NCBI RefSeq assembly: GCF_030705305.1 | Contig: NZ_JAUZEE010000001.1 | Coordinates: 620,001-684,000 of the forward strand | Length of the DNA: 64,000 bases | DNA from: Leptothrix discophora | GTDB taxonomy: Bacteria; Pseudomonadota; Gammaproteobacteria; Burkholderiales; Burkholderiaceae_C | Reading direction: 5' to 3' | Shown: positions 1 to 64,000 of the stretch, one piece after another | Numbering within the stretch: position 1 is the stretch's first letter | How the letters are laid out: each line of letters starts with the position of its first letter | The notes under the pieces: generated by a model | The model's input: the letters and a program-made list of their open reading frames with translations, nothing else | What the model was told of the DNA's origin: nothing | Database searches by the model: none | Program-made: the position numbers and the translations under genes

Positions 1-39
1 CCCGGCGCGCCTGAGCGGCGCCCGGCGGGAGCCGTCGCC

Positions 40-1506
40 ATGCGCGGCCTGGACGATCCCTACGCGCCGCTGGAGGCGCTGTCGCGCGAGCTGTGGTTGC
101 CGGCCATCGTCAACTCGGCCGGCGACACGCGCCAGCGCATCGCCCACCTGGGGCCCTGGATCGAGGCCCTGGACCGAGGCTTGATGCCGCCGCCGGCGCT
201 CGACTTCGGTGATGCCCAGGCTGTCGCGCCGTTGCGCGCCGTCGTCGACCGGCTGGGCCTGCCCGGCCTGTGCCAGGGCGTGCCGGCCCTGGCGCTTCAG
301 GTGCTGCGGGCGATGTTCTGGTCGCTCGACCGCATCGTCGACCTGCAGCCGGCGCTGGACCGCGAGGCGGCCATCGCCCGCGTCACCGCCGACTTCGAGG
401 CCGAATGGACCGTGCAGACCCAGGGCCTGCAAGACGAGCTGGCCATGCTGCAAGGCCTGGGCGACCTGTCGCACCTGCGCTGGGACGAGATCCAGGGCCT
501 GCTGCGTTCGCGCGAGTGGCAGGAGGCGCAGCGCCTGAGCGCGCTGCTGGCCCACCTGCAGCCGCTGGTCGAGCTGATCCGCCAGCTCGGCCGCAGCGAG
601 CACGACCCCGCCGCGCCGCCGGCCGAGGCGACCGACGCACAAGCGAGCCTCCTGCGCCGCGCGATGCGCACCCGCGAGACCCTGCTGCCCGGCGCCCCCG
701 GCGAGCTGACCGGCATCCACCGTTCTGCCCGGCTGGACCGGCTGCTCGGCAGCGAGGCGGCGCAGATCCGCCACCCGGTCCTGCACCGGCTCTGGCGTGC
801 CCGCCTGGCCGAAGCCAACCTGCTGACCTACGACAGCCAGGGCGTGCTGGTCGAGCAGGTGGCGGACCCGAGCGCGCGCCTGCCCTCGCCCGCGCGCCGC
901 GTGCAGGCACCGCGCCAGCGCGGTCCGCTGATCCTGTGCGTGGACACGTCCGGCTCGATGCAGGGCGCGCCCGAGAAGATCGCCAAGGCCGTCGTGCTCG
1001 AAGCCTTGCGGACGTCTCAGCGCGAGCAGCGCGGCTGTGTGCTGATCGCCTTCGGCGGCCAGGGCGAGATGGTCACCCGCGAGCTGCACGACGGCCGCGC
1101 CGGGCTGGAGGCCATGCTCGCGCTCATCGGCATGGGCTTTGACGGCGGCACCGACGTGCAGACGCCGATCGAGCACGCCATCGACCTCGTCGCCCAGGCG
1201 CGCTGGCGCAGCGCCGACCTGCTGATCGTCAGCGACGGCGAGTTCGGCTGCATGCCGGCCACGCTGGACCGGCTCGACCAGGCCCGCGCCGAACTGGGCC
1301 TGCGGGTGCAGGGCATCCTGATCGGCGACCGCGAGACCATGGGCCTGCTGGAGACCTGCGACGCGATCCACTGGCTGCGCGACTGGCGCCGCTTCGGGTC
1401 CGGCCAGCCGCTGCGCGAAGCGGCCGTGCCGGTCCACACCGCCAGCCTGACCGCGCTGTACTTCCCGAACGCGCTCAGCGCCCGGGCTGGCCGCCACAAG
1501 GGCTGA
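40..1506 (+). CDS. VWA domain protein, ViaA-like
   Basis: The 488-residue protein has a long helical N-terminal half and a C-terminal von Willebrand factor A domain. The metal-binding MIDAS motif DTSGS sits at residues 302-306, followed by a second acidic loop near GGTDVQT and by SDGEFG. This layout matches ViaA/CoxE-like VWA proteins that partner MoxR-type AAA ATPases such as RavA. A GGGAG ribosome binding site lies 8 bases before the ATG. Just upstream, a TGA at 12-14 could end a preceding gene that lies almost wholly outside the window; an AAA partner there is expected from the family but is not seen. Assignment to the VWA family is safe, the exact subfamily is inferred. Confidence 0.85.
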   Translation: MRGLDDPYAPLEALSRELWLPAIVNSAGDTRQRIAHLGPWIEALDRGLMPPPALDFGDAQAVAPLRAVVDRLGLPGLCQGVPALALQVLRAMFWSLDRIVDLQPALDREAAIARVTADFEAEWTVQTQGLQDELAMLQGLGDLSHLRWDEIQGLLRSREWQEAQRLSALLAHLQPLVELIRQLGRSEHDPAAPPAEATDAQASLLRRAMRTRETLLPGAPGELTGIHRSARLDRLLGSEAAQIRHPVLHRLWRARLAEANLLTYDSQGVLVEQVADPSARLPSPARRVQAPRQRGPLILCVDTSGSMQGAPEKIAKAVVLEALRTSQREQRGCVLIAFGGQGEMVTRELHDGRAGLEAMLALIGMGFDGGTDVQTPIEHAIDLVAQARWRSADLLIVSDGEFGCMPATLDRLDQARAELGLRVQGILIGDRETMGLLETCDAIHWLRDWRRFGSGQPLREAAVPVHTASLTALYFPNALSARAGRHKG

Positions 1507-1543
1507 CGCCCGGTCGGATCCTGGTGCGCCCAGGCCGCCTCAA

Positions 1544-1573
1544 GCCGCTGGTGTCGTCAGGCCGCTGTTGTCG

Positions 1574-1577
<4 letters not shown>
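1544..1577. repeat. 17-bp tandem duplication at glgP stop
   Basis: Two adjacent copies of a 17-base unit beginning GCCGCTG and ending GTCGTCAG differ by one base (GG versus TT context). The second copy covers the glgP stop codon (TCA on the plus strand at 1574-1576). It lies in the short convergent gap between the VWA gene and glgP and is probably a replication-slippage scar. Confidence 0.6.
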
Positions 1578-4090
<2,513 letters not shown>

Positions 4091-4185
4091 CCCGGTCTTC
4101 CTGTGCTCAGCGGGTGTGAGGTGTCAGTGGTTTCAATCGATTCCGGGCCGGGGCGGACCGCCCCGTCGCCCGATGGATGCGGGGC

Positions 4186-5652
4186 TCAGTAGCCCAGGCC
4201 GCGATACAGCGCCATGTAGCGCTGCGCGGCCTCGGCCCAGCCGAAGCGCTGCGCCATCGCGCGCTGCTGCACCCGGCGCCAGTCGGCCGAGCGGCGGTGC
4301 AGCGCCTGGGCGCGGTCGGTCGCGGCGGTCAGGCCGGCGACGCTGAAGTCGTCGAAGACGAAGCCGGTCGCGTCGACGTCCAGCGTCTCCAGCCGCGCGT
4401 CGCTCACCGTGTCGGCCAGGCCACCGACCCGACGCACGACCGGCAGCGTGCCGTAGCGCAGGCCGTAGAGCTGGGTCAGGCCGCAGGGCTCGTAGCGCGA
4501 GGGCACGAGGATCAGGTCGGAGCCGGCGATCAGCCGGTGCGCGAAGGTCTCGTCGTAGCCGATGCGCACGGCCACCGACTGCGGGGCGCGGGTGGCCCAG
4601 TCGCGGAAGGCGGCTTCCATGCCGGCATCGCCGCTGCCCAGCAGGCCCAGCTGCGCACCGCGTCCGACCCAGTGCTCGATGGCCTGAAGCACCAGGTGCA
4701 GACCCTTCTGCTCGGTCAGGCGGCTGACCACGCACAGCAGCGGCGCGTCCGGCGTCACCGCCAGGCCCAGCTCGGTCTGCAGTTCAGCCTTGCAGCGGCC
4801 CTTGCCGGCCAGCTTGCCGGCGCTGAAGGACGACGGGATCAACGGGTCGCTGGCCGGGTTCCAGACCGCGTCGTCGACGCCGTTGAGGATGCCGCTGAGC
4901 GTGTTGGCGCGCGAGCGCAGCAGCCCGTCCAGCCCGCAGCCCTGCTCCGCGCCCTGGATCTCGCGGGCATAGGTCGGACTGACGGTGGTCAGTCGTTCGG
5001 AGAAGAACAGCCCACCCTTCATGAAGCTGATCTGGCCGTGGAACTCCAGGCCGTTGACGCCGTAGAAGTCCCAGGGCAGGCCGAGGTCGGCGAAATGGTG
5101 GGCGCCGAAGAAGCCTTGGTAGGCCAGGTTGTGGACCGTGTAGACGGTGCCCGCCAGCCGGCGACCCTGTTCGCGGCCCATCGCCGCCAGGTAGGGCGCG
5201 GCCAGCGCGGCATGCCAGTCATGCGCATGCACGATCTCGGCCGACCAGGACGCATCGGCGCCATCGGCCAGCCGGGCTGCCGTCCAGCCCAGCAACGCGA
5301 AACGCAGGTGGTTGTCGCCCCAGGGCGTGCCACGGGCGTCCTGGTAGGGGCCGCCGTCGCGCTGGTAGTAGCCCGGCGCGTCGATCACGTAGGCGATCAC
5401 GCCGCCGCAGCCCGGCAGGGTGCCGCGCAACAGCCGGATCGCCTGACCCAGTCCGATCGCGCCGGGCGGCTGCAGCGGTCCGAGGTCGACCGCGTTGGCC
5501 AGCCCGGCCTGGATCGCCGGGAAGCCCGGCAGCAGCACGCGCACGTCGCCGCCCTGCTCGGCCAGGGCCGCCGGCAGGGCGCCGGCCACGTCGGCCAGCC
5601 CTCCGGTCTTGAGCAGGGGAAAGATCTCGGCACAGGTCTGCAGGATGCGCAT
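4186..5652 (-). CDS. glgA: Glycogen synthase (ADP-glucose)
   Basis: A 488-residue GT5 glycosyltransferase that extends alpha-1,4-glucan from ADP-glucose. The N-terminal MRILQTCAEIFPLLKTGGLADV contains the KTGGL nucleotide-sugar motif with Lys15. Further GT5 signatures are HAHDWH, KGGLFFSERLTTVSPTYA and the C-terminal SRYEPCGLTQLYGLRYGT acceptor/donor loop. Length matches E. coli GlgA (477 residues). It lies between glgC (107-base gap with a stem-loop) and glgP on the same strand. Confidence 0.96.
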   Translation of the reverse strand: MRILQTCAEIFPLLKTGGLADVAGALPAALAEQGGDVRVLLPGFPAIQAGLANAVDLGPLQPPGAIGLGQAIRLLRGTLPGCGGVIAYVIDAPGYYQRDGGPYQDARGTPWGDNHLRFALLGWTAARLADGADASWSAEIVHAHDWHAALAAPYLAAMGREQGRRLAGTVYTVHNLAYQGFFGAHHFADLGLPWDFYGVNGLEFHGQISFMKGGLFFSERLTTVSPTYAREIQGAEQGCGLDGLLRSRANTLSGILNGVDDAVWNPASDPLIPSSFSAGKLAGKGRCKAELQTELGLAVTPDAPLLCVVSRLTEQKGLHLVLQAIEHWVGRGAQLGLLGSGDAGMEAAFRDWATRAPQSVAVRIGYDETFAHRLIAGSDLILVPSRYEPCGLTQLYGLRYGTLPVVRRVGGLADTVSDARLETLDVDATGFVFDDFSVAGLTAATDRAQALHRRSADWRRVQQRAMAQRFGWAEAAQRYMALYRGLGY

Positions 5653-5715
5653 GGGGGGCGGGTCTGAAGGGGAAGGTGCGGTGAACGAGGCGAAAGCCGC
5701 GCCGCAAGCGACGAA

Positions 5716-5740
5716 GGCCGGCGCGCAAACGGCGCCGGCC
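5716..5740 (-). terminator. Stem-loop between glgC and glgA
   Basis: GGCCGGCGC (5716-5724) and GCGCCGGCC (5732-5740) form a perfect 9-base stem with a 7-base loop in the 107-base gap between glgC and glgA. It lacks a strong U tract, so it could be an attenuator or an mRNA-stabilising processing structure inside the operon rather than a full terminator. Confidence 0.4.
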
Positions 5741-5759
5741 CTTCAGGGCAGGTGGACGC

Positions 5760-7028
<1,269 letters not shown>

Positions 7029-7064
7029 GTTGTCTCCGGTTGAGTTCTGGGTGGGAAGCGACTC

Positions 7065-7111
7065 GCCCGGCGCGGAGCCGGGTTTTGCAAGCCGCAGGCC
7101 AAGCCTGCGGC
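7065..7111. terminator. Paired stem-loops between pgm and glgC
   Basis: GCCGCAGGC (7091-7099) pairs with GCCTGCGGC (7103-7111) over a 3-base loop; read on the minus strand the stem is followed by TTGCAAAAC. A second hairpin with CCCGGC and GCCGGG arms lies next to it and is followed by TTTT on the plus strand. Together they may terminate or attenuate transcription between pgm and glgC. Confidence 0.45.
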
Positions 7112-7118
7112 GGCGGGA

Positions 7119-11087
<3,969 letters not shown>

Positions 11088-11158
11088 GGCCGCACCAGCG
11101 TGCGGGCCCCTGCGGCCCGAACCCACAGCCGGAAGCAGGGCCTGGCCGCTCCGGAAGA

Positions 11159-11175
11159 CAGCAAACGTTTACCAG
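11159..11175. promoter_or_regulatory. LacI-type palindrome upstream of glgX
   Basis: The sequence CAGCAAACGTTTACCAG has an AAACGTTT core at 11163-11170, about 75 bases before the glgX start. The shape (CAAACGTTTAC) resembles operators of LacI-family sugar regulators. It is in the AT-richer part of an otherwise GC-rich gap of about 210 bases. No LacI-family regulator is encoded in the window, so the regulator is unknown. Confidence 0.35.
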
Positions 11176-11297
11176 CGAAGAAAACATGACATTCATCTTG
11201 CCATGTAACCCTGCTGTACCCCATAGAACCCAGCCCAGGCTTACCCCGAAGCGTGGTGGGCCCGGATCCGGTCCGTTCACCGGGTCCGCAGGCCTGG

Positions 11298-13556
11298 TCA
11301 GGTCTTGACGCAGTCCACGTAGTAGCGCCGATGGCCGTTGCCCAGGTCCTCCTCGACCAGGCCGTGCACATCGGTGTGGAAACCGGGGAAGCGGTCGTTG
11401 AACTGGCGCGCGAAACGCAGGTAGTCGCAGATCTTCTTGTTGAAGCGCTCGCCCGGGATGAGCAGCGGGATGCCCGGCGGGTAAGGCGTCAACAGCGACG
11501 TGGTGATGCGGCCCTCGAGCTGGTCGATCTCGACCCGCTCGGTCTTGCGGTGGGCGATGTGCGCATAGGCTTCGCTGGGCTTCATCGCCGGTTGCAGGTC
11601 CGACAGGTACATCTCGGTCGTCAGGCGGGCGATGTCACCTTCGGCATAGGTCTTGTGGATGGCCTGGCAAAGGTCGCGCAGGCCCATGCGCTCGTAGACC
11701 GGGAACTGGGCCGCGAACTCCGGCAGGATGCGCCAGATCGGCTGGTTGCGGTCGTAGTCGTCCTTGAACTGCTGGAGCGCGGTCAGCAGCGTGTTCCAGC
11801 GGCCCTTGGTGATGCCGATGGTGAACATCACGAAGAAGCTGTACAGGCCGGTCTTCTCGACCACCACGCCGTGCTCGGCCAGGAACTTGGTGACGATGGA
11901 CGCCGGGATGCCGCTCTCGGCGAACTCGCCCTGCATGTTGAGCCCGGGCGTGATGATGGTCGACTTGATCGGGTCGAGCATGTTGAAGCCCGGGGCCAGG
12001 TCGCCGAAGCCGTGCCACTGCTCGTTGGCCTGCAGGACCCAGCCATCGGCGCGGCCGATGCCGTCTTCGGCCAGGCGCTCGGGGCCCCAGACCTTGAACC
12101 ACCAGTCGTGGCCGAACTCGTCCTCGACCTTGCGCATGGCGCGGCGGAAGTCCAGTGCTTCCTTGATGCTTTCCTCGACCAGCGCGGTGCCGCCGGGCGG
12201 CTCCATCATCGCGGCGGCCACGTCGCAGCTGGCGATGATGGCGTACTGCGGGCTGGTGCTGGTGTGCATCAGGTAGGCCTCGTTGAAGAGGTGGCGGTCG
12301 AGCTTCTGCTCCTGCGCGTCCTGCACCAGCACCTGCGAGGCCTGGCTCAGGCCGGCCAGCAGCTTGTGGGTCGATTGGGTCGCGTAGACCATGGCCTGCT
12401 TCGGACGCGGCCGGCCCTTGCCCATCGCGTGGTAGGTGCCGTAGAACTTGTGGAAGGCCGCGTGCGGCAGCCAGGCCTCGTCGAAGTGCAGCGTGTCGAT
12501 CCAGCCGTCGACCATGCCCTTGATGGTCTCGGTGTTGTAGAGCACGCCGTCGTAGGTGCTCTGGGTGAGCGTCATGATGCGCGGCTTGATCTGCGTCGTG
12601 TCCACGCCGGCCAGCAGCGGGTTGGCGGCGATCTTGCGTTCGATGACCTCGCGCGTGAACTCGCTCTGCGGGATCGGGCCGATGATCCCGTAGTGGTTGC
12701 GCGTGGGCGTCATGAACACGGGGATGGCGCCGGTCATGATGATCGAGTGCAGGATCGACTTGTGGCAGTTGCGGTCCACCACCACCACGTCGCCCGGCGC
12801 CACCGTGTGGTGCCAGACCATCTTGTTGGACGTGCTGGTGCCGTTGGTGACGAAGAAGCAGTGGTCGGCGTTGAAGATGCGCGCCGCGTTGCGCTCGCTC
12901 TGCGCCACCGGGCCGGTGTGGTCGAGCAGCTGGCCGAGTTCCTCGACCGCGTTGCAGACGTCCGCCCGCAGCATGTTCTCGCCGAAGAACTGGTGGAACA
13001 TCTGGCCGACCGGGCTCTTCAGGAAGGCCACGCCGCCGGAGTGACCTGGGCAGTGCCAGCTGTAGGAGCCGTCCTGCGCATAGTCCATCAGCTGCTTGAA
13101 GAAGGGCGGCGCCAGGCCGTCGAGGTAGCTCTTGGCCTCGCGGATGATGTGGCGGGCCACGAACTCCGGCGTGTCCTCGAACATGTGGATGAAGCCGTGC
13201 AGCTCGCGCAGGATGTCGTTCGGGATGTGCTGGCTGGTGCGCGTCTCGCCGTAGATGTAGATCGGGATGTCGACGTTGCGGAAACGGATCTCCTCGATGA
13301 ACTTGCGCAGGTTCAGCACCGCCGGGTCGAGCTCGGGACCGGGCGTGAACTCCTCGTCGTCGATCGACAGGATGAAGGCGCTGGCGCGGCTTTGCTGCTG
13401 CGCGAACTGGCTCAGGTCGCCATAGCTGGTGGCGCCCAGCACCTCGAAGCCTTCCTTCTCGATGGCCTGGGCCAGCGCCCGGATGCCCAGGCCCGAGGTG
13501 TTCTCGCTGCGGTAGTCCTCGTCGATGATGACGATGGGGAAGTGGAAGCGCTGCAT
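11298..13556 (-). CDS. Arg/Lys/Orn decarboxylase (fold III PLP)
   Basis: A 752-residue inducible-type basic amino acid decarboxylase with an N-terminal receiver-like wing domain (FPIVIIDEDYRSENT), a PLP-binding core and a C-terminal domain. Core signatures are SYSWHCPGHSGGVAFLKSP, FFVTNGTSTSNKM, and the Schiff-base lysine in QSTHKLLAG at residue 398. The start at 13556 has AGGAG 8 bases upstream; the longer open frame to 13649 lacks support. Substrate cannot be fixed by eye; the AdiA/biosynthetic-arginine type is most likely. It would consume protons (acid resistance) or feed polyamine synthesis. It stands alone behind a leader with a palindrome. Confidence 0.9.
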   Translation of the reverse strand: MQRFHFPIVIIDEDYRSENTSGLGIRALAQAIEKEGFEVLGATSYGDLSQFAQQQSRASAFILSIDDEEFTPGPELDPAVLNLRKFIEEIRFRNVDIPIYIYGETRTSQHIPNDILRELHGFIHMFEDTPEFVARHIIREAKSYLDGLAPPFFKQLMDYAQDGSYSWHCPGHSGGVAFLKSPVGQMFHQFFGENMLRADVCNAVEELGQLLDHTGPVAQSERNAARIFNADHCFFVTNGTSTSNKMVWHHTVAPGDVVVVDRNCHKSILHSIIMTGAIPVFMTPTRNHYGIIGPIPQSEFTREVIERKIAANPLLAGVDTTQIKPRIMTLTQSTYDGVLYNTETIKGMVDGWIDTLHFDEAWLPHAAFHKFYGTYHAMGKGRPRPKQAMVYATQSTHKLLAGLSQASQVLVQDAQEQKLDRHLFNEAYLMHTSTSPQYAIIASCDVAAAMMEPPGGTALVEESIKEALDFRRAMRKVEDEFGHDWWFKVWGPERLAEDGIGRADGWVLQANEQWHGFGDLAPGFNMLDPIKSTIITPGLNMQGEFAESGIPASIVTKFLAEHGVVVEKTGLYSFFVMFTIGITKGRWNTLLTALQQFKDDYDRNQPIWRILPEFAAQFPVYERMGLRDLCQAIHKTYAEGDIARLTTEMYLSDLQPAMKPSEAYAHIAHRKTERVEIDQLEGRITTSLLTPYPPGIPLLIPGERFNKKICDYLRFARQFNDRFPGFHTDVHGLVEEDLGNGHRRYYVDCVKT

Positions 13557-13621
13557 GGCGGACTCCTGGAACACGGGCGGTCTTTTCGAGAGGGGGACGG
13601 AGGCTCCGACCGCCGGATCAC

Positions 13622-13637
13622 GACCCAGGGCTGGGTC
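13622..13637. promoter_or_regulatory. Palindrome in decarboxylase leader
   Basis: GACCCAG GG CTGGGTC is a perfect interrupted palindrome 66-81 bases before the decarboxylase start. It could be a protein-binding site or an RNA hairpin in the leader. No cognate regulator can be named. Confidence 0.3.
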
Positions 13638-13704
13638 CCGGACGGCCAAAAACGAAGGCGCGAGTGTAGGGCCGTCCCCGCGGGTTTTCCTTGACGTTCC
13701 GGTG

Positions 13705-14241
13705 TCAGTCGTCGGAGGCCGGATCGAGTTCCGGGAACAGGATCTCGGTGTAGCCGAAGCGAGTGAAGTCGCGCACCCGCATCGGGTAGAGCGTGCCGAT
13801 CAGGTGGTCGCACTCATGCTGGACCACGCGGGCGTGGAAGCCTTCGGCCTCGCGCTCGATGGGCTGGCCGCGTTCATCGAAGCCGGCATAGCGGATGCGG
13901 CGTGCCCGCGGCACGATGCCGCGCAGGCCGGGCACCGAGAGGCAGCCTTCCCAGCCCTCCTCCTCGGTCGCATCCAGCACCTCGATGCGCGGATTGACCA
14001 GCACCGTCTGGGGCACCGGCGGCGCATCGGGATAGCGCGCGTTGCGCTCGAAGCCGAAGATCACCAAGGCCAGATCGACACCGATCTGCGGCGCCGCGAT
14101 GCCCGCGCCGTTGGCGGCGGCCATCGTGTCGCGCAGGTCGGCAACCAGCGCATGGAGTTCGGGCGTGTCGAAGGCCTCGACGGGGCGGGCGATGCGCAGC
14201 AGGCGCGCGTCACCCATCTTCAGGATCTGGCGGACGGACAT
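13705..14241 (-). CDS. def: Peptide deformylase
   Basis: It removes the formyl group from nascent protein N-termini. All three family motifs are present in the 178 residues: [10 protein letters not shown] at 46-54, EGCLSVPG with metal ligand Cys100, and QHECDHL with metal ligands His142 and His146 and catalytic Glu143. It does not sit beside fmt as in many genomes, so this may be one of two deformylases; Burkholderiales often carry a second copy. It lies downstream of a small unknown gene on the same strand. Confidence 0.95.
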
Positions 14242-14301
14242 GAACAGGACGGGACCGGAAGGTCAGGCGCCGCAGCGCCCGGAACGCCGGCCTCGGCCGG
14301 C

Positions 14302-14535
14302 TCACTCGCCCAGGCCGTCGTCGAAGTCGGCGCCGGGCTCCGACGGATCTTCGTCGATGTCGTGGTCCCAGGCCTCCAGCTCGCTGAGCTTGTGCGGGAT
14401 CAGCGGCTTGTCCAGCGGACGGCAGACGTGGCGGGCGAGGCCTTGCAGGCGCTCCGAACGCTCCATCGCCTGCAGGACGACCTGCGGGTTCATCAGCATC
14501 GTGAAGGCATCGACGCGAAGGTTCTGGGCTTTCAT
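14302..14535 (-). CDS. Small acidic protein of unknown function
   Basis: A 77-residue protein that I do not recognise. The C-terminal third is acidic (DHDIDEDPSEPGADFDDGLGE), the N-terminal part is helical with MNPQVVLQAMERSERLQGLARHVCRPLDKP. A good ribosome binding site, AGGAGT, lies 5 bases before the ATG, and codon use matches the neighbours, which supports it as a real gene. It precedes def by 60 bases on the same strand. No signal peptide, membrane segment or metal motif is seen. Confidence 0.65.
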   Translation of the reverse strand: MKAQNLRVDAFTMLMNPQVVLQAMERSERLQGLARHVCRPLDKPLIPHKLSELEAWDHDIDEDPSEPGADFDDGLGE

Positions 14536-14640
14536 GGTGACTCCTGACGGGTTCTGCGGCGGGCCCCGAATGCCGGAGCCGATGACTGAACTCTAGGAGT
14601 CGAGCCCCGCCTGCGTCAGTGGACCCAAAGCGAAAAACCG

Positions 14641-14678
14641 TGTCAGAAGAATTCCGACACGCTGTCGGCGCGTGTCGG
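14641..14678. promoter_or_regulatory. Nested palindromes upstream of small gene
   Basis: TGTCAGAAGAATTCCGACA (14641-14659) is a 7-of-8 inverted repeat, and CCGACACGC (14654-14662) with GCGTGTCGG (14670-14678) forms a perfect 9-base stem overlapping it. On the minus strand a possible promoter, TTGAAA with AACTAT 17 bases later, lies just upstream, so the palindromes would cover the transcribed leader of the small gene. This could be an operator or an RNA switch-like hairpin pair. Confidence 0.35.
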
Positions 14679-14759
14679 CCAGGACGTTCAAGCGATAGTT
14701 GAAGTCGATAAAAACTCTTTCAATGACAAGGCATTGCGCTCATCACTGAAAGTCGTTTC

Positions 14760-15563
14760 TCATGCGACTTGAGGTGCGACGCCGTCTGGATGGAACAGCC
14801 GGTCGAAGTTCGCAGTCGTCCGGCGCGCGACTTCCTGCACGTCCACGCCCTGGACCCGTGCCAGCTCGGCGGCGACGTAGGGCACCAGCGCCGGCGTGTT
14901 GGTCTTGCCTCGGAACGGCACCGGCGCCAGGTAGGGGCTGTCGGTCTCGATCAGGCAGCGGTCCAGCGGGACAAAGGCCGCCACGTCGCGCAGGTCCTGC
15001 GCGGTCTTGAAAGTCATGATCCCGGAGAAGGAGATGTGGAAGCCCATGTCGAGCGCAGCCTCGGCGACCTCGCGGGTCTCGGTGAAGCAGTGGAAGACGC
15101 CACCGACCTGGTCGGCGCCCTCCTCGCGCAGGATGGCCAGCGTGTCGGCCGAGGCGCTGCGGGTGTGGATCACCAGCGGCCTGGTCAGCTCGCGGGCGGC
15201 CCGCACGTGCACGCGCAGGCGCTCGCGCTGCCAGTGCATGTCGGCATGGCTGCGTTCGCCGATGCGGTAGTAGTCCAGCCCCGTCTCGCCGACCGCCAGC
15301 ACGCGCGGCCGGCGGCCCCAGGCGACCAGCGTGGCGACGTCGGGCTCGGCGATCTCCTCGCCCTCGTTGTCCGGGTGGACGCCAACGGTGGCCCAGAGGT
15401 TGTCGTGCGCCATCGCCAGCGCATGCACGGCCTCGAATTCCTCCATCGTGGTGCAGATGCACAGGGCACGCTCGACCTGGGCATCGGCCATGGCCTGGAG
15501 GATTTCGGGCAGGCGCTCTCGCAGGCCGGGGAAGTTCAGGTGGCAGTGCGAATCGACGAACAT
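14760..15563 (-). CDS. tatD: TatD family metal-dependent hydrolase/DNase
   Basis: A 267-residue TIM-barrel hydrolase. Metal ligands are visible in order: DSHCHLNF near the N-terminus (HxH), VGETGLDYY (Glu), VIHTRSA and FHCFTE (His), and IETDSPYLAP (Asp). TatD proteins act as 3'-5' exonucleases in DNA repair or quality control. The start ATG at 15563 opens directly into the metal motif. It is the last gene of the mltG-tmk-holB-pilZ-tatD series, separated from pilZ by about 100 bases containing a terminator-like hairpin, so it may also have its own promoter. Confidence 0.93.
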   Translation of the reverse strand: MFVDSHCHLNFPGLRERLPEILQAMADAQVERALCICTTMEEFEAVHALAMAHDNLWATVGVHPDNEGEEIAEPDVATLVAWGRRPRVLAVGETGLDYYRIGERSHADMHWQRERLRVHVRAARELTRPLVIHTRSASADTLAILREEGADQVGGVFHCFTETREVAEAALDMGFHISFSGIMTFKTAQDLRDVAAFVPLDRCLIETDSPYLAPVPFRGKTNTPALVPYVAAELARVQGVDVQEVARRTTANFDRLFHPDGVAPQVA

Positions 15564-15583
15564 GGTGGCGGCTTCCGGAAATG

Positions 15584-15608
15584 AAAAGGCCGGCTCCGGG
15601 CCGGCATT
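15584..15608 (-). terminator. Terminator-like hairpin after pilZ
   Basis: Two GCCGGC arms (15589-15594 and 15600-15605) flank a 5-base loop; on the minus strand the stem is followed by CTTTTC. It lies between pilZ and tatD and may lower read-through into tatD. Confidence 0.5.
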
Positions 15609-15661
15609 CGGGGAACCGGGCTGCGGCGATGTCCTGCGTGCCGCCCCGGTGGTGCGGGTGG

Positions 15662-16048
15662 TCAGATGGTCTGGGTCGGCTTGGACGACTGGATCGCGGT
15701 GCCCAGCGTTTCCTCGATCCGCACCCGCAGCGCGCGGGTCTTCTCGTCGAGCGGGAAGCGCACGCCGACACCTTGCGTGCGGCCACCGGAGGCGTTGGCC
15801 GGCGTGATCCAGGCGACCTTGCCGGCGACCGGGTAGCGCTGCGGGTCTTCTGGCAGCGTCAACAGCAGGTAGACGTCCTCGCCGAGCTTGTATTCGCGCG
15901 TGGTCGGCACGAACAGGCCACCCTCGGAGAACAGCGGGATGTAGGCCGCATACAGCGCACCCTTCTCGCGGAACACCAGCTGGATCACGCTGGGCCGGTT
16001 GGCCGGATGCGCCGTGGCGAGGGCGGGACGCAGGGCGGGTTCGTTCAT
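15662..16048 (-). CDS. pilZ: PilZ type IV pilus protein
   Basis: A 128-residue single PilZ-domain protein very close in layout to Pseudomonas aeruginosa PilZ: KGALYAAYIPLFSEGGLFVPT, YKLGEDVYLLLTLPEDP, PVAGKVAWITPANA and a C-terminal SSKPTQTI. As in the founding PilZ, the upstream RxxxR c-di-GMP motif is missing, so it probably does not bind c-di-GMP itself; it is expected to work with the pilus extension machinery. Its ATG overlaps the holB stop as ATGA (16045-16048), implying translational coupling. The neighbours holB and tatD are the same as in Pseudomonas. Confidence 0.92.
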   Translation of the reverse strand: MNEPALRPALATAHPANRPSVIQLVFREKGALYAAYIPLFSEGGLFVPTTREYKLGEDVYLLLTLPEDPQRYPVAGKVAWITPANASGGRTQGVGVRFPLDEKTRALRVRIEETLGTAIQSSKPTQTI

Positions 16049-17178
16049 GGCCGTGAGTGTATCGGCCCACCCGCGCGCAGCGGTCGTGCAGAAGCCGCGT
16101 CGGACCTGGGTGCAGCGCCCATGTCGCGGGCTTGCGCCAGCAGCGCCTCGAGCGCCAGGCCGGCGTTGTAGGGGTGATCGGCATGGCGGGACTGCCGGCG
16201 CAGGTCGGCCGCCCAGGCGGTCAACCGGGCGACGTCGCCGGGCACCAGCCGGGCCCCGGCGAAGTAGCGTGGCGCAGCGCCGACGCTGACCAGCAGGCGG
16301 TCGTGGCAGAGCTTCTGCAGCGTCTCGATCAGCTGCGGCAGCGCCCAGCCACCGAAGGCGGCGACATCGCCCGCCGCGACCCGCTCGGGCAGCGCGAGCC
16401 AGGCGGCGGCATCGAGCCCGGCCTGGTGCATGGCCAGCGCGACCAGTGGCTGTTCGCCGCTCGCGGCCAGCAGCACCTCGGGCCGATCCACGCCCTGCCC
16501 GGCCAGCCAGGCGATGGCCGGCGCGGCTTCTGGACGCGGCAGCACGATGGCCTGGCATCGGCTGCGGATCGTCGGCAGCAGGCTTTGCGGCGACGACGTC
16601 GACAGCACGAAGCGCAGCGCACCGGGCGGCTCTTCCAGCGTCTTGAGCAAGGCGTTCGCCGAGATGGTGTTGAGCGCCTCGGCCGGGTGCAGCAGCATCA
16701 CCTTGGTCGACGCACGGCCAGCGGTCAGTTCGGAGAAGCCGATCGCCGTGCGGATCTGGTCGACCTTGATTTCCTGGCTGGGCTTGGCCTTTTTGCTCTT
16801 GCCCTCGCCGTCGCCCTCGCCCGGCTCGTCGGCATCAAGGCCGACCTCGCCGCGCAGCGCCTCGGGCACGATCAGGCGCAGGTCCGGGTGGCTGCGCTCG
16901 TCGACCAGGTGGCAACTGCCGCAGTGGCCGCAGGCCAGGCGCTGGGGCCGGTCGGCCAGTGGCGTCTCGCACAGCCAGGACTTCGCCAGGGCGAGCGCGA
17001 AAGCCATCTGGCCGACGCCGCTCGGGCCGCTGACCAGCAGGGCATGGGATCGCTGGCTGGCCAGCGTGCGGGTCAGCGTGTCGGCCAGCCAGGGCAGCCT
17101 GGCGGCGTCCAGGCCGAGGCGGCCTTCGGCGCCATCGCCACCGGGCTTGTCCGGCTTCGAGGCCACGCGCGTCACCAT
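16045..17178 (-). CDS. holB: DNA polymerase III delta' subunit
   Basis: Clamp-loader subunit of the replicative polymerase, 377 residues. Visible features are the P-loop-like [17 protein letters not shown], the zinc-ribbon cysteines CGHCGSCHL, and the AAA core [22 protein letters not shown] followed by [17 protein letters not shown] (SRC motif). The P-loop lacks the usual GKT (it reads GVGQM), as expected for delta', which does not hydrolyse ATP. A charged insertion near [16 protein letters not shown] precedes the sensor region. It overlaps tmk by 7 bases and pilZ by 4. Confidence 0.93.
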
Positions 17179-17813
17179 CCCAGCGACGCCAGCACCGCCT
17201 GCCAGCCCTGAGCCACCTGCTCGGGCGTGCCACTGGCATCGAGCCGGCGCACGCGCTGCGGGTCGGCCGCCGCGCGGCGCGCGTAGCCGGCGCGCACGGC
17301 GTCGAAGAAGGCCAGCTGCTCGCGCTCGAACCGGTCCGGCGCACGGGCCGCGCCACGACGCTGGGCAGCCAGTTCGGACGGCAGGTCAAACCACAGCGTC
17401 AGGTCCGGCTGCAGGCCCTGCTGGACCCACTGTTCCAGCTGCGCCAGCACCGCCAGGTCGAAGCCCCGGCCGCCGCCCTGGTAGGCGAAGGTCGCGTCGG
17501 TGTAGCGATCGCACAGCACGACGGCCCCGCGCGCCAGGGCCGGCCGGATGACCTGCTCGGTGTGGTCGCGGCGGGCCGCGAAGACCAGCAGCGCCTCGGT
17601 CAGCGGGTCCATCGCCTGTTCGAGCACCAGGCCCCGCAGCGTCTCGGCCAGCGCCGTGCCGCCGGGTTCGCGGGTGCGCACGACCACCAGCCCGCGGGCC
17701 GTCCAGCGCTGCGCGATCGCATCGACGTGGCTGGACTTGCCGGCCCCGTCGATGCCTTCGATGGTGATGAAGCGGCCGGCCGGAGCGGGCTGCGCGGGGC
17801 GCGTGTCGGTCAA
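17172..17813 (-). CDS. tmk: Thymidylate kinase
   Basis: A 213-residue kinase that phosphorylates dTMP to dTDP. The P-loop is [15 protein letters not shown], the dTMP-binding DR motif is [17 protein letters not shown], and [11 protein letters not shown] matches the family. It overlaps the following holB by 7 bases and follows mltG after 52 bases, so it is in the same transcription unit. Confidence 0.95.
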
Positions 17814-17865
17814 GGGATGGGGGGCGGCAAGTCAGGAAGGAATGGCGACGTCAAGGCTGGCGGGC

Positions 17866-18957
17866 TCAGGGCCTGACGCCGCGCCGCTGGTAGCGGTCGA
17901 CGGCGCGATTATGGTCGGCGAGGTTGCTGCTGAACTCGCTGCTGCCGTCGCCCCGGGCGACGAAGTAGAGCGCGTTCGTGGTCGCCGGCCGGGTCGCGGC
18001 GATGAGGGCATCGCGGCCCGGCATCGCGATCGGCGTGGGCGGCAGGCCGCCTCGGGTGTAGGTGTTGAACGGCGTGTCGGCTTCCAGGTCGCGGCGGCGC
18101 AGGTTGCCGTCAAAGCGCTCGCCCAGGCCGTAGATCACGCTCGGGTCGGTCTGCAGCGGCATGCCGATGCGCAGCCGGTTGATGAAGACGCCGGCGATCT
18201 GCGGCCGGTCCGAGGCGCGGCCGGTCTCCTTCTCGACGATCGAGGCCAGCGTCAGCGCCTCGTCGGGCGATTTCAGCGGCAGCCCGTCGACGCGGCCCAG
18301 CCAGGCGTTGTCGAGGTGCCGCTGCATCGCGTGCAGTGCGCGGCGCAGCACCGCCAGGTCGCTGCTGCCCTTGGAGTAGGCGTAGGTGTCCGGGTAGAAG
18401 CGGCCCTCGGGTGCCAGGCCCGGTGCGCCGATGCTGGCCATCAGCGCGGCATCGTCCAGCGCGGCAGCCTCCTGCTTCAGGTCCGGGTGACGGGCCAGTT
18501 CGGCGCGCCACTGGCGGAAGGTCCAGCCCTCGATCAGGCGGACGCGCGCCAGCGTCACGTCGCCGTCGACCAGCTTGCGCAGCATGTCGACCGGCCGGGT
18601 GCCCGCGCCGAACTCGTAGCTGCCGGCCTTGATCGCGCGCGACTGGCCCGACCAGCGGATGTACTCGAACAGCCAGCGTGGCTCGCTCTGCACGCCCGCA
18701 TCGACCAGGCGCCGGGCGATGTCGCGCGGGCTGTCGCCGGGCTCGACGGTCAGCTCGACCGGCTCCTGCGCCAGCGCGAGCGGCCGGTACAGCCACAGGC
18801 CCGCCGCCGCGCCCATCGCAGCCACCAGCAGCACGGTCAACAGCAGCAGCCCAAGCCAGCGCCGACCGCGCGGCGCAGCCGGCCGGGAACGGCGCGGTGC
18901 AGGCGGTTGGGTGCGCCCGGACGAACCGCCCGGACGCGGCGGATGCCGCCGGCTCAT
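17866..18957 (-). CDS. mltG: Endolytic murein transglycosylase
   Basis: MltG cleaves nascent glycan strands in the periplasm and sets their length. The 363-residue product starts with a basic, proline-rich cytoplasmic tail, then one membrane helix (WLGLLLLTVLLVAAMGAAAGLWL), a LysM-like region and the YceG domain. The catalytic glutamate is in ASIVEKETGRASDRP; IAGVFINRLRIGMPLQTDPSVIYG and YNTYTRGGLPPTPIA-type segments are also present. I chose the ATG at 18957 (MSRRHPP) over the longer frame. It heads the tmk-holB-pilZ-tatD series. Confidence 0.93.
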   Translation of the reverse strand: MSRRHPPRPGGSSGRTQPPAPRRSRPAAPRGRRWLGLLLLTVLLVAAMGAAAGLWLYRPLALAQEPVELTVEPGDSPRDIARRLVDAGVQSEPRWLFEYIRWSGQSRAIKAGSYEFGAGTRPVDMLRKLVDGDVTLARVRLIEGWTFRQWRAELARHPDLKQEAAALDDAALMASIGAPGLAPEGRFYPDTYAYSKGSSDLAVLRRALHAMQRHLDNAWLGRVDGLPLKSPDEALTLASIVEKETGRASDRPQIAGVFINRLRIGMPLQTDPSVIYGLGERFDGNLRRRDLEADTPFNTYTRGGLPPTPIAMPGRDALIAATRPATTNALYFVARGDGSSEFSSNLADHNRAVDRYQRRGVRP

Positions 18958-19149
18958 GCCGACCGCTCCGCGCGTCCCGCACCGCCGGGATCGCAACCTT
19001 GACGCAGGTCAGCGGCCTGCGGGCGGCGGACTTCAAGCCCCGCTGCGGCGCGGGTACAAGGGCGGTGTCGGGACGGTCTCCACATGGTGGCTGATGATAA
19101 TGAGCGCCCTTCCCGAGAGCCTGCCGCGCCAGCCGCGCGGCCACCCGCG

Positions 19150-20202
19150 ATGACCGATGTCCAGAATGCCGTGATCAGCGCCGACACCCGCACCGACCCC
19201 CATGCCGGAGCCGAACCCGGCGGCGCCTGCCGGCTGCCCTTCTGGGGCGTGATGCAGGCCAGCGGTGCCGATGCCGCGAGCTTCCTGCATGGCCAGCTGA
19301 GCAACGACGTCAACCGGCTCGACGGCCGCCAGGCCCGCCTGGCCGGCTACTGCAACGCACAGGGCCGCATGCTGGCCAGCCTGCTGGTGACGCGACGTGA
19401 CGCCGACACGATCTGGCTGCTCTGTGCGGCCGACCTGCTGCCCGCCACGCTCAAGCGCCTGTCGATGTTCGTGCTGCGCGCCAAGTGCAAGCTGAGCGAC
19501 GCCAGCGCGGGCCTGACCGTTCTGGGACTGGCCGGTGAACCCGCCCTCACCCACCTTGGCCTCGCCATGGGACGCGCGCCCGATGCGCCCGCCTGGAGCT
19601 GCCACGAACTGGGCGATGCCCGCGTGATCCGGCTGCCCGACGCGCCGGCCCGCCCCGGCATCAGCCCGGTCGCGACGCTGCCGCGCTGGCTCTGGATCGG
19701 CCCGGCCGAGGCGGCCGTGGCGCTCGAAGCCGCCTTGCCCGCGCTGTCGCCCACGACCTGGGACCGGCTCGACGTGGCCGCCGGCGTCGCGCCGGTGCAG
19801 GCCGCCACCAGCGGCCTGTTCGTGCCGCAGATGCTGAACTACGAACTCGTCGGCGGCGTCGATTTCAAGAAGGGCTGCTACCCCGGCCAGGAAATCGTCG
19901 CGCGCAGCCAGTACCTGGGCAAGCTCAAGCGCCGCGCCTTCCTGCTGGCCGGCGACACCGTGGCGCGGCCTGGCCAGGAGGTCTACTGGAGCGAGGACGC
20001 CCAGCAGCCCGCCGGCCAGATCGCCGTGGCGGCCGACGCGGCGCCGGGCACCGCGCCGGCCCTGGCGCTGGCCGAGCTGAAGATCGGCGCGGTCGGCAGC
20101 GGCACGCTGCACCTGGGCTCGGCCCAGGGGCCGGTGCTGACGGTGCTGCCGCTGCCCTATGCGGTGCCCAAGCCCGGCGACGATGCCGGCGCGGCGGCCT
20201 GA
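19150..20202 (+). CDS. ygfZ: Folate-binding Fe-S cluster protein YgfZ
   Basis: A GcvT-related tetrahydrofolate-dependent protein that supports repair or assembly of certain iron-sulfur enzymes. The YgfZ signature KKGCYPGQEIVAR is present with the conserved Cys at residue 243. The N-terminal region has FLHGQLSNDVNRL and YCNAQGRMLAS, typical for the family. The frame is open back to 19084, but the ATG at 19150 (MTDVQNA) fits family length (350 residues). It is divergent from mltG, sharing a promoter region of 192 bases. Confidence 0.9.
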   Translation: MTDVQNAVISADTRTDPHAGAEPGGACRLPFWGVMQASGADAASFLHGQLSNDVNRLDGRQARLAGYCNAQGRMLASLLVTRRDADTIWLLCAADLLPATLKRLSMFVLRAKCKLSDASAGLTVLGLAGEPALTHLGLAMGRAPDAPAWSCHELGDARVIRLPDAPARPGISPVATLPRWLWIGPAEAAVALEAALPALSPTTWDRLDVAAGVAPVQAATSGLFVPQMLNYELVGGVDFKKGCYPGQEIVARSQYLGKLKRRAFLLAGDTVARPGQEVYWSEDAQQPAGQIAVAADAAPGTAPALALAELKIGAVGSGTLHLGSAQGPVLTVLPLPYAVPKPGDDAGAAA

Positions 20203-20218
20203 TCGGGCCCTGATCGAC

Positions 20219-20566
20219 ATGTGCGTGCCTGGCCTGGAGCTGTACGTCTACTACGGCGTCGACCGGCACCGGATCGCCGACGCCCGCCGCGCGATCGTCG
20301 CGGCCCAGGCGGACTTGCGGCGCGACTGGCCGGGGCTCGAAACCCGGCTGTTGAGCCGCAGCGACGAGAGCGCAGCCCGGACCGGCGGCGGCGGCGGCGG
20401 CGACGGCGGCGGCAAGCCCGTGACCTGGATGGAGACCTACCGCCACCCGGCCGGGCTCGATGCCGCTTTGCTGGACGCGCTGCGCATGCGACTGGCCGAC
20501 CTGCCGCCCGGCCGCCATGCCGATCGCCACGAGGAACGCTTCGTGGCCTTTGACGCCGAAGGCTGA
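20219..20566 (+). CDS. DUF4936 family protein
   Basis: A 115-residue protein starting MCVPGLELYVYYGVDR, with paired charged helices, WMETYRHP and the C-terminal RHEERFVAFDAEG typical of the betaproteobacterial DUF4936 family. A low-complexity glycine run (GGGGGGDGGG) at about residues 55-65 is encoded by a GGC-rich stretch prone to slippage. It follows ygfZ by 16 bases and precedes the NRDE gene by 5, so the three are probably co-transcribed. Function unknown. Confidence 0.75.
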   Translation: MCVPGLELYVYYGVDRHRIADARRAIVAAQADLRRDWPGLETRLLSRSDESAARTGGGGGGDGGGKPVTWMETYRHPAGLDAALLDALRMRLADLPPGRHADRHEERFVAFDAEG

Positions 20567-20571
20567 CGCCG

Positions 20572-21537
20572 ATGTGCCTGGTGGCCTGGTCGATCGAGCA
20601 GCACGCGCGTTTCCCGCTGGTGCTGGCCTCCAACCGCGACGAGTTCCACGAGCGTCCGACTGCCGGCCTGGCCTGGTGGCCGGCGCAGGCCGATGGCCGA
20701 CAGATCCTGGCCGGCCGCGACCTGCAGGCCGGCGGCACCTGGCTGGGACTGGGCAGCCGCGGTCGGCTCGCCTGGCTGACCAACATCCGCGCGCCGGACC
20801 CGCAGCGGCCGGACGCGCCCACGCGGGGCATGATCGTGCCCGAGTGGCTCGACAGCCCGCTCGCGCCCGAGGAGCTGTGGGTCCGCACCGCGATGGCCGG
20901 CCACAACGGCTTCAACCTCGTCGCGCTGGATCTGGTGCGGGGTCGCGGCCACTGGATGGCCAGCGACATGACCAGCCCGCAGCGGCTGGAAGCGGGCCTC
21001 TATGGCCTGTCCAACGGCCACCTCGACGAGCCCTGGCCGAAGGTGGTGGCGCTGCGCGAGGCGGTCGATGCGGCCATCGCCGCCAGCGTTGCGCAGGGGA
21101 CCCCGCGCGAGCATCTGGCCGAGCGCCTGCTCGCGGCCCTGCAGCGGCGCGAGCGCGCACCGGACGAGCACCTGCCCGCCACCGGCGTGCCGCTGGAGAT
21201 CGAGCGCGGCCTGTCCTCGGTCTTCATCGACATGCCCGAGCGGCTCTACGGCACGCGCAGCTCGACGGTGCTGGTGGTCGAGCGCGTGAACGACGGCCAC
21301 CGGTCGCGCTTCGAGACCACGCTGATCGAGCGCAGCATCGGCCGCGCCGGATATCCGCCGGTGCGACGGCGCGTCGTGCTGTCCGACTGGCCACCCATGC
21401 CGGCCAGCCATCCCTTGCTGGAGCCGCTCGGCAAGGACCGTCCGCCAGCCGGCCCGGGGTCGGTGCCGGGCGATCGCCACGTCGTGGAACTTCAGGCCGA
21501 GACCGGCACGGCTGCGGCCCCCGTCACAACGCCTTGA
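20572..21537 (+). CDS. NRDE (TANGO2-like) family protein
   Basis: A 321-residue protein with the family N-terminus MCLVAW followed by the name-giving ASNRDEFHERPT. It also has the typical GTWLGLGSRGRLAWLTNIR and GHNGFNLVALDL blocks. Bacterial and eukaryotic members (TANGO2) are linked to heme or lipid handling, but the biochemical role is not settled. The N-terminal Cys2 may become an N-terminal nucleophile after Met removal, which is an inference. Its 3' end overlaps the convergent thioesterase-GNAT gene by 14 bases. Confidence 0.85.
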   Translation: MCLVAWSIEQHARFPLVLASNRDEFHERPTAGLAWWPAQADGRQILAGRDLQAGGTWLGLGSRGRLAWLTNIRAPDPQRPDAPTRGMIVPEWLDSPLAPEELWVRTAMAGHNGFNLVALDLVRGRGHWMASDMTSPQRLEAGLYGLSNGHLDEPWPKVVALREAVDAAIAASVAQGTPREHLAERLLAALQRRERAPDEHLPATGVPLEIERGLSSVFIDMPERLYGTRSSTVLVVERVNDGHRSRFETTLIERSIGRAGYPPVRRRVVLSDWPPMPASHPLLEPLGKDRPPAGPGSVPGDRHVVELQAETGTAAAPVTTP

Positions 21538-22408
21538 CCATCTCCAGGTGCTGGATGCCGGCCTCGACGAAGGGCTCGCCCTGGGGCTCGAAGCCGGCGC
21601 GGCGGTAGAAGCCGATGGCGGTGTCCTGCGCATGCAGCAGGGCCTGCCGACGACCGGCCGCCCGGGCCGAATCGAGCAGCGCGTCCAGCACCTGCCGCCC
21701 GACCTGGCTGCCCCGCATCGACGCCCGCACCGCCATGCGGCCGATGCGGGCGACCTGTTCGCCCTGCGGCACCCAGCGGCCGGTGGCCAATGCGAGGCCG
21801 AGCCGGTTGCGGGCCAGCGCATGGACGGCACGGCTGGCGTCGGCCTCGTCCTGTTCCAGCTCGGCGGGGATGCGCTGCTCCTCGACGAAGACCTCGCGCC
21901 GGATCGCCTGGGCCTCGGCGCCGAGCATGGCCCAGTCGCCGACCTGCACCTGCAACATGGGCTCGCCGGCCTCGTAGCCCAGGAAGACCTCGCGCAGCGC
22001 CTCGGGCACCGGCAGCGGCCGGTGGCTGGCCGGGTCGGCATGCACATAGACCAGCTCGCCGTCGACCAGGCGCTGCGGCCCGCGGAAGACGGCACAGCCC
22101 AGCACCATCGAGGTCCGGCCGATGCGCTGGCAGCGCACCCCGATCTCGAGCAGGTCGTCGTAGCGGGCGCTGGCGTGGTATTCGAGCTCGGCCTTGCGCA
22201 CGAACAGGTCGCCGCCCAGTTGCGCCAGGGTCACGTGATAGGGCAAGGCCAGCGCCCGCCAGTGCTCGGCCACCGCCGTGTCGAAGTACATCAGGTAGTG
22301 GCCGTTGAAGACGATCTGCTGCAGGTCGACCTCGGCCCAGCGCACCCTCAGGCGGTGCAGCTGGCGGAAGTCCTGGCGTTCGAGGCGGGTCGTGGCGGGC
22401 AGGTTCAT
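21524..22408 (-). CDS. Acyl-CoA thioesterase fused to GNAT
   Basis: A 294-residue two-domain protein. Residues about 10-140 form a 4HBT hot-dog thioesterase of the YbgC/FadM type (RVRWAEVDLQQIVFNGHYLMYFDTAVAEHWR, with the Asp in AEVDLQQIVFNGHY). Residues about 150-294 form a GNAT acetyltransferase: RREVFVEEQRIPAELEQDEAD, then the acetyl-CoA loop RIGRMAVRASMRGSQVGRQVL and AIGFYRRAGFEPQGEPFVEAG. No stop or frameshift separates the domains. The ATG at 22408 is chosen since the longer frame lacks domain sequence. It lies 42 bases after the start of the esterase gene's downstream end, on the same strand. Confidence 0.88.
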   Translation of the reverse strand: MNLPATTRLERQDFRQLHRLRVRWAEVDLQQIVFNGHYLMYFDTAVAEHWRALALPYHVTLAQLGGDLFVRKAELEYHASARYDDLLEIGVRCQRIGRTSMVLGCAVFRGPQRLVDGELVYVHADPASHRPLPVPEALREVFLGYEAGEPMLQVQVGDWAMLGAEAQAIRREVFVEEQRIPAELEQDEADASRAVHALARNRLGLALATGRWVPQGEQVARIGRMAVRASMRGSQVGRQVLDALLDSARAAGRRQALLHAQDTAIGFYRRAGFEPQGEPFVEAGIQHLEMVKAL

Positions 22409-22449
22409 GCGATGAGCCAGTTGGAAGGTGGGGCGATGGCGGCGACAGG

Positions 22450-23451
22450 TCAGGCCGGCAGCGGCAGGCCGAAGGCCTCGCGCAGCGCCTGCGCGATCGA
22501 GGCCTGGGCCTCCAGCGCCTCCGGAATCGCGCGGCCCATCTTGATGAAGTCGTGCGTCACGCCGCGCCAGAGTTCGAGCTGCACCGGCACGCCGGCCATG
22601 CGCAAGCGGTCGGCATAGGCCACGCCCTCGTCGACCAGCGGATCGCATTCGGCCAGGCCGATCCAGGCCGGCGCCACCGCGTCGTGGTCGCTCGCCAGCA
22701 GCGGCGCGAAACGCCAGTCGGTGCGCTGGGCATGGTCGATGTAGTGGTCGAAGAACCAGGCGATGCTGGCGCGTTCGAGCAGGAAGCCCTGGGCGTACAG
22801 CGCATGCGATTCGGTGTCGGCATGGGCGCCGGTGCCGGGCGTGATCAGCACCTGCAAGGCGAGCCGGAGGCCGTGGTCGCGCGCCATCAGGGCCATCACC
22901 GCAGCCAGCGTGCCGCCGGCGCTGTCACCGCCAACCGCGATTCGGGAGCCGTCCAGGCCCAGCGCGCCGGCCTGCGCCGCCAGCCAGCTCAGGCCGGCCC
23001 AGGCATCGTCGACGGCGATCGGGAAGCGGTGCTCGGGCGCCAGCCGGTAGTCCAGCGACAGCACGGCCGCGCCGCTGCGCAGCGAGAGCTGGCGGCACAG
23101 GCTGTCGTGCGTGTCCAGCCCGCCGATGGTGAAGCCGCCGCCATGCAGGTAGAGCAGCACCGGCAGCGGCTCGCCCTCGCCGGCCGCGCGCGGCGCGTAC
23201 AGCCGGGCCGGCCGGACGACGCCCGGTGCGAGGGTGAGTTGCAGGGTCTCGACCCGGGCCAGCGGCGCGCGCGGCGGGTCCAGCATCTCGGCGCCCAGGT
23301 GGTACAGCTCGCGGGCCTTGTCCGGCGGCAGGTGGTGCAGCGGTGGCCGGCCGGCCTTGCGGATGCGCTGCAGCAGCGTCTGCATGGCGGGGGTCAGCGT
23401 GGCGGGCTTGCGGTGGGACATGGACATGGACAGGGATCTCGAGATGGGCAT
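22450..23451 (-). CDS. Alpha/beta hydrolase, HSL-type esterase
   Basis: A 333-residue esterase of the hormone-sensitive-lipase family. The oxyanion motif LHGGGFTIG and the nucleophile GDSAGGTL are clear, with YRLAPEHRFP between them, Asp in ECDPLVDEG and His in GVTHDFIKMG. It should hydrolyse short acyl esters in the cytoplasm. The start is uncertain: ATGs at 23451, 23427 and 23421 are all in frame and none has a strong ribosome binding site. It follows the patatin gene by 15 bases, so lipid hydrolysis genes are grouped. Confidence 0.88.
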   Translation of the reverse strand: MPISRSLSMSMSHRKPATLTPAMQTLLQRIRKAGRPPLHHLPPDKARELYHLGAEMLDPPRAPLARVETLQLTLAPGVVRPARLYAPRAAGEGEPLPVLLYLHGGGFTIGGLDTHDSLCRQLSLRSGAAVLSLDYRLAPEHRFPIAVDDAWAGLSWLAAQAGALGLDGSRIAVGGDSAGGTLAAVMALMARDHGLRLALQVLITPGTGAHADTESHALYAQGFLLERASIAWFFDHYIDHAQRTDWRFAPLLASDHDAVAPAWIGLAECDPLVDEGVAYADRLRMAGVPVQLELWRGVTHDFIKMGRAIPEALEAQASIAQALREAFGLPLPA

Positions 23452-23466
23452 CGGGTCATGGCGGGT

Positions 23467-24579
23467 TCAGGCCGGCACGCCGAGCGGGCGCACCGCATCG
23501 ACCGGTGCGCCGCGCGCGAGCCAGCCATCGAACTCGTCGGCCAGTTGGCGGCTGCGCTGCACGGCCACGCGCCAGTCGCGCTGGCGTTGATCGACCGGCA
23601 AGTGCTTGAAGTCGTTGCGATCGGGCAGCTTGGCGTTCGGCAACGTGGCGATCCAGTCGCGGCGCGGGCACAGCAGCAGCACGTTGTCGAGCGCGGGCGT
23701 CGGCCGGTGGCGCGCCCGCAGCGCCTTGTCCAGCCAGCCGGGCACGAGCGTGGACTGGACGTGCGGCACCAGCACGATGGGCTGCGGCGCATCCACGTCG
23801 GCTGGCGCGCCCTGCCAACGCGCCCACGGCCAGTGCAGGTGGTAGTCGGTGATGCCGCCGTCCCAGTAGGCGCCGCGCGGCGCCCCTGGCAGATCGTGCA
23901 CCGCGTCGAGCCAGAACGGGATCGCGCCCGAGGCCCGCACGCTGTCGAGCAGGTTGTGCGCGTCGAGCGCGACGCGGCGGGTCGGCAGGTCGTCCAGCGG
24001 CACCGGCAGAGACTCGCGCGGGTCGCTGAACAGCACCCGCTCGAGCCACAGGCCGAGACCGCGCCGGTGCGCCAGGTTGCTCAGGAAGGCCGCGCCATAG
24101 CCCAGCCCGGTCCAGAAACGGCGCTCGCGCCGCAGCACGTGGCGCCCCCGGCTGGTGACGACATGCAGGCGACGGCGCGGGTGGCTCAGCAGCTGAGCCT
24201 CATGGCCGCCGAGCTGGTCGCGCAGCAGGCCGCCATAGCTGGCGCTGACATGGCCCGGCCGCAGCCGCTGGCCGGGCGGCGGGTCGTAGCGGCAGGCGAT
24301 GTAGCGTTCGGCCATCTCGGCCATGGCCGCGTCCGAACCCGCATCGGGCAGACAGGCCGCCGCCATGCGCCAGGCGCCGATGCTGGCACCGCTCAGGTGC
24401 AGCGTCGGCCCAGGTCCGGTCAGCCAGTGGCCAAACAGGTGTCGGTCCAGTCCATTGAGGATCAGTCCCTTGGGACCGCCCGCTGCCGCAGCGATCGCCC
24501 GCACGTGCGCCGGCTGCAGGCCATGACGACGCAGGTGATCGAGCGCGCGCGGGCCGGCGTGGAGGCTGAGGGCCTGCAT
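23467..24579 (-). CDS. Patatin-like phospholipase
   Basis: A 370-residue protein with the patatin catalytic dyad: the oxyanion loop AAAGGPKGLILNG, the nucleophile GASIGAWRM (GxSxG) and the aspartate in WDGGITDYHL (DGG). No signal peptide is visible, so it probably acts on membrane lipids from the cytoplasm. It is 15 bases downstream of the histidine kinase stop region and 15 bases upstream of the HSL esterase, so the genes may be co-transcribed. Confidence 0.85.
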   Translation of the reverse strand: MQALSLHAGPRALDHLRRHGLQPAHVRAIAAAAGGPKGLILNGLDRHLFGHWLTGPGPTLHLSGASIGAWRMAAACLPDAGSDAAMAEMAERYIACRYDPPPGQRLRPGHVSASYGGLLRDQLGGHEAQLLSHPRRRLHVVTSRGRHVLRRERRFWTGLGYGAAFLSNLAHRRGLGLWLERVLFSDPRESLPVPLDDLPTRRVALDAHNLLDSVRASGAIPFWLDAVHDLPGAPRGAYWDGGITDYHLHWPWARWQGAPADVDAPQPIVLVPHVQSTLVPGWLDKALRARHRPTPALDNVLLLCPRRDWIATLPNAKLPDRNDFKHLPVDQRQRDWRVAVQRSRQLADEFDGWLARGAPVDAVRPLGVPA

Positions 24580-24594
24580 CGTTTGCTCGCGCTT

Positions 24595-26013
24595 TCAGGC
24601 ACCGGCCGGCGTGACCGGCTGCGCCTGCATGTCCCAGCACAGGTCAACCGCGAAGCCGTGTTTGACCTCGGGCAGGCGCAGCTCGCCTCGGTGGGCCCGC
24701 GCCACCAGCTGCGCCATCTGCAGCCCCAGGCCGGTGCCTTCGGCCTGGCCCTGGGACGGGTTGGACGTCCGATCGTCGACCGGACGCGCGGCGGTGCCGG
24801 CATCGACCGTGCGCGCCAGCGCCTGCCGCAGCCGCTCGCGCTGTTCATGGCCGATGCCGGGGCCGTCATCGGCGATGCGCAGGCAGTCCGGCGCGATCGC
24901 CTGGACCCGCACCTGGCCACCGCCGTGGCGCAAGGCGTTGTCCAGCAGGTTCAGCATCGCGGCGGCGAGCAGGTCGGCGTCCGCACGCAGCTGCAGGCCG
25001 GGCTCGATGCGCACGTCCAGACCTTCGATCGGCCAGCGCGCCAGCAGGGCGGCCAGGTCCTGCGTCTGCCAGCGCAGCTCGGCGCCGTCGACGCCATCGG
25101 CGCGGAACAGCAGCAGCAGTGCCGCCACCACGCGCTGCAGCCGGCTGCCGGCCTCGCGCACGCGGTTCAGGCGTGGCCGCAGCGACTCGGGTGCCTCGCG
25201 CAGGGCCAGCGCGAGCTGCACGTCCATACCGGCCAGCGGCGTGCGCAGCGCGTGTGCGGCATGGGCCGAGAAGACCCGCTCCTGGGCCATGCGACGGGCC
25301 AGCCGGTGACCCATCGCGTCGATCGCCTGGTGGACCGGCAGCAGCTCGGCCCGCTCGGCCGGGCCCAGGCCGGCATCGAGCCGGATCGGATCGTGTTCGG
25401 CAAGCCGGCTGCCCAGTCGCTGCAGCGGTGCCAGTTCGTGGCGCAGGCGGGTCCGGAAGGTGAACCAGGCGAGCAGGCCGACGCACAAGGTCGCCAGGGC
25501 GCCGCCCAGCACGACGTCGAGCAGCTCGCTGCGGCGTTCGATCCGCGACTGCGCCACGTAGAGCATGTAGCCCGAGCCCGGCAGCACGGCGCCGAGCACG
25601 CGCCAGCCGGGCGGGTCGGCAAAGCCGCTGACGGAGCGGGCATGCAGGGCCTGCGCCGGTGCGCCCGGCGAGCGCAGCCGCACGCGCCCGTCCGGATCGA
25701 CCAGCTGCCAGGCGTAGCGCCGGTCAACCCGGTCGAGCACGTTCGAGCCGATCACGTCGGCGTCGAGCGACTGCACCGGCAGGCTGCCGAGCATCGCCGT
25801 CATCACGTCGGACGAGGCCACCATCGCCTCGTCGAGCATCTGGTCGACCTCGCGGTGCACCACCAGCTGCATCGCCAGCGAGACCAGCACCAGCCAGACC
25901 ACCGCCCAGCCCGTCAGGAAGCGAGCGATGCGGTTGGCGATCGACGGGATGCCCGCCCGGCGGACCTCGGCGGCGTGGGCATCGGGCCGGCCGGCATCCA
26001 CGCTGGTTGGCAC
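24595..26013 (-). CDS. Sensor histidine kinase, PmrB/QseC-like
   Basis: A 472-residue membrane kinase. One helix at about 33-52 (TGWAVVWLVLVSLAMQLVV) and another at about 165-187 flank a periplasmic domain. The HAMP-like linker leads to the H-box FSAHAAHALRTPLAG with His254, then NLLDNALRHG (N box), ADDGPGIG and GTGLGLQMAQ (G boxes). No ATG fits; a GTG at 26013 begins two bases after the response-regulator stop. The divergent neighbour is eptA, so PmrB-like sensing of envelope damage or metal is likely but unproven. Confidence 0.88.
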   Translation of the reverse strand: MPTSVDAGRPDAHAAEVRRAGIPSIANRIARFLTGWAVVWLVLVSLAMQLVVHREVDQMLDEAMVASSDVMTAMLGSLPVQSLDADVIGSNVLDRVDRRYAWQLVDPDGRVRLRSPGAPAQALHARSVSGFADPPGWRVLGAVLPGSGYMLYVAQSRIERRSELLDVVLGGALATLCVGLLAWFTFRTRLRHELAPLQRLGSRLAEHDPIRLDAGLGPAERAELLPVHQAIDAMGHRLARRMAQERVFSAHAAHALRTPLAGMDVQLALALREAPESLRPRLNRVREAGSRLQRVVAALLLLFRADGVDGAELRWQTQDLAALLARWPIEGLDVRIEPGLQLRADADLLAAAMLNLLDNALRHGGGQVRVQAIAPDCLRIADDGPGIGHEQRERLRQALARTVDAGTAARPVDDRTSNPSQGQAEGTGLGLQMAQLVARAHRGELRLPEVKHGFAVDLCWDMQAQPVTPAGA

Positions 26014-26015
26014 CC

Positions 26016-26675
26016 TCAAGGCGCTTCCATCCGGTAGCCCATGCCGCGCACGGTGTCGATCAGGTGGCGACCGAGCTTGCGGCGCAGGTTGGAGATGTGG
26101 ACCTCCACCACGTTGCTGGCGACGTCCGAGTCCATGCCCAGCACGAGGCGGTCCAGGTCGGACTTGGCGACGATGCGTCCGGCCCTCAGTGCCAGCGCCT
26201 CCAGCACGGTCCATTCGCGGGCGGTCAGCTCGGCCCGCTCACCAGCCCGCCAGACCGCCCGTGCATGCAGGTCCAGTTCGACCTCGCCGAAGGTCAGGCG
26301 CGATTGCGGCGCCGCCGCGCTGCGCCTGGCCACCACCCGCAGCCGGGCGGCGAGTTCCTCCGGGGCGAAGGGCTTGACCAGGTAGTCGTCGGCGCCCTGG
26401 TCTAGTCCATGGATGCGGTCGTCGAGGCTGTCGCGTGCGGTCAGGACCAGGGCGGGCGTGTGGTCGCCATGCGAGCGCAGCGCCCGCAGCCAGGCCAGGC
26501 CCGAACCGTCGGGCAGCTGCCAGTCGATCAGCAGGCCGTCGTAGGGCTCGCCGCGGGTGCCTTCGGCCTGCGACAGGCGGGTGCACCAGTCGACCACATG
26601 GCCTTCGCTGCGCAGGAAGTCGCGCAAGCCCTCACCCAGGATCAGGTCATCTTCGATCAGCAGCAGTCTCATCAT
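26016..26675 (-). CDS. OmpR-family response regulator, PmrA/QseB-like
   Basis: A 219-residue two-domain regulator. The receiver has the acidic pair in LLLIEDDL, phosphoacceptor Asp51 in LLIDWQLPDG, TARDS and VKPFAPEEL. The C-terminal winged helix carries LTAREWTVLEALALRAGRIV and SNVVEVHISNLRRKLG with RGMGYRME at the end. Start at 26675 or 26672 (double ATG). Paired with the kinase downstream and divergent from eptA. Confidence 0.9.
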   Translation of the reverse strand: MMRLLLIEDDLILGEGLRDFLRSEGHVVDWCTRLSQAEGTRGEPYDGLLIDWQLPDGSGLAWLRALRSHGDHTPALVLTARDSLDDRIHGLDQGADDYLVKPFAPEELAARLRVVARRSAAAPQSRLTFGEVELDLHARAVWRAGERAELTAREWTVLEALALRAGRIVAKSDLDRLVLGMDSDVASNVVEVHISNLRRKLGRHLIDTVRGMGYRMEAP

Positions 26676-26820
26676 CGTGTCGCTTGGGTAGCCGCTGGCA
26701 CGGGACGCTCGTCGAGGTCCGACACAGGGCATTTCAGGGGAGCAGAACGGTAACACCGCCGATCGCGACGCAAATCCGGGCGATGCACGGCCGACACGTG
26801 GGCAAGCCCGTAAACCCCCG

Positions 26821-28656
26821 ATGCTCCAACTCCCTCATGCCGCGCTAACAGAGATCGGGTCCAATTCAGACCCTCTTCAGATGCACCCCCTGCAACCGCG
26901 CCCGATGCTGACCGACCTCCTGCGACGCCCCCTGAGCCTGCTGGCCAAACTCCTGCCCCAGACCTTGCGTCGCCGAACCTTCGGAGGCCTGTCCGAGCCC
27001 GATCCCGATGGTGGCCTGCAGATCCGGCTGACCGTCGAGCAGCTGGTGCTGGTGGCCAGCCTGTTCTTCGCGCTGAGCGCCAACCGGCTCTTCCTCGGCG
27101 CGGCGCTGCAAGGCCGTGAGGCGTCCAGCGCGTCGACCTGGGGCTTTGCGGTGGCGATCCTCGTCGCGCTGGTCGCCGTCCATGCGCTGCTGGTCGGCCT
27201 GGTCGCCAACCGCTGGACCGTCAAGCCGCTGCTGGCCGTGCTGATCGTGGGCACGGCCTTCGCCAGCCATTTCATGCAGACCTTCCACGTCTACCTCGAC
27301 CCGTCGATGCTGCGCAACGTGATGCGCACCGACGTCGGCGAGGCCCGCGAGCTGCTGTCGCTGGCGATGCTGGTGCACCTGCTGATCCATGCCGTGCTGC
27401 CCCTGCTGGTGCTGTCGCGGGTGCGCATCGTCACGCGCCCGAGCTGGCTGCGTTCGACGCTGGTCCGCCTGGGCATGCTGCTGCTGACGCTGGGCGTGCT
27501 GGTTGGCGCCATCCTCGCCATCTTCCAGCCCTTCTCCTCGCTGATGCGCAACCAGAAGGAAATGCGCTTCCTGATCACCCCGGCCAACTACCTGTGGTCG
27601 ATCGGCAGCGTGGTGGCGCAGGACCTGCGCGGCGCCCGCAAGCCGCGCGCGGTGATCGGCGAGGACGCGAAGCCAGGACCCGGCTGGGCCAGCCAGACCC
27701 GTCCGCGCCTGCTGGTGCTGGTGGTCGGCGAGACCGCCCGCGCGGCCAACTGGGGCCTCAACGGCTATGCCCGCCAGACGACGCCCGAGCTGGCGAAGCT
27801 GCCGGTCATCAACTTCCCGGACGTCACCAGCTGCGGCACCAACACCGAGGTCTCGCTACCCTGCATGTTCGCGCCGGTCGGTCGGCGCGACTACGACGAG
27901 GACCGCATCCGCGGCAGCCAGTCGCTGCTGCACGTGCTGTCGCGGGCCGGCGTGGGCGTGCTGTGGCGCGACAACCAGTCCGGCTGCAAGGGCGTCTGCG
28001 AAGGACTGCCCAGCGAGGAGGTCGCTGCCCGTCCGGTGGCCGGCCTGTGCGAGGGCGGACGCTGCTTCGACGAGGCCCTGCTCGACGGGTTCGATGCCCG
28101 CCTCGACCGCATCGCGGCCGGCGCCGGTCGCGAGCTGCTGGTGTTGCACCAGCTCGGCAACCACGGTCCGTCCTACTTCCGCCGCTACCCGCCGGCCTTC
28201 GACCGCTTCCAGCCGGCCTGCCAGAGCGACGACCTGCAGAAGTGCAGCCCCCAGGAGATCGTCAACGCCTACGACAACGCCCTGCTCTACACCGATCACG
28301 TCGTCGCCACGCTGATCGGCAAGCTGCAGGCACGCGCCGACCGGATCGATGCGGCGGTGCTCTACGTGTCCGACCACGGCGAATCGCTGGGCGAGAACAA
28401 CCTCTTCCTGCACGGCCTGCCCTACTCGATCGCGCCGGACCTGCAGAAGAAGGTGCCGATGGTGATGTGGCTCTCCGACGGTCTCCAGCGCTCGACCGGG
28501 CTGGACCTGGCCTGCGCCAAGGCGGTGGCCGCCAGGCCGGTCCGCCACGATCACCTGTTCCACACCGTGCTGGGCCTGTTCGACGTGCAGACGACGCTGC
28601 ATGAACGCGAATGGGACCTGCTGGCCGCCTGCATGCCGCCGGCGGGCAAGCCATGA
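26821..28656 (+). CDS. eptA: Phosphoethanolamine transferase (lipid A)
   Basis: Inner-membrane enzyme that adds phosphoethanolamine to lipid A phosphates and reduces binding of cationic peptides such as polymyxin. It has five N-terminal membrane helices (about residues 72-260), then a periplasmic sulfatase-fold domain. The catalytic threonine is Thr342 in SCGTNTEVSLPCMF, after GETARAANWGLNGYARQTTP; YVSDHGESLGENNLFLHG gives metal ligands. Cysteines in CKGVCEGL, CEGGRC and CQSDDLQKC suggest the usual disulfides. Starts at 26821, 26881 and 26905 are all in frame without a clear ribosome binding site. Its stop overlaps the PAP2 start. Confidence 0.92.
   Translation: MLQLPHAALTEIGSNSDPLQMHPLQPRPMLTDLLRRPLSLLAKLLPQTLRRRTFGGLSEPDPDGGLQIRLTVEQLVLVASLFFALSANRLFLGAALQGREASSASTWGFAVAILVALVAVHALLVGLVANRWTVKPLLAVLIVGTAFASHFMQTFHVYLDPSMLRNVMRTDVGEARELLSLAMLVHLLIHAVLPLLVLSRVRIVTRPSWLRSTLVRLGMLLLTLGVLVGAILAIFQPFSSLMRNQKEMRFLITPANYLWSIGSVVAQDLRGARKPRAVIGEDAKPGPGWASQTRPRLLVLVVGETARAANWGLNGYARQTTPELAKLPVINFPDVTSCGTNTEVSLPCMFAPVGRRDYDEDRIRGSQSLLHVLSRAGVGVLWRDNQSGCKGVCEGLPSEEVAARPVAGLCEGGRCFDEALLDGFDARLDRIAAGAGRELLVLHQLGNHGPSYFRRYPPAFDRFQPACQSDDLQKCSPQEIVNAYDNALLYTDHVVATLIGKLQARADRIDAAVLYVSDHGESLGENNLFLHGLPYSIAPDLQKKVPMVMWLSDGLQRSTGLDLACAKAVAARPVRHDHLFHTVLGLFDVQTTLHEREWDLLAACMPPAGKP
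26864..26880 (+). promoter_or_regulatory. PmrA-box-like direct repeat near eptA start
   Basis: ATTCAG and CTTCAG are hexamers separated by ACCCT, an arrangement of hexamer-N5-hexamer like the PmrA box (YTTAAK-N5-YTTAAK in enterics), with a C in place of the central A. It sits immediately before the ATG at 26881, so it would fit best if translation starts at 26905 or if the element overlaps a short leader. Only two half-sites and no strong -10 are visible. Confidence 0.3.
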
Positions 28657-29348
28657 CGACAGCCACCCTGCCTCGCGACGTCGCGCGCCGCGACCTGGTC
28701 AGCACCGCCGTCGCGGCCCTGCTGCTGCTGGCCTGGGACCTGTCCGGTCTGGACCTGCGCGTGGCCAGCTTCTTTGGCGATGCCAGCGGCTTCCCCCTGC
28801 GCGACGCCTGGTGGACCCGCGGCCTGCTGCACGAAGGCGGTCGGTCCCTGGCCATGCTCGTGCTGCTGCTGATGGTGGTCGACGCGGTCCGGCCGACGCT
28901 GCACCGCCCGCCCGCCGGCCCGACCCGCGCACGACGCTGGCGCTGGATCGGCGCAACCCTGGCCTGCCTGGTGATCGTGCCGGGCATCAAGCGGATCAGC
29001 CCGACCAGCTGCCCCTGGGACCTGAGCGTCTTCGGTGGCGTGGCCCAGCACATCTCGCACTGGCGGTTCGGCCTGGCCGATGGCGGCGGCGGGCACTGCT
29101 TCCCGTCCGGCCATGCGGTGGCGGCCTTCGCCTTCCTGAGCCTGCATTTCCTGTGGCGCGAACACCAGCCGGCGCTGGCACGGCGGCTGCTGCTGGCGGT
29201 GCTGGTGGCCGGTACGCTGTTCGGCTTCGGCCAGCTGGCGCGCGGCGCCCACTTCCCGAGCCACACGCTGTGGTCGGCCTGGCTGTGCTGGACCACCTGC
29301 GTGATCTGGGCGGCCGTGCTGCGGTGGCTTGACGGCCGGCGGCCTTGA
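28653..29348 (+). CDS. PAP2 family membrane phosphatase
   Basis: A 231-residue multi-pass phosphatase starting MTTATLPRD. The three PAP2 motifs are present: KRISPTSCPWDL with GVAQHISHW, CFPSGHAVAAFAFL (PSGH), and LARGAHFPSHTLWSAWLCW (Arg and His). Five to six membrane helices are seen. Its ATG overlaps the eptA stop (ATGA), so it is translationally coupled. In this context it may be a lipid A or other envelope-lipid phosphatase (LpxE-like role); undecaprenyl or phosphatidylglycerol phosphate are alternatives. Confidence 0.88.
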   Translation: MTTATLPRDVARRDLVSTAVAALLLLAWDLSGLDLRVASFFGDASGFPLRDAWWTRGLLHEGGRSLAMLVLLLMVVDAVRPTLHRPPAGPTRARRWRWIGATLACLVIVPGIKRISPTSCPWDLSVFGGVAQHISHWRFGLADGGGGHCFPSGHAVAAFAFLSLHFLWREHQPALARRLLLAVLVAGTLFGFGQLARGAHFPSHTLWSAWLCWTTCVIWAAVLRWLDGRRP

Positions 29349-29361
29349 TCGCCGGATGAAC

Positions 29362-29384
29362 CGGCTCGCCCACACGGCGAGCCG
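29362..29384. terminator. Bidirectional hairpin between convergent genes
   Basis: CGGCTCGCC (29362-29370) and GGCGAGCCG (29376-29384) form a perfect 9-base stem with loop CACAC in the 45-base gap between the convergent PAP2 and alcohol dehydrogenase genes. No U tract follows on either strand. Confidence 0.5.
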
Positions 29385-29393
29385 TCCGCCGTC

Positions 29394-30533
29394 TCAGCGC
29401 GACGCGGCCAGCATCGCCCGGTAGTCGGCCTCGCTCGCCAGCCGCGGGTTGGTGGCATGGCAGTGGTCCTTCATCGCGCCGGCGATGACCCGCTCGTCCA
29501 GCTCCGGCCCGACCCCCAGATCGGACAGCCCCGACGGCAGGCCCAGGCGGCGGTTCATCGCCACGATCGCGTCGGCCGGGTGCTCGCCGCCGGCCAGGCC
29601 CATGGCCTGAGCCAGCCGGGCGATGCGGCCGTCGCGCCGCACGCTGTCGGCGTCGGCGTTGAAGCGGATCACCGCCGGCAGGAAGACCGCGTTCAAGGTG
29701 CCGTGGTGCAGCCGCGGGTCGACCCCGCCCAGGCTGTGGCTGAGCGAATGCACGCAGCCCAGGCCCTTCTGGAAGGCCATCGCGCCGTGCATGGACGCGC
29801 ACATCATGTCCAGCCGCGCGTCGCGGTCGCTGCCGTCGCGGGTGGCGCGTTCGATCGCGGCCCAGCCGCGTCGCAGGCCCTCGATCGCGATGCCGTCGGC
29901 CGGCGGGTTGAAGGCGGCCGACAGGAAGGTCTCGATGCAGTGCGCGATCGCGTCCATGCCGGTCGCGGCAGTCAGGCGCGGCGGCAGGCCCAATGTCAGC
30001 AACGGGTCGCAGATGGCGGCCTTGGGCAGCAGGTGCCAGCTGTGGAAGCCGAGCTTGCGGCCGTCGTCCACGATCAGGATGGCGCCGCGCGCCACCTCGC
30101 TGCCGGTGCCGGCCGTCGTCGGCACGGCGATCAGCGGCAGCACCCGATCGCCGATGCGCGGCGAACCGCCCTCGATGGTCGCGTAGTGGCGCAGCGGACC
30201 GTCGTGGGTCGCGGCGATCGCCACGCCCTTGGCCAGGTCGATGGCCGAACCGCCGCCGACCGCGATCAGGCCATCGGCCCGGTGCGCGCGCAAGGCCTCG
30301 ACCGCCTCGCGCACGGCGGCTTCGGTCGGGTTGGACGGCGTGCCGTCGTAGACCGGCGTGGCTGCACCCTCGGGCAGCGTGGCCAGCACGGCGTCGAGCA
30401 CGCCAGCTGCGCGCACGCCCCGGTCGGTCACGACCAGCGGGCGAGACATGCCCACGCGGGCGGCGTGGGCCGGCAACGTGGCCACGGCCTCATGGCCCAG
30501 CTCGATCTGGGTCAGGTAGAAGATCGCGCTCAT
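29394..30533 (-). CDS. Iron-containing alcohol dehydrogenase
   Basis: A 379-residue group III alcohol dehydrogenase. The NAD(P) loop is AVGGGSAIDLAKGVA; PTTAGTGSEVARGAIL is the family block. Metal-binding residues are in TGMDAIAHCIE (Asp, His), HSLSHSLGG and DPRLHHGTLN. The start at 30533 (MSAIFYLTQ) has GGAGG 11 bases upstream; in-frame ATGs at 30551 and 30542 are less likely. The substrate is unknown; 1,2-propanediol, butanol or 4-hydroxybutyrate types all share this fold. It follows tex on the same strand. Confidence 0.9.
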   Translation of the reverse strand: MSAIFYLTQIELGHEAVATLPAHAARVGMSRPLVVTDRGVRAAGVLDAVLATLPEGAATPVYDGTPSNPTEAAVREAVEALRAHRADGLIAVGGGSAIDLAKGVAIAATHDGPLRHYATIEGGSPRIGDRVLPLIAVPTTAGTGSEVARGAILIVDDGRKLGFHSWHLLPKAAICDPLLTLGLPPRLTAATGMDAIAHCIETFLSAAFNPPADGIAIEGLRRGWAAIERATRDGSDRDARLDMMCASMHGAMAFQKGLGCVHSLSHSLGGVDPRLHHGTLNAVFLPAVIRFNADADSVRRDGRIARLAQAMGLAGGEHPADAIVAMNRRLGLPSGLSDLGVGPELDERVIAGAMKDHCHATNPRLASEADYRAMLAASR

Positions 30534-30595
30534 CGGGTGCATCGCCTCCATCGGTGGATGGCGACGATGCTAGCGAGCGCGACCGCCCAGCTCGA

Positions 30596-32968
30596 TCAGC
30601 GCTTGCCCTGCAGCTTGGCGAAGGCCGCCGCCATCGCGTTGCCGGCCGCCGGTTGGGCGGCGCCACCACCGCGCGAAGGCTGCCCGTACCGCTCGCCTCG
30701 GGCGGCCGGCTTGAAGGCGTTGTCGGCCTGCCGGGCGCCCTTGGACGGCGCGGGCGCATCGAGCTTCATCGTCAGCGCGATGCGCTTGCGGGCCAGGTCG
30801 ACCTCGATGACGCGGACCTTCACGATGTCGCCGGTCTTGACGATCTCGCGGGCATCGTTGACGAACTTGTGGCTCAGCTGGCTGACGTGGACCAGGCCGT
30901 CCTGGTGCACGCCCAGGTCGACGAAGGCGCCGAACTGGGCCACGTTGCTGACGGTGCCTTCGAGCACCATGCCCTCGGTGAGGTCCTTGATGTCCTCGAC
31001 GCCCTCGTTGAAGCGCGCCACCTTGAAGTCCGGGCGCGGATCACGGCCCGGCTTCTCCAGCTCGGCCAGGATGTCCTTGACCGTGATGGCGCCGAAGCGC
31101 TCGTCGGCAAAGGCCTCTGGCTTGAGCTTGCGGATCACGTCGGTGTTGCCGATCAGGTCCTGCACCGGCCGGCCGACCGAGGCGACGATCTTCTCGACCA
31201 CTGGGTAGGTCTCCGGGTGCACGCCCGACAGGTCCAGCGGGTTGTCGCCGCCACGGATGCGCAGGAAGCCGGCCGCCTGCTCGAAGGTCTTCGGGCCGAG
31301 GCCGGCGACGTCCAGCAGCTGGCGGCGGTTGCGGAAGGCGCCGTTCGCGTCGCGCCAGCGCACCACGCTGGCGGCCACCGCCGCGCTCAGGCCGGACACG
31401 CGCGACAGCAGCGGGGCGGACGCGGTGTTCAGGTCGACGCCGACCGAGTTCACGCAGTCCTCGACCACCGCGACCAGCGTGCGCGCCAGCTCGCCCTGGT
31501 TGACGTCGTGCTGGTACTGGCCCACGCCGATGCTCTTCGGGTCGATCTTGACCAGCTCGGCCAGCGGATCCTGCAGCCGGCGGGCGATCGAAACCGCGCC
31601 GCGCAGGCTGACGTCCAGCTCGGGCAGTTCCTTGCTCGCGAACTCGCTGGCCGAGTAGACCGAGGCGCCGGCCTCGCTGACCACGACCTTGTCGATCAGC
31701 GCGTCCGGCGCGATCGCCTTGAGCTGCTTGATCAGGTCGCCGGCCAGCCTGTCGGTCTCGCGGCTGGCGGTGCCGTTGCCGATGGCGATCAGGTTGACGC
31801 CGTGGGTGGCGCACAACCGCGCCAGCACGTGCAGCGAGCCGTCCCAGTCACGGCGCGGCTCGTGCGGGTAGACCGTGGCGGTGTCCAGCACCTTGCCGGT
31901 GTCGCTGACCACCGCGACCTTCACGCCGGTGCGGATGCCTGGGTCCAGCCCCATCACCACGCGCTTGCCGGCCGGTGCGGCCAGCAGCAGGTCGCGCAGG
32001 TTCTCGCCGAAAACCTTGATCGCGACCGTCTCGGCGTCCTCGCGCAGGCGAGTGAACAGGTCGCGCTCCAGGCTCAGCGAGAGCTTGACCTTCCAGGTCC
32101 AGGCGATGGTCTTGCGGATCAGGTCGTCGGCCGGCCGCTTGGCGTGGCTCCAGCCCAGGTGGATGGCGATCTTGCCCTCGGCCAGGCTGGGCGTGCCGGG
32201 CACGGCCTCCTCGTCCAGCGCCAGGCGGGCGTCGAGGATCTCCAGCGTGCGGCCGCGGAAGACCGCCAGCGCGCGGTGCGACGGCACCTTGTGGATGGGC
32301 TCGTCGTAGTCGAAGTAGTCGCGGAACTTGGCATGGTCGGGGTTGTTCTCGTCCTTGCCGTCGGCCAGCTTCGACTTGAACAGGCCCTCCTCCCACAGCC
32401 ACTCGCGCAGCTGCCGAACCAGCACCGCATCCTCGGCCCAGCGTTCGCTGAGGATGTCGCGCACGCCGTCGAGCACCGCCAGCGCGTCGGCGAAGCCGGC
32501 GGTGGTCAGTGCCTCCTGGCCGCCCTCGTAGGCCGCGATGAAGGCCTGCGCCTCGGTGCGCGGGTCCAGCGTCGGGTCGGCGAACAGCCGGTCGGCCAGC
32601 GGCTCGATGCCGGCCTCGCGGGCGATCATTCCCTTGGTGCGGCGCTTCTGCTTGTAGGGCAGGTAGAGGTCTTCCAGCTCCTGCTTGGTCGGCGCGGCCA
32701 GCACGGCGGCACGCAGCTCGGGCGTCAACTTGCCCTGCTCCTCGATGCTCTTGAGGATGGCCGCGCGACGCGCCTCCAGCTCTCGCAGGTAGGCCAGGCG
32801 GGCTTCCAGGTCGCGCAACTGGGTGTCGTCGAGGCCATCGGTGGCCTCCTTGCGGTAGCGGGCGATGAAGGGAACGGTGGCACCACCGTCAAGCAGCGTG
32901 ACCGCCGCCTGGACCTGCGCCGGCCGAACCTGGAGTTCGGCGGCCAACTGCAAAAGGATCTGTTCCAA
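30596..32968 (-). CDS. tex: Tex/YhgF transcription accessory protein
   Basis: A 790-residue nucleic-acid binding protein. Domains in order: helical N-terminal region beginning [13 protein letters not shown], YqgF/RNase H-like fold with [18 protein letters not shown], helix-hairpin-helix ([33 protein letters not shown]), and a C-terminal S1 RNA-binding domain ([34 protein letters not shown]). The start is a TTG at 32968; the open frame continues further but the residues after TTG match the family N-terminus and AAGGGG lies about 12 bases before. Length matches Pseudomonas Tex (about 785). Confidence 0.95.
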
Positions 32969-33146
32969 GACGTCTCGGAGCCCCTTGCGGAGCCTGGGAA
33001 AACAGGGAGCGCGGGAGTGTGCCACAGGGGTTTCGGGCGCCAGCCGTGACCTTGCGCACACCGTCCTGTCGCATCGGGCGGACATGGGCGGGTTCTTCAG
33101 GAAGCCCGAAAAGTCCGCGTCCACCGGCTCTGGAAAATCCGCAGCC

Positions 33147-33569
33147 ATGCAACTCACATCCACCCGGCGCCGCGTCATCGGCTGGATCGGCATCGCGCTG
33201 ATCCTGCTGAACGTGCTCGCCCCGACCCTGGCGCACGCCGTGCGCGGGCCGGGGGTGCCGGGCGTGGTGCCGGCGTGGTGCGCGATGGGTGTCGTGCAGG
33301 CGGGTGTCGTGCAGGCTGATGTCCTGCAGGTGGGCCCCGATGTCGGCGCCGACGATCCCGCCTCGGACCCGTCGGCCGAGCTGGTCTCGTCCAGCCTGGC
33401 CTGTCCCTTCTGTGCCAGCGCCCCCGCCGCGCTGGCCCTGCCGGCCCAGCCGCCGGCCGCCCTGCCGCAGCAGGCGGCCACGGCGGCACCGCGCACGGCC
33501 GAAGCGCCGCTGCCCGCCGAGGCGCCGGCCTCGCACGCGATCCAGGCCCGGGCCCCGCCGCGCGGCTGA
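33147..33569 (+). CDS. DUF2946-like exported Cys protein
   Basis: A 140-residue protein with an N-terminal signal or membrane helix ([23 protein letters not shown]) then a short cysteine-containing part (WCAMG and LACPFCA, about 60 residues apart) and an Ala/Pro-rich tail. The layout resembles DUF2946 proteins, which in my memory occur next to copper-related receptors and chaperones. It is the first plus-strand gene after the divergent tex and precedes mbnP by about 120 bases. Function unknown; a metal-handling role is suggested by the neighbours and the CPFC motif. Confidence 0.65.
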
Positions 33570-33690
33570 TTGCCTGTCCTCGCCGCCCGTCTTCCTGACC
33601 GGCCCCCCCCGATCCGACCGCCCTGATACGACCGCCCCGATGCCGGGCGGCGTGCTCGCGCGCGCCCTGAACACCTTGCCTGCTTTCACC

Positions 33691-34701
33691 ATGAACACCT
33701 GCCTGAACCTCACCTCGCCCCGCGCCGTCCGTCGGGCCCTGTCCACCCTTGCGCTGGCGGCCCTGGCCGCCTGCGGCGGCGGTGGCGACACGCCTGCCAC
33801 CACCCAGCCGGTCTCGATCGAGTTCGCCGCCGTCAACGGCCTGGCCAACACCCCCGTCTCCTGCGCCACCGTGCTCACCGGCATGGGCAGCGGCAGCGTC
33901 AAGGCCAAGCTGGCCGACCTGCGCTTCTACGTGTCCGACGTCAAGCTGGTCAACGCCGCCGGCCAGGAGGTCGCCGTCACGCTGACCGCCAATGAGTGGC
34001 AGCTGACCCAGGCCGGCCATGGCCTGACGCTGATCGACCTGGAAAACGATGCCGACACCTGTGCCGGGGATGCCGCCACCAACGTCCGGGTGACCGGCAC
34101 CGCGCCGGCCGGCACCTACACGGGCGTCAGGTTCACGCTGGGCGTGCCCAGCGCGCTGAACCACCTCGACGCGACCGCCGCGACCACCCTGGCGCCCCTG
34201 ACCAACAACGACATGTTCTGGTCCTGGACCGGTGGCTACAAGCACGCCAAGATCGAGCTGAACCCCGAGAACGCCACCACGCCGGACGTCTACACCGGCG
34301 GCATGACCAACACCTCGGTCACGCCCAGCACCAGCTCCAACACCTTCAACTTCCACCTGGGCGACACCAGTTGCACGGCGGGCGTGCCGCTGTCGAGCAG
34401 CACCTGCCTGTCCGAGAACACCAGCACCATCACGCTGGCCACGTTCAACGCCGGCACCCAGAAGGTCGCGCTGGACCTCGGTGCGCTGTTCGCCCGCTCG
34501 AACCTGCGCGTCGAGTCCGGCGGTGCGCCCGGCTGCATGAGCGGTCCGACCGACCCGCAGTGCCAGGAGATGTGGTCGGTGCTCGACAAGTCCTTCAGCC
34601 TCGTGGGCGGCGTCATCACCGCGACCAGCCTGAGCGCCGACGATGCGGGCCTGACCGCCTTGCGCCGCGGCACCACCGTGTTCCGTCCGATCGCCAAGTG
34701 A
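33691..34701 (+). CDS. mbnP: MbnP-like copper-binding lipoprotein
   Basis: A 336-residue exported lipoprotein; the lipobox LALAALAAC puts the lipidated Cys near residue 26. The mature part is a beta-sandwich-like MbnP domain: DLRFYVSDVKLVNAAG, LIDLENDADTCAG, FTLGVPSALNHLDA, DMFWSWTGGYKHAKIEL, and GCMSGPTDPQC. In methanotroph MbnP and the related CorA, a tryptophan is oxidised to kynurenine and binds copper(I); candidate tryptophans here lie in FWSW and in NEWQLT. Its stop overlaps the next ATG (TGATG). An ATG at 33640 is also in frame but leaves an odd signal sequence. Confidence 0.87.
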   Translation: MNTCLNLTSPRAVRRALSTLALAALAACGGGGDTPATTQPVSIEFAAVNGLANTPVSCATVLTGMGSGSVKAKLADLRFYVSDVKLVNAAGQEVAVTLTANEWQLTQAGHGLTLIDLENDADTCAGDAATNVRVTGTAPAGTYTGVRFTLGVPSALNHLDATAATTLAPLTNNDMFWSWTGGYKHAKIELNPENATTPDVYTGGMTNTSVTPSTSSNTFNFHLGDTSCTAGVPLSSSTCLSENTSTITLATFNAGTQKVALDLGALFARSNLRVESGGAPGCMSGPTDPQCQEMWSVLDKSFSLVGGVITATSLSADDAGLTALRRGTTVFRPIAK

Positions 34702-35912
34702 TGGCGTCCGCCCGTCTTCCGGCTTCGCGCCGGCACGCGCGCGCGCTGGCCACCCTGGTGGCCGGCGTTGCCTCCCTGCTGCTGGTCGCCTGTGGCGGCG
34801 GCGGCACCCAGGTCGATGACCGCTCGCTGTCGCAAGGTGACTGGACCTGGAACCTGCCCCTGTCGATGCCGCTGCCCAGGGTGCCGGCCAGCAACCCGAT
34901 GAGCCGGGCCAAGGTCGAGCTGGGCCGCTTCCTGTTCCACGACCGCCGGCTGTCCGGCAACGGCTTGCAGAGCTGCGGCGACTGCCACCTGCAGCGGCTG
35001 GCCTTCACCGACGGCCGGCGCACCGCGATCGGTTCGACCGGCGACCGCCACCCGCGCAATGCGCAGGGACTGGCCAACGTCGCCTGGAACGCCACGCTGA
35101 CCTGGGCCAACCCGGCACTGACCGATCTGGAACAGCAGATGCTGGTGCCCTTGTTCGGCACCCACCCGGTCGAGATGGGCCTGACCAACGCGAACCTGCC
35201 GACCGTGCTGCAACGGCTGCGCGACGAGCCGCGCTACCCGGCGATGTTTGCCGCCGCCTTCCCCGGCGAGGCCGACCCCTGGACGATCGGCCACGTCATC
35301 CGGGCGATGGCCAGCTTCCAGCGCAGCCTCGTCAGCATCGACAGCCGCTACGACCGCTGGCAACGCGGCGAGGCCACGCTGACGGCGGTCGAACTGCGCG
35401 GGCTGAACCTGTTCAACAGCGAACGGGCCGAGTGCTTCCACTGCCACGTCGGCTTCAACTTCAACGACCAGGTCGTGCATGCCGGCACCACCCAGGCGCG
35501 CACGCCGTTTCACAACACCGGTCTCTACAACGTCGACGGCCTGGGCGCCTACCCGGCCGACAGCCTGGGCCTGATCACGATGAGCGCCGTCGCCTCGGAC
35601 ATGGGCAAGTTCCGCGCGCCCAGCCTGCGCAACGTGGCCGTGACCGCGCCCTACGCACACGACGGCAGCGTCGCGACGCTGGAGGACGTGCTCGACAACT
35701 ACGCCGCCGGTGGTCGATTCATTTCGGCAGGCCAGCCCCATGCGGGCGATGGCCGCCTCAATCCCTACAAGAGCGACCTGATCCCGGTGATCCAGCTCGA
35801 CGCGCAGGACAAGGCCGACATCGTCGCCTTCCTGCGCACGCTGACCGACGACGCCTTCCTGAGCAACCCCGACCATGCAAACCCCTTCGACCCCGCCGCG
35901 TCCGCGCCTTGA
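34701..35912 (+). CDS. mbnH: MbnH-like di-heme cytochrome c enzyme
   Basis: A 403-residue exported protein of the MauG/cytochrome c peroxidase superfamily. A lipobox (SLLLVAC, Cys31) follows the signal peptide. Two heme c sites are seen: CGDCH at 92-96 and CFHCH at 245-249, with the family segments GNGLQSCGDCHLQRLAFTDGR, LTWANPAL, EMGL and APYAHDGSVATLEDVLDNY. MbnH partners MbnP and installs its kynurenine. Immediate overlap with mbnP supports that pairing here. The last 38 bases overlap the barrel gene. Confidence 0.9.
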   Translation: MASARLPASRRHARALATLVAGVASLLLVACGGGGTQVDDRSLSQGDWTWNLPLSMPLPRVPASNPMSRAKVELGRFLFHDRRLSGNGLQSCGDCHLQRLAFTDGRRTAIGSTGDRHPRNAQGLANVAWNATLTWANPALTDLEQQMLVPLFGTHPVEMGLTNANLPTVLQRLRDEPRYPAMFAAAFPGEADPWTIGHVIRAMASFQRSLVSIDSRYDRWQRGEATLTAVELRGLNLFNSERAECFHCHVGFNFNDQVVHAGTTQARTPFHNTGLYNVDGLGAYPADSLGLITMSAVASDMGKFRAPSLRNVAVTAPYAHDGSVATLEDVLDNYAAGGRFISAGQPHAGDGRLNPYKSDLIPVIQLDAQDKADIVAFLRTLTDDAFLSNPDHANPFDPAASAP

Positions 35913-37134
35913 GATCCGGCGTCTGGCATGGGCCTGCGCCTTCGCCCTCGCGGGTTTTCAGGCCCAGGCTCACGACCTGAGCCAGGACCCCTTGCCCGCC
36001 GCAGCCGGCTGGCGCCTCGGCGCGGCCGCCGCCGTGACCGGCATCGCGGCCAGCGGCGACAGCGCCTGGCCTGCCACCGGCTGGCGCGGACTGCCCGGCA
36101 GTGGCCGCGCACCCGACGGTCGACGCGGCCTCGGCCTCGAACATGCCACCGTCGACCTGGCCGGCGCGATCGTGCCGAGCGCCGGGACACGGCTGGGTGC
36201 CGTGTTCGCGGCCGGCCGGCACGGCTCGGGCCAGGTCCACGCCGAGGCCGCCCGCATCGAGGCCCGCACCGACCTCGGCCTGGACCGGCTCGCCCTCCAG
36301 CTGGGCCGTGACCGCGTGCCACTGGGTCCCGTCCTGACGTCGGCGGGCCATGTCGACCGCCATGCCCAGGTACCCGCGATCAAGCGGGTCACGCTGGACG
36401 GCGACTGGATCGCCGACGGTCTGAACCTGCGCTGGCAGCGCGGCGTGACAGCCGGCCTCCAGGGCCTCGACCTGGGCCTTTGGCGCAGCCGGTCCTGGCC
36501 CGGCGCTGCCTCGGCGGGCTGGACACCAGCCCTGCACCTTGAAGGTGGCTGGGACCGCTGGCGCGCCGACCTGTCCTACGCGCGCCTGCGACCGCAAGGG
36601 CGCGGCGTTCCGGTCACCGGTGCGACGGCGGTGCACAGCCACGACACCCCGGATTGCCGCCTGGGCACGGTCAACCTCGTCTGCTTCGACGGCCGCAGCG
36701 AGCTGCTCGGTGCCAGCCTGAGCTGGGACCCGCATGAGCAGCCCTGGGCGGTGACGCTGGGCGGCCTGCTTCAGCGCGAGCAGGGCCACCTCGCCAGCTC
36801 GCTGGGTCAGGCCGAGGTTCGCAGCCGGACTCGCGGCGGCTGGCTGGACCTGCAGTGGCGGCTCGGCGAGCCCTGGCTCGCCGGTCTTCGACTCGAACAC
36901 GCCCAGGCCAGCCACCGCCTCAGCGGCCCCGGCGCCAGCCGGGTCGCGACCGAGGCGGGCCTCCTGCCGAACACGCCGGTCCGCCGCGCCGCTGCCTCGC
37001 TGACCTGGTCAGCGGCACCCGACTGGCGCCTCGGCGCCGAAGCCGGCACGGAATCGTCCAGCCTGCCGAGCACCCGCTGGATCGGCCTGCGGGCGATCTG
37101 GTCGCGCCGGGATGTCGCCGGCCTGTCCTGGTAG
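35875..37134 (+). CDS. Outer-membrane barrel protein of copper locus
   Basis: A 419-residue exported protein with a cleavable signal peptide (LAWACAFALAGFQAQA) and alternating amphipathic strands ending in an aromatic residue (AGLSW), typical of outer-membrane barrels. It has no TonB box or plug domain that I can see. A Cys pair (DCRLGTVNLVCFDGR) and an early HDLSQDPLPAAAGWRLG segment are present. It overlaps mbnH by 38 bases in another frame, so it is part of the same operon. A channel or receptor for copper or for the MbnP product is an inference from position. Confidence 0.7.
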   Translation: MQTPSTPPRPRLEIRRLAWACAFALAGFQAQAHDLSQDPLPAAAGWRLGAAAAVTGIAASGDSAWPATGWRGLPGSGRAPDGRRGLGLEHATVDLAGAIVPSAGTRLGAVFAAGRHGSGQVHAEAARIEARTDLGLDRLALQLGRDRVPLGPVLTSAGHVDRHAQVPAIKRVTLDGDWIADGLNLRWQRGVTAGLQGLDLGLWRSRSWPGAASAGWTPALHLEGGWDRWRADLSYARLRPQGRGVPVTGATAVHSHDTPDCRLGTVNLVCFDGRSELLGASLSWDPHEQPWAVTLGGLLQREQGHLASSLGQAEVRSRTRGGWLDLQWRLGEPWLAGLRLEHAQASHRLSGPGASRVATEAGLLPNTPVRRAAASLTWSAAPDWRLGAEAGTESSSLPSTRWIGLRAIWSRRDVAGLSW

Positions 37135-37142
37135 GACGCGCC

Positions 37143-37646
37143 TCAGCGCCCGGCCCGCACCATCTCCCGGTGCGGGATGTTGTCCTCCAGGTACTCCTCG
37201 CCCAGCGCGACAAAGCCGTGCGCGGCGTAGAAGCGCTGCAGGTGGGCCTGGGCGCTGATGCGGTTGGCGTGGCCGGGCCAGGCCTGGGTGTCGCAGCGGC
37301 GCAGGGCCTCGGCGACCAGCGCGGCGCCGGTGCCGCTGCCGCGCAGCCGGGCCGGGGTCACGACGCGGCCGAGCGAGGGCTCGGCGTACTTCAGGCCCGG
37401 GTCGACCACCCGGCAATAGGCCTGCAGCGTGCCGGCGTCGTCGCGGCCCAGCAGGTGCCAGCAGTGGCGGTCCAGGCCGTCGACGTCCTGGTAGGGCTCC
37501 TGCTCGACGATGAAGACCTCGCAGCGCAGCGCGAGCGCGTCGTAGAGGTCGTCCTTGTCGAGGCCCTCCCAGCGGGTCCAGGTCCAGTGAAGGTTGGGCA
37601 TCGCGGCGGGCATGGCGGCGGGCGCCGTTCGGGTCGTGTCGGTCAT
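37143..37646 (-). CDS. elaA: GNAT acetyltransferase, ElaA-like
   Basis: A 167-residue acetyltransferase of the ElaA group: LYDALALRCEVFIVEQEPYQDVDGLDRHCWHLLG is the family N-terminal block, followed by the acetyl-CoA loop LGRVVTPARLRGSGTGAALV and HLQRFYAAHGFVALGEEYLEDNIPH. It ends the minus-strand fatty-acid operon, 16 bases after the thioesterase. Substrate unknown. A start at 37646 (MTDTTRT) is chosen because the upstream residues are not family-like. Confidence 0.85.
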   Translation of the reverse strand: MTDTTRTAPAAMPAAMPNLHWTWTRWEGLDKDDLYDALALRCEVFIVEQEPYQDVDGLDRHCWHLLGRDDAGTLQAYCRVVDPGLKYAEPSLGRVVTPARLRGSGTGAALVAEALRRCDTQAWPGHANRISAQAHLQRFYAAHGFVALGEEYLEDNIPHREMVRAGR

Positions 37647-37662
37647 CGTCTGGCAGGGTGGA

Positions 37663-38172
37663 TCAGTCGGAGCCCGGCCCGTCGAGCTTGCGGGTCGGCA
37701 GGCGGGATGGTTCCTTGAGCGCACCGGCCATCGCCGGCAGCTTGCGCACGAACTTGAAGGTGCCGGTGGCATGGGCGCACAGGCCGCCGTGGGCGTCGAG
37801 CACGCGGCCTTCGGTGAAGACCATCGTGGCGGTGCGGTGCAGCAGGGTCGCGCGGGCCAGCAGCAGGCCCTCGGCCGGGCGCATGAACTGGGTCTTCATC
37901 TCGACCGTGACCAGCCCCGGCGCCGCATCGCCCAGCGCGAGGTTGCTGCTGCGGCCGGCGTAGGCCATGCACACGTCCAGCAGCGTCATGCAGACGCCGC
38001 CGTGCACCACGTCGAAGGAGTTGTGGTGGTCCGGCCGGGGCTGGAAGCGGATGGCGGCCAGGCCTTCCTCGTAGCGCACCAGCTCGAAGCCGAGCCAGAG
38101 CACGAAAGGGTTGCCGATGCGCATGTCCAGCGCCGGCAAGGCCAGTTCGGCGGCAATGTCGAGGTCCTGCAT
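37663..38172 (-). CDS. PaaI-family acyl-CoA thioesterase
   Basis: A 169-residue hot-dog thioesterase. The PaaI-type core HHNSFDVVHGGVCMTLLDVCMAYAG carries the HGG active-site helix, followed by LVTVEMKTQFMRPAEG. It probably hydrolyses acyl-CoA or hydroxyacyl-CoA to free CoA. It lies 8 bases after the thiolase gene and 16 before the GNAT gene, in a beta-oxidation operon. Confidence 0.87.
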   Translation of the reverse strand: MQDLDIAAELALPALDMRIGNPFVLWLGFELVRYEEGLAAIRFQPRPDHHNSFDVVHGGVCMTLLDVCMAYAGRSSNLALGDAAPGLVTVEMKTQFMRPAEGLLLARATLLHRTATMVFTEGRVLDAHGGLCAHATGTFKFVRKLPAMAGALKEPSRLPTRKLDGPGSD

Positions 38173-38180
38173 CGCCCGGC

Positions 38181-39356
38181 TCACAGCACCTCGAAGACGC
38201 CCGCCGCGCCCATGCCGCCGCCCACGCACATGGTCACGCAGACATGCCGCACGCCGCGCCGCTTGCCTTCGATCAGCGCATGGCCGGTCAGGCGCTGGCC
38301 GCTCATGCCGTAGGGATGGCCCATCGCGATCGCGCCGCCGTTGACGTTGAGCCGGTCCATCGGGATGCCCAGCACGTCGGCGCAGTGCAGCACCTGCACG
38401 GCAAACGCCTCGTTCAGTTCCCACAGGCCGATGTCGTCGACCCGCAGCCCCAGGCGCTTGAGCAACTTGGGCACGGCGTAGACCGGGCCGATGCCCATCT
38501 CGTCGGGCTCGCAGCCGGCGGTGGCAAAGCCGAGGAAGCGGCCCAGCGGCTGCAGGCCCTCGCGCTCGGCCAGGGCCTCGTCGACCACCACGCAGGCGCC
38601 CGCACCGTCGCTGAACTGGCTGGCGTTGCCGGCGCTGACGACACCGTCGGGCACGGCCGGCTTGATGCTCGCGACAGCCTCCAGCGTGGTGCCTTCGCGC
38701 AGGCCTTCGTCGGCCGAGACGGTGACTTCGCGCGTGACCAGGCCCATCACCTTGTCCATCACGCCGGCCGTGACGGTGATCGGCGCGATCTCGGCCTCTA
38801 AGGCACCGGCCGCGCGGGCCGCGCAGGCGCGCTGCTGGCTCTGTGCGCCGTAGGCATCCATGCGGTCGCGGCCGATGCGGTAGCGGCGCGCGACGTTCTC
38901 GGCGGTCTGCAGCATGGGCCAGTAGATCTCGGGCTTGTGCTGCTGCAGCCAGGGGTCCTCGAAGAAGTGGCGGTTCATCTCGTTCTGCACGCAGGAGATG
39001 CTCTCGACGCCGCCGGCCACGTAGGCCTCGCCCTCGCCCGTGGCGATGCGCTGGGCGGCCAGGGCGATGGTCTGCAGTCCGCTGGAACAGAAGCGGTTGA
39101 TGGTCATGCCCGAGACCGTCATCGGCAGGCCGGCCCGGATCGCGACCTGGCGGGCGATGTTCCAGCCGGTCGCGCCCTCGGGGTTGGCGCAACCCATCAG
39201 CAAGTCCTCGATGCGCTCGGGCGCGAGCCCGGCACGGGCCACGGCGGCCGCGACGGCATGGCCGCCCAGCGTCGCGCCGTGGGTCATGTTGAACGAACCC
39301 TTCCAGCTCTTGGCCAGCGGGGTCCGGGCGGTCGAGACGATCACGGCTCGGGTCAT
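38181..39356 (-). CDS. Acetyl-CoA acyltransferase (thiolase)
   Basis: A 391-residue thiolase that cleaves 3-ketoacyl-CoA. The nucleophile is Cys90 in NRFCSSGLQ; the C-terminal catalytic motifs are [17 protein letters not shown] and [10 protein letters not shown]. It is paired with the multifunctional FadB/J-like gene 31 bases upstream, so a FadA/FadI role in beta-oxidation is likely. No acyl-CoA dehydrogenase is in the window. Confidence 0.92.
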
Positions 39357-39387
39357 GTCGGGTCTCCGGTTGTTCGTGCGGGGCGCA

Positions 39388-41496
39388 TCAGTTGAAGGTC
39401 CGGCCGTCGTTGGCCAGCCGGCGCAGCAGCGGCGCGGGCTGCCAGAACGTGGCGTCGTCGTGCGGATTGCGGGCATAGCGCTTCATCGCCTGCACGACGT
39501 TGAAAAGGCCCTGCGTGTCGGCCCAGCACATCGGCCCGCCGCGCCAGGCCGGGAAGCCGTAGCCGGTCAGGTAGACGATGTCGATGTCGCTGGCGCGGGC
39601 GGCGATGCCCTCTTCCAGCAGCCGGGCGCCTTCATTGACCAGAGCACCGACCAGCCGGCCGACGATCTCGTCGTCGGGGATGCGGCGCGGCGTGATGCCC
39701 TGCTTCTGCCGGTGCGCCTCGATCATCTGCGCCACCACCGGGCTGGGCAGCGCCTCCAGGCGGCCGGGCTTGCTGCCCGCAACATGGTCGTACCAGCCCG
39801 CGCCGGTCTTCTGGCCGAAGCGGCCGGCCTCGCACAGCGTGTCGGCCAGCATGCTGTAGCGCAGCTCCGGCCGCTCGACGGCGCGGCGCTGGCGGATCGC
39901 CCAGCCGATGTCGTTGCCGGCCAGGTCGCTGACCTTGAACGGGCCCATGGCAAAGCCGAACTTCTCCATCGCGCGGTCGACCTGCTGCGGGCTGGCGCCC
40001 TCGTCCAGCAGGAAGCCGGCCTGTCGGAAGTAGTGCTCGACCATGCGGTTGCCGATGAAGCCGTCGCAGACGCCGCTGACCACGCAGGTCTTGCGGATGC
40101 GCTTGCCCACCGCCAGCGCGCCCAGCAGCACCTCCGGCGCGGTCGCCTGGCCGCGCACCACCTCCAGCAGCTTCATGACGTGGGCGGGGCTGAAGAAGTG
40201 CAGGCCCAGCACGTCCTGCGGACGGCGGGTGAAGGCGGCGATGCGGTCGACATCCAGCGTCGACGTGTTGCTGGCCAGGATGGCGCCGACCTTGGCGATG
40301 CCGTCCAGCCGCTCGAAGACCTGCTGCTTGACGGCCAGGTCCTCGAACACCGCCTCCACGATCAGGTCGGCATCGGCCAGCGCGGCCCAGTCCAGCGTCG
40401 GCCGCAGCAGCGCGAGGCGGGCTTCCAGCGCCTCGGGCTTGAGCTTGCCCTTCTTCAGCTGGCCTTCGAGCACGCCGCGCAGCGCCGCGACGCCCTTGTC
40501 CAGCGCGGCCTGGCTCTGCTCGACCAGCACGACCGGCAGGCCGGCGGCCAGGAAGTTCAGCGCGATGCCGGTGCCCATGGTGCCGGCGCCGACCACGCCG
40601 ACGCGCTCGACCGGGCGCGGCGGCGTGCCGGCGGGCAGGTCGGCGACCTTGCCGGCGGCACGTTCGGCGAGGAAGGCATGGCGCAGCGCCCGGCTCTCGG
40701 GCGTGACCATCAGCGCGAGGTAGGTCTCGCGCTCGAAGGTCAGGCCGTCGTCGATGCGGGACTTGACGGCCTGCTCGACGCAATCGACGCATTTCACCGG
40801 CGCGGGCACGTTCCGGCTCATCGCGGCGACGCTGTTGCGCACGAAGCGGAAGTAGGCATCCGGGCTTGGGTGCGTCGCCTTCAGGTCGCGCACGCGGGGC
40901 AAGGGGCGCAAGCCCGCCCGCTCGGTCGCCAGCGCGACGGCGGTGTCCAGCACCTCGGCCGGGTCGACGATCGCGTCTAACAGGCGCTGGCCTGGCAGCT
41001 GGGCCAGGCGCTCGGCCGCGACGGGCTCACCGCTGATGATCATGTTCAACGCCGGCTCGACGCCCAGCGCTCGGGGCAGGCGCTGCGTGCCGCCGGCACC
41101 GGGCACCAGGCCGATCTTGACCTCCGGCAGCGCGACCTTCACGCCGCGCCCGGCGACGCGGTAGTGGCAGCCCAGCGCCAGTTCGAGGCCGCCGCCCATG
41201 CAGGTGCCGCCGATCGCAGCGACAACCGGCTTGCTGCAGTTCTCGAAGCGGGTGATCAGCGAGATCAGGTGCGGCTCGGTAATGGCCTTCGGGCTGCCGA
41301 ACTCGGTGATGTCGGCCCCGGCGCAGAAGACCTGCGCGTGGCCGGTCAGCACGATGGCGTCGATGCCGGCATCGTCCTCAGCCGCGTCGATCGCGGCGGC
41401 GACGGCCCGCCGCGTGGCCAGGCTCAGGCCGTTGACGGGCGGGTGGTCCAGCGTGATCACCGCGATGCGGCCGCGGGTCGTCAGGGTGGCGGTCAT
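39388..41496 (-). CDS. 3-hydroxyacyl-CoA dehydrogenase/enoyl-CoA hydratase
   Basis: A 702-residue two-domain beta-oxidation enzyme. The N-terminal crotonase part has [34 protein letters not shown] and [11 protein letters not shown]; it lacks a visible insertion or fusion break. The C-terminal part has the NAD loop [19 protein letters not shown] and [16 protein letters not shown]. Order hydratase then dehydrogenase is as in FadJ and FadB-like proteins. GAGGAG lies 6 bases before the ATG at 41496. It heads the operon and has a TetR-type palindrome 60-70 bases upstream. Confidence 0.92.
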
Positions 41497-41531
41497 GGGG
41501 CTCTCCTCGTGTCGTGGGCGGACCGCCGTCA

Positions 41532-41551
41532 CCGGCCACCGCGGTGGCCGG
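41532..41551. promoter_or_regulatory. 20-bp perfect palindrome upstream of fad operon
   Basis: CCGGCCACCG CGGTGGCCGG is a perfect 20-base palindrome 36-55 bases before the fad operon start and 3 bases from the TetR-like site. It could be a second operator or an RNA hairpin in the leader. Confidence 0.4.
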
Positions 41552-41554
41552 AAA

Positions 41555-41568
41555 CGAACGGTCGTTCG
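41555..41568. promoter_or_regulatory. TetR-type operator candidate of fad operon
   Basis: CGAACG GT CGTTCG is a perfect interrupted palindrome 59-72 bases before the start of the dehydrogenase/hydratase gene. The half-site spacing and the ACGGTCGT core are typical of TetR-family repressors of fatty-acid degradation in proteobacteria. No TetR gene lies in the window. Confidence 0.5.
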
Positions 41569-41604
41569 CTTGAGAAAACGAGTTTAAGGGCCGCGCATGA
41601 CGGC

Positions 41605-42498
41605 TCAGGCCGGCCGCAGCACCTCGTCAAGCCCGCCGGCATCGGTCGACAGCGCCTCGGGCCGGTGGCGCGGCCATTCCATGTGGCGCGCCGGATCGGT
41701 CTCGGCGCCCAGCCGGATCACCGGCGCCTGCGACTGCACCGTGCCGAAGATGGTCGCGAAGGCGACGTCGGCCGCATCGCGCCCGGTCGCCAGCCGCACC
41801 AGTCCCATCGGGATGGCCGTGCCCGACGGGTCGAACAGATACCAGCGCCCACCCAGCCAGACCTCGACGTAGGCATGGAAGTCGGGCGGACCGAGGGCCG
41901 GATCGGCGCCGAAGTCGAAGCCGGTCGTGAAGCGTGCCGGGATGCTCAGGGCCCGGCACAGCGCGATCATCAGGTGGGCGAAGTCGCGGCAGACGCCGAC
42001 CCGCTCGGTCAGCGTGTCGACCGCCGAGGTGTTGCCGTCGGTCGTGTTGGAGGCGAAGGTGACGTGGCGCTGGACCCAGTCGCGGATCGCCTGGACCCGG
42101 CCGTAGCCCTGCCACAGCGTGCCGAACTCGCTGATCGCGAAGCGGCCGAGCCGGTCCGACTCGCAATAGCGGCTGGGCATCAGGAAGGGCAGCACGTGCG
42201 CCGGCAGCTGCGCCACCGGCACCTCGCCGATCTGCTCGGGCAGCGCGATGTGGTGGGCCACGTCGATGGTCGCGTCATAGGCCAGCCGCAGGGTGCCGGG
42301 CATGGCCTGCAGGCGCATGACGCGGTTGCCGCTGGCGGGGTCCAGCGTCAGGGTGCGGTGCACCGGCTGGCTGACGTTCAGGCGCTCCTCGACGATGCGC
42401 TGATGGCGGGTCTGGGCGGCGTGGAAGGCGAAGATGAAGTCACTGCCCGGAGCGGTGACCTCGTAGGCGAGTTCAAGGGAGATCTGGAGTCGGACCAT
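41605..42498 (-). CDS. Transglutaminase-like protein
   Basis: A 297-residue protein with an N-terminal beta domain (ISLELAYEVTAPGSDFIFAFHAAQT) and a transglutaminase-core domain carrying the Cys-His-Asp triad: ERVGVCRDFAHLMIALCRAL, DFHAYVEVWLGGRW and LFDPSGTAIP. No signal peptide is visible. Members of this family are often small cytoplasmic peptidases or amidases. It ends 108 bases before the fad operon's start and is transcribed from its own short upstream gap. Confidence 0.87.
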   Translation of the reverse strand: MVRLQISLELAYEVTAPGSDFIFAFHAAQTRHQRIVEERLNVSQPVHRTLTLDPASGNRVMRLQAMPGTLRLAYDATIDVAHHIALPEQIGEVPVAQLPAHVLPFLMPSRYCESDRLGRFAISEFGTLWQGYGRVQAIRDWVQRHVTFASNTTDGNTSAVDTLTERVGVCRDFAHLMIALCRALSIPARFTTGFDFGADPALGPPDFHAYVEVWLGGRWYLFDPSGTAIPMGLVRLATGRDAADVAFATIFGTVQSQAPVIRLGAETDPARHMEWPRHRPEALSTDAGGLDEVLRPA

Positions 42499-42578
42499 GG
42501 AAGGGCACCTGGACCGCGCTCGAATGGCGAAAGCTCAAACGCAGGCATGTCGGAAGGATGGAGCGCACGGGGCGCGGT

Positions 42579-42602
42579 CCGCGGGACATGCAAGTCCCGC
42601 GC
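42579..42602. other. Hairpin between acyl-CoA synthetase and transglutaminase genes
   Basis: CGCGGGAC (42580-42587) and GTCCCGCG (42594-42601) form an 8-base stem with a 6-base loop within the 164-base gap between the end of the synthetase gene and the start of the transglutaminase gene. It may help end the synthetase transcript but has no U tract. Confidence 0.3.
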
Positions 42603-42662
42603 CGGGCCATTGTGGACCCCGGTCTTTCCCCTTCCGACGACCTGCATCAGCGGCCTGCCCGA

Positions 42663-44321
42663 TCAGAGGCCCGGCAGCACATGCCCCTTGAACTGCTCGC
42701 GAAGCTTCGTCTTCAGCAGCTTGCCTGTGGCGGTGTGCGGGAGTTCATCGACAAACACGACGTCATCGGGGATCTGCCACTTGGCGATGCGGCCGTCGTA
42801 GTGGGCCAGCAGGGCCTCCCGGCTGACGCTGCCACCGGCCTTGCGCACGACCACCAGCAGCGGGCGCTCGTCCCACTTCGGGTGCGCGCAGGCGATCGCG
42901 GCAGCCTCGGCCACCTCGGGATGCGACATGGCGATGTTCTCCAGCTCGATCGAGCTGATCCATTCGCCGCCGGACTTGATGACGTCCTTGCTGCGGTCGG
43001 CGATCTGCATGGTGCAGGACGGATCGATCGTCGCCACGTCGCCGGTCGGGAACCAGAGCTGGCCGTCGACCTCGCGCAGCGGGCTCTCGTCGCGGCCGAA
43101 GTAGCGCTCGATCACCCAGTGGCCGCGCACCAGCAGGTCGCCGGTGGTGTGGCCGTCCCAGGGCTGGACGCGGCCGTCGTCGCCGACGATGGTCATGTCC
43201 ACGCCGTAGATGACGCGGCCCTGCTTCTCCAGGATGCGGCGCTGCTCGGCCGGATCGAGCGTCTTCTGCGCGGCGGTCAGGCTGGCCAGCGTGCCCAGCG
43301 GCGACATCTCGGTCATGCCCCAGGCATGGATGACGCGCACGCCCATCTCCTCGAAGGTCCGCATCATGGCCGGCGGGCAGGCCGAACCGCCGATCACCGT
43401 GCGACGGAAGGTGGAGAAGCCCAGGCCCTTGGCCTTGACGTGGTTGAGCAGGCCCAGCCAGATGGTCGGCACGCCGGCGCTGAAGGTCACGCCCTCCTCT
43501 TCCATCAGGGCGTGCACCGACGCACCGTCGAGGTGCGGGCCGGGCAAGACCAGCTTGGCGCCGACCAGCGCCGCCGCATACGGCAGGCCCCAGGCGTTGA
43601 CGTGGAACATCGGCACGACCGGCAGGATCACGTCACCGGCCGAGCAGCCCATCGCGTCGGGCAATGCCGCACCAAAGGCATGCAGCACGGTCGAACGGTG
43701 GCTGTAGACCGCGCCCTTCGGGTGGCCGGTGGTGCCGGACGTGTAGCAGATGCTGGAGGCGCTGTTCTCGTCGAAGGTCGGCCAGGTCCAGTCGCCGTCC
43801 TGCGCGTCGACCAGCTCCTCGTAGCACAGCAGGCCCGGCAGCGTCGTCTGCGCCGGCATGTGGGCACGGTCGGTCATCAGCACGTAGTGGCGCACCGTCT
43901 TCAGCTGCGGCGCGAGCTTCTCGACCAGCGGCAGGAAGGTCAGGTCGAAGCACAGCACCTGGTCGGCCGCGTCGTTGGCGATCCAGGCGATCTGCTCCGG
44001 GAAGAGTCGCGGGTTGATGGTGTGGCAGACCCGCTGCGAGCCCGACACGCCGTAGTAAATCTCCAGGTGCCGGTGGCTGTTCCAGGCCAGCGTGCCGACG
44101 CGCTCGCCGGGCTGCGTGCCGAGCGCGGCCATGGCCTGGGCGAGCTGGCGGGCGCGCTGCTCGATGCCGGCCCAGGTGGTCCGGTGGGTGTCGCCCTCGA
44201 AGCGCCGTGACACCACCTCGGTGGCGCCGCTGTGGCGTGCGGCATGCGTGATCAGGCTGGAGATCAGCAGCGGCATCTGCATCATGCGGCCGGCCAGCGG
44301 CAGGGCGGTTGTCGTGCTCAT
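42663..44321 (-). CDS. Fatty acyl-CoA synthetase
   Basis: A 552-residue AMP-forming ligase that activates fatty acids with CoA. The P-loop is [18 protein letters not shown]; other family motifs are [45 protein letters not shown] and the C-terminal catalytic lysine in [11 protein letters not shown]. Length and the GMTEMSP motif fit medium/long-chain AlkK-like synthetases. GGAGA lies 4 bases before the ATG at 44321. It supplies substrate to the beta-oxidation operon downstream on the same strand. Confidence 0.93.
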
Positions 44322-44393
44322 GGGGTCTCCTGAGGGTCGGGCTGAAGTTGGCGGGACTATAGGAAGGCCCCTCCGGCAGGGCACGCAAGGACT

Positions 44394-44406
44394 AACCCTG
44401 AGGGTT
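44394..44406. promoter_or_regulatory. Palindrome AACCCTGAGGGTT in divergent promoter
   Basis: A 13-base palindrome with one central base lies between the divergent acyl-CoA synthetase and selO genes, 73 bases before the synthetase start. Such CCCTNAGGG sites are used by some LuxR-type regulators, which is suggestive only. Confidence 0.3.
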
Positions 44407-44463
44407 CGCAGCGGCCAAGACCCCGGCCTGCGGGGGCTGGAAGGCGGTCGATAAACTGCCGCG

Positions 44464-46047
<1,584 letters not shown>

Positions 46048-46068
46048 CCACGACCCGACGGAATCCCG

Positions 46069-46497
46069 ATGAGCAACAAGCCCACCGACGCACCCGACTA
46101 CCCGGTGCGCAAGACCGAGTCCGAATGGCGTGAACGGCTCGACCGCGTGCAATACGCCGTCGCCCGCGAATGCGCCACCGAACGCGCCTTCACCGGCAAG
46201 TACTGGGACCACTGGGCCGACGGCAGCTACCGCTGCGTCTGCTGCGAAGCCGTCCTGTTCGACGCCGGCACCAAGTTCGATGCCGGCTGCGGCTGGCCCA
46301 GCTTCAGCGAGGAGGCGGTGCAGGGCCGTGTCGAGCGGCTGATGGACCACACCCACGGCATGACCCGCGTGGAAGTGCGCTGCGCGCAGTGCGGCGCGCA
46401 CCTGGGCCACGTCTTCGAGGACGGCCCGGCGCCGACCGGCGAGCGCTACTGCATCAACTCGGCCTCGATCGACTTCGCGCCTCGCGACGACGCCTGA
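46069..46497 (+). CDS. msrB: Peptide-methionine (R)-S-oxide reductase
   Basis: A 142-residue MsrB that reduces methionine-R-sulfoxide in proteins. Zinc cysteines C56/C59 and C105/C108 are in [10 protein letters not shown] and [10 protein letters not shown]; the catalytic Cys128 is in [11 protein letters not shown]; a possible resolving Cys74 lies in GCGWPSF. It follows selO on the same strand, separated by 21 bases, so the two may be co-expressed in oxidative stress. Confidence 0.95.
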
Positions 46498-46640
46498 CGC
46501 CGCTGCGGCGGGACCGTGCCGGCTCCGGTTCGAGCAACCTGGCACGGCCCCCCGGAACAGTGGCCCCGGGACCGCCCGGCGTCACGGGGCGTCGCGATAA
46601 TCCCGCTTCCCTTTCACGGTCGAGACGACCCACGCGCCGC

Positions 46641-47267
46641 ATGAAGCTCCTGCTCGATTTCCTGCCCATCATCCTGTTCTTCATGACCTTCAAGGTCGCC
46701 GAAGGACGGGCCGACGAGGCTGCCACGTTTGCCACCGAGCACCTCGGCGGGCTGGTCTCCGGCGGTGTCGTCGGCGCGGGCGAGGCGCCCATCCTGCTGG
46801 CCACCGTGGTGGTCATCCTGGCCACGCTGGCGCAGGTGGTCTTCCTCAAGCTGCGCGGCCAGAAGGTCGACACCATGCTCTGGATCAGCCTGGGGCTGGT
46901 GACGGTGATGGGCGGGGCGACGATCTGGTTCCACAGCGAGACCTTCATCAAGTGGAAGCCGACCGTGCTCTACGGGCTGATGTCGCTGGGCTTCCTGCTC
47001 GCCCCGGTCATCGCCGGCAAGAATCTCCTCAAGGCCATGCTGGGCGGCCAGATCGAGTTGCCCGAGTTCGCCTGGCAGCGCCTGAACTGGGCCTGGGCCG
47101 GCTTCTTCGCCTTCATGGGCGTGCTCAACATCTGGGTCGCCTACACCTTCAGCACCAGCACCTGGGCAACCTTCAAGGCCTTTGGCGGCATGGGCCTGAT
47201 GCTGGTCTTCATGGTCGGCCAGGGCGTCTACATGCACCGCCACATGAAGCCGGAGCAAGCCCCGTGA
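46641..47267 (+). CDS. yciB: Inner membrane protein YciB (septation protein A)
   Basis: A 208-residue polytopic protein with five or six membrane helices, starting MKLLLDFLPIILFFMTFKV, a hallmark of YciB/IspZ-type proteins. Blocks LWISLGLVTVMGGATIWFHSETFIKWKPT and NWAWAGFFAFMGVLNIWVAY are typical. The family affects cell envelope and septation. It overlaps bolA by four bases (GTGA), so the two are translationally coupled. The 143-base gap upstream contains a GATAAT -10-like hexamer at 46596-46601. Confidence 0.93.
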   Translation: MKLLLDFLPIILFFMTFKVAEGRADEAATFATEHLGGLVSGGVVGAGEAPILLATVVVILATLAQVVFLKLRGQKVDTMLWISLGLVTVMGGATIWFHSETFIKWKPTVLYGLMSLGFLLAPVIAGKNLLKAMLGGQIELPEFAWQRLNWAWAGFFAFMGVLNIWVAYTFSTSTWATFKAFGGMGLMLVFMVGQGVYMHRHMKPEQAP

Positions 47268-47569
47268 GCCCGGCGCCGATCCATCGTCCGCGCGTCACCG
47301 CCACCGACATCGAGGCCCGCCTGCGCGCGTGCATCGTGCCGCTCCAGAGCCTCGTCGTTCAGGACGACAGCGCCGCCCACGCAGGCCATGCCGGCGCAGC
47401 CAGCGGGGGTCATTTCACGGTCGTGATCCGTGCCCCGGCCTTCGCTGGAAAGCCCCGTCTGGCCCGACATCGCCTTGTGTATGATGCCCTGAAGGATCTG
47501 ATGGACAGTGGCATTCACGCGCTGGCCATCGATGCGGATGAGGGCCAGGCCACCGCTCAGCAGCCCTGA
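47264..47569 (+). CDS. BolA family protein
   Basis: A 101-residue protein starting at a GTG that overlaps the yciB stop. The BolA fold is supported by IEARLRACIVPLQSLVVQDDSAAHAGH, SGGHFTVVIRAPAFAGKPRLARHRLVYDAL and a C-terminal HALAIDADEG helix-strand. BolA proteins partner monothiol glutaredoxins in Fe-S or stress roles. It is upstream of the PPIase by about 111 bases. Confidence 0.87.
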   Translation: MSPAPIHRPRVTATDIEARLRACIVPLQSLVVQDDSAAHAGHAGAASGGHFTVVIRAPAFAGKPRLARHRLVYDALKDLMDSGIHALAIDADEGQATAQQP

Positions 47570-47680
47570 GTCGCACACCCACCCGACCGACAGCCCAGAT
47601 CCAGTCCACCGCCGGAAGGTCCACGGCCCCGTGCCGCCTTCGACCCGCCCGGTTTCATTCCCAACGAGGTGTTTCTTTCC

Positions 47681-48505
47681 ATGCATCAGCTTCCCTACGC
47701 CCTGCGCGCGCTGCTCCGCGCCGTGCCCGCCGCCGCCCTCGCTGTCGCGCTGCTGCCGGCCGTGTCGCATGCCCAGAACGTCGCCATCGTCAACGGCAAG
47801 GGCGTGCCCACCGCACGCTTCGAGTCGTTCATGACCCAGATCACCAAGCAGGGCAACCAGCCGCGCACGCCGGAGCTGGAGCGCCAGGTCAAGGACGAGC
47901 TGGTGCTGCGCGAGATCTTCGTGCAGGAAGCCGAGAAGCGCGGCCTGCAGCGCAACGACGAATACAAGACGCAGATGGAGATCGCGCGCCAGAGCCTGCT
48001 GATCCGCGAGCTGTTCGCCGACTACCAGAAGAAGAACCCGGTCACCGACGCCGAAGTCCAGGCCGAGTACGACAAGGTCAAGGCCGGTGCCGGCGAGAAG
48101 GAATACCGCGCCCGCCACATCCTGGTCGAGAAGGAAGAAGACGCCAAGGCGCTGATCGCCGAACTGAAGGGCGGCGCCAAGTTCGAGGATCTGGCCAAGA
48201 AGGCCTCGAAGGACCCTGGCTCGGCGCAGAACGGCGGCGACCTCGACTGGGCCGCGCCGGCCAACTACGTGCCCGAGTTCTCGAAGGCCATGGTCGGCCT
48301 GGCCAAGGGCGCCTACACCCAGGAACCGGTGCGCAGCCAGTTCGGCTTCCACGTGATCCAGCTGGAAGACGTGCGCGACGCGCAGTTCCCGGCGCTGGAC
48401 GAGGTCAAGGCGCAGCTGCAGCAGCGCCTGCAGCAGGCCAAGATCGGCAAGTTCCGCGACGACCTGCGCGGCAAGGCGAAGACGGACTACAAGTTCTCGC
48501 AGTGA
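47681..48505 (+). CDS. Periplasmic parvulin-type PPIase
   Basis: A 274-residue foldase with a signal peptide (LLRAVPAAALAVALLPAVSHA), an N-terminal helical region beginning NVAIVNGKGVPTARFESFM, and a central rotamase domain (YRARHILVEKEEDAKALIAELKGGAKFEDLAKKASKDPGS, GDLDWAAPANYVPEFSKAMVGLAKGAYT, RSQFGFHVIQLEDVRD). It helps fold outer-membrane or periplasmic proteins, SurA/PpiD-like. The ATG at 47681 has GAGG 11 bases upstream; a GTG at 47669 is possible. A strong terminator follows. Confidence 0.93.
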   Translation: MHQLPYALRALLRAVPAAALAVALLPAVSHAQNVAIVNGKGVPTARFESFMTQITKQGNQPRTPELERQVKDELVLREIFVQEAEKRGLQRNDEYKTQMEIARQSLLIRELFADYQKKNPVTDAEVQAEYDKVKAGAGEKEYRARHILVEKEEDAKALIAELKGGAKFEDLAKKASKDPGSAQNGGDLDWAAPANYVPEFSKAMVGLAKGAYTQEPVRSQFGFHVIQLEDVRDAQFPALDEVKAQLQQRLQQAKIGKFRDDLRGKAKTDYKFSQ

Positions 48506-48545
48506 TGAGCCGCAGTCCGTCGCCTCGCCGACGGACCTGAACGAC

Positions 48546-48570
48546 GAAGGGCGCCGAGGGCGCCCTTCTT
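48546..48570 (+). terminator. Rho-independent terminator after PPIase
   Basis: GAAGGGCGCC (48546-48555) and GGCGCCCTTC (48559-48568) form a perfect 10-base stem with a 3-base loop, followed by TT. It lies 41 bases after the PPIase stop and before the convergent DUF1624 gene. Confidence 0.8.
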
Positions 48571-48589
48571 CATGTCTGCGCGGCCCGTG

Positions 48590-49336
48590 TCAGTGCAGTG
48601 CCCGCCACGCCATGCACAGCCCGATCAGCACCGGCTGATGGACCAAGTAGTAGCCGAGCGACCAGCGCCCGAGACGTGCCAGCGGCACCAGCGCGCGAGG
48701 CAACGGGCCGGTCAGCAGACCGGGCTGGCGCGACAGCAGGCCACGGCAGGCGACGAAGCCCGCCAGCACCATGCCCAGCCAGGGCAGCAGCGGCACGTAG
48801 TCCTCGGTGCGCGGCTTGTGCGTGACCAGGCCGACCCAGTTGGTCCAGCGGCTGTCGAAGAACGGGTCGGACAGGACCTGCGGCGCGACCAGCGCCAACC
48901 CCGCCAGCGCGACCAGCGCCGGCGTACCCAGCGGCGCCAGCAGGCGCACCAGCAGCGCCATCACCGCCATGGCGTGCAGCACGCCGAAGCTGATCCAGCT
49001 GTTCGGGAACATCCACCACGAGCCGAGGCTGACCGCCAACGCGCCACCGGCGATCTGCGCCCAGCGGCGCCAGAAGCGCGGCCAGCTCACGCCCTGCCGG
49101 TGCGCGACGGCCTGGGAGGCCCCGGCGCAGGCCAGGAAGATCGACACGATCACCAGCCGCTGACCGGTCCAGAACGGGTCGCGGTAGAAGTCCTGCGGTG
49201 CGATCAGGCGGAAGTTGTTGAGGTCGAAGCTGGCGTGGAAGACGGTCATCCAGACCATCGCCAAGCCGCGCAGCGCGTCGAGGCGGTCATGCCGCTCAAG
49301 GCCGGCAGGTGGAATCGGAACGGGTCGTGCACGCAT
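48590..49336 (-). CDS. DUF1624 membrane acyltransferase
   Basis: A 248-residue polytopic protein with the DUF1624/HGSNAT-type start RHDRLDALRGLAMVWMTVFHASFDLNNF (Arg-Leu-Asp-x-x-Arg-Gly motif and a conserved His) and about seven membrane helices, with GRWSLGYYLVHQPVLIGL near the end. Family members transfer acetyl groups to sugars or membrane glycans. It faces the PPIase terminator and is divergent from the thioesterase gene. Confidence 0.85.
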   Translation of the reverse strand: MRARPVPIPPAGLERHDRLDALRGLAMVWMTVFHASFDLNNFRLIAPQDFYRDPFWTGQRLVIVSIFLACAGASQAVAHRQGVSWPRFWRRWAQIAGGALAVSLGSWWMFPNSWISFGVLHAMAVMALLVRLLAPLGTPALVALAGLALVAPQVLSDPFFDSRWTNWVGLVTHKPRTEDYVPLLPWLGMVLAGFVACRGLLSRQPGLLTGPLPRALVPLARLGRWSLGYYLVHQPVLIGLCMAWRALH

Positions 49337-49370
49337 CGCGCGACGATAGCCGAGCGCTGCGCCAGCGCCG

Positions 49371-49411
49371 ACGACGACGACAGGCAGACAGGCAGACAGG
49401 CAGACAGGCAG
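49371..49411. repeat. Octanucleotide tandem repeat CAGGCAGA
   Basis: Three exact copies of CAGGCAGA plus a partial fourth lie at 49381-49411, preceded by a GAC trinucleotide run at 49371-49380. They sit in the 143-base divergent gap, 45 bases after the start of the DUF1624 gene and about 69 bases before the thioesterase start. Eight is not a multiple of three and such repeats can change by slippage. Confidence 0.85.
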
Positions 49412-49479
49412 GCGAAGGACGCAGCCCCTACCATCGCGCGCCGGCCTTGCGGCACCTTGCCACGCGACTCCCAGCCTTC

Positions 49480-49968
49480 ATGACCCACACCCCGCTGCCC
49501 CGCCGTTCCGCCGAGGAAGAGCAACGCGTCGACGCCGCCTTGCGTGAGCTGTTCGACCAGCGCATCCGCTTCAACGAGGTGCTGGGCCTGCGCACCGTCT
49601 CGATGGACCCGCAGGACTACCGCATGCAGTTCGAGATGCGGCCCGACCTGATCGGCCACTACCTCTACGGCCGCCTGCATGGCGGCGTGATCGCCTCGGC
49701 ACTGGACGCGGCCGGCGGCAACGCGGTGATGGTGGGGATCGCCCACAAGCACGCGGACGAGACGGCCGAGCAGATCCTGCACCGCTTCGCCCGCATCGGC
49801 ACGATCGACCTGCGCATCGATTACCTGCGGCCCGGCCTGGGCAGCCACTTCATCGCCAGCGCGGTGGTGACCAAGCTCGGTGGCCGCGTGGCCTCGGTGC
49901 AGATGCGCCTGAGCAACGAGGCCGGCGTGCTGATCGCCACCGGCGCGGCGGCCTACATCGTCAGCTGA
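49480..49968 (+). CDS. Hot-dog thioesterase, YigI-like
   Basis: A 162-residue hot-dog protein with RIRFNEVLGLRTVSMDPQDYRMQFEMRPDLIGHYLYGRLHGGVIASALDAAGG (HGG active-site helix) and IDLRIDYLRPGLGSHFIASAVVTKLGGRVA. This matches the YigI thioesterase family. The ATG at 49480 is chosen; the open frame runs back through the octamer repeat to 49309 with no family residues. It ends one base before the convergent coiled-coil gene. Confidence 0.82.
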   Translation: MTHTPLPRRSAEEEQRVDAALRELFDQRIRFNEVLGLRTVSMDPQDYRMQFEMRPDLIGHYLYGRLHGGVIASALDAAGGNAVMVGIAHKHADETAEQILHRFARIGTIDLRIDYLRPGLGSHFIASAVVTKLGGRVASVQMRLSNEAGVLIATGAAAYIVS

Positions 49969-51192
49969 TCAGGCGCCAGCCGCCACAGACGGCGGCAGGT
50001 CGCCGCCGAGGTCGCGCAGGCGCTTGCGCAGCTGGCTGCGTTCGGCCCGCAGGTCGACCTGCAGATGGGCAAGGTTCAGCATCAACGATTGCAGGGAACC
50101 CGCCCCGCCCGCGCTGGCCGCGCCGGCTGGCGTGGGCTCCAGCGGCATGGCCGAGCTGCCCGGCGCGAAATCGCCGAAGACCGAGTTGTTGACCGACCGC
50201 TCGTCCAGCCGCTGAGACAGGTCGGTGAAGGCCATGCCGACATGCTGGCCATGCTGACGCAGCCAGACCTCGATGCCGTCCAGACGGCGGCCCAGCGACT
50301 CGAAGGTGCGCTTGAGAGCCGCGTCGAGCAGCGGCGCGACATCGGCCGCCGCGCCCGCCATCGCGGGATGCTCCATCCGACGGTCCATGCGCACCAGCAT
50401 CGCGCCCAGTTCGGCGACGTCGTTGGCAGCCCGCGCGGCGATCTGTTCGAGCCGGCCGTCGATCTGGCCGACCCGTTCGGCCAGCTCACGCAGCACGCGG
50501 TCATCGGCCTTCGTCGCCACCGGCGAGAACGGATCGAAGTCGACCAGGCCGCTGTGCGGACCGGTCAGCCCACCCGACTGCGTCATGCGCGACTCCAGCT
50601 CGTCGAAGCGCTGCTCGATGTGGCGGTCGATGCGCTGGAACTGCGCCTCCAGTGCCGGACCGGCGCCAGCGCCGGCGCCCTCGCCCAGGCGGCTGCTGCT
50701 GGCCTGCAGTTGGTGGCTGACCAGGACGGCCAGGCCTTCGAGCCGGTCGGTCAGCGTGTCGTCGATGCGCTTGAGCGAGGCCTCCAGGCTGGCGAAGCGC
50801 ATCTCCTGCAGGCCCTGCCGGTGCTGCTGGGCGGTGTCGAGCGAGACCATGTCGTTCATGACCACCTCGCGGCTGTGCATCAACTGCGCGCTCAGCTCGC
50901 GGCAGCGCGCGGCCAGATGCACCTCCTGTTCGGACAGCATGCGACCCAGACGGGCCTCCTGCTCGGCGATGCGGTCCTGCCGCGACAGCAGGTGCAGCAG
51001 CGCCACCGCGATGGCGAGCGACCACGCCACCACCGCGCCGGCCAGCAGCAGCCGGATGTCGGCGCTGGCGCCGGCCAGCCGCGCGGCCTCGGGCGCCTGC
51101 CAGAGCGTCACCACGCGCTCGGCCGCCAGCGCCACCAGCGCCGTGCCGATCAGCAAACCGCCGGCGATCGCACCCAATCGCATCGTTCTCAT
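49969..51192 (-). CDS. Coiled-coil membrane protein, unknown
   Basis: A 407-residue protein that I do not recognise. Two membrane helices (about 5-25 and 47-67, LLLAGAVVAWSLAIAVALLHLL) are followed by a long coiled-coil-rich cytoplasmic or periplasmic region: EQEARLGRMLSEQEVHLAARCRELSAQL, SLEASLKRIDDTLTDRLEGLAVLVSHQLQ, DRVLRELAERVGQIDGRLEQIAAR. Linkers are Gly/Ala/Pro-rich. It ends with SLMLNLAHLQVDLRAERSQLRKRLRDLGG. No catalytic motif is seen. It is divergent from the ligase-like gene and may be a scaffold. Confidence 0.75.
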   Translation of the reverse strand: MRTMRLGAIAGGLLIGTALVALAAERVVTLWQAPEAARLAGASADIRLLLAGAVVAWSLAIAVALLHLLSRQDRIAEQEARLGRMLSEQEVHLAARCRELSAQLMHSREVVMNDMVSLDTAQQHRQGLQEMRFASLEASLKRIDDTLTDRLEGLAVLVSHQLQASSSRLGEGAGAGAGPALEAQFQRIDRHIEQRFDELESRMTQSGGLTGPHSGLVDFDPFSPVATKADDRVLRELAERVGQIDGRLEQIAARAANDVAELGAMLVRMDRRMEHPAMAGAAADVAPLLDAALKRTFESLGRRLDGIEVWLRQHGQHVGMAFTDLSQRLDERSVNNSVFGDFAPGSSAMPLEPTPAGAASAGGAGSLQSLMLNLAHLQVDLRAERSQLRKRLRDLGGDLPPSVAAGA

Positions 51193-51312
51193 CGTCCTGT
51201 CCTCGTCGTTCTGCAGCTTCGTGGCGTCGCGTCTGCCGGAGCCTGCTGGCGACCCGGAGCGCGAAAAATGTCTCGAAGCACTCTAGAACATTCGGTGACA
51301 GGTGTGCCGCAT

Positions 51313-51368
51313 CACCCCCCGAACCGGGGGTGCGTGTCCTGCCCCACATCGGGTGCCGGCACCCGATG
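51313..51368. promoter_or_regulatory. Two palindromes in divergent promoter region
   Basis: CACCCCC (51313-51319) and GGGGGTG (51326-51332) flank 6 bases. A perfect 22-base palindrome with arms CATCGGGTGCC and GGCACCCGATG follows at 51347-51368. Both lie in the 261-base gap between the divergent coiled-coil protein and the degenerate ligase, 86-141 bases upstream of the latter. They are operator-like; no U tract suggests termination. Confidence 0.45.
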
Positions 51369-51453
51369 GCGCGGCTGCGATGCCACACGTCTGGCCGTCG
51401 GCGGCATCCATCCCCCTCGAATGGGTCAGATCAGCGGCCGCTAAGCTGCCGGC

Positions 51454-53157
51454 ATGCACCGCTACGCCCGACTGATCGCCGCGCTCGATGCCGGCCTGGC
51501 ACCCGACCCTGCGCGCACGCTGATCGCCGACCACCTGGCCGGACTCCCGCCCCGCGACGCCGCCTGGACGGTGCGCCTGCTGGGTGGCAAGGCGCTGCTG
51601 CACCCGGCCCTGCCGGTGCCCGTCCTGCGTGCGGCGGCCTTGCTGGCGAGCGGCCTGCCGCCCTGGCTGTTCGACCTCAGCCTGGACCGCGTCGGCGATC
51701 TGGCCGAGACCATCGCGCTGGTGCTGGACGAGGGGCCGGTGCGCGACCGCGCCTGCGCGCCGCCTGGCCTGGCCGACTGGATCGCGCACGCGCCGCAAGC
51801 CTGGTCGACCCTGCAGGGCGACGCGCAGGTCGAGCGCCTGGCCCGGGACTGGCAGGCGCTCGACGCGGACGTCCGGCCGGTCGCCATCGGCCTTTGCGCA
51901 GGCAGCCGCCGGCTGCGCCAGCCGGCGGCGCTGTTGCAGGGCGCCGTGGCCGACCTGGCCGGCCTGCCGCCGGGCGTGATCGCGCAACGCTGGGACACCT
52001 GGACGCGCCAGGCCGATCGGCCCTGGCCCGAAGCCTGGCAGGCGCTGGTCGATCCGATGGCCACCGACGCGTCCCCCACGCCGCCGCCCTTGCGGCCGTG
52101 GCAGCGGCTCGACCTGGGTGCGGCACCGATCGACACGCTCGCCCGGCTCGGTCCGGTGGACCGCTGGCGGGTGCGCCATCACCTGGGCGGGCTGCGTGTG
52201 CAGTTGGTCAGGCACCGCGGTCGGGCCCGCGTCTGGGGCGACGATCTGGCTTTGCTCGACGCCGCCTTCCCCGACCTGGTCACGGCGGCTTGCGCCTGGC
52301 CTGTGGACTGCGCGATCGAGGCCGAACTGCTGCCGGGCGATCCGGCTGCTGGCCTGCAGCCCCGCCTGGGCCGCGCCAAGGTCGGGCCGGCGCTGCTGCG
52401 GCGCACGCCGGTGCGGGTGCGCCTGCACGACCTGCTGTCGATCGACGGCCAGGACCTGCGCGGGCTTGCGCGAGGCCAACGGCTTCAACGGCTGCAGGTG
52501 CTGTTGAAAAGCGGTCTCCCGAGCCCACCCACGCTGTCCTGGCAGACCGCGGAAAACCTGCCAGCGCACGACTGGGACGAGGTCCTGCGCTGGCACCGCG
52601 GCTGTCGCGAACCGGGTGCGGCAGGGCTGCTGCTGTCGGGCCGTGACGACCCGCTCGACGAGACCTGGCTGCTGCCCGCCGAGCCCTTGACGGCGCGCGC
52701 ACTGCTGCTCTATGCCCAGGCCGGCACCGGTCGGCATGCCGGGCGGTACGTCGACTGCACGCTGGCGGTCTGGAACCGCGCGCCGGTCGACGCCGACGAG
52801 GCTCGCGCGGTCATCGAGGCCATCGCCCGTCAGGAGCCGCCAGCGGCCGACGACGCGGGCTTGCGGCTGGTCACGCTGACCCGCACGATGGTCGGCCCGG
52901 ACGACGCGACGCGCACACAGGTCGATCGGCACGTGCGCGCCGCCACCTTCATGCGTTACGGCCCGGTGCGCAGCGTGCGCCCGGACCTGCTGGTCGAGCT
53001 GGCCTTCGACACCATCGAGGCCAGCAGCCGCCACCGCAGCGGCGTGACGCTGCGTGCACCGCGCATGGTCCGGCTGCTGCCCGACCATGCGCCACACGAG
53101 GCCGCCGACCTGTGCGGCCTGCTGGCGGCACAGGCATCCGGGTCGGCGCAGCCCTGA
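51454..53157 (+). CDS. Degenerate ATP-dependent DNA ligase homologue
   Basis: A 567-residue protein matching, from end to end, the PP_1105-type bacterial ATP-dependent DNA ligase family. N-terminal domain: AAWTVRLLGGK and GLPPWLFDLSLDRVGDLAETIALVL. Adenylation domain: LGGLRVQLVRHRGRARVW, FPDLVTAA. OB-fold: LLLYAQAGTGRHAGRYVDCTLAVWN, RYGPVRSVRPDLLVELAFDTIEASSRHRSGV, APRMVRL. The catalytic residues are not conserved: motif I ExKxDG reads RHHLGG (Lys to His243, Asp to Gly245), DGE reads EAE (289-291), motif IV EGLMLK reads AGLLLS (390-395) and motif V KWK is missing. So it is probably not a ligase, but a full-length open frame argues it has a function. Nothing related to its usual partners (helicase, exonuclease, metallophosphoesterase) lies nearby. 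Confidence 0.8.
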   Translation: MHRYARLIAALDAGLAPDPARTLIADHLAGLPPRDAAWTVRLLGGKALLHPALPVPVLRAAALLASGLPPWLFDLSLDRVGDLAETIALVLDEGPVRDRACAPPGLADWIAHAPQAWSTLQGDAQVERLARDWQALDADVRPVAIGLCAGSRRLRQPAALLQGAVADLAGLPPGVIAQRWDTWTRQADRPWPEAWQALVDPMATDASPTPPPLRPWQRLDLGAAPIDTLARLGPVDRWRVRHHLGGLRVQLVRHRGRARVWGDDLALLDAAFPDLVTAACAWPVDCAIEAELLPGDPAAGLQPRLGRAKVGPALLRRTPVRVRLHDLLSIDGQDLRGLARGQRLQRLQVLLKSGLPSPPTLSWQTAENLPAHDWDEVLRWHRGCREPGAAGLLLSGRDDPLDETWLLPAEPLTARALLLYAQAGTGRHAGRYVDCTLAVWNRAPVDADEARAVIEAIARQEPPAADDAGLRLVTLTRTMVGPDDATRTQVDRHVRAATFMRYGPVRSVRPDLLVELAFDTIEASSRHRSGVTLRAPRMVRLLPDHAPHEAADLCGLLAAQASGSAQP

Positions 53158-53163
53158 AACGGC

Positions 53164-53215
53164 GCGCGGCGCGACCCGTGAGGGACGCGCCGCGCAGGTC
53201 CGGCCGAGGCCGGAC
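53164..53215. terminator. Tandem hairpins between convergent genes
   Basis: GCGCGGCGCG (53164-53173) pairs with CGCGCCGCGC (53186-53195), and GTCCGGCC (53198-53205) pairs with GGCCGGAC (53208-53215). Two adjacent perfect stems in the gap between the convergent ligase-like and MFS genes probably end both transcripts; no U tract is seen. Confidence 0.5.
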
Positions 53216-53231
53216 GGCGGGAGATAGGGCT

Positions 53232-53259
53232 GAGATCAGCGACGTGATCAGCGACGAGA

Positions 53260-53267
<8 letters not shown>
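53232..53267. repeat. 12-bp tandem repeat over MFS stop
   Basis: Three copies of GAGATCAGCGAC (one with GT in place of GA) cover the MFS stop codon at 53260-53262. In the MFS frame each unit contains an in-frame TGA, so the stop signal is tripled. Confidence 0.75.
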
Positions 53268-54984
<1,717 letters not shown>

Positions 54985-55006
54985 GTTCAGGCTCCAGGAT
55001 CGGTCT

Positions 55007-55029
55007 GCTGCCGGGGGACAGCCGGCAGC
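55007..55029 (-). terminator. Hairpin between proline-rich gene and MFS
   Basis: GCTGCCGG (55007-55014) and CCGGCAGC (55022-55029) form an 8-base stem with a 7-base loop in the 92-base gap between the proline-rich gene and the transporter on the minus strand. Confidence 0.4.
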
Positions 55030-55076
55030 GGTGGGCGTTCATCGGGCACCGGCGCTGCGCGCGGCGCGCTCGGGGT

Positions 55077-56045
55077 TCACATCGAGGCCATCAGGCGCTT
55101 GGGCGAGAACTGGCGTGCCTCGGGCAGGCTTTCGGCACCCGCGATCGCACGCTGCAGGATCTGGTCGGCACCGACGCGGCCAAAGGCCTCGTTGAGCGCC
55201 GCGTACATCACCTTGGTCAGCTCGGCCAGGTCGGCGTGCTGGCCTTGCAGCTGCCAGTCGTGCTGGCGGGCACGACCCCAGGCGTCCTTGAACTGGGTCT
55301 GCACGGCGGCGCCGACCTTCGAGCGGGCCAGGGTCTTGAGCGCGTCGCGCTGGACCTCGTCCAGCGCATCGCGGTGGAAGGCATAGACCTCGCTGACCAG
55401 CGTGCGCATCACCGCGCCAAAGACCACCGGCGGTTCGGTCGCGACCGGTGCCTCGGCCGGCGGCGCCACCGGTGCGGCAGGCTGGGCGGCGGCCATCGCG
55501 GCGGCGGCAGGCGCGACCCAGCCGGGCGGCAGCTGCTCGGGCTGCGCGTAGATCGGCTGACCGTTGGGCGCATAGCCCAGGATCGGCGGCTGGCCATAGC
55601 CTGGCGGGCTCATCGGCTGAGCCAGCCCTTGTGGCGCCATGCCAGGTTGCGGATAGCCGGGCGGATAGACCGGCGGCTGCGCATACATCGGCGCAGGCTG
55701 CGCTTGCCAGTAGGGCTGGGCAACCGGCGGCGCCGCGTAGACCGGCGCCGGCGCGGGTGCCGCAGGACGAAGCGCCTGCATCGCCGGCCACGGGTCGATC
55801 GGCAGGCGCTCCTCGGGCTCGCGCAGGGCCTTGTAGAAGTCGTTGTAGAGCCGGCGGCAGGTGGCCGCGTCCAGCATGTGCTGGCGCGCCAGCGCGTCGA
55901 CCGCGCGGATGATGTCGGACACCGCATCGCCGCGCATGCTGTCCTGCAACTGCCAGAGCGCCTGGAGCAGCGAGTTCTCGTCCAGCACGGGGGACAGCAC
56001 CGCGACGGCGGCGCGGCGGCGTTGGGCCTGGGGGTCGAGGGCCAT
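55077..56045 (-). CDS. Proline-rich protein of unknown function
   Basis: A 322-residue cytoplasmic-looking protein, not recognised. An N-terminal helical domain (AVLSPVLDENSLLQALWQLQDSM, ARQHMLDAATCRRLYNDFYKALREP) is joined by a low-complexity Pro/Gln/Tyr/Ala linker (about residues 95-200, repeated PPGYPQP, YAQPPVYPPG) to a C-terminal helical domain (FGAVMRTLVSEVYAFHRDALDEVQRDALKTLARSKVGAAVQTQF, KVMYAALNEAFGRVGADQILQRAIAGAESL). GGGAG lies 8 bases before the ATG. The two conserved domains flanking a flexible linker suggest a scaffold or adaptor. Confidence 0.7.
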   Translation of the reverse strand: MALDPQAQRRRAAVAVLSPVLDENSLLQALWQLQDSMRGDAVSDIIRAVDALARQHMLDAATCRRLYNDFYKALREPEERLPIDPWPAMQALRPAAPAPAPVYAAPPVAQPYWQAQPAPMYAQPPVYPPGYPQPGMAPQGLAQPMSPPGYGQPPILGYAPNGQPIYAQPEQLPPGWVAPAAAAMAAAQPAAPVAPPAEAPVATEPPVVFGAVMRTLVSEVYAFHRDALDEVQRDALKTLARSKVGAAVQTQFKDAWGRARQHDWQLQGQHADLAELTKVMYAALNEAFGRVGADQILQRAIAGAESLPEARQFSPKRLMASM

Positions 56046-56447
56046 GGACTCAGGCTCCCTTCCGGTGGATGGGTGAGGACGGGGGCCGACCGGTGCGGTC
56101 GACCAGCGGGGCGAATGGCGGTGGGTGCATGCGTTCTCCGGGCGGGCATGTCTGCTGCATGCCTGGGTTGACGTGCCGGGCATGGGCCCGATTCGTTGAC
56201 CCGAGTCTGTGCCGGATCGATGCTTTGCATGCTGACGACCCCCCGCACTTGCAGGGGCGGTGAGCCGGAAAAATCACCGCCCCAGGCCCGTTAAATCGCC
56301 CCGCGTCGCCTGCACCCCACGACCGATGGCGCATCCGATGAGCCACCCGGCGCCTCAGCCCCGCGCCTGCGCCGGTCGGAGGGCCACTGATAGCATCCGG
56401 CCAGACGTTTGCCGAACCCTCGGGCAGACCGCACCGAAGCCCACGAC
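56046..56447. other. 402-bp divergent intergenic region
   Basis: The gap between the proline-rich gene and folE holds no convincing gene. It contains the 10-base stem-loop described separately, several CATGC-type half palindromes, and a weak promoter-like TTGACC with GATGCT 17 bases later near 56200. The short open frames in it have no family residues or ribosome binding sites. Confidence 0.5.
56254..56283. promoter_or_regulatory. Perfect 10-bp stem-loop upstream of folE
   Basis: GGGGCGGTGA (56254-56263) and TCACCGCCCC (56274-56283) are perfect inverted repeats around a 10-base A-rich loop. The GTGA-N10-TCAC arrangement is wider than a CRP site. It may be an operator or a folE leader hairpin. 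Confidence 0.4.
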
Positions 56448-57203
56448 ATGTCCAACACCTCCTTCCTGCCCGATCTGGACCGAAGCTCCGACGCCGAGGC
56501 CGACGCGAACGTCGCCGCCGGTGGCCTGCCGGTCTCGCAGCGCATCCGCGCGCGCATCAAGGCGGCCCAGCGGCGCTTCCATGCCAACGACAACATCGCC
56601 GACTTCATCCACGAGGGTGAACTCGACGCCCTCGTCGACGAGGTCCAGGCCAAGATGGCCTGCGTGCTCTCCAGCCTGGTGATCGACACCGAGAGCGATC
56701 ACAACACCCAGGACACCGCCCGACGGGTGGCCAAGATGTACGTGCGCGAGGTCTTCAAGGGCCGTTACGTGGCAGCCCCTGCGACCACCGAGTTCCCCAA
56801 CGTCGAGCACCTCAACGAGCTGATGATCGTCGGCCCGATCACCGTGCGCAGCGCCTGCTCGCACCACCTCTGCCCGATCGTCGGCCAGCTGTGGATCGGC
56901 GTCATGCCCAACGAGCACTCCAACCTGATCGGCCTGTCGAAGTACGCCCGCCTGGCCGACTGGATCATGAGCCGGCCGCAGATCCAGGAAGAGGCCGTCA
57001 CCCAGGTCGCCGACCTGCTGCAGTCCAAGATGCAGCCCGACGGCCTGGCCGTCGTGATGGAAGCCGACCATTTCTGCATGGGCTGGCGCGGCGTCAAGGA
57101 CATGGACTCCAAGATGATCAACAGTGTCATGCGCGGCTCCTTCCTGAAGGACGCCAACCTGCGGCGCGAGTTCCTGTCGCTGCTGCACCGCAAGAAGTCC
57201 TGA
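56448..57203 (+). CDS. folE: GTP cyclohydrolase I
   Basis: A 251-residue enzyme that converts GTP to dihydroneopterin triphosphate, first step of folate and tetrahydrobiopterin synthesis. Zinc ligands Cys137, His140 (SACSHHLCP) and Cys210 (DHFCMGWRG) are present, with DTESDHNTQDTARRVAKMY and EHSNLIGLSKYARL. The N-terminal 40 residues are a variable extension. The ATG at 56448 is used. A BLUF photoreceptor gene follows after 71 bases. Confidence 0.95.
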   Translation: MSNTSFLPDLDRSSDAEADANVAAGGLPVSQRIRARIKAAQRRFHANDNIADFIHEGELDALVDEVQAKMACVLSSLVIDTESDHNTQDTARRVAKMYVREVFKGRYVAAPATTEFPNVEHLNELMIVGPITVRSACSHHLCPIVGQLWIGVMPNEHSNLIGLSKYARLADWIMSRPQIQEEAVTQVADLLQSKMQPDGLAVVMEADHFCMGWRGVKDMDSKMINSVMRGSFLKDANLRREFLSLLHRKKS

Positions 57204-57226
57204 ACCCTCCAGCTGTTCTGCCCCGT

Positions 57227-57250
57227 CCCCTTCCCCTTCCCCTTCCCCTC
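57227..57250. repeat. CCCCTT hexanucleotide repeat
   Basis: Three copies of CCCCTT and a partial fourth (CCCCTC) lie in the 71-base gap between folE and the BLUF gene, giving a polypyrimidine tract on the plus strand just upstream of the BLUF start. Confidence 0.7.
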
Positions 57251-57274
57251 ACCGAACACGACCGAAAGCCCGAC

Positions 57275-57700
57275 ATGCTCGTCCGACTGCTCTACGCCAG
57301 CCGCGCCGATTCGGTCACCTCCGACCTGATCGATGCCATCCTGGCCCGATCGCGGGTGACCAACCCGGCCCTGGGCATCACCGGCATCCTGTGCCACGGC
57401 GGCGACGTCTTCATGCAGGTGCTCGAAGGCGGCCGCGAGCCGGTCAACCAGCTCTACAACCGCATCGCGGGTGATCCGCGTCACAAGGACGTGACGCTGC
57501 TGCACTACGCCGAGATCGCCGAGCGGCGCTTCTCCGGCTGGACCATGGGCCAGGTCAACCTCGCGCGCATCAACCCGTCGATCGTGCTGAAGTACAGCGA
57601 GCGCCCGGTGCTGGACCCCTTCTGCGTGCCCGGCCCGGTGTCGATGGCGATGCTCGAAGAGCTGATCGCGACCGCCTCCATCGTCGGCCGCGCCTGCTGA
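57275..57700 (+). CDS. BLUF blue-light sensor protein
   Basis: A 141-residue short BLUF protein that should bind FAD and sense blue light. All residues known from PixD/AppA are present: Tyr7 (LLYASRAD), Asn30 (SRVTNPALGITGIL), Gln48 (DVFMQVLEGG), Trp89 and Met91 (FSGWTMGQV); spacing matches PixD. About 45 residues of C-terminal helices (SIVLKYSERPVLDP, SMAMLEELIATASIV) follow, as in PixD. No output domain is fused, so the output partner must be a separate protein. It lies downstream of folE and upstream of a MarR gene. Confidence 0.92.
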   Translation: MLVRLLYASRADSVTSDLIDAILARSRVTNPALGITGILCHGGDVFMQVLEGGREPVNQLYNRIAGDPRHKDVTLLHYAEIAERRFSGWTMGQVNLARINPSIVLKYSERPVLDPFCVPGPVSMAMLEELIATASIVGRAC

Positions 57701-57768
57701 TCCGGCGGGCGTCCAGCGGCCTCAGGGGCGGCTACGATCCGGCGCCCCTGCTTCTTCCGACGTCCCCG

Positions 57769-58236
57769 ATGGTCGACTCGACGCCACGTCCCTATCTCCA
57801 GGTCCAGCCCGGCTACCTCGTGCGCCGCCTCCAGCAGGCCGCCGTTGCGCTCTTCATGGCGCAGACCGCCGAACAGGCGCTGACCCCGGTGCAGTTCGCC
57901 GCCATGATCGCGACCCACGAACAGCCCGGCCTGGACCAGCGCACGCTGGCCGATTCGATCGGCTTCGACACCTCGACGATCGGCGGCGTGATCGACCGCC
58001 TGGAGCGGCGTGGCCTGATCCAGCGCAACCTCGCCCCGCATGACCGCCGCGTGCGCCTGCTGACGCTGACCCCCGCCGGCGAACAGCTGCTCGCCGAGGT
58101 GCTGCCCGGCGTCAAGGCGACCCAGGAACTGATCCTCGCGCCGCTGCCCGAGGCCGATCGGCCGGTCTTCATGGCCATGCTGCACAAGCTGGTCGAAGGC
58201 CATGCCGGCGTGCCACCGGGCAGCGCCGGCGACTGA
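57769..58236 (+). CDS. MarR-family regulator
   Basis: A 155-residue winged-helix repressor with LTPVQFAAMIATHEQPGLDQRTLADSIGFDTSTIGGVIDRLERRGLIQRN and the wing HDRRVRLLTLTPAGEQLL. Phenolic or lipid ligands are typical. It lies 68 bases after the BLUF gene and ends 13 bases before the DUF429 gene's start, so it may be autoregulated and cotranscribed. A TACGAT -10-like element lies upstream. Confidence 0.9.
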   Translation: MVDSTPRPYLQVQPGYLVRRLQQAAVALFMAQTAEQALTPVQFAAMIATHEQPGLDQRTLADSIGFDTSTIGGVIDRLERRGLIQRNLAPHDRRVRLLTLTPAGEQLLAEVLPGVKATQELILAPLPEADRPVFMAMLHKLVEGHAGVPPGSAGD

Positions 58237-58249
58237 TCCCGCCCGCACC

Positions 58250-59077
58250 GTGACGCCGCGCCTGATCGGGGTCGACTTCAGCAGCCGGCCGACCCGGCGC
58301 AAGCCCATCGTCGTCGCCGAAGGTGTGCAGCACGGCGACGAGGTCCGCCTGACCGGCCTGCGGTCCTGCCCGGACGAATCCACCTTCCTCGCCCTGTTGC
58401 GCGAGCCCGGTCCCTGGCTCGGCGGCTTCGACCTGCCCTTCGGCCTGCCCCGCGAGCTGGTCGAGACCCTGGGCTGGCCGACCGACTGGCCCGCGCTGAT
58501 GCGCCACTACCTGGCGCTGGACCGCGCCACCATCCGCGCCACCTTTGCGGCCTTCTGCGATGCCCGACCGCCGGGCGGCAAGTTCGCGCACCGTGCCTGC
58601 GACGGGCCGGCCGGCTCCTCGCCGTCGATGAAGTGGGTCAACCCGCCGGTCGCGTACATGCTGCATGCCGGCGTGGCGGCCCTGCTGGCGGCGGGCTGCG
58701 CGCTGCCGGGCCTGCACCCGGGCGATCCGGACCGCGCCGCGCTGGAGGCCTATCCCGGCCACCTCGCCCGGGCGCTGATCGGGCGGACGTCCTACAAGAG
58801 CGACGACCCCGCGCGCCAGACGCACGAGCGCACCGACGCGCGCGCTCTGCTGGTCAACCGACTCCAGGCCGGTGCGCCCACGCTGGGCCTGCGCCTGGTG
58901 GTCGACCCGCCGACGCGCCAGCGCCTGATCGACGAGCCCCAGGGCGACGCGCTCGACGCGGTCCTGTGCCTGATGCAGGCAGCCTGGACGCTTGGCCGCC
59001 CGCGAAACGGTTGGCCCGAGGGCGTCGACCCGCTCGAAGGCTGGATCGCCGCCGTGCCGGCGCAGCCGCAGGCCTGA
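58250..59077 (+). CDS. DUF429 family protein
   Basis: A 275-residue protein with the DUF429 N-terminus LIGVDFSSRPTRRKP and later GGFDLPFGLPRELVETLGW, EAYPGHLARALIGR, YKSD, DALDAVLCLMQAAW. The fold is RNase H-like; some members are proposed nucleases but activity is untested. It starts with a GTG at 58250 that lies just after the MarR stop. A C-terminal Ala/Pro tail follows. Confidence 0.8.
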   Translation: MTPRLIGVDFSSRPTRRKPIVVAEGVQHGDEVRLTGLRSCPDESTFLALLREPGPWLGGFDLPFGLPRELVETLGWPTDWPALMRHYLALDRATIRATFAAFCDARPPGGKFAHRACDGPAGSSPSMKWVNPPVAYMLHAGVAALLAAGCALPGLHPGDPDRAALEAYPGHLARALIGRTSYKSDDPARQTHERTDARALLVNRLQAGAPTLGLRLVVDPPTRQRLIDEPQGDALDAVLCLMQAAWTLGRPRNGWPEGVDPLEGWIAAVPAQPQA

Positions 59078-59189
59078 ACGACGCCGGCGCAGGCGTCCGC
59101 GCGGGCGGCATGCTTTTCGTCGTCACGAGCCGACGTTGAAGGGTTTCCACCATTTGTGACGTTTGGGTAACGGGCCGGATACTGATCGA

Positions 59190-59209
59190 AATAGCACGGT
59201 CGTGCTATT
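59190..59209. promoter_or_regulatory. Palindromic operator candidate upstream of lipase
   Basis: AATAGCACG GT CGTGCTATT is a perfect interrupted palindrome 26-45 bases before the lipase ATG, just downstream of a possible promoter (TTGTGA at 59154-59159, GATACT at 59179-59184, spacing long at 19). Its ACGGTCGT core is shared with the operator candidate at 41555-41568. TetR-type repressor binding is the likely use. Confidence 0.5.
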
Positions 59210-59234
59210 CATTTCATCCAGCCGACGCCCATCC

Positions 59235-60767
59235 ATGCGCCCTACCCGTTTCATCCCCGGCCTGCTCGCCGCCGCCGCCCTGCTGACCCTGGCCGCCTGC
59301 GGTGGCGGGGGGGACAGCAGCGATGTGACGATCAACCTGTCGAACGACCGCGGGTCGATCCAGCGCAACCCGCCGACGCAACTGGCGAGCCTGACGGCGG
59401 CGCAGTTCACGGCCCAGTTGCGGGGCTCCGCGCAAGGCCAGCAGCTGCTGCAACTCGCAGGCGTCAACCTGGCCGATCCCGCTGCCACGCTGCCTTGTGG
59501 CCTGGACCTGCGCTACATCCAGTACGGCACCGTCGGTGGCGCCGGCGAGAAGACCAACGCCACCGGGGCTCTGCTGATCCCCACCGGCGGCACCGGCTGC
59601 AGCGGCGCTCGGCCGATCGTCCTTCATGCCCACGGCACGACCACCGCGAAGGACTACAACATCGCGCTGCTGGGCAGCACGACCAACGCGGCCGGCGGCG
59701 AGGCTGGCCTGATCGCGGCCCTCTATGCGGCCCAGGGCATGATCGTCGTGGCACCGAACTACGCCGGCTACGAGAACTCGGCACTGAGCTACCACCCGTA
59801 CCTCAACGCCGACCAGCAGTCCAAGGACATGATCGACGCGCTGTCGGCTGGACGGCAGGCGGTCGCGAAGATCGCCAACGGCACCAGCGACAGCGGCAAG
59901 CTGCTGATCACCGGCTATTCCCAAGGCGCACATGTCGCGATGGCGACCGCCAAGGCGCTGCGCCTTGCCGGTCAGCCCGTGACGGCCGTTGCCGGTGGCA
60001 GCGGGCCCTACGCCCTCGCCAAGTTCGCGGACGCGATTTTCGGCGGCAGCCCCATCGTCGGTGGCACGCTGTTCGCGCCCCTGCTGACCACCAGCTGGAA
60101 GCGTTCGTATGGCGACATCTACCAGGCGGCGGGCGATGTCTACAACACAGCCTATGCGACCGGAATCGAGACGCTGGTGCCGTCGACCTTGACCCAGCAG
60201 GCGCTGTTCACGACCGGAAAGCTGCCGCAGGCCGCCCTGTTTGACACCGACGCTGCGGCGTTCGGGCTGGCTTCGGCGTCCTTCCAGCCCTTGTTCGGCG
60301 CACCTGGGAGCGGCCTGATCAAGACCACCTACGCCAACGCCGTCCTGGCCGATGCAGCCGCCAATCCCTGCAACGCTGCATCGCCTGCTGCCTGTGTCAC
60401 GAACCACCCGCTGCGTGCACGCGCCAAGCAGAACGATCTGCGCGGTGGCTGGGCGCCGGCCTTCCCGGTCTTCATGTGCGGCGGCGCCAACGATCCGACC
60501 GTGTTCTACGTCAACACGCAATTGCAGGCCGCCTGGTTCGGCACGTTGCCGCTGCCCACGGGAACCGTGACCACGCTGGACCTGGAGACCGCACCGACCG
60601 GCGGCACCGATCCCTTCGCAGCGGCCAAGGTCGGCTTCCAGACGGCCATCGCCGGCATCACCGGCGGTGCAACGGCCGTGGCACAGAACTACCACGCCAC
60701 GGTTGCGCCTTTCTGCACCGCATCGACGGCCGGTTTCTTCCGCTCCGTGCTGGCCGCAACGCCCTGA
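59235..60767 (+). CDS. Secreted lipase-like alpha/beta hydrolase lipoprotein
   Basis: A 510-residue exported lipoprotein with lipobox TLAAC (Cys22) and a glycine-rich linker. The hydrolase core has the oxyanion region VLHAHGTT, nucleophile Ser229 in ITGYSQGAHVAM, aspartate in CGGANDPTVFY and a histidine in NYHATVAPFC. This is an Aspergillus-type secreted lipase-like (prolyl-oligopeptidase-fold) family member. Regulation by a TetR-like repressor is suggested by the palindrome upstream. It converges on coxG with hairpin repeats between. Confidence 0.82.
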   Translation: MRPTRFIPGLLAAAALLTLAACGGGGDSSDVTINLSNDRGSIQRNPPTQLASLTAAQFTAQLRGSAQGQQLLQLAGVNLADPAATLPCGLDLRYIQYGTVGGAGEKTNATGALLIPTGGTGCSGARPIVLHAHGTTTAKDYNIALLGSTTNAAGGEAGLIAALYAAQGMIVVAPNYAGYENSALSYHPYLNADQQSKDMIDALSAGRQAVAKIANGTSDSGKLLITGYSQGAHVAMATAKALRLAGQPVTAVAGGSGPYALAKFADAIFGGSPIVGGTLFAPLLTTSWKRSYGDIYQAAGDVYNTAYATGIETLVPSTLTQQALFTTGKLPQAALFDTDAAAFGLASASFQPLFGAPGSGLIKTTYANAVLADAAANPCNAASPAACVTNHPLRARAKQNDLRGGWAPAFPVFMCGGANDPTVFYVNTQLQAAWFGTLPLPTGTVTTLDLETAPTGGTDPFAAAKVGFQTAIAGITGGATAVAQNYHATVAPFCTASTAGFFRSVLAATP

Positions 60768-60801
60768 TGGGACGACGCCGGCATGTGCCGGCCTCAAACG
60801 C

Positions 60802-60856
60802 AAAAGGCCGGCTCGCGCCGGCCTGAACCGAAAAAGGCCGGCTCACGCCGGCCTTT
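60802..60856. terminator. Two direct-repeated hairpins between convergent genes
   Basis: AGGCCGGC-TCGC-GCCGGCCT (60805-60824) and AAAGGCCGGC-TCAC-GCCGGCCTTT (60833-60856) are near-identical stem-loops. The second has flanking A/T runs and works as a terminator in both directions for the convergent lipase and coxG genes. A similar GCCGGC hairpin occurs after pilZ. Confidence 0.7.
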
Positions 60857-60876
60857 GTCATGGAAAGGCGAGGGGC

Positions 60877-61416
60877 TTAGGCCTTGCCCACCAGCTTCTT
60901 GAACCAGCCCTTCTTCTCGTCCTCGGCCGGTGCGGCCTCGCCTTCGGCGACGGCTTCGACCGGCGGGGCGTGGCGTTCGGTCAGGGCGGCGTTGAACTTC
61001 TCGAAGAAGTCGCGGGCCATCTTGGCGGCCGCCATGTCGACCAGGCGCGAGCCGATCTGCGCGATCTTGCCGCCGACCGTCGCGTGCACGCTGTAGGTCA
61101 GCAGGGTCTCGTTCTCGCCCTGCGCGCTCAGCCTCACCTGGGCCGTGCCCTTGCCATGACCGGCCGCGCCGCCCTGGCCCTCGAAGGCGAGCTGGTAGGA
61201 CACCGGCGCGACGAAGTCGCTGATGTGCAGCTTGCCCTTGAACTTGGCCTTGACCGGGCCGATCGCGGCCACGACCACGACCTCGTACTGGTTCTCGCCG
61301 ACCGTCTCGATGCCCTCGCAGCCGGGGATGGCCTGCTGGATCAGGCTCATGTCGTTGAGGCTCTCCCAGGCGATGGCCTGGGACACGGGCAAGGTCTGGG
61401 TGTTCTCGAGTTGCAT
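60877..61416 (-). CDS. coxG: CoxG-like SRPBCC protein
   Basis: A 179-residue START/SRPBCC-type protein of the carbon monoxide dehydrogenase subunit G family: MQLENTQTLPVSQAIAWESLNDMSLIQQAIPGCEGIE, VKAKFKGKLHISDF, THE family block YSVHATVGGKIAQIGSRLVDMAAAKMARDFF. A charged, amphipathic C-terminal tail (EDEKKGWFKKLVGKA) suggests membrane association, as proposed for CoxG in anchoring CODH. Last gene of the cox accessory set. Confidence 0.9.
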   Translation of the reverse strand: MQLENTQTLPVSQAIAWESLNDMSLIQQAIPGCEGIETVGENQYEVVVVAAIGPVKAKFKGKLHISDFVAPVSYQLAFEGQGGAAGHGKGTAQVRLSAQGENETLLTYSVHATVGGKIAQIGSRLVDMAAAKMARDFFEKFNAALTERHAPPVEAVAEGEAAPAEDEKKGWFKKLVGKA

Positions 61417-61448
61417 GGCGTGTGCTCTGGGGAAGTGAAGGAAGAAGG

Positions 61449-62717
61449 TCAGGTGCCGCTCAGCCGTGCGCCGTCCTGCAGTGCCTGCAGGAACTCGCCG
61501 CGCGAGGGCGGGATGCGGTGGCTCGCCGGCCGGGCCAGCAGCCGGGCCAGGTCGGCCAGGCTGTCCAAGTTGTGGGCGCTCATGAATTCGTCGACGTGCG
61601 GCAGCATGGCCCGGATGCCGGCCGCGCGCGGCTCGAAGGCGTCGTAGCGCAGCAGCGGGTTGAGCCAGACCAGCCGGCGACAGCTGCGCGCGAGCCGGTC
61701 CATCTCGAAGGACAGCGCCGCCGTGTCGCCGTGCTCCAGGCCGTCGGTGACCAGCAGCACGGTCGCATTGCCGCGCAGCACGCGGCGGGCCCAGCGGCGG
61801 TTGAAGGCATGCAGGCAGGCGCTGATGCGGGTGCCACCGGCCCAGTCCTGCACCGCGTGGCTGACCTGGCCCACGGCCAGGTCCGGGTCGCGCTGGCGCA
61901 TCAGCCGGGTCGTGTGGGTCAGTCGGGTGCCGAAGACGAAGCTCTCGACCCGCGCATCGGCATGGCCCAGCGCATGGGTGAAGTGCAGCAGCATGCGCGA
62001 GTAGCGGCTCATCGAGCCGGAGATGTCGGCCAACACGACCAGCGGCGCCGGCTCGACGCGCGGGCGTCGCCAGCGCATGTCCCAGACCGAGCCGCCCTGG
62101 CGGGCCATCGCCTGCATCGTGGCGCGCCAGTCGGCCCGACCGGGCGCGTGGGCGCGGGCCTGTCGACGCGTCGGCAGCGGCTCGACGAACCGCACCAGCT
62201 TGTGCAGCAGCCGTTTGGCGTCGCGCCATTCCTCGGCCGTCATGGTCTCGAAGTCGGTGTGGCGCAGCACCTCCTGCTCGTTCCAGGTCAGCGAGGCATC
62301 GATCTGGATCTCGTCCTCGGCCGGCCGGTCCTTCGGCGGCGGCGACGGCGGCTGGGTGTTCGGGAAGAAGGCGGCCGCCAGGCGATGGTGCTCGGGTGGC
62401 GGTGGCAACGAGCCGTTCAGGTCGACCTTGGGCAGCAGCAGCGCGCGCATGCGGCCCTCGAGGTCGGGGTTCTTCCAGAAGATGTGGAAGGCCTGGTCGA
62501 ACAGCAGGCGGTGTTCGGCCCGGTCGATCAGCGTGGCGCTGAGCGCCGCATGGAAATCGCGCCGGCTCTCCATTCCGCCCAGGCGCAGGGCGGTCAGGGC
62601 CAGCTCGATGCGCCCGGTGCCCACCGGGATGCCGGCCGCACGCAGCACGCGGGCGAAGTGCATGACGTTCTCGGCCAGGTGGCCGGCCAGCGCGTCGGCT
62701 TGCGGGACAGGCAGCAT
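61449..62717 (-). CDS. coxE: CoxE-like VWA protein
   Basis: A 422-residue VWA protein with MIDAS motif DISGSMSRYS at 231-240, GGTRISACLHAFNRRWARR and VTDGLEHGDT. N-terminal helices (MHFARVLRAAGIPVGTGRIELALTALRLGG) match CoxE. CoxE works with the CoxD AAA ATPase in maturation of the molybdenum-copper site. It ends 32 bases before coxG and starts 10 bases after coxD on the minus strand. Confidence 0.9.
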   Translation of the reverse strand: MLPVPQADALAGHLAENVMHFARVLRAAGIPVGTGRIELALTALRLGGMESRRDFHAALSATLIDRAEHRLLFDQAFHIFWKNPDLEGRMRALLLPKVDLNGSLPPPPEHHRLAAAFFPNTQPPSPPPKDRPAEDEIQIDASLTWNEQEVLRHTDFETMTAEEWRDAKRLLHKLVRFVEPLPTRRQARAHAPGRADWRATMQAMARQGGSVWDMRWRRPRVEPAPLVVLADISGSMSRYSRMLLHFTHALGHADARVESFVFGTRLTHTTRLMRQRDPDLAVGQVSHAVQDWAGGTRISACLHAFNRRWARRVLRGNATVLLVTDGLEHGDTAALSFEMDRLARSCRRLVWLNPLLRYDAFEPRAAGIRAMLPHVDEFMSAHNLDSLADLARLLARPASHRIPPSRGEFLQALQDGARLSGT

Positions 62718-62727
62718 GGCGCGACGC

Positions 62728-63762
62728 TCAGGCCCGCGCCGCTTCCTGCAGGCCGCGGGCGGCCACGCGGGCTTCCTCCAGCAGGCGGGCGGCTTCGCTG
62801 CCCTGCACGCGCTGGATGTCGTCCTGGTACTTCAGCAGCACGCCCAGGGTCTGCTGGACGAGTTCGGGGTCCAGCACCATCGCGTCGAGTTCCAGCAGCG
62901 CGCGGCTCCATTCCAGCGTCTCGGCGATGCCGGGCAGCTTGTAGAGGTCGAGCTTGCGCAGGCCCTGGATGAAGGCGACGATCTCGCGCGCCAGCTCGCG
63001 GCCGATCCTGGGCAGGCGGGCCTCGAGGATCTGCAGTTCGCGCTTGACGGTCGGGAAATCGACCCAGTGGTAGAGGCAGCGGCGCTTGACCGCGTCGTGG
63101 ATCTCGCGGGTGCGGTTGGACGTCAGCACGACGATCGGAGGCTCCTTGGCCTGCACCGTGCCGAGTTCGGGAATCGTGATCTGGAAGTCCGACAGGACCT
63201 CCAGCAGGAAGGCCTCGAAGGGCTCGTCGGCCCGGTCGAGTTCGTCGATCAGCAGCACCGGCGCGACCGGGTTGGCCGGGTCGATGGCCTGCAGCAGCGC
63301 GCGCTTGATCAGGAAGCGCGACGAGAAGAGATCGGCGGCCAGCGCATCGCGGTCGGCAGGCCGGCCCTGTCCGCCCTGGGTGCCGGCTTCGGCCAGGCGG
63401 ATCTCCATCATCTGGCGGGCGTAGTTCCATTCGTAGGCCGCGCCGGCTAGGTCCAGGCCCTCGTGGCACTGCAGCCGGATCAGCGGCCGACCCAGCATCG
63501 TCGCCAGGGTCTTGGCGATCTCGGTCTTGCCGGTGCCCGGCTCGCCTTCCAGCAGCACCGGACGCTGGAGCTTGAGGGCGAGGTAGATCACCGTGGCGAG
63601 CGAGCGTTCGGGCACATAGCCCAGCGCGAGCAGGCAGGCCTGCGTGTCGTCGATGCTGCTGGGCAGCATGCCGACGGGGCTGCGGCCCAGCCGGTCGGCC
63701 AGGTTGCCCGGGCCGTTCAGGCCGATCGGTCCGCCCGCATCGCTCACCACGGTGTCGTTCAT
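62728..63762 (-). CDS. coxD: CoxD-like MoxR AAA ATPase
   Basis: A 344-residue MoxR-type AAA protein. Walker A LEGEPGTGKTE includes Lys79; Walker B is VLLIDELDRAD; sensor and arginine-finger segments VVLTSNRTREIHDAVKRRCLYHWVDFP follow. CoxD partners CoxE in CODH maturation, likely inserting sulfur or copper. The order coxM, coxD, coxE, coxG is read on the minus strand. Confidence 0.92.
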   Translation of the reverse strand: MNDTVVSDAGGPIGLNGPGNLADRLGRSPVGMLPSSIDDTQACLLALGYVPERSLATVIYLALKLQRPVLLEGEPGTGKTEIAKTLATMLGRPLIRLQCHEGLDLAGAAYEWNYARQMMEIRLAEAGTQGGQGRPADRDALAADLFSSRFLIKRALLQAIDPANPVAPVLLIDELDRADEPFEAFLLEVLSDFQITIPELGTVQAKEPPIVVLTSNRTREIHDAVKRRCLYHWVDFPTVKRELQILEARLPRIGRELAREIVAFIQGLRKLDLYKLPGIAETLEWSRALLELDAMVLDPELVQQTLGVLLKYQDDIQRVQGSEAARLLEEARVAARGLQEAARA

Positions 63763-63775
63763 CGCGGCTCCGGAC

Positions 63776-64000
63776 TCAGGCGGCCGCGACGGCGCGCGAG
63801 GCCAGCACCGGGATCAGCGCGGCGCGGTACTCGGCCGAGCCGTGCAGGTCGCCGTTCAGGCCGTCGGCGGGGACGCTGACGCCCGAGGCCGCCGCCGCCG
63901 ACCAGTCGGCCGCCAGCGCGGCCTCGATGTCGGTGGCGCGGAACACGCACGCACCGGCACCGGTGACCGCCACGCGGGTGCCTTGCGGGCCCTGGCTGAC
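63776..64000 (-). CDS. coxM: CoxM FAD subunit, 3' end only
   Basis: The open frame runs off the window and covers only the C-terminal 74 residues: VAVTGAGACVFRATDIEAALAAD, DLHGSAEYRAALIPVLASRAVAAA. This is the end of the CO-dehydrogenase flavoprotein family C-terminal domain. The gene starts outside the window, so the identity of the catalytic subunit (form I or form II) cannot be read here. It precedes coxD by 13 bases. Confidence 0.75.
   Translation of the reverse strand, partial: VSQGPQGTRVAVTGAGACVFRATDIEAALAADWSAAAASGVSVPADGLNGDLHGSAEYRAALIPVLASRAVAAA

What the first reader, a model, noticed from the sequence alone, without database searches (positions are those of the whole stretch)
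51454..53157. Full-length DNA ligase homologue without catalytic residues
The protein keeps the whole architecture of the PP_1105-type ATP-dependent DNA ligase family, including the conserved N-terminal domain and OB-fold, yet the nucleotidyl lysine of motif I is His243, the following Asp is Gly245, motif III DGE is EAE, motif IV Lys is Ser395 and the motif V KWK is gone. The frame is intact over 567 residues and the codon use is like the neighbours, so it is unlikely to be a dying pseudogene. It may be a non-catalytic DNA-binding or end-recognition protein. In this family the genes usually sit with a helicase, an exonuclease and a metallophosphoesterase; none is nearby.
Basis: partly seen in the sequence, partly recalled or inferred. 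Interest (0 to 1): 0.78.

Follow-up and report, generated by a model that had tools for sequence, protein, structure and literature searches.

The report
DNA ligase lookalike kept without catalysis
A bacterial gene still encodes a full-size relative of a DNA-joining enzyme but has lost the residues needed for joining; evolution has nevertheless kept it, together with a DNA-cutting partner enzyme, so it probably does a non-enzymatic job in DNA repair.

Summary
In detail: 51454-53157 (+) encodes an intact 567-aa homologue of the PP_1105-type ("cisplatin damage response") ATP-dependent DNA ligase, with the nucleotidyl lysine replaced by His243 and motifs III, IV and V lost. It does not behave as a dying gene. 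Of 107 genomes of the family whose motif I was read, 103 keep the lysine and 4 do not (own, G004, G002, G233); a fifth dead copy (G302) came from a wider search. Two dead pairs show purifying selection (omega 0.28 and 0.135; 50 neutral simulations 0.60-1.05; live pair 0.11). Two dead copies contain no lysine at all. The usual partners are not missing: exonuclease, Lhr helicase and metallophosphoesterase lie elsewhere in the own genome. In 250 genomes ligase and exonuclease are both present in 104, both absent in 144, discordant in 2; all five dead-ligase genomes keep an exonuclease. G302 has the dead ligase near a second exonuclease plus a complete live operon. Best explanation: a pseudo-ligase, a non-catalytic DNA clamp working with the exonuclease, comparable to the structural role of ligase IV. 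DNA binding and exonuclease binding are inferred, not shown. New variant of a known kind.

The parts
51454..53157 (+). Catalytically dead ligase homologue, 567 aa
   Evidence: open frame; NCBIfam PRK09247 and TIGR04120 matches under cut-off; only match in the own genome
51454..52068 (+). N-terminal DNA-binding domain, residues 1-205 (border chosen by me from the alignment)
   Evidence: alignment; helices predicted here with pLDDT mostly 60-83, the only trusted part of a poor model
52069..52689 (+). Nucleotidyltransferase domain without catalytic residues, residues 206-412 (border approximate)
   Evidence: alignment; fastest evolving part, omega 0.45 own-G004
52174..52197 (+). Former motif I, residues 241-248 (RHHLGGLR); His243 in place of the nucleotidyl lysine, Gly245 in place of Asp
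52318..52326 (+). Former motif III, residues 289-291, EAE in place of DGE
52636..52638 (+). Former motif IV lysine, Ser395
52669..52677 (+). Former motif V KWK, residues 406-408 LLP
52690..53154 (+). OB-fold domain, residues 413-567 (border approximate)
   Evidence: alignment; slowest dN of the three domains in both dead pairs
49969..51183 (-). Divergent upstream gene, 404 aa, no family match; not shown to belong, bounds the ligase as a lone gene
53260..54984 (-). Convergent downstream MFS metabolite/H+ symporter-like gene; bounds the ligase as a lone gene
56448..57700 (+). FolE-like gene (name recalled) and BLUF gene, shared position marker with the dead-ligase locus of G002 and G004

Best explanation
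A catalytically dead but functionally retained ligase (pseudo-ligase). Shown: full-length homology, loss of the adenylation residues, an intact frame, purifying selection, and retention together with the ligase-associated exonuclease gene. Inferred: it still grips nicked or broken DNA with its DNA-binding and OB domains and positions, recruits or restrains that exonuclease (a metallo-beta-lactamase-fold nuclease related to CPSF73), while another ligase of the cell seals. The dead nucleotidyltransferase domain would be a structural link between the two DNA-gripping domains. That it is a selected non-catalytic protein I hold at about 0.9; the exonuclease-partner mechanism at about 0.5, which is the confidence given here.
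For: Motif losses against 98 live relatives; 4 dead of 107 genomes read plus G302. Codon likelihood: omega 0.28 own-G004 (2dlnL 73 against omega 1) and 0.135 G233-G302 (2dlnL 177), live pair 0.110, neutral simulations 0.60-1.05; G233 and G302 share altered motif residues, so there selection acted after the loss. Dead catalytic domain least constrained, DNA-binding and OB domains more. Ligase and exonuclease co-occur: 104 both, 144 neither, 2 discordant of 250, and all five dead-ligase genomes have an exonuclease over cut-off. Those exonucleases keep the HxHxDH motif and are under purifying selection, omega 0.073 and 0.080. In G302 an exonuclease lies 2.9 kb upstream of the dead ligase on the same strand while a live operon lies elsewhere. 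Precedents: lysine mutant of a small ligase still binds DNA with lower affinity (PMC6144786, passages); ligase IV binds Artemis (PMC4037875, passages; PMC9956705, abstract); inactive ligase IV promotes repair (PMC9638927, abstract).
Against: No binding data and no trusted structure (mean pLDDT 43). The exonuclease is on another contig in four of the five dead-ligase genomes. The protein evolves fast: 46% identity to G004 where 18 neighbour gene pairs have 67-96%. The cruder NG86 count gives dN/dS 0.77 for own-G004, neighbours 0.07-0.37. The catalytic domain alone, omega 0.45, has no neutral control of its own, and the DNA-binding-domain value 0.11 for own-G004 rests on a saturated dS of 4.5. 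The own DNA-binding domain is net acidic (-4; G004 -3; live examples -3 to +6) and nearly all conserved lysines are lost. Coupling is not absolute: in G003 an IS110-type transposase gene splits the exonuclease while the ligase keeps its lysine. Genome counts are not corrected for relatedness.
Confidence: 0.5

Rival explanations
1. A DNA-binding or regulatory protein recruited to another task, for instance with the PAS kinase, receiver and GGDEF-EAL proteins encoded next to it in three genomes, and independent of the exonuclease.
For: In G002, G233 and G302 the dead ligase lies 33-110 bp upstream of a PAS histidine kinase, a receiver and a GGDEF-EAL gene, across two genera.
Against: Own and G004 have no match to the receiver at 1e-20 and no such genes beside the ligase. 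The module occurs without a ligase beside it in G150 and G361, and receiver matches occur in five other genus genomes, so module and ligase are separable.
Confidence: 0.2
2. An accessory subunit that helps another ligase of the cell, as inactive ligase IV stimulates ligase III, with the exonuclease only a bystander.
For: PMC9638927 (abstract) reports such stimulation. A weak ligase-model hit in a 485-aa frame of the own genome could be another ATP ligase (not followed up).
Against: Does not explain the near-perfect co-occurrence with the exonuclease. No other ligase was examined here.
Confidence: 0.15
3. A gene in decay whose frame happens to be open.
For: Fast divergence, 46% identity to G004; NG86 dN/dS 0.77; at 90% GC, 24% of simulated neutral copies had no stop.
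Against: Omega 0.28 and 0.135 against 0.60-1.05 in 50 neutral simulations. At 68-80% GC the simulated neutral copies carry 3.5-6.3 stops on average and 0-2.5% have none; the window is 71% GC. Five intact frames in two genera.
Confidence: 0.07
4. An unconventional nucleotidyltransferase that uses another nucleophile, such as His243.
For: A histidine stands at the lysine position in this one protein.
Against: The position is His, Asp, Thr and Arg in own, G004, G002 and G233; motifs III, IV and V are altered too; G004 and G302 have no lysine at all.
Confidence: 0.03

Closest known systems
PP_1105-type ligase of the exo-lig-Lhr-MPE gene cluster (NCBIfam TIGR04120, PRK09247)
   Same: Full-length sequence homology and domain order; exonuclease, helicase and phosphoesterase of the cluster present in the genome.
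   Different: No catalytic residues, scores under the cut-offs, gene unlinked from the cluster. Live example: Ideonella dechloratans plasmid, exo-lig-Lhr-pdeM in a row, EWKYDG present.
Ligase IV in its structural role, with Artemis
   Same: Proposed: a ligase whose non-catalytic DNA and nuclease binding matters (PMC9638927, PMC10858965, PMC9956705 abstracts; PMC4037875 passages). That Artemis is a metallo-beta-lactamase nuclease like the exonuclease here is partly recalled.
   Different: Ligase IV is a live enzyme made inactive by experiment; no XRCC4-like partner or BRCT domain was sought or seen here.
Inactive ligase domain of the poxvirus processivity factor A20
   Same: A naturally inactive ligase unit, catalytic subdomain plus OB fold, kept for a structural job (PMC11142717, passages).
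   Different: Other lineage; a middle domain of a polymerase cofactor, not a free-standing full-length ligase homologue.

Membership tests
PP_1105-type ATP-dependent DNA ligase | Homology over DNA-binding, nucleotidyltransferase and OB domains | tested here: met
   PRK09247 stretches and alignment with 98 live members
PP_1105-type ATP-dependent DNA ligase | Curated family score | tested here: not met
   269 of 400 and 293 of 543 bits; the other four dead copies 108-308 of 400; live G009 592 and Ideonella 596
PP_1105-type ATP-dependent DNA ligase | Motif I lysine that is adenylated | tested here: not met
   His243; 103 of 107 family genomes keep Lys
PP_1105-type ATP-dependent DNA ligase | Motifs III, IV and V | tested here: not met
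   EAE, Ser395, LLP
PP_1105-type ATP-dependent DNA ligase | Gene beside exonuclease, Lhr and MPE | tested here: not met
   different contigs; in 93 of 103 live family loci the exonuclease lies in the fetched flank
PP_1105-type ATP-dependent DNA ligase | Exonuclease, Lhr and MPE encoded in the same genome | tested here: met
   429, 1059 and 217 bits, all over cut-off
PP_1105-type ATP-dependent DNA ligase | DNA joining activity | not testable with these tools
   needs purified protein
Pseudoenzyme under selection | Purifying selection after loss of catalysis | tested here: met
   omega 0.135 for G233-G302, which share altered motif residues; omega 0.28 for own-G004; neutral control 0.60-1.05
Structural ligase clamp (ligase IV-like role) | Binding of DNA ends and of the nuclease | not testable with these tools
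   no binding data; model of 3 sequences too poor

The most novel reading that the evidence does not exclude
A natural, long-lived pseudo-ligase lineage with its own exonuclease forms a separate, non-sealing branch of the exo-lig-Lhr-MPE repair system, able to coexist with the live operon (G302): a bacterial counterpart of the structural ligase IV-Artemis partnership, in which holding and trimming DNA ends has been separated from sealing them.
Probability: 0.35. Interest if true: 0.78.

Novelty: new variant of a known kind. Interest (0 to 1): 0.64.

Why it matters
Whether DNA ligases have an important non-catalytic role has been studied with engineered dead ligase IV. Here evolution has done the experiment: full-length ligase homologues that lost the catalytic residues, stayed under purifying selection and stayed in genomes with the cluster's exonuclease. 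That makes a non-catalytic ligase role directly testable in bacteria. It also warns that the name 'ATP-dependent DNA ligase', which family models would suggest, would be wrong for this lineage.

Tried and rejected
Rejected: frameshift or assembly artefact (open frames in five genomes); a relocated lysine; neutral decay; an obligate tie to the sensor-kinase module. Long antisense frames over the gene also overlie live ligases and were set aside as a GC effect.

Led nowhere: viral contigs gave no relative; the genome-contig scan gave two Synechococcus loci, both live; the structure model from 3 sequences has mean pLDDT 43, and although Foldseek ranks seven DNA ligases first, TM-scores are 0.11-0.15; 78 plasmid records match the own protein, the two that I opened are live operons and the other 76 were not opened; the G302 protein has no plasmid match. 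The species could not be named.

Open: whether the dead ligases are one clade. FastTree joins four of them with support 1.0; the mixture-model tree joins five at 81/97 with a long-branch warning; four AU tests against grouping dead copies with live copies of their own genus give p 0.0395, 0.0027, 0.0231 and 0.0487. Against it, only one residue (K528R) is a shared derived state in four dead copies, and the exonuclease tree does not unite the five; there neither one clade of five (p 0.44), nor one clade of the own genus (p 0.33), nor one clade of G233/G302 with their genus (p 0.11) is rejected. A basic or polar residue at exonuclease position 27 in all five (K, R, R, Q, K; Pro in 81 of 86 others) was noted, not used.

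Papers: passages only of PMC8301817, PMC6144786, PMC4037875 and PMC11142717; abstract and outline of PMC9638927, PMC10858965 and PMC9956705; all others in search listings only. The biochemistry of the P. putida cluster is recalled or known from a reference list; PMC6231139 is not held. No natural full-length dead ligase of this family appeared in the listings, a library without most subscription journals.

Full report
What is there. Window 51454-53157 (+) is one open frame of 567 codons. It is a relative of the PP_1105-type ATP-dependent DNA ligases: NCBIfam PRK09247 293 bits and TIGR04120 269 bits, under their cut-offs of 543 and 400; phmmer also finds DNA ligases in the PDB, best E 3e-10. 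It is the only match to itself in the 4.65 Mb genome at E 0.001. K243, D245, D289, G290, E291, K395, K406 and K408 are invariant in 98 aligned live relatives and read H, G, E, A, E, S, L, P here.

How unusual it is. In the genus 5 of 13 genomes have a match; in a sample of 250 family genomes 105 do. Adding G003 and G004, motif I was read in 107 genomes: 103 keep Glu-Trp-Lys-x-Asp-Gly; own, G004, G002 and G233 do not. A search of 399 family genomes with the G233 protein matched 172 and gave a fifth dead ligase, G302, 63-67% identical to G233; motif I of the other new matches was not read. At the lysine position stand His, Asp, Thr, Arg and Arg in own, G004, G002, G233 and G302. The five proteins hold 3, 0, 2, 1 and 0 lysines; the 98 live ones 9 to 36. 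Low lysine is partly a matter of GC: some window genes are as poor.

Not a decaying gene. G004 is syntenic with own: 18 neighbour gene pairs are 67-96% identical, the ligases 46%. Pairwise codon likelihood gives omega 0.28 for own-G004 (2dlnL 73 against omega 1), 0.135 for G233-G302 (2dlnL 177) and 0.110 for the live pair G009-G003; 14 non-ligase pairs lie at 0.038-0.110. Fifty neutral simulations gave 0.60-1.05, mean about 0.8, so the estimator reads low but not this low. The cruder NG86 count gives 0.77 for own-G004 and 0.07-0.37 for the neighbours; YN00 gives 0.36. G233 and G302 share altered motif residues, so there the selection acted after the loss; for own-G004 that order is inferred. 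Neutral drift to the own-G004 divergence leaves 5.3 stops per copy at 72% GC and 1.5 at 90% GC, where 24% of copies have none. By domain, omega for own-G004 and G233-G302 is 0.11 and 0.10 (DNA-binding), 0.45 and 0.20 (catalytic), 0.23 and 0.10 (OB); the first own-G004 value rests on a saturated dS of 4.5, and dN is lowest in the OB domain in both pairs. Of 248 columns conserved in live ligases, own, G004, G002 and G233 keep 129, 118, 149 and 100; hydrophobic, Gly and Pro columns are kept more often (50-68%) than polar ones (24-47%), lysines almost never. That looks like a kept fold with a discarded active site.

The partners. Exonuclease, Lhr helicase and metallophosphoesterase are in the own genome over their cut-offs: G000:C25:73192-74193 (429 bits), C22:397623-400109 (1059) and C22:396877-397488 (217), the last two side by side. 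G004 has all three as well. G002 has the exonuclease but neither of the others over cut-off; G233 has the exonuclease, no helicase over cut-off, and was not tested for the phosphoesterase. The eight genus genomes without a ligase match have none of the three over cut-off. In 250 family genomes, ligase and exonuclease are both present in 104 and both absent in 144. The two discordant ones are G172, whose exonuclease is in pieces just under cut-off on two contigs, and G115, 76% complete; G181, counted as absent for both, has exonuclease fragments. The count is not corrected for relatedness. Outside that sample, G003 has a live ligase beside an exonuclease gene split by an IS110-type transposase gene. 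The three dead-ligase genomes in the sample have the three lowest exonuclease scores of the 105 over cut-off (429, 407, 401; next 446), yet the exonucleases are under strong purifying selection (omega 0.073 and 0.080) and keep HxHxDH. By sequence the exonuclease resembles CPSF73-type metallo-beta-lactamase nucleases.

Where it sits. In 93 of 103 live family loci the exonuclease lies in the fetched flank of about 1.5 kb; a named example is the Ideonella dechloratans plasmid with exo-lig-Lhr-pdeM. In own, G004, G002 and G233 the exonuclease and the dead ligase are on different contigs. Own, G004 and G002 share FolE-like (name recalled) and BLUF genes downstream. G002, G233 and G302 share a PAS kinase, a receiver and a GGDEF-EAL gene 33-110 bp downstream. 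This chain suggests one ancestral locus, though trees do not settle it. G150 and G361, of the same genus as G233, have the kinase module without a ligase beside it, in G150 with the kinase directly next to the hydrolase gene; both have a live ligase with exonuclease elsewhere. G302 has both: the dead ligase with an exonuclease 2.9 kb upstream, and a complete live operon on another contig. Its assembly is fragmented, so coexistence needs checking.

How it most likely works. Shown: a non-catalytic, selected protein; all five dead-ligase genomes also have an exonuclease over cut-off. Inferred: it grips nicked or broken DNA through its DNA-binding and OB domains and positions or restrains the exonuclease, while another ligase seals. 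Each element has a precedent: a lysine mutant of a small ligase still binds DNA, more weakly (PMC6144786, passages); [quoted passage not shown] PMC9956705 abstract); inactive ligase IV supports repair and stimulates ligase III (PMC9638927 abstract). Against it: no binding data, a net acidic DNA-binding domain in own, loss of most conserved lysines, and no linkage to the exonuclease in four of five genomes.

Compared with what is known. By descent it belongs to the PP_1105-type ligases; it fails that family's catalytic features and score, so it should not be filed as a ligase. A natural inactive ligase domain is known in poxvirus A20 (PMC11142717, passages), and dead ligase IV is known from experiment. 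A natural full-length dead bacterial ligase kept with the cluster's nuclease did not appear in nine searches of the held library. Hence: new variant of a known kind.

Noticed in passing
L088:6648-9294 (G003): In a genome of the same genus with a live-lysine ligase, the neighbouring exonuclease gene is split by an IS110/IS116-family transposase gene.
   Followed up: partly
G000:C11:183191-183724: Weak TIGR04120 hit (20 bits) in a 485-aa frame of the own genome; hits of 20-34 bits occur in most genus genomes. Perhaps another, smaller ATP ligase that could do the sealing.
   Followed up: no
L204:4661-9668, L176:5273-10261, L086:3369-8511: A PAS histidine kinase, single-domain receiver and receiver-PAS-GGDEF-EAL gene set beside the dead ligase in three genomes, and present without a ligase beside it in G150 and G361.
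   Followed up: partly
L089:9181-10257 and the four other dead-ligase-associated exonucleases: Exonuclease residue 27 is K, R, R, Q, K in the five, but Pro in 81 of 86 other exonucleases with a residue there; with five related sequences this may be chance.
   Followed up: partly
window 51283-53097, minus strand: A 604-aa antisense frame overlies the ligase gene; similar long antisense frames overlie live ligases, so it is probably a GC effect.
   Followed up: partly
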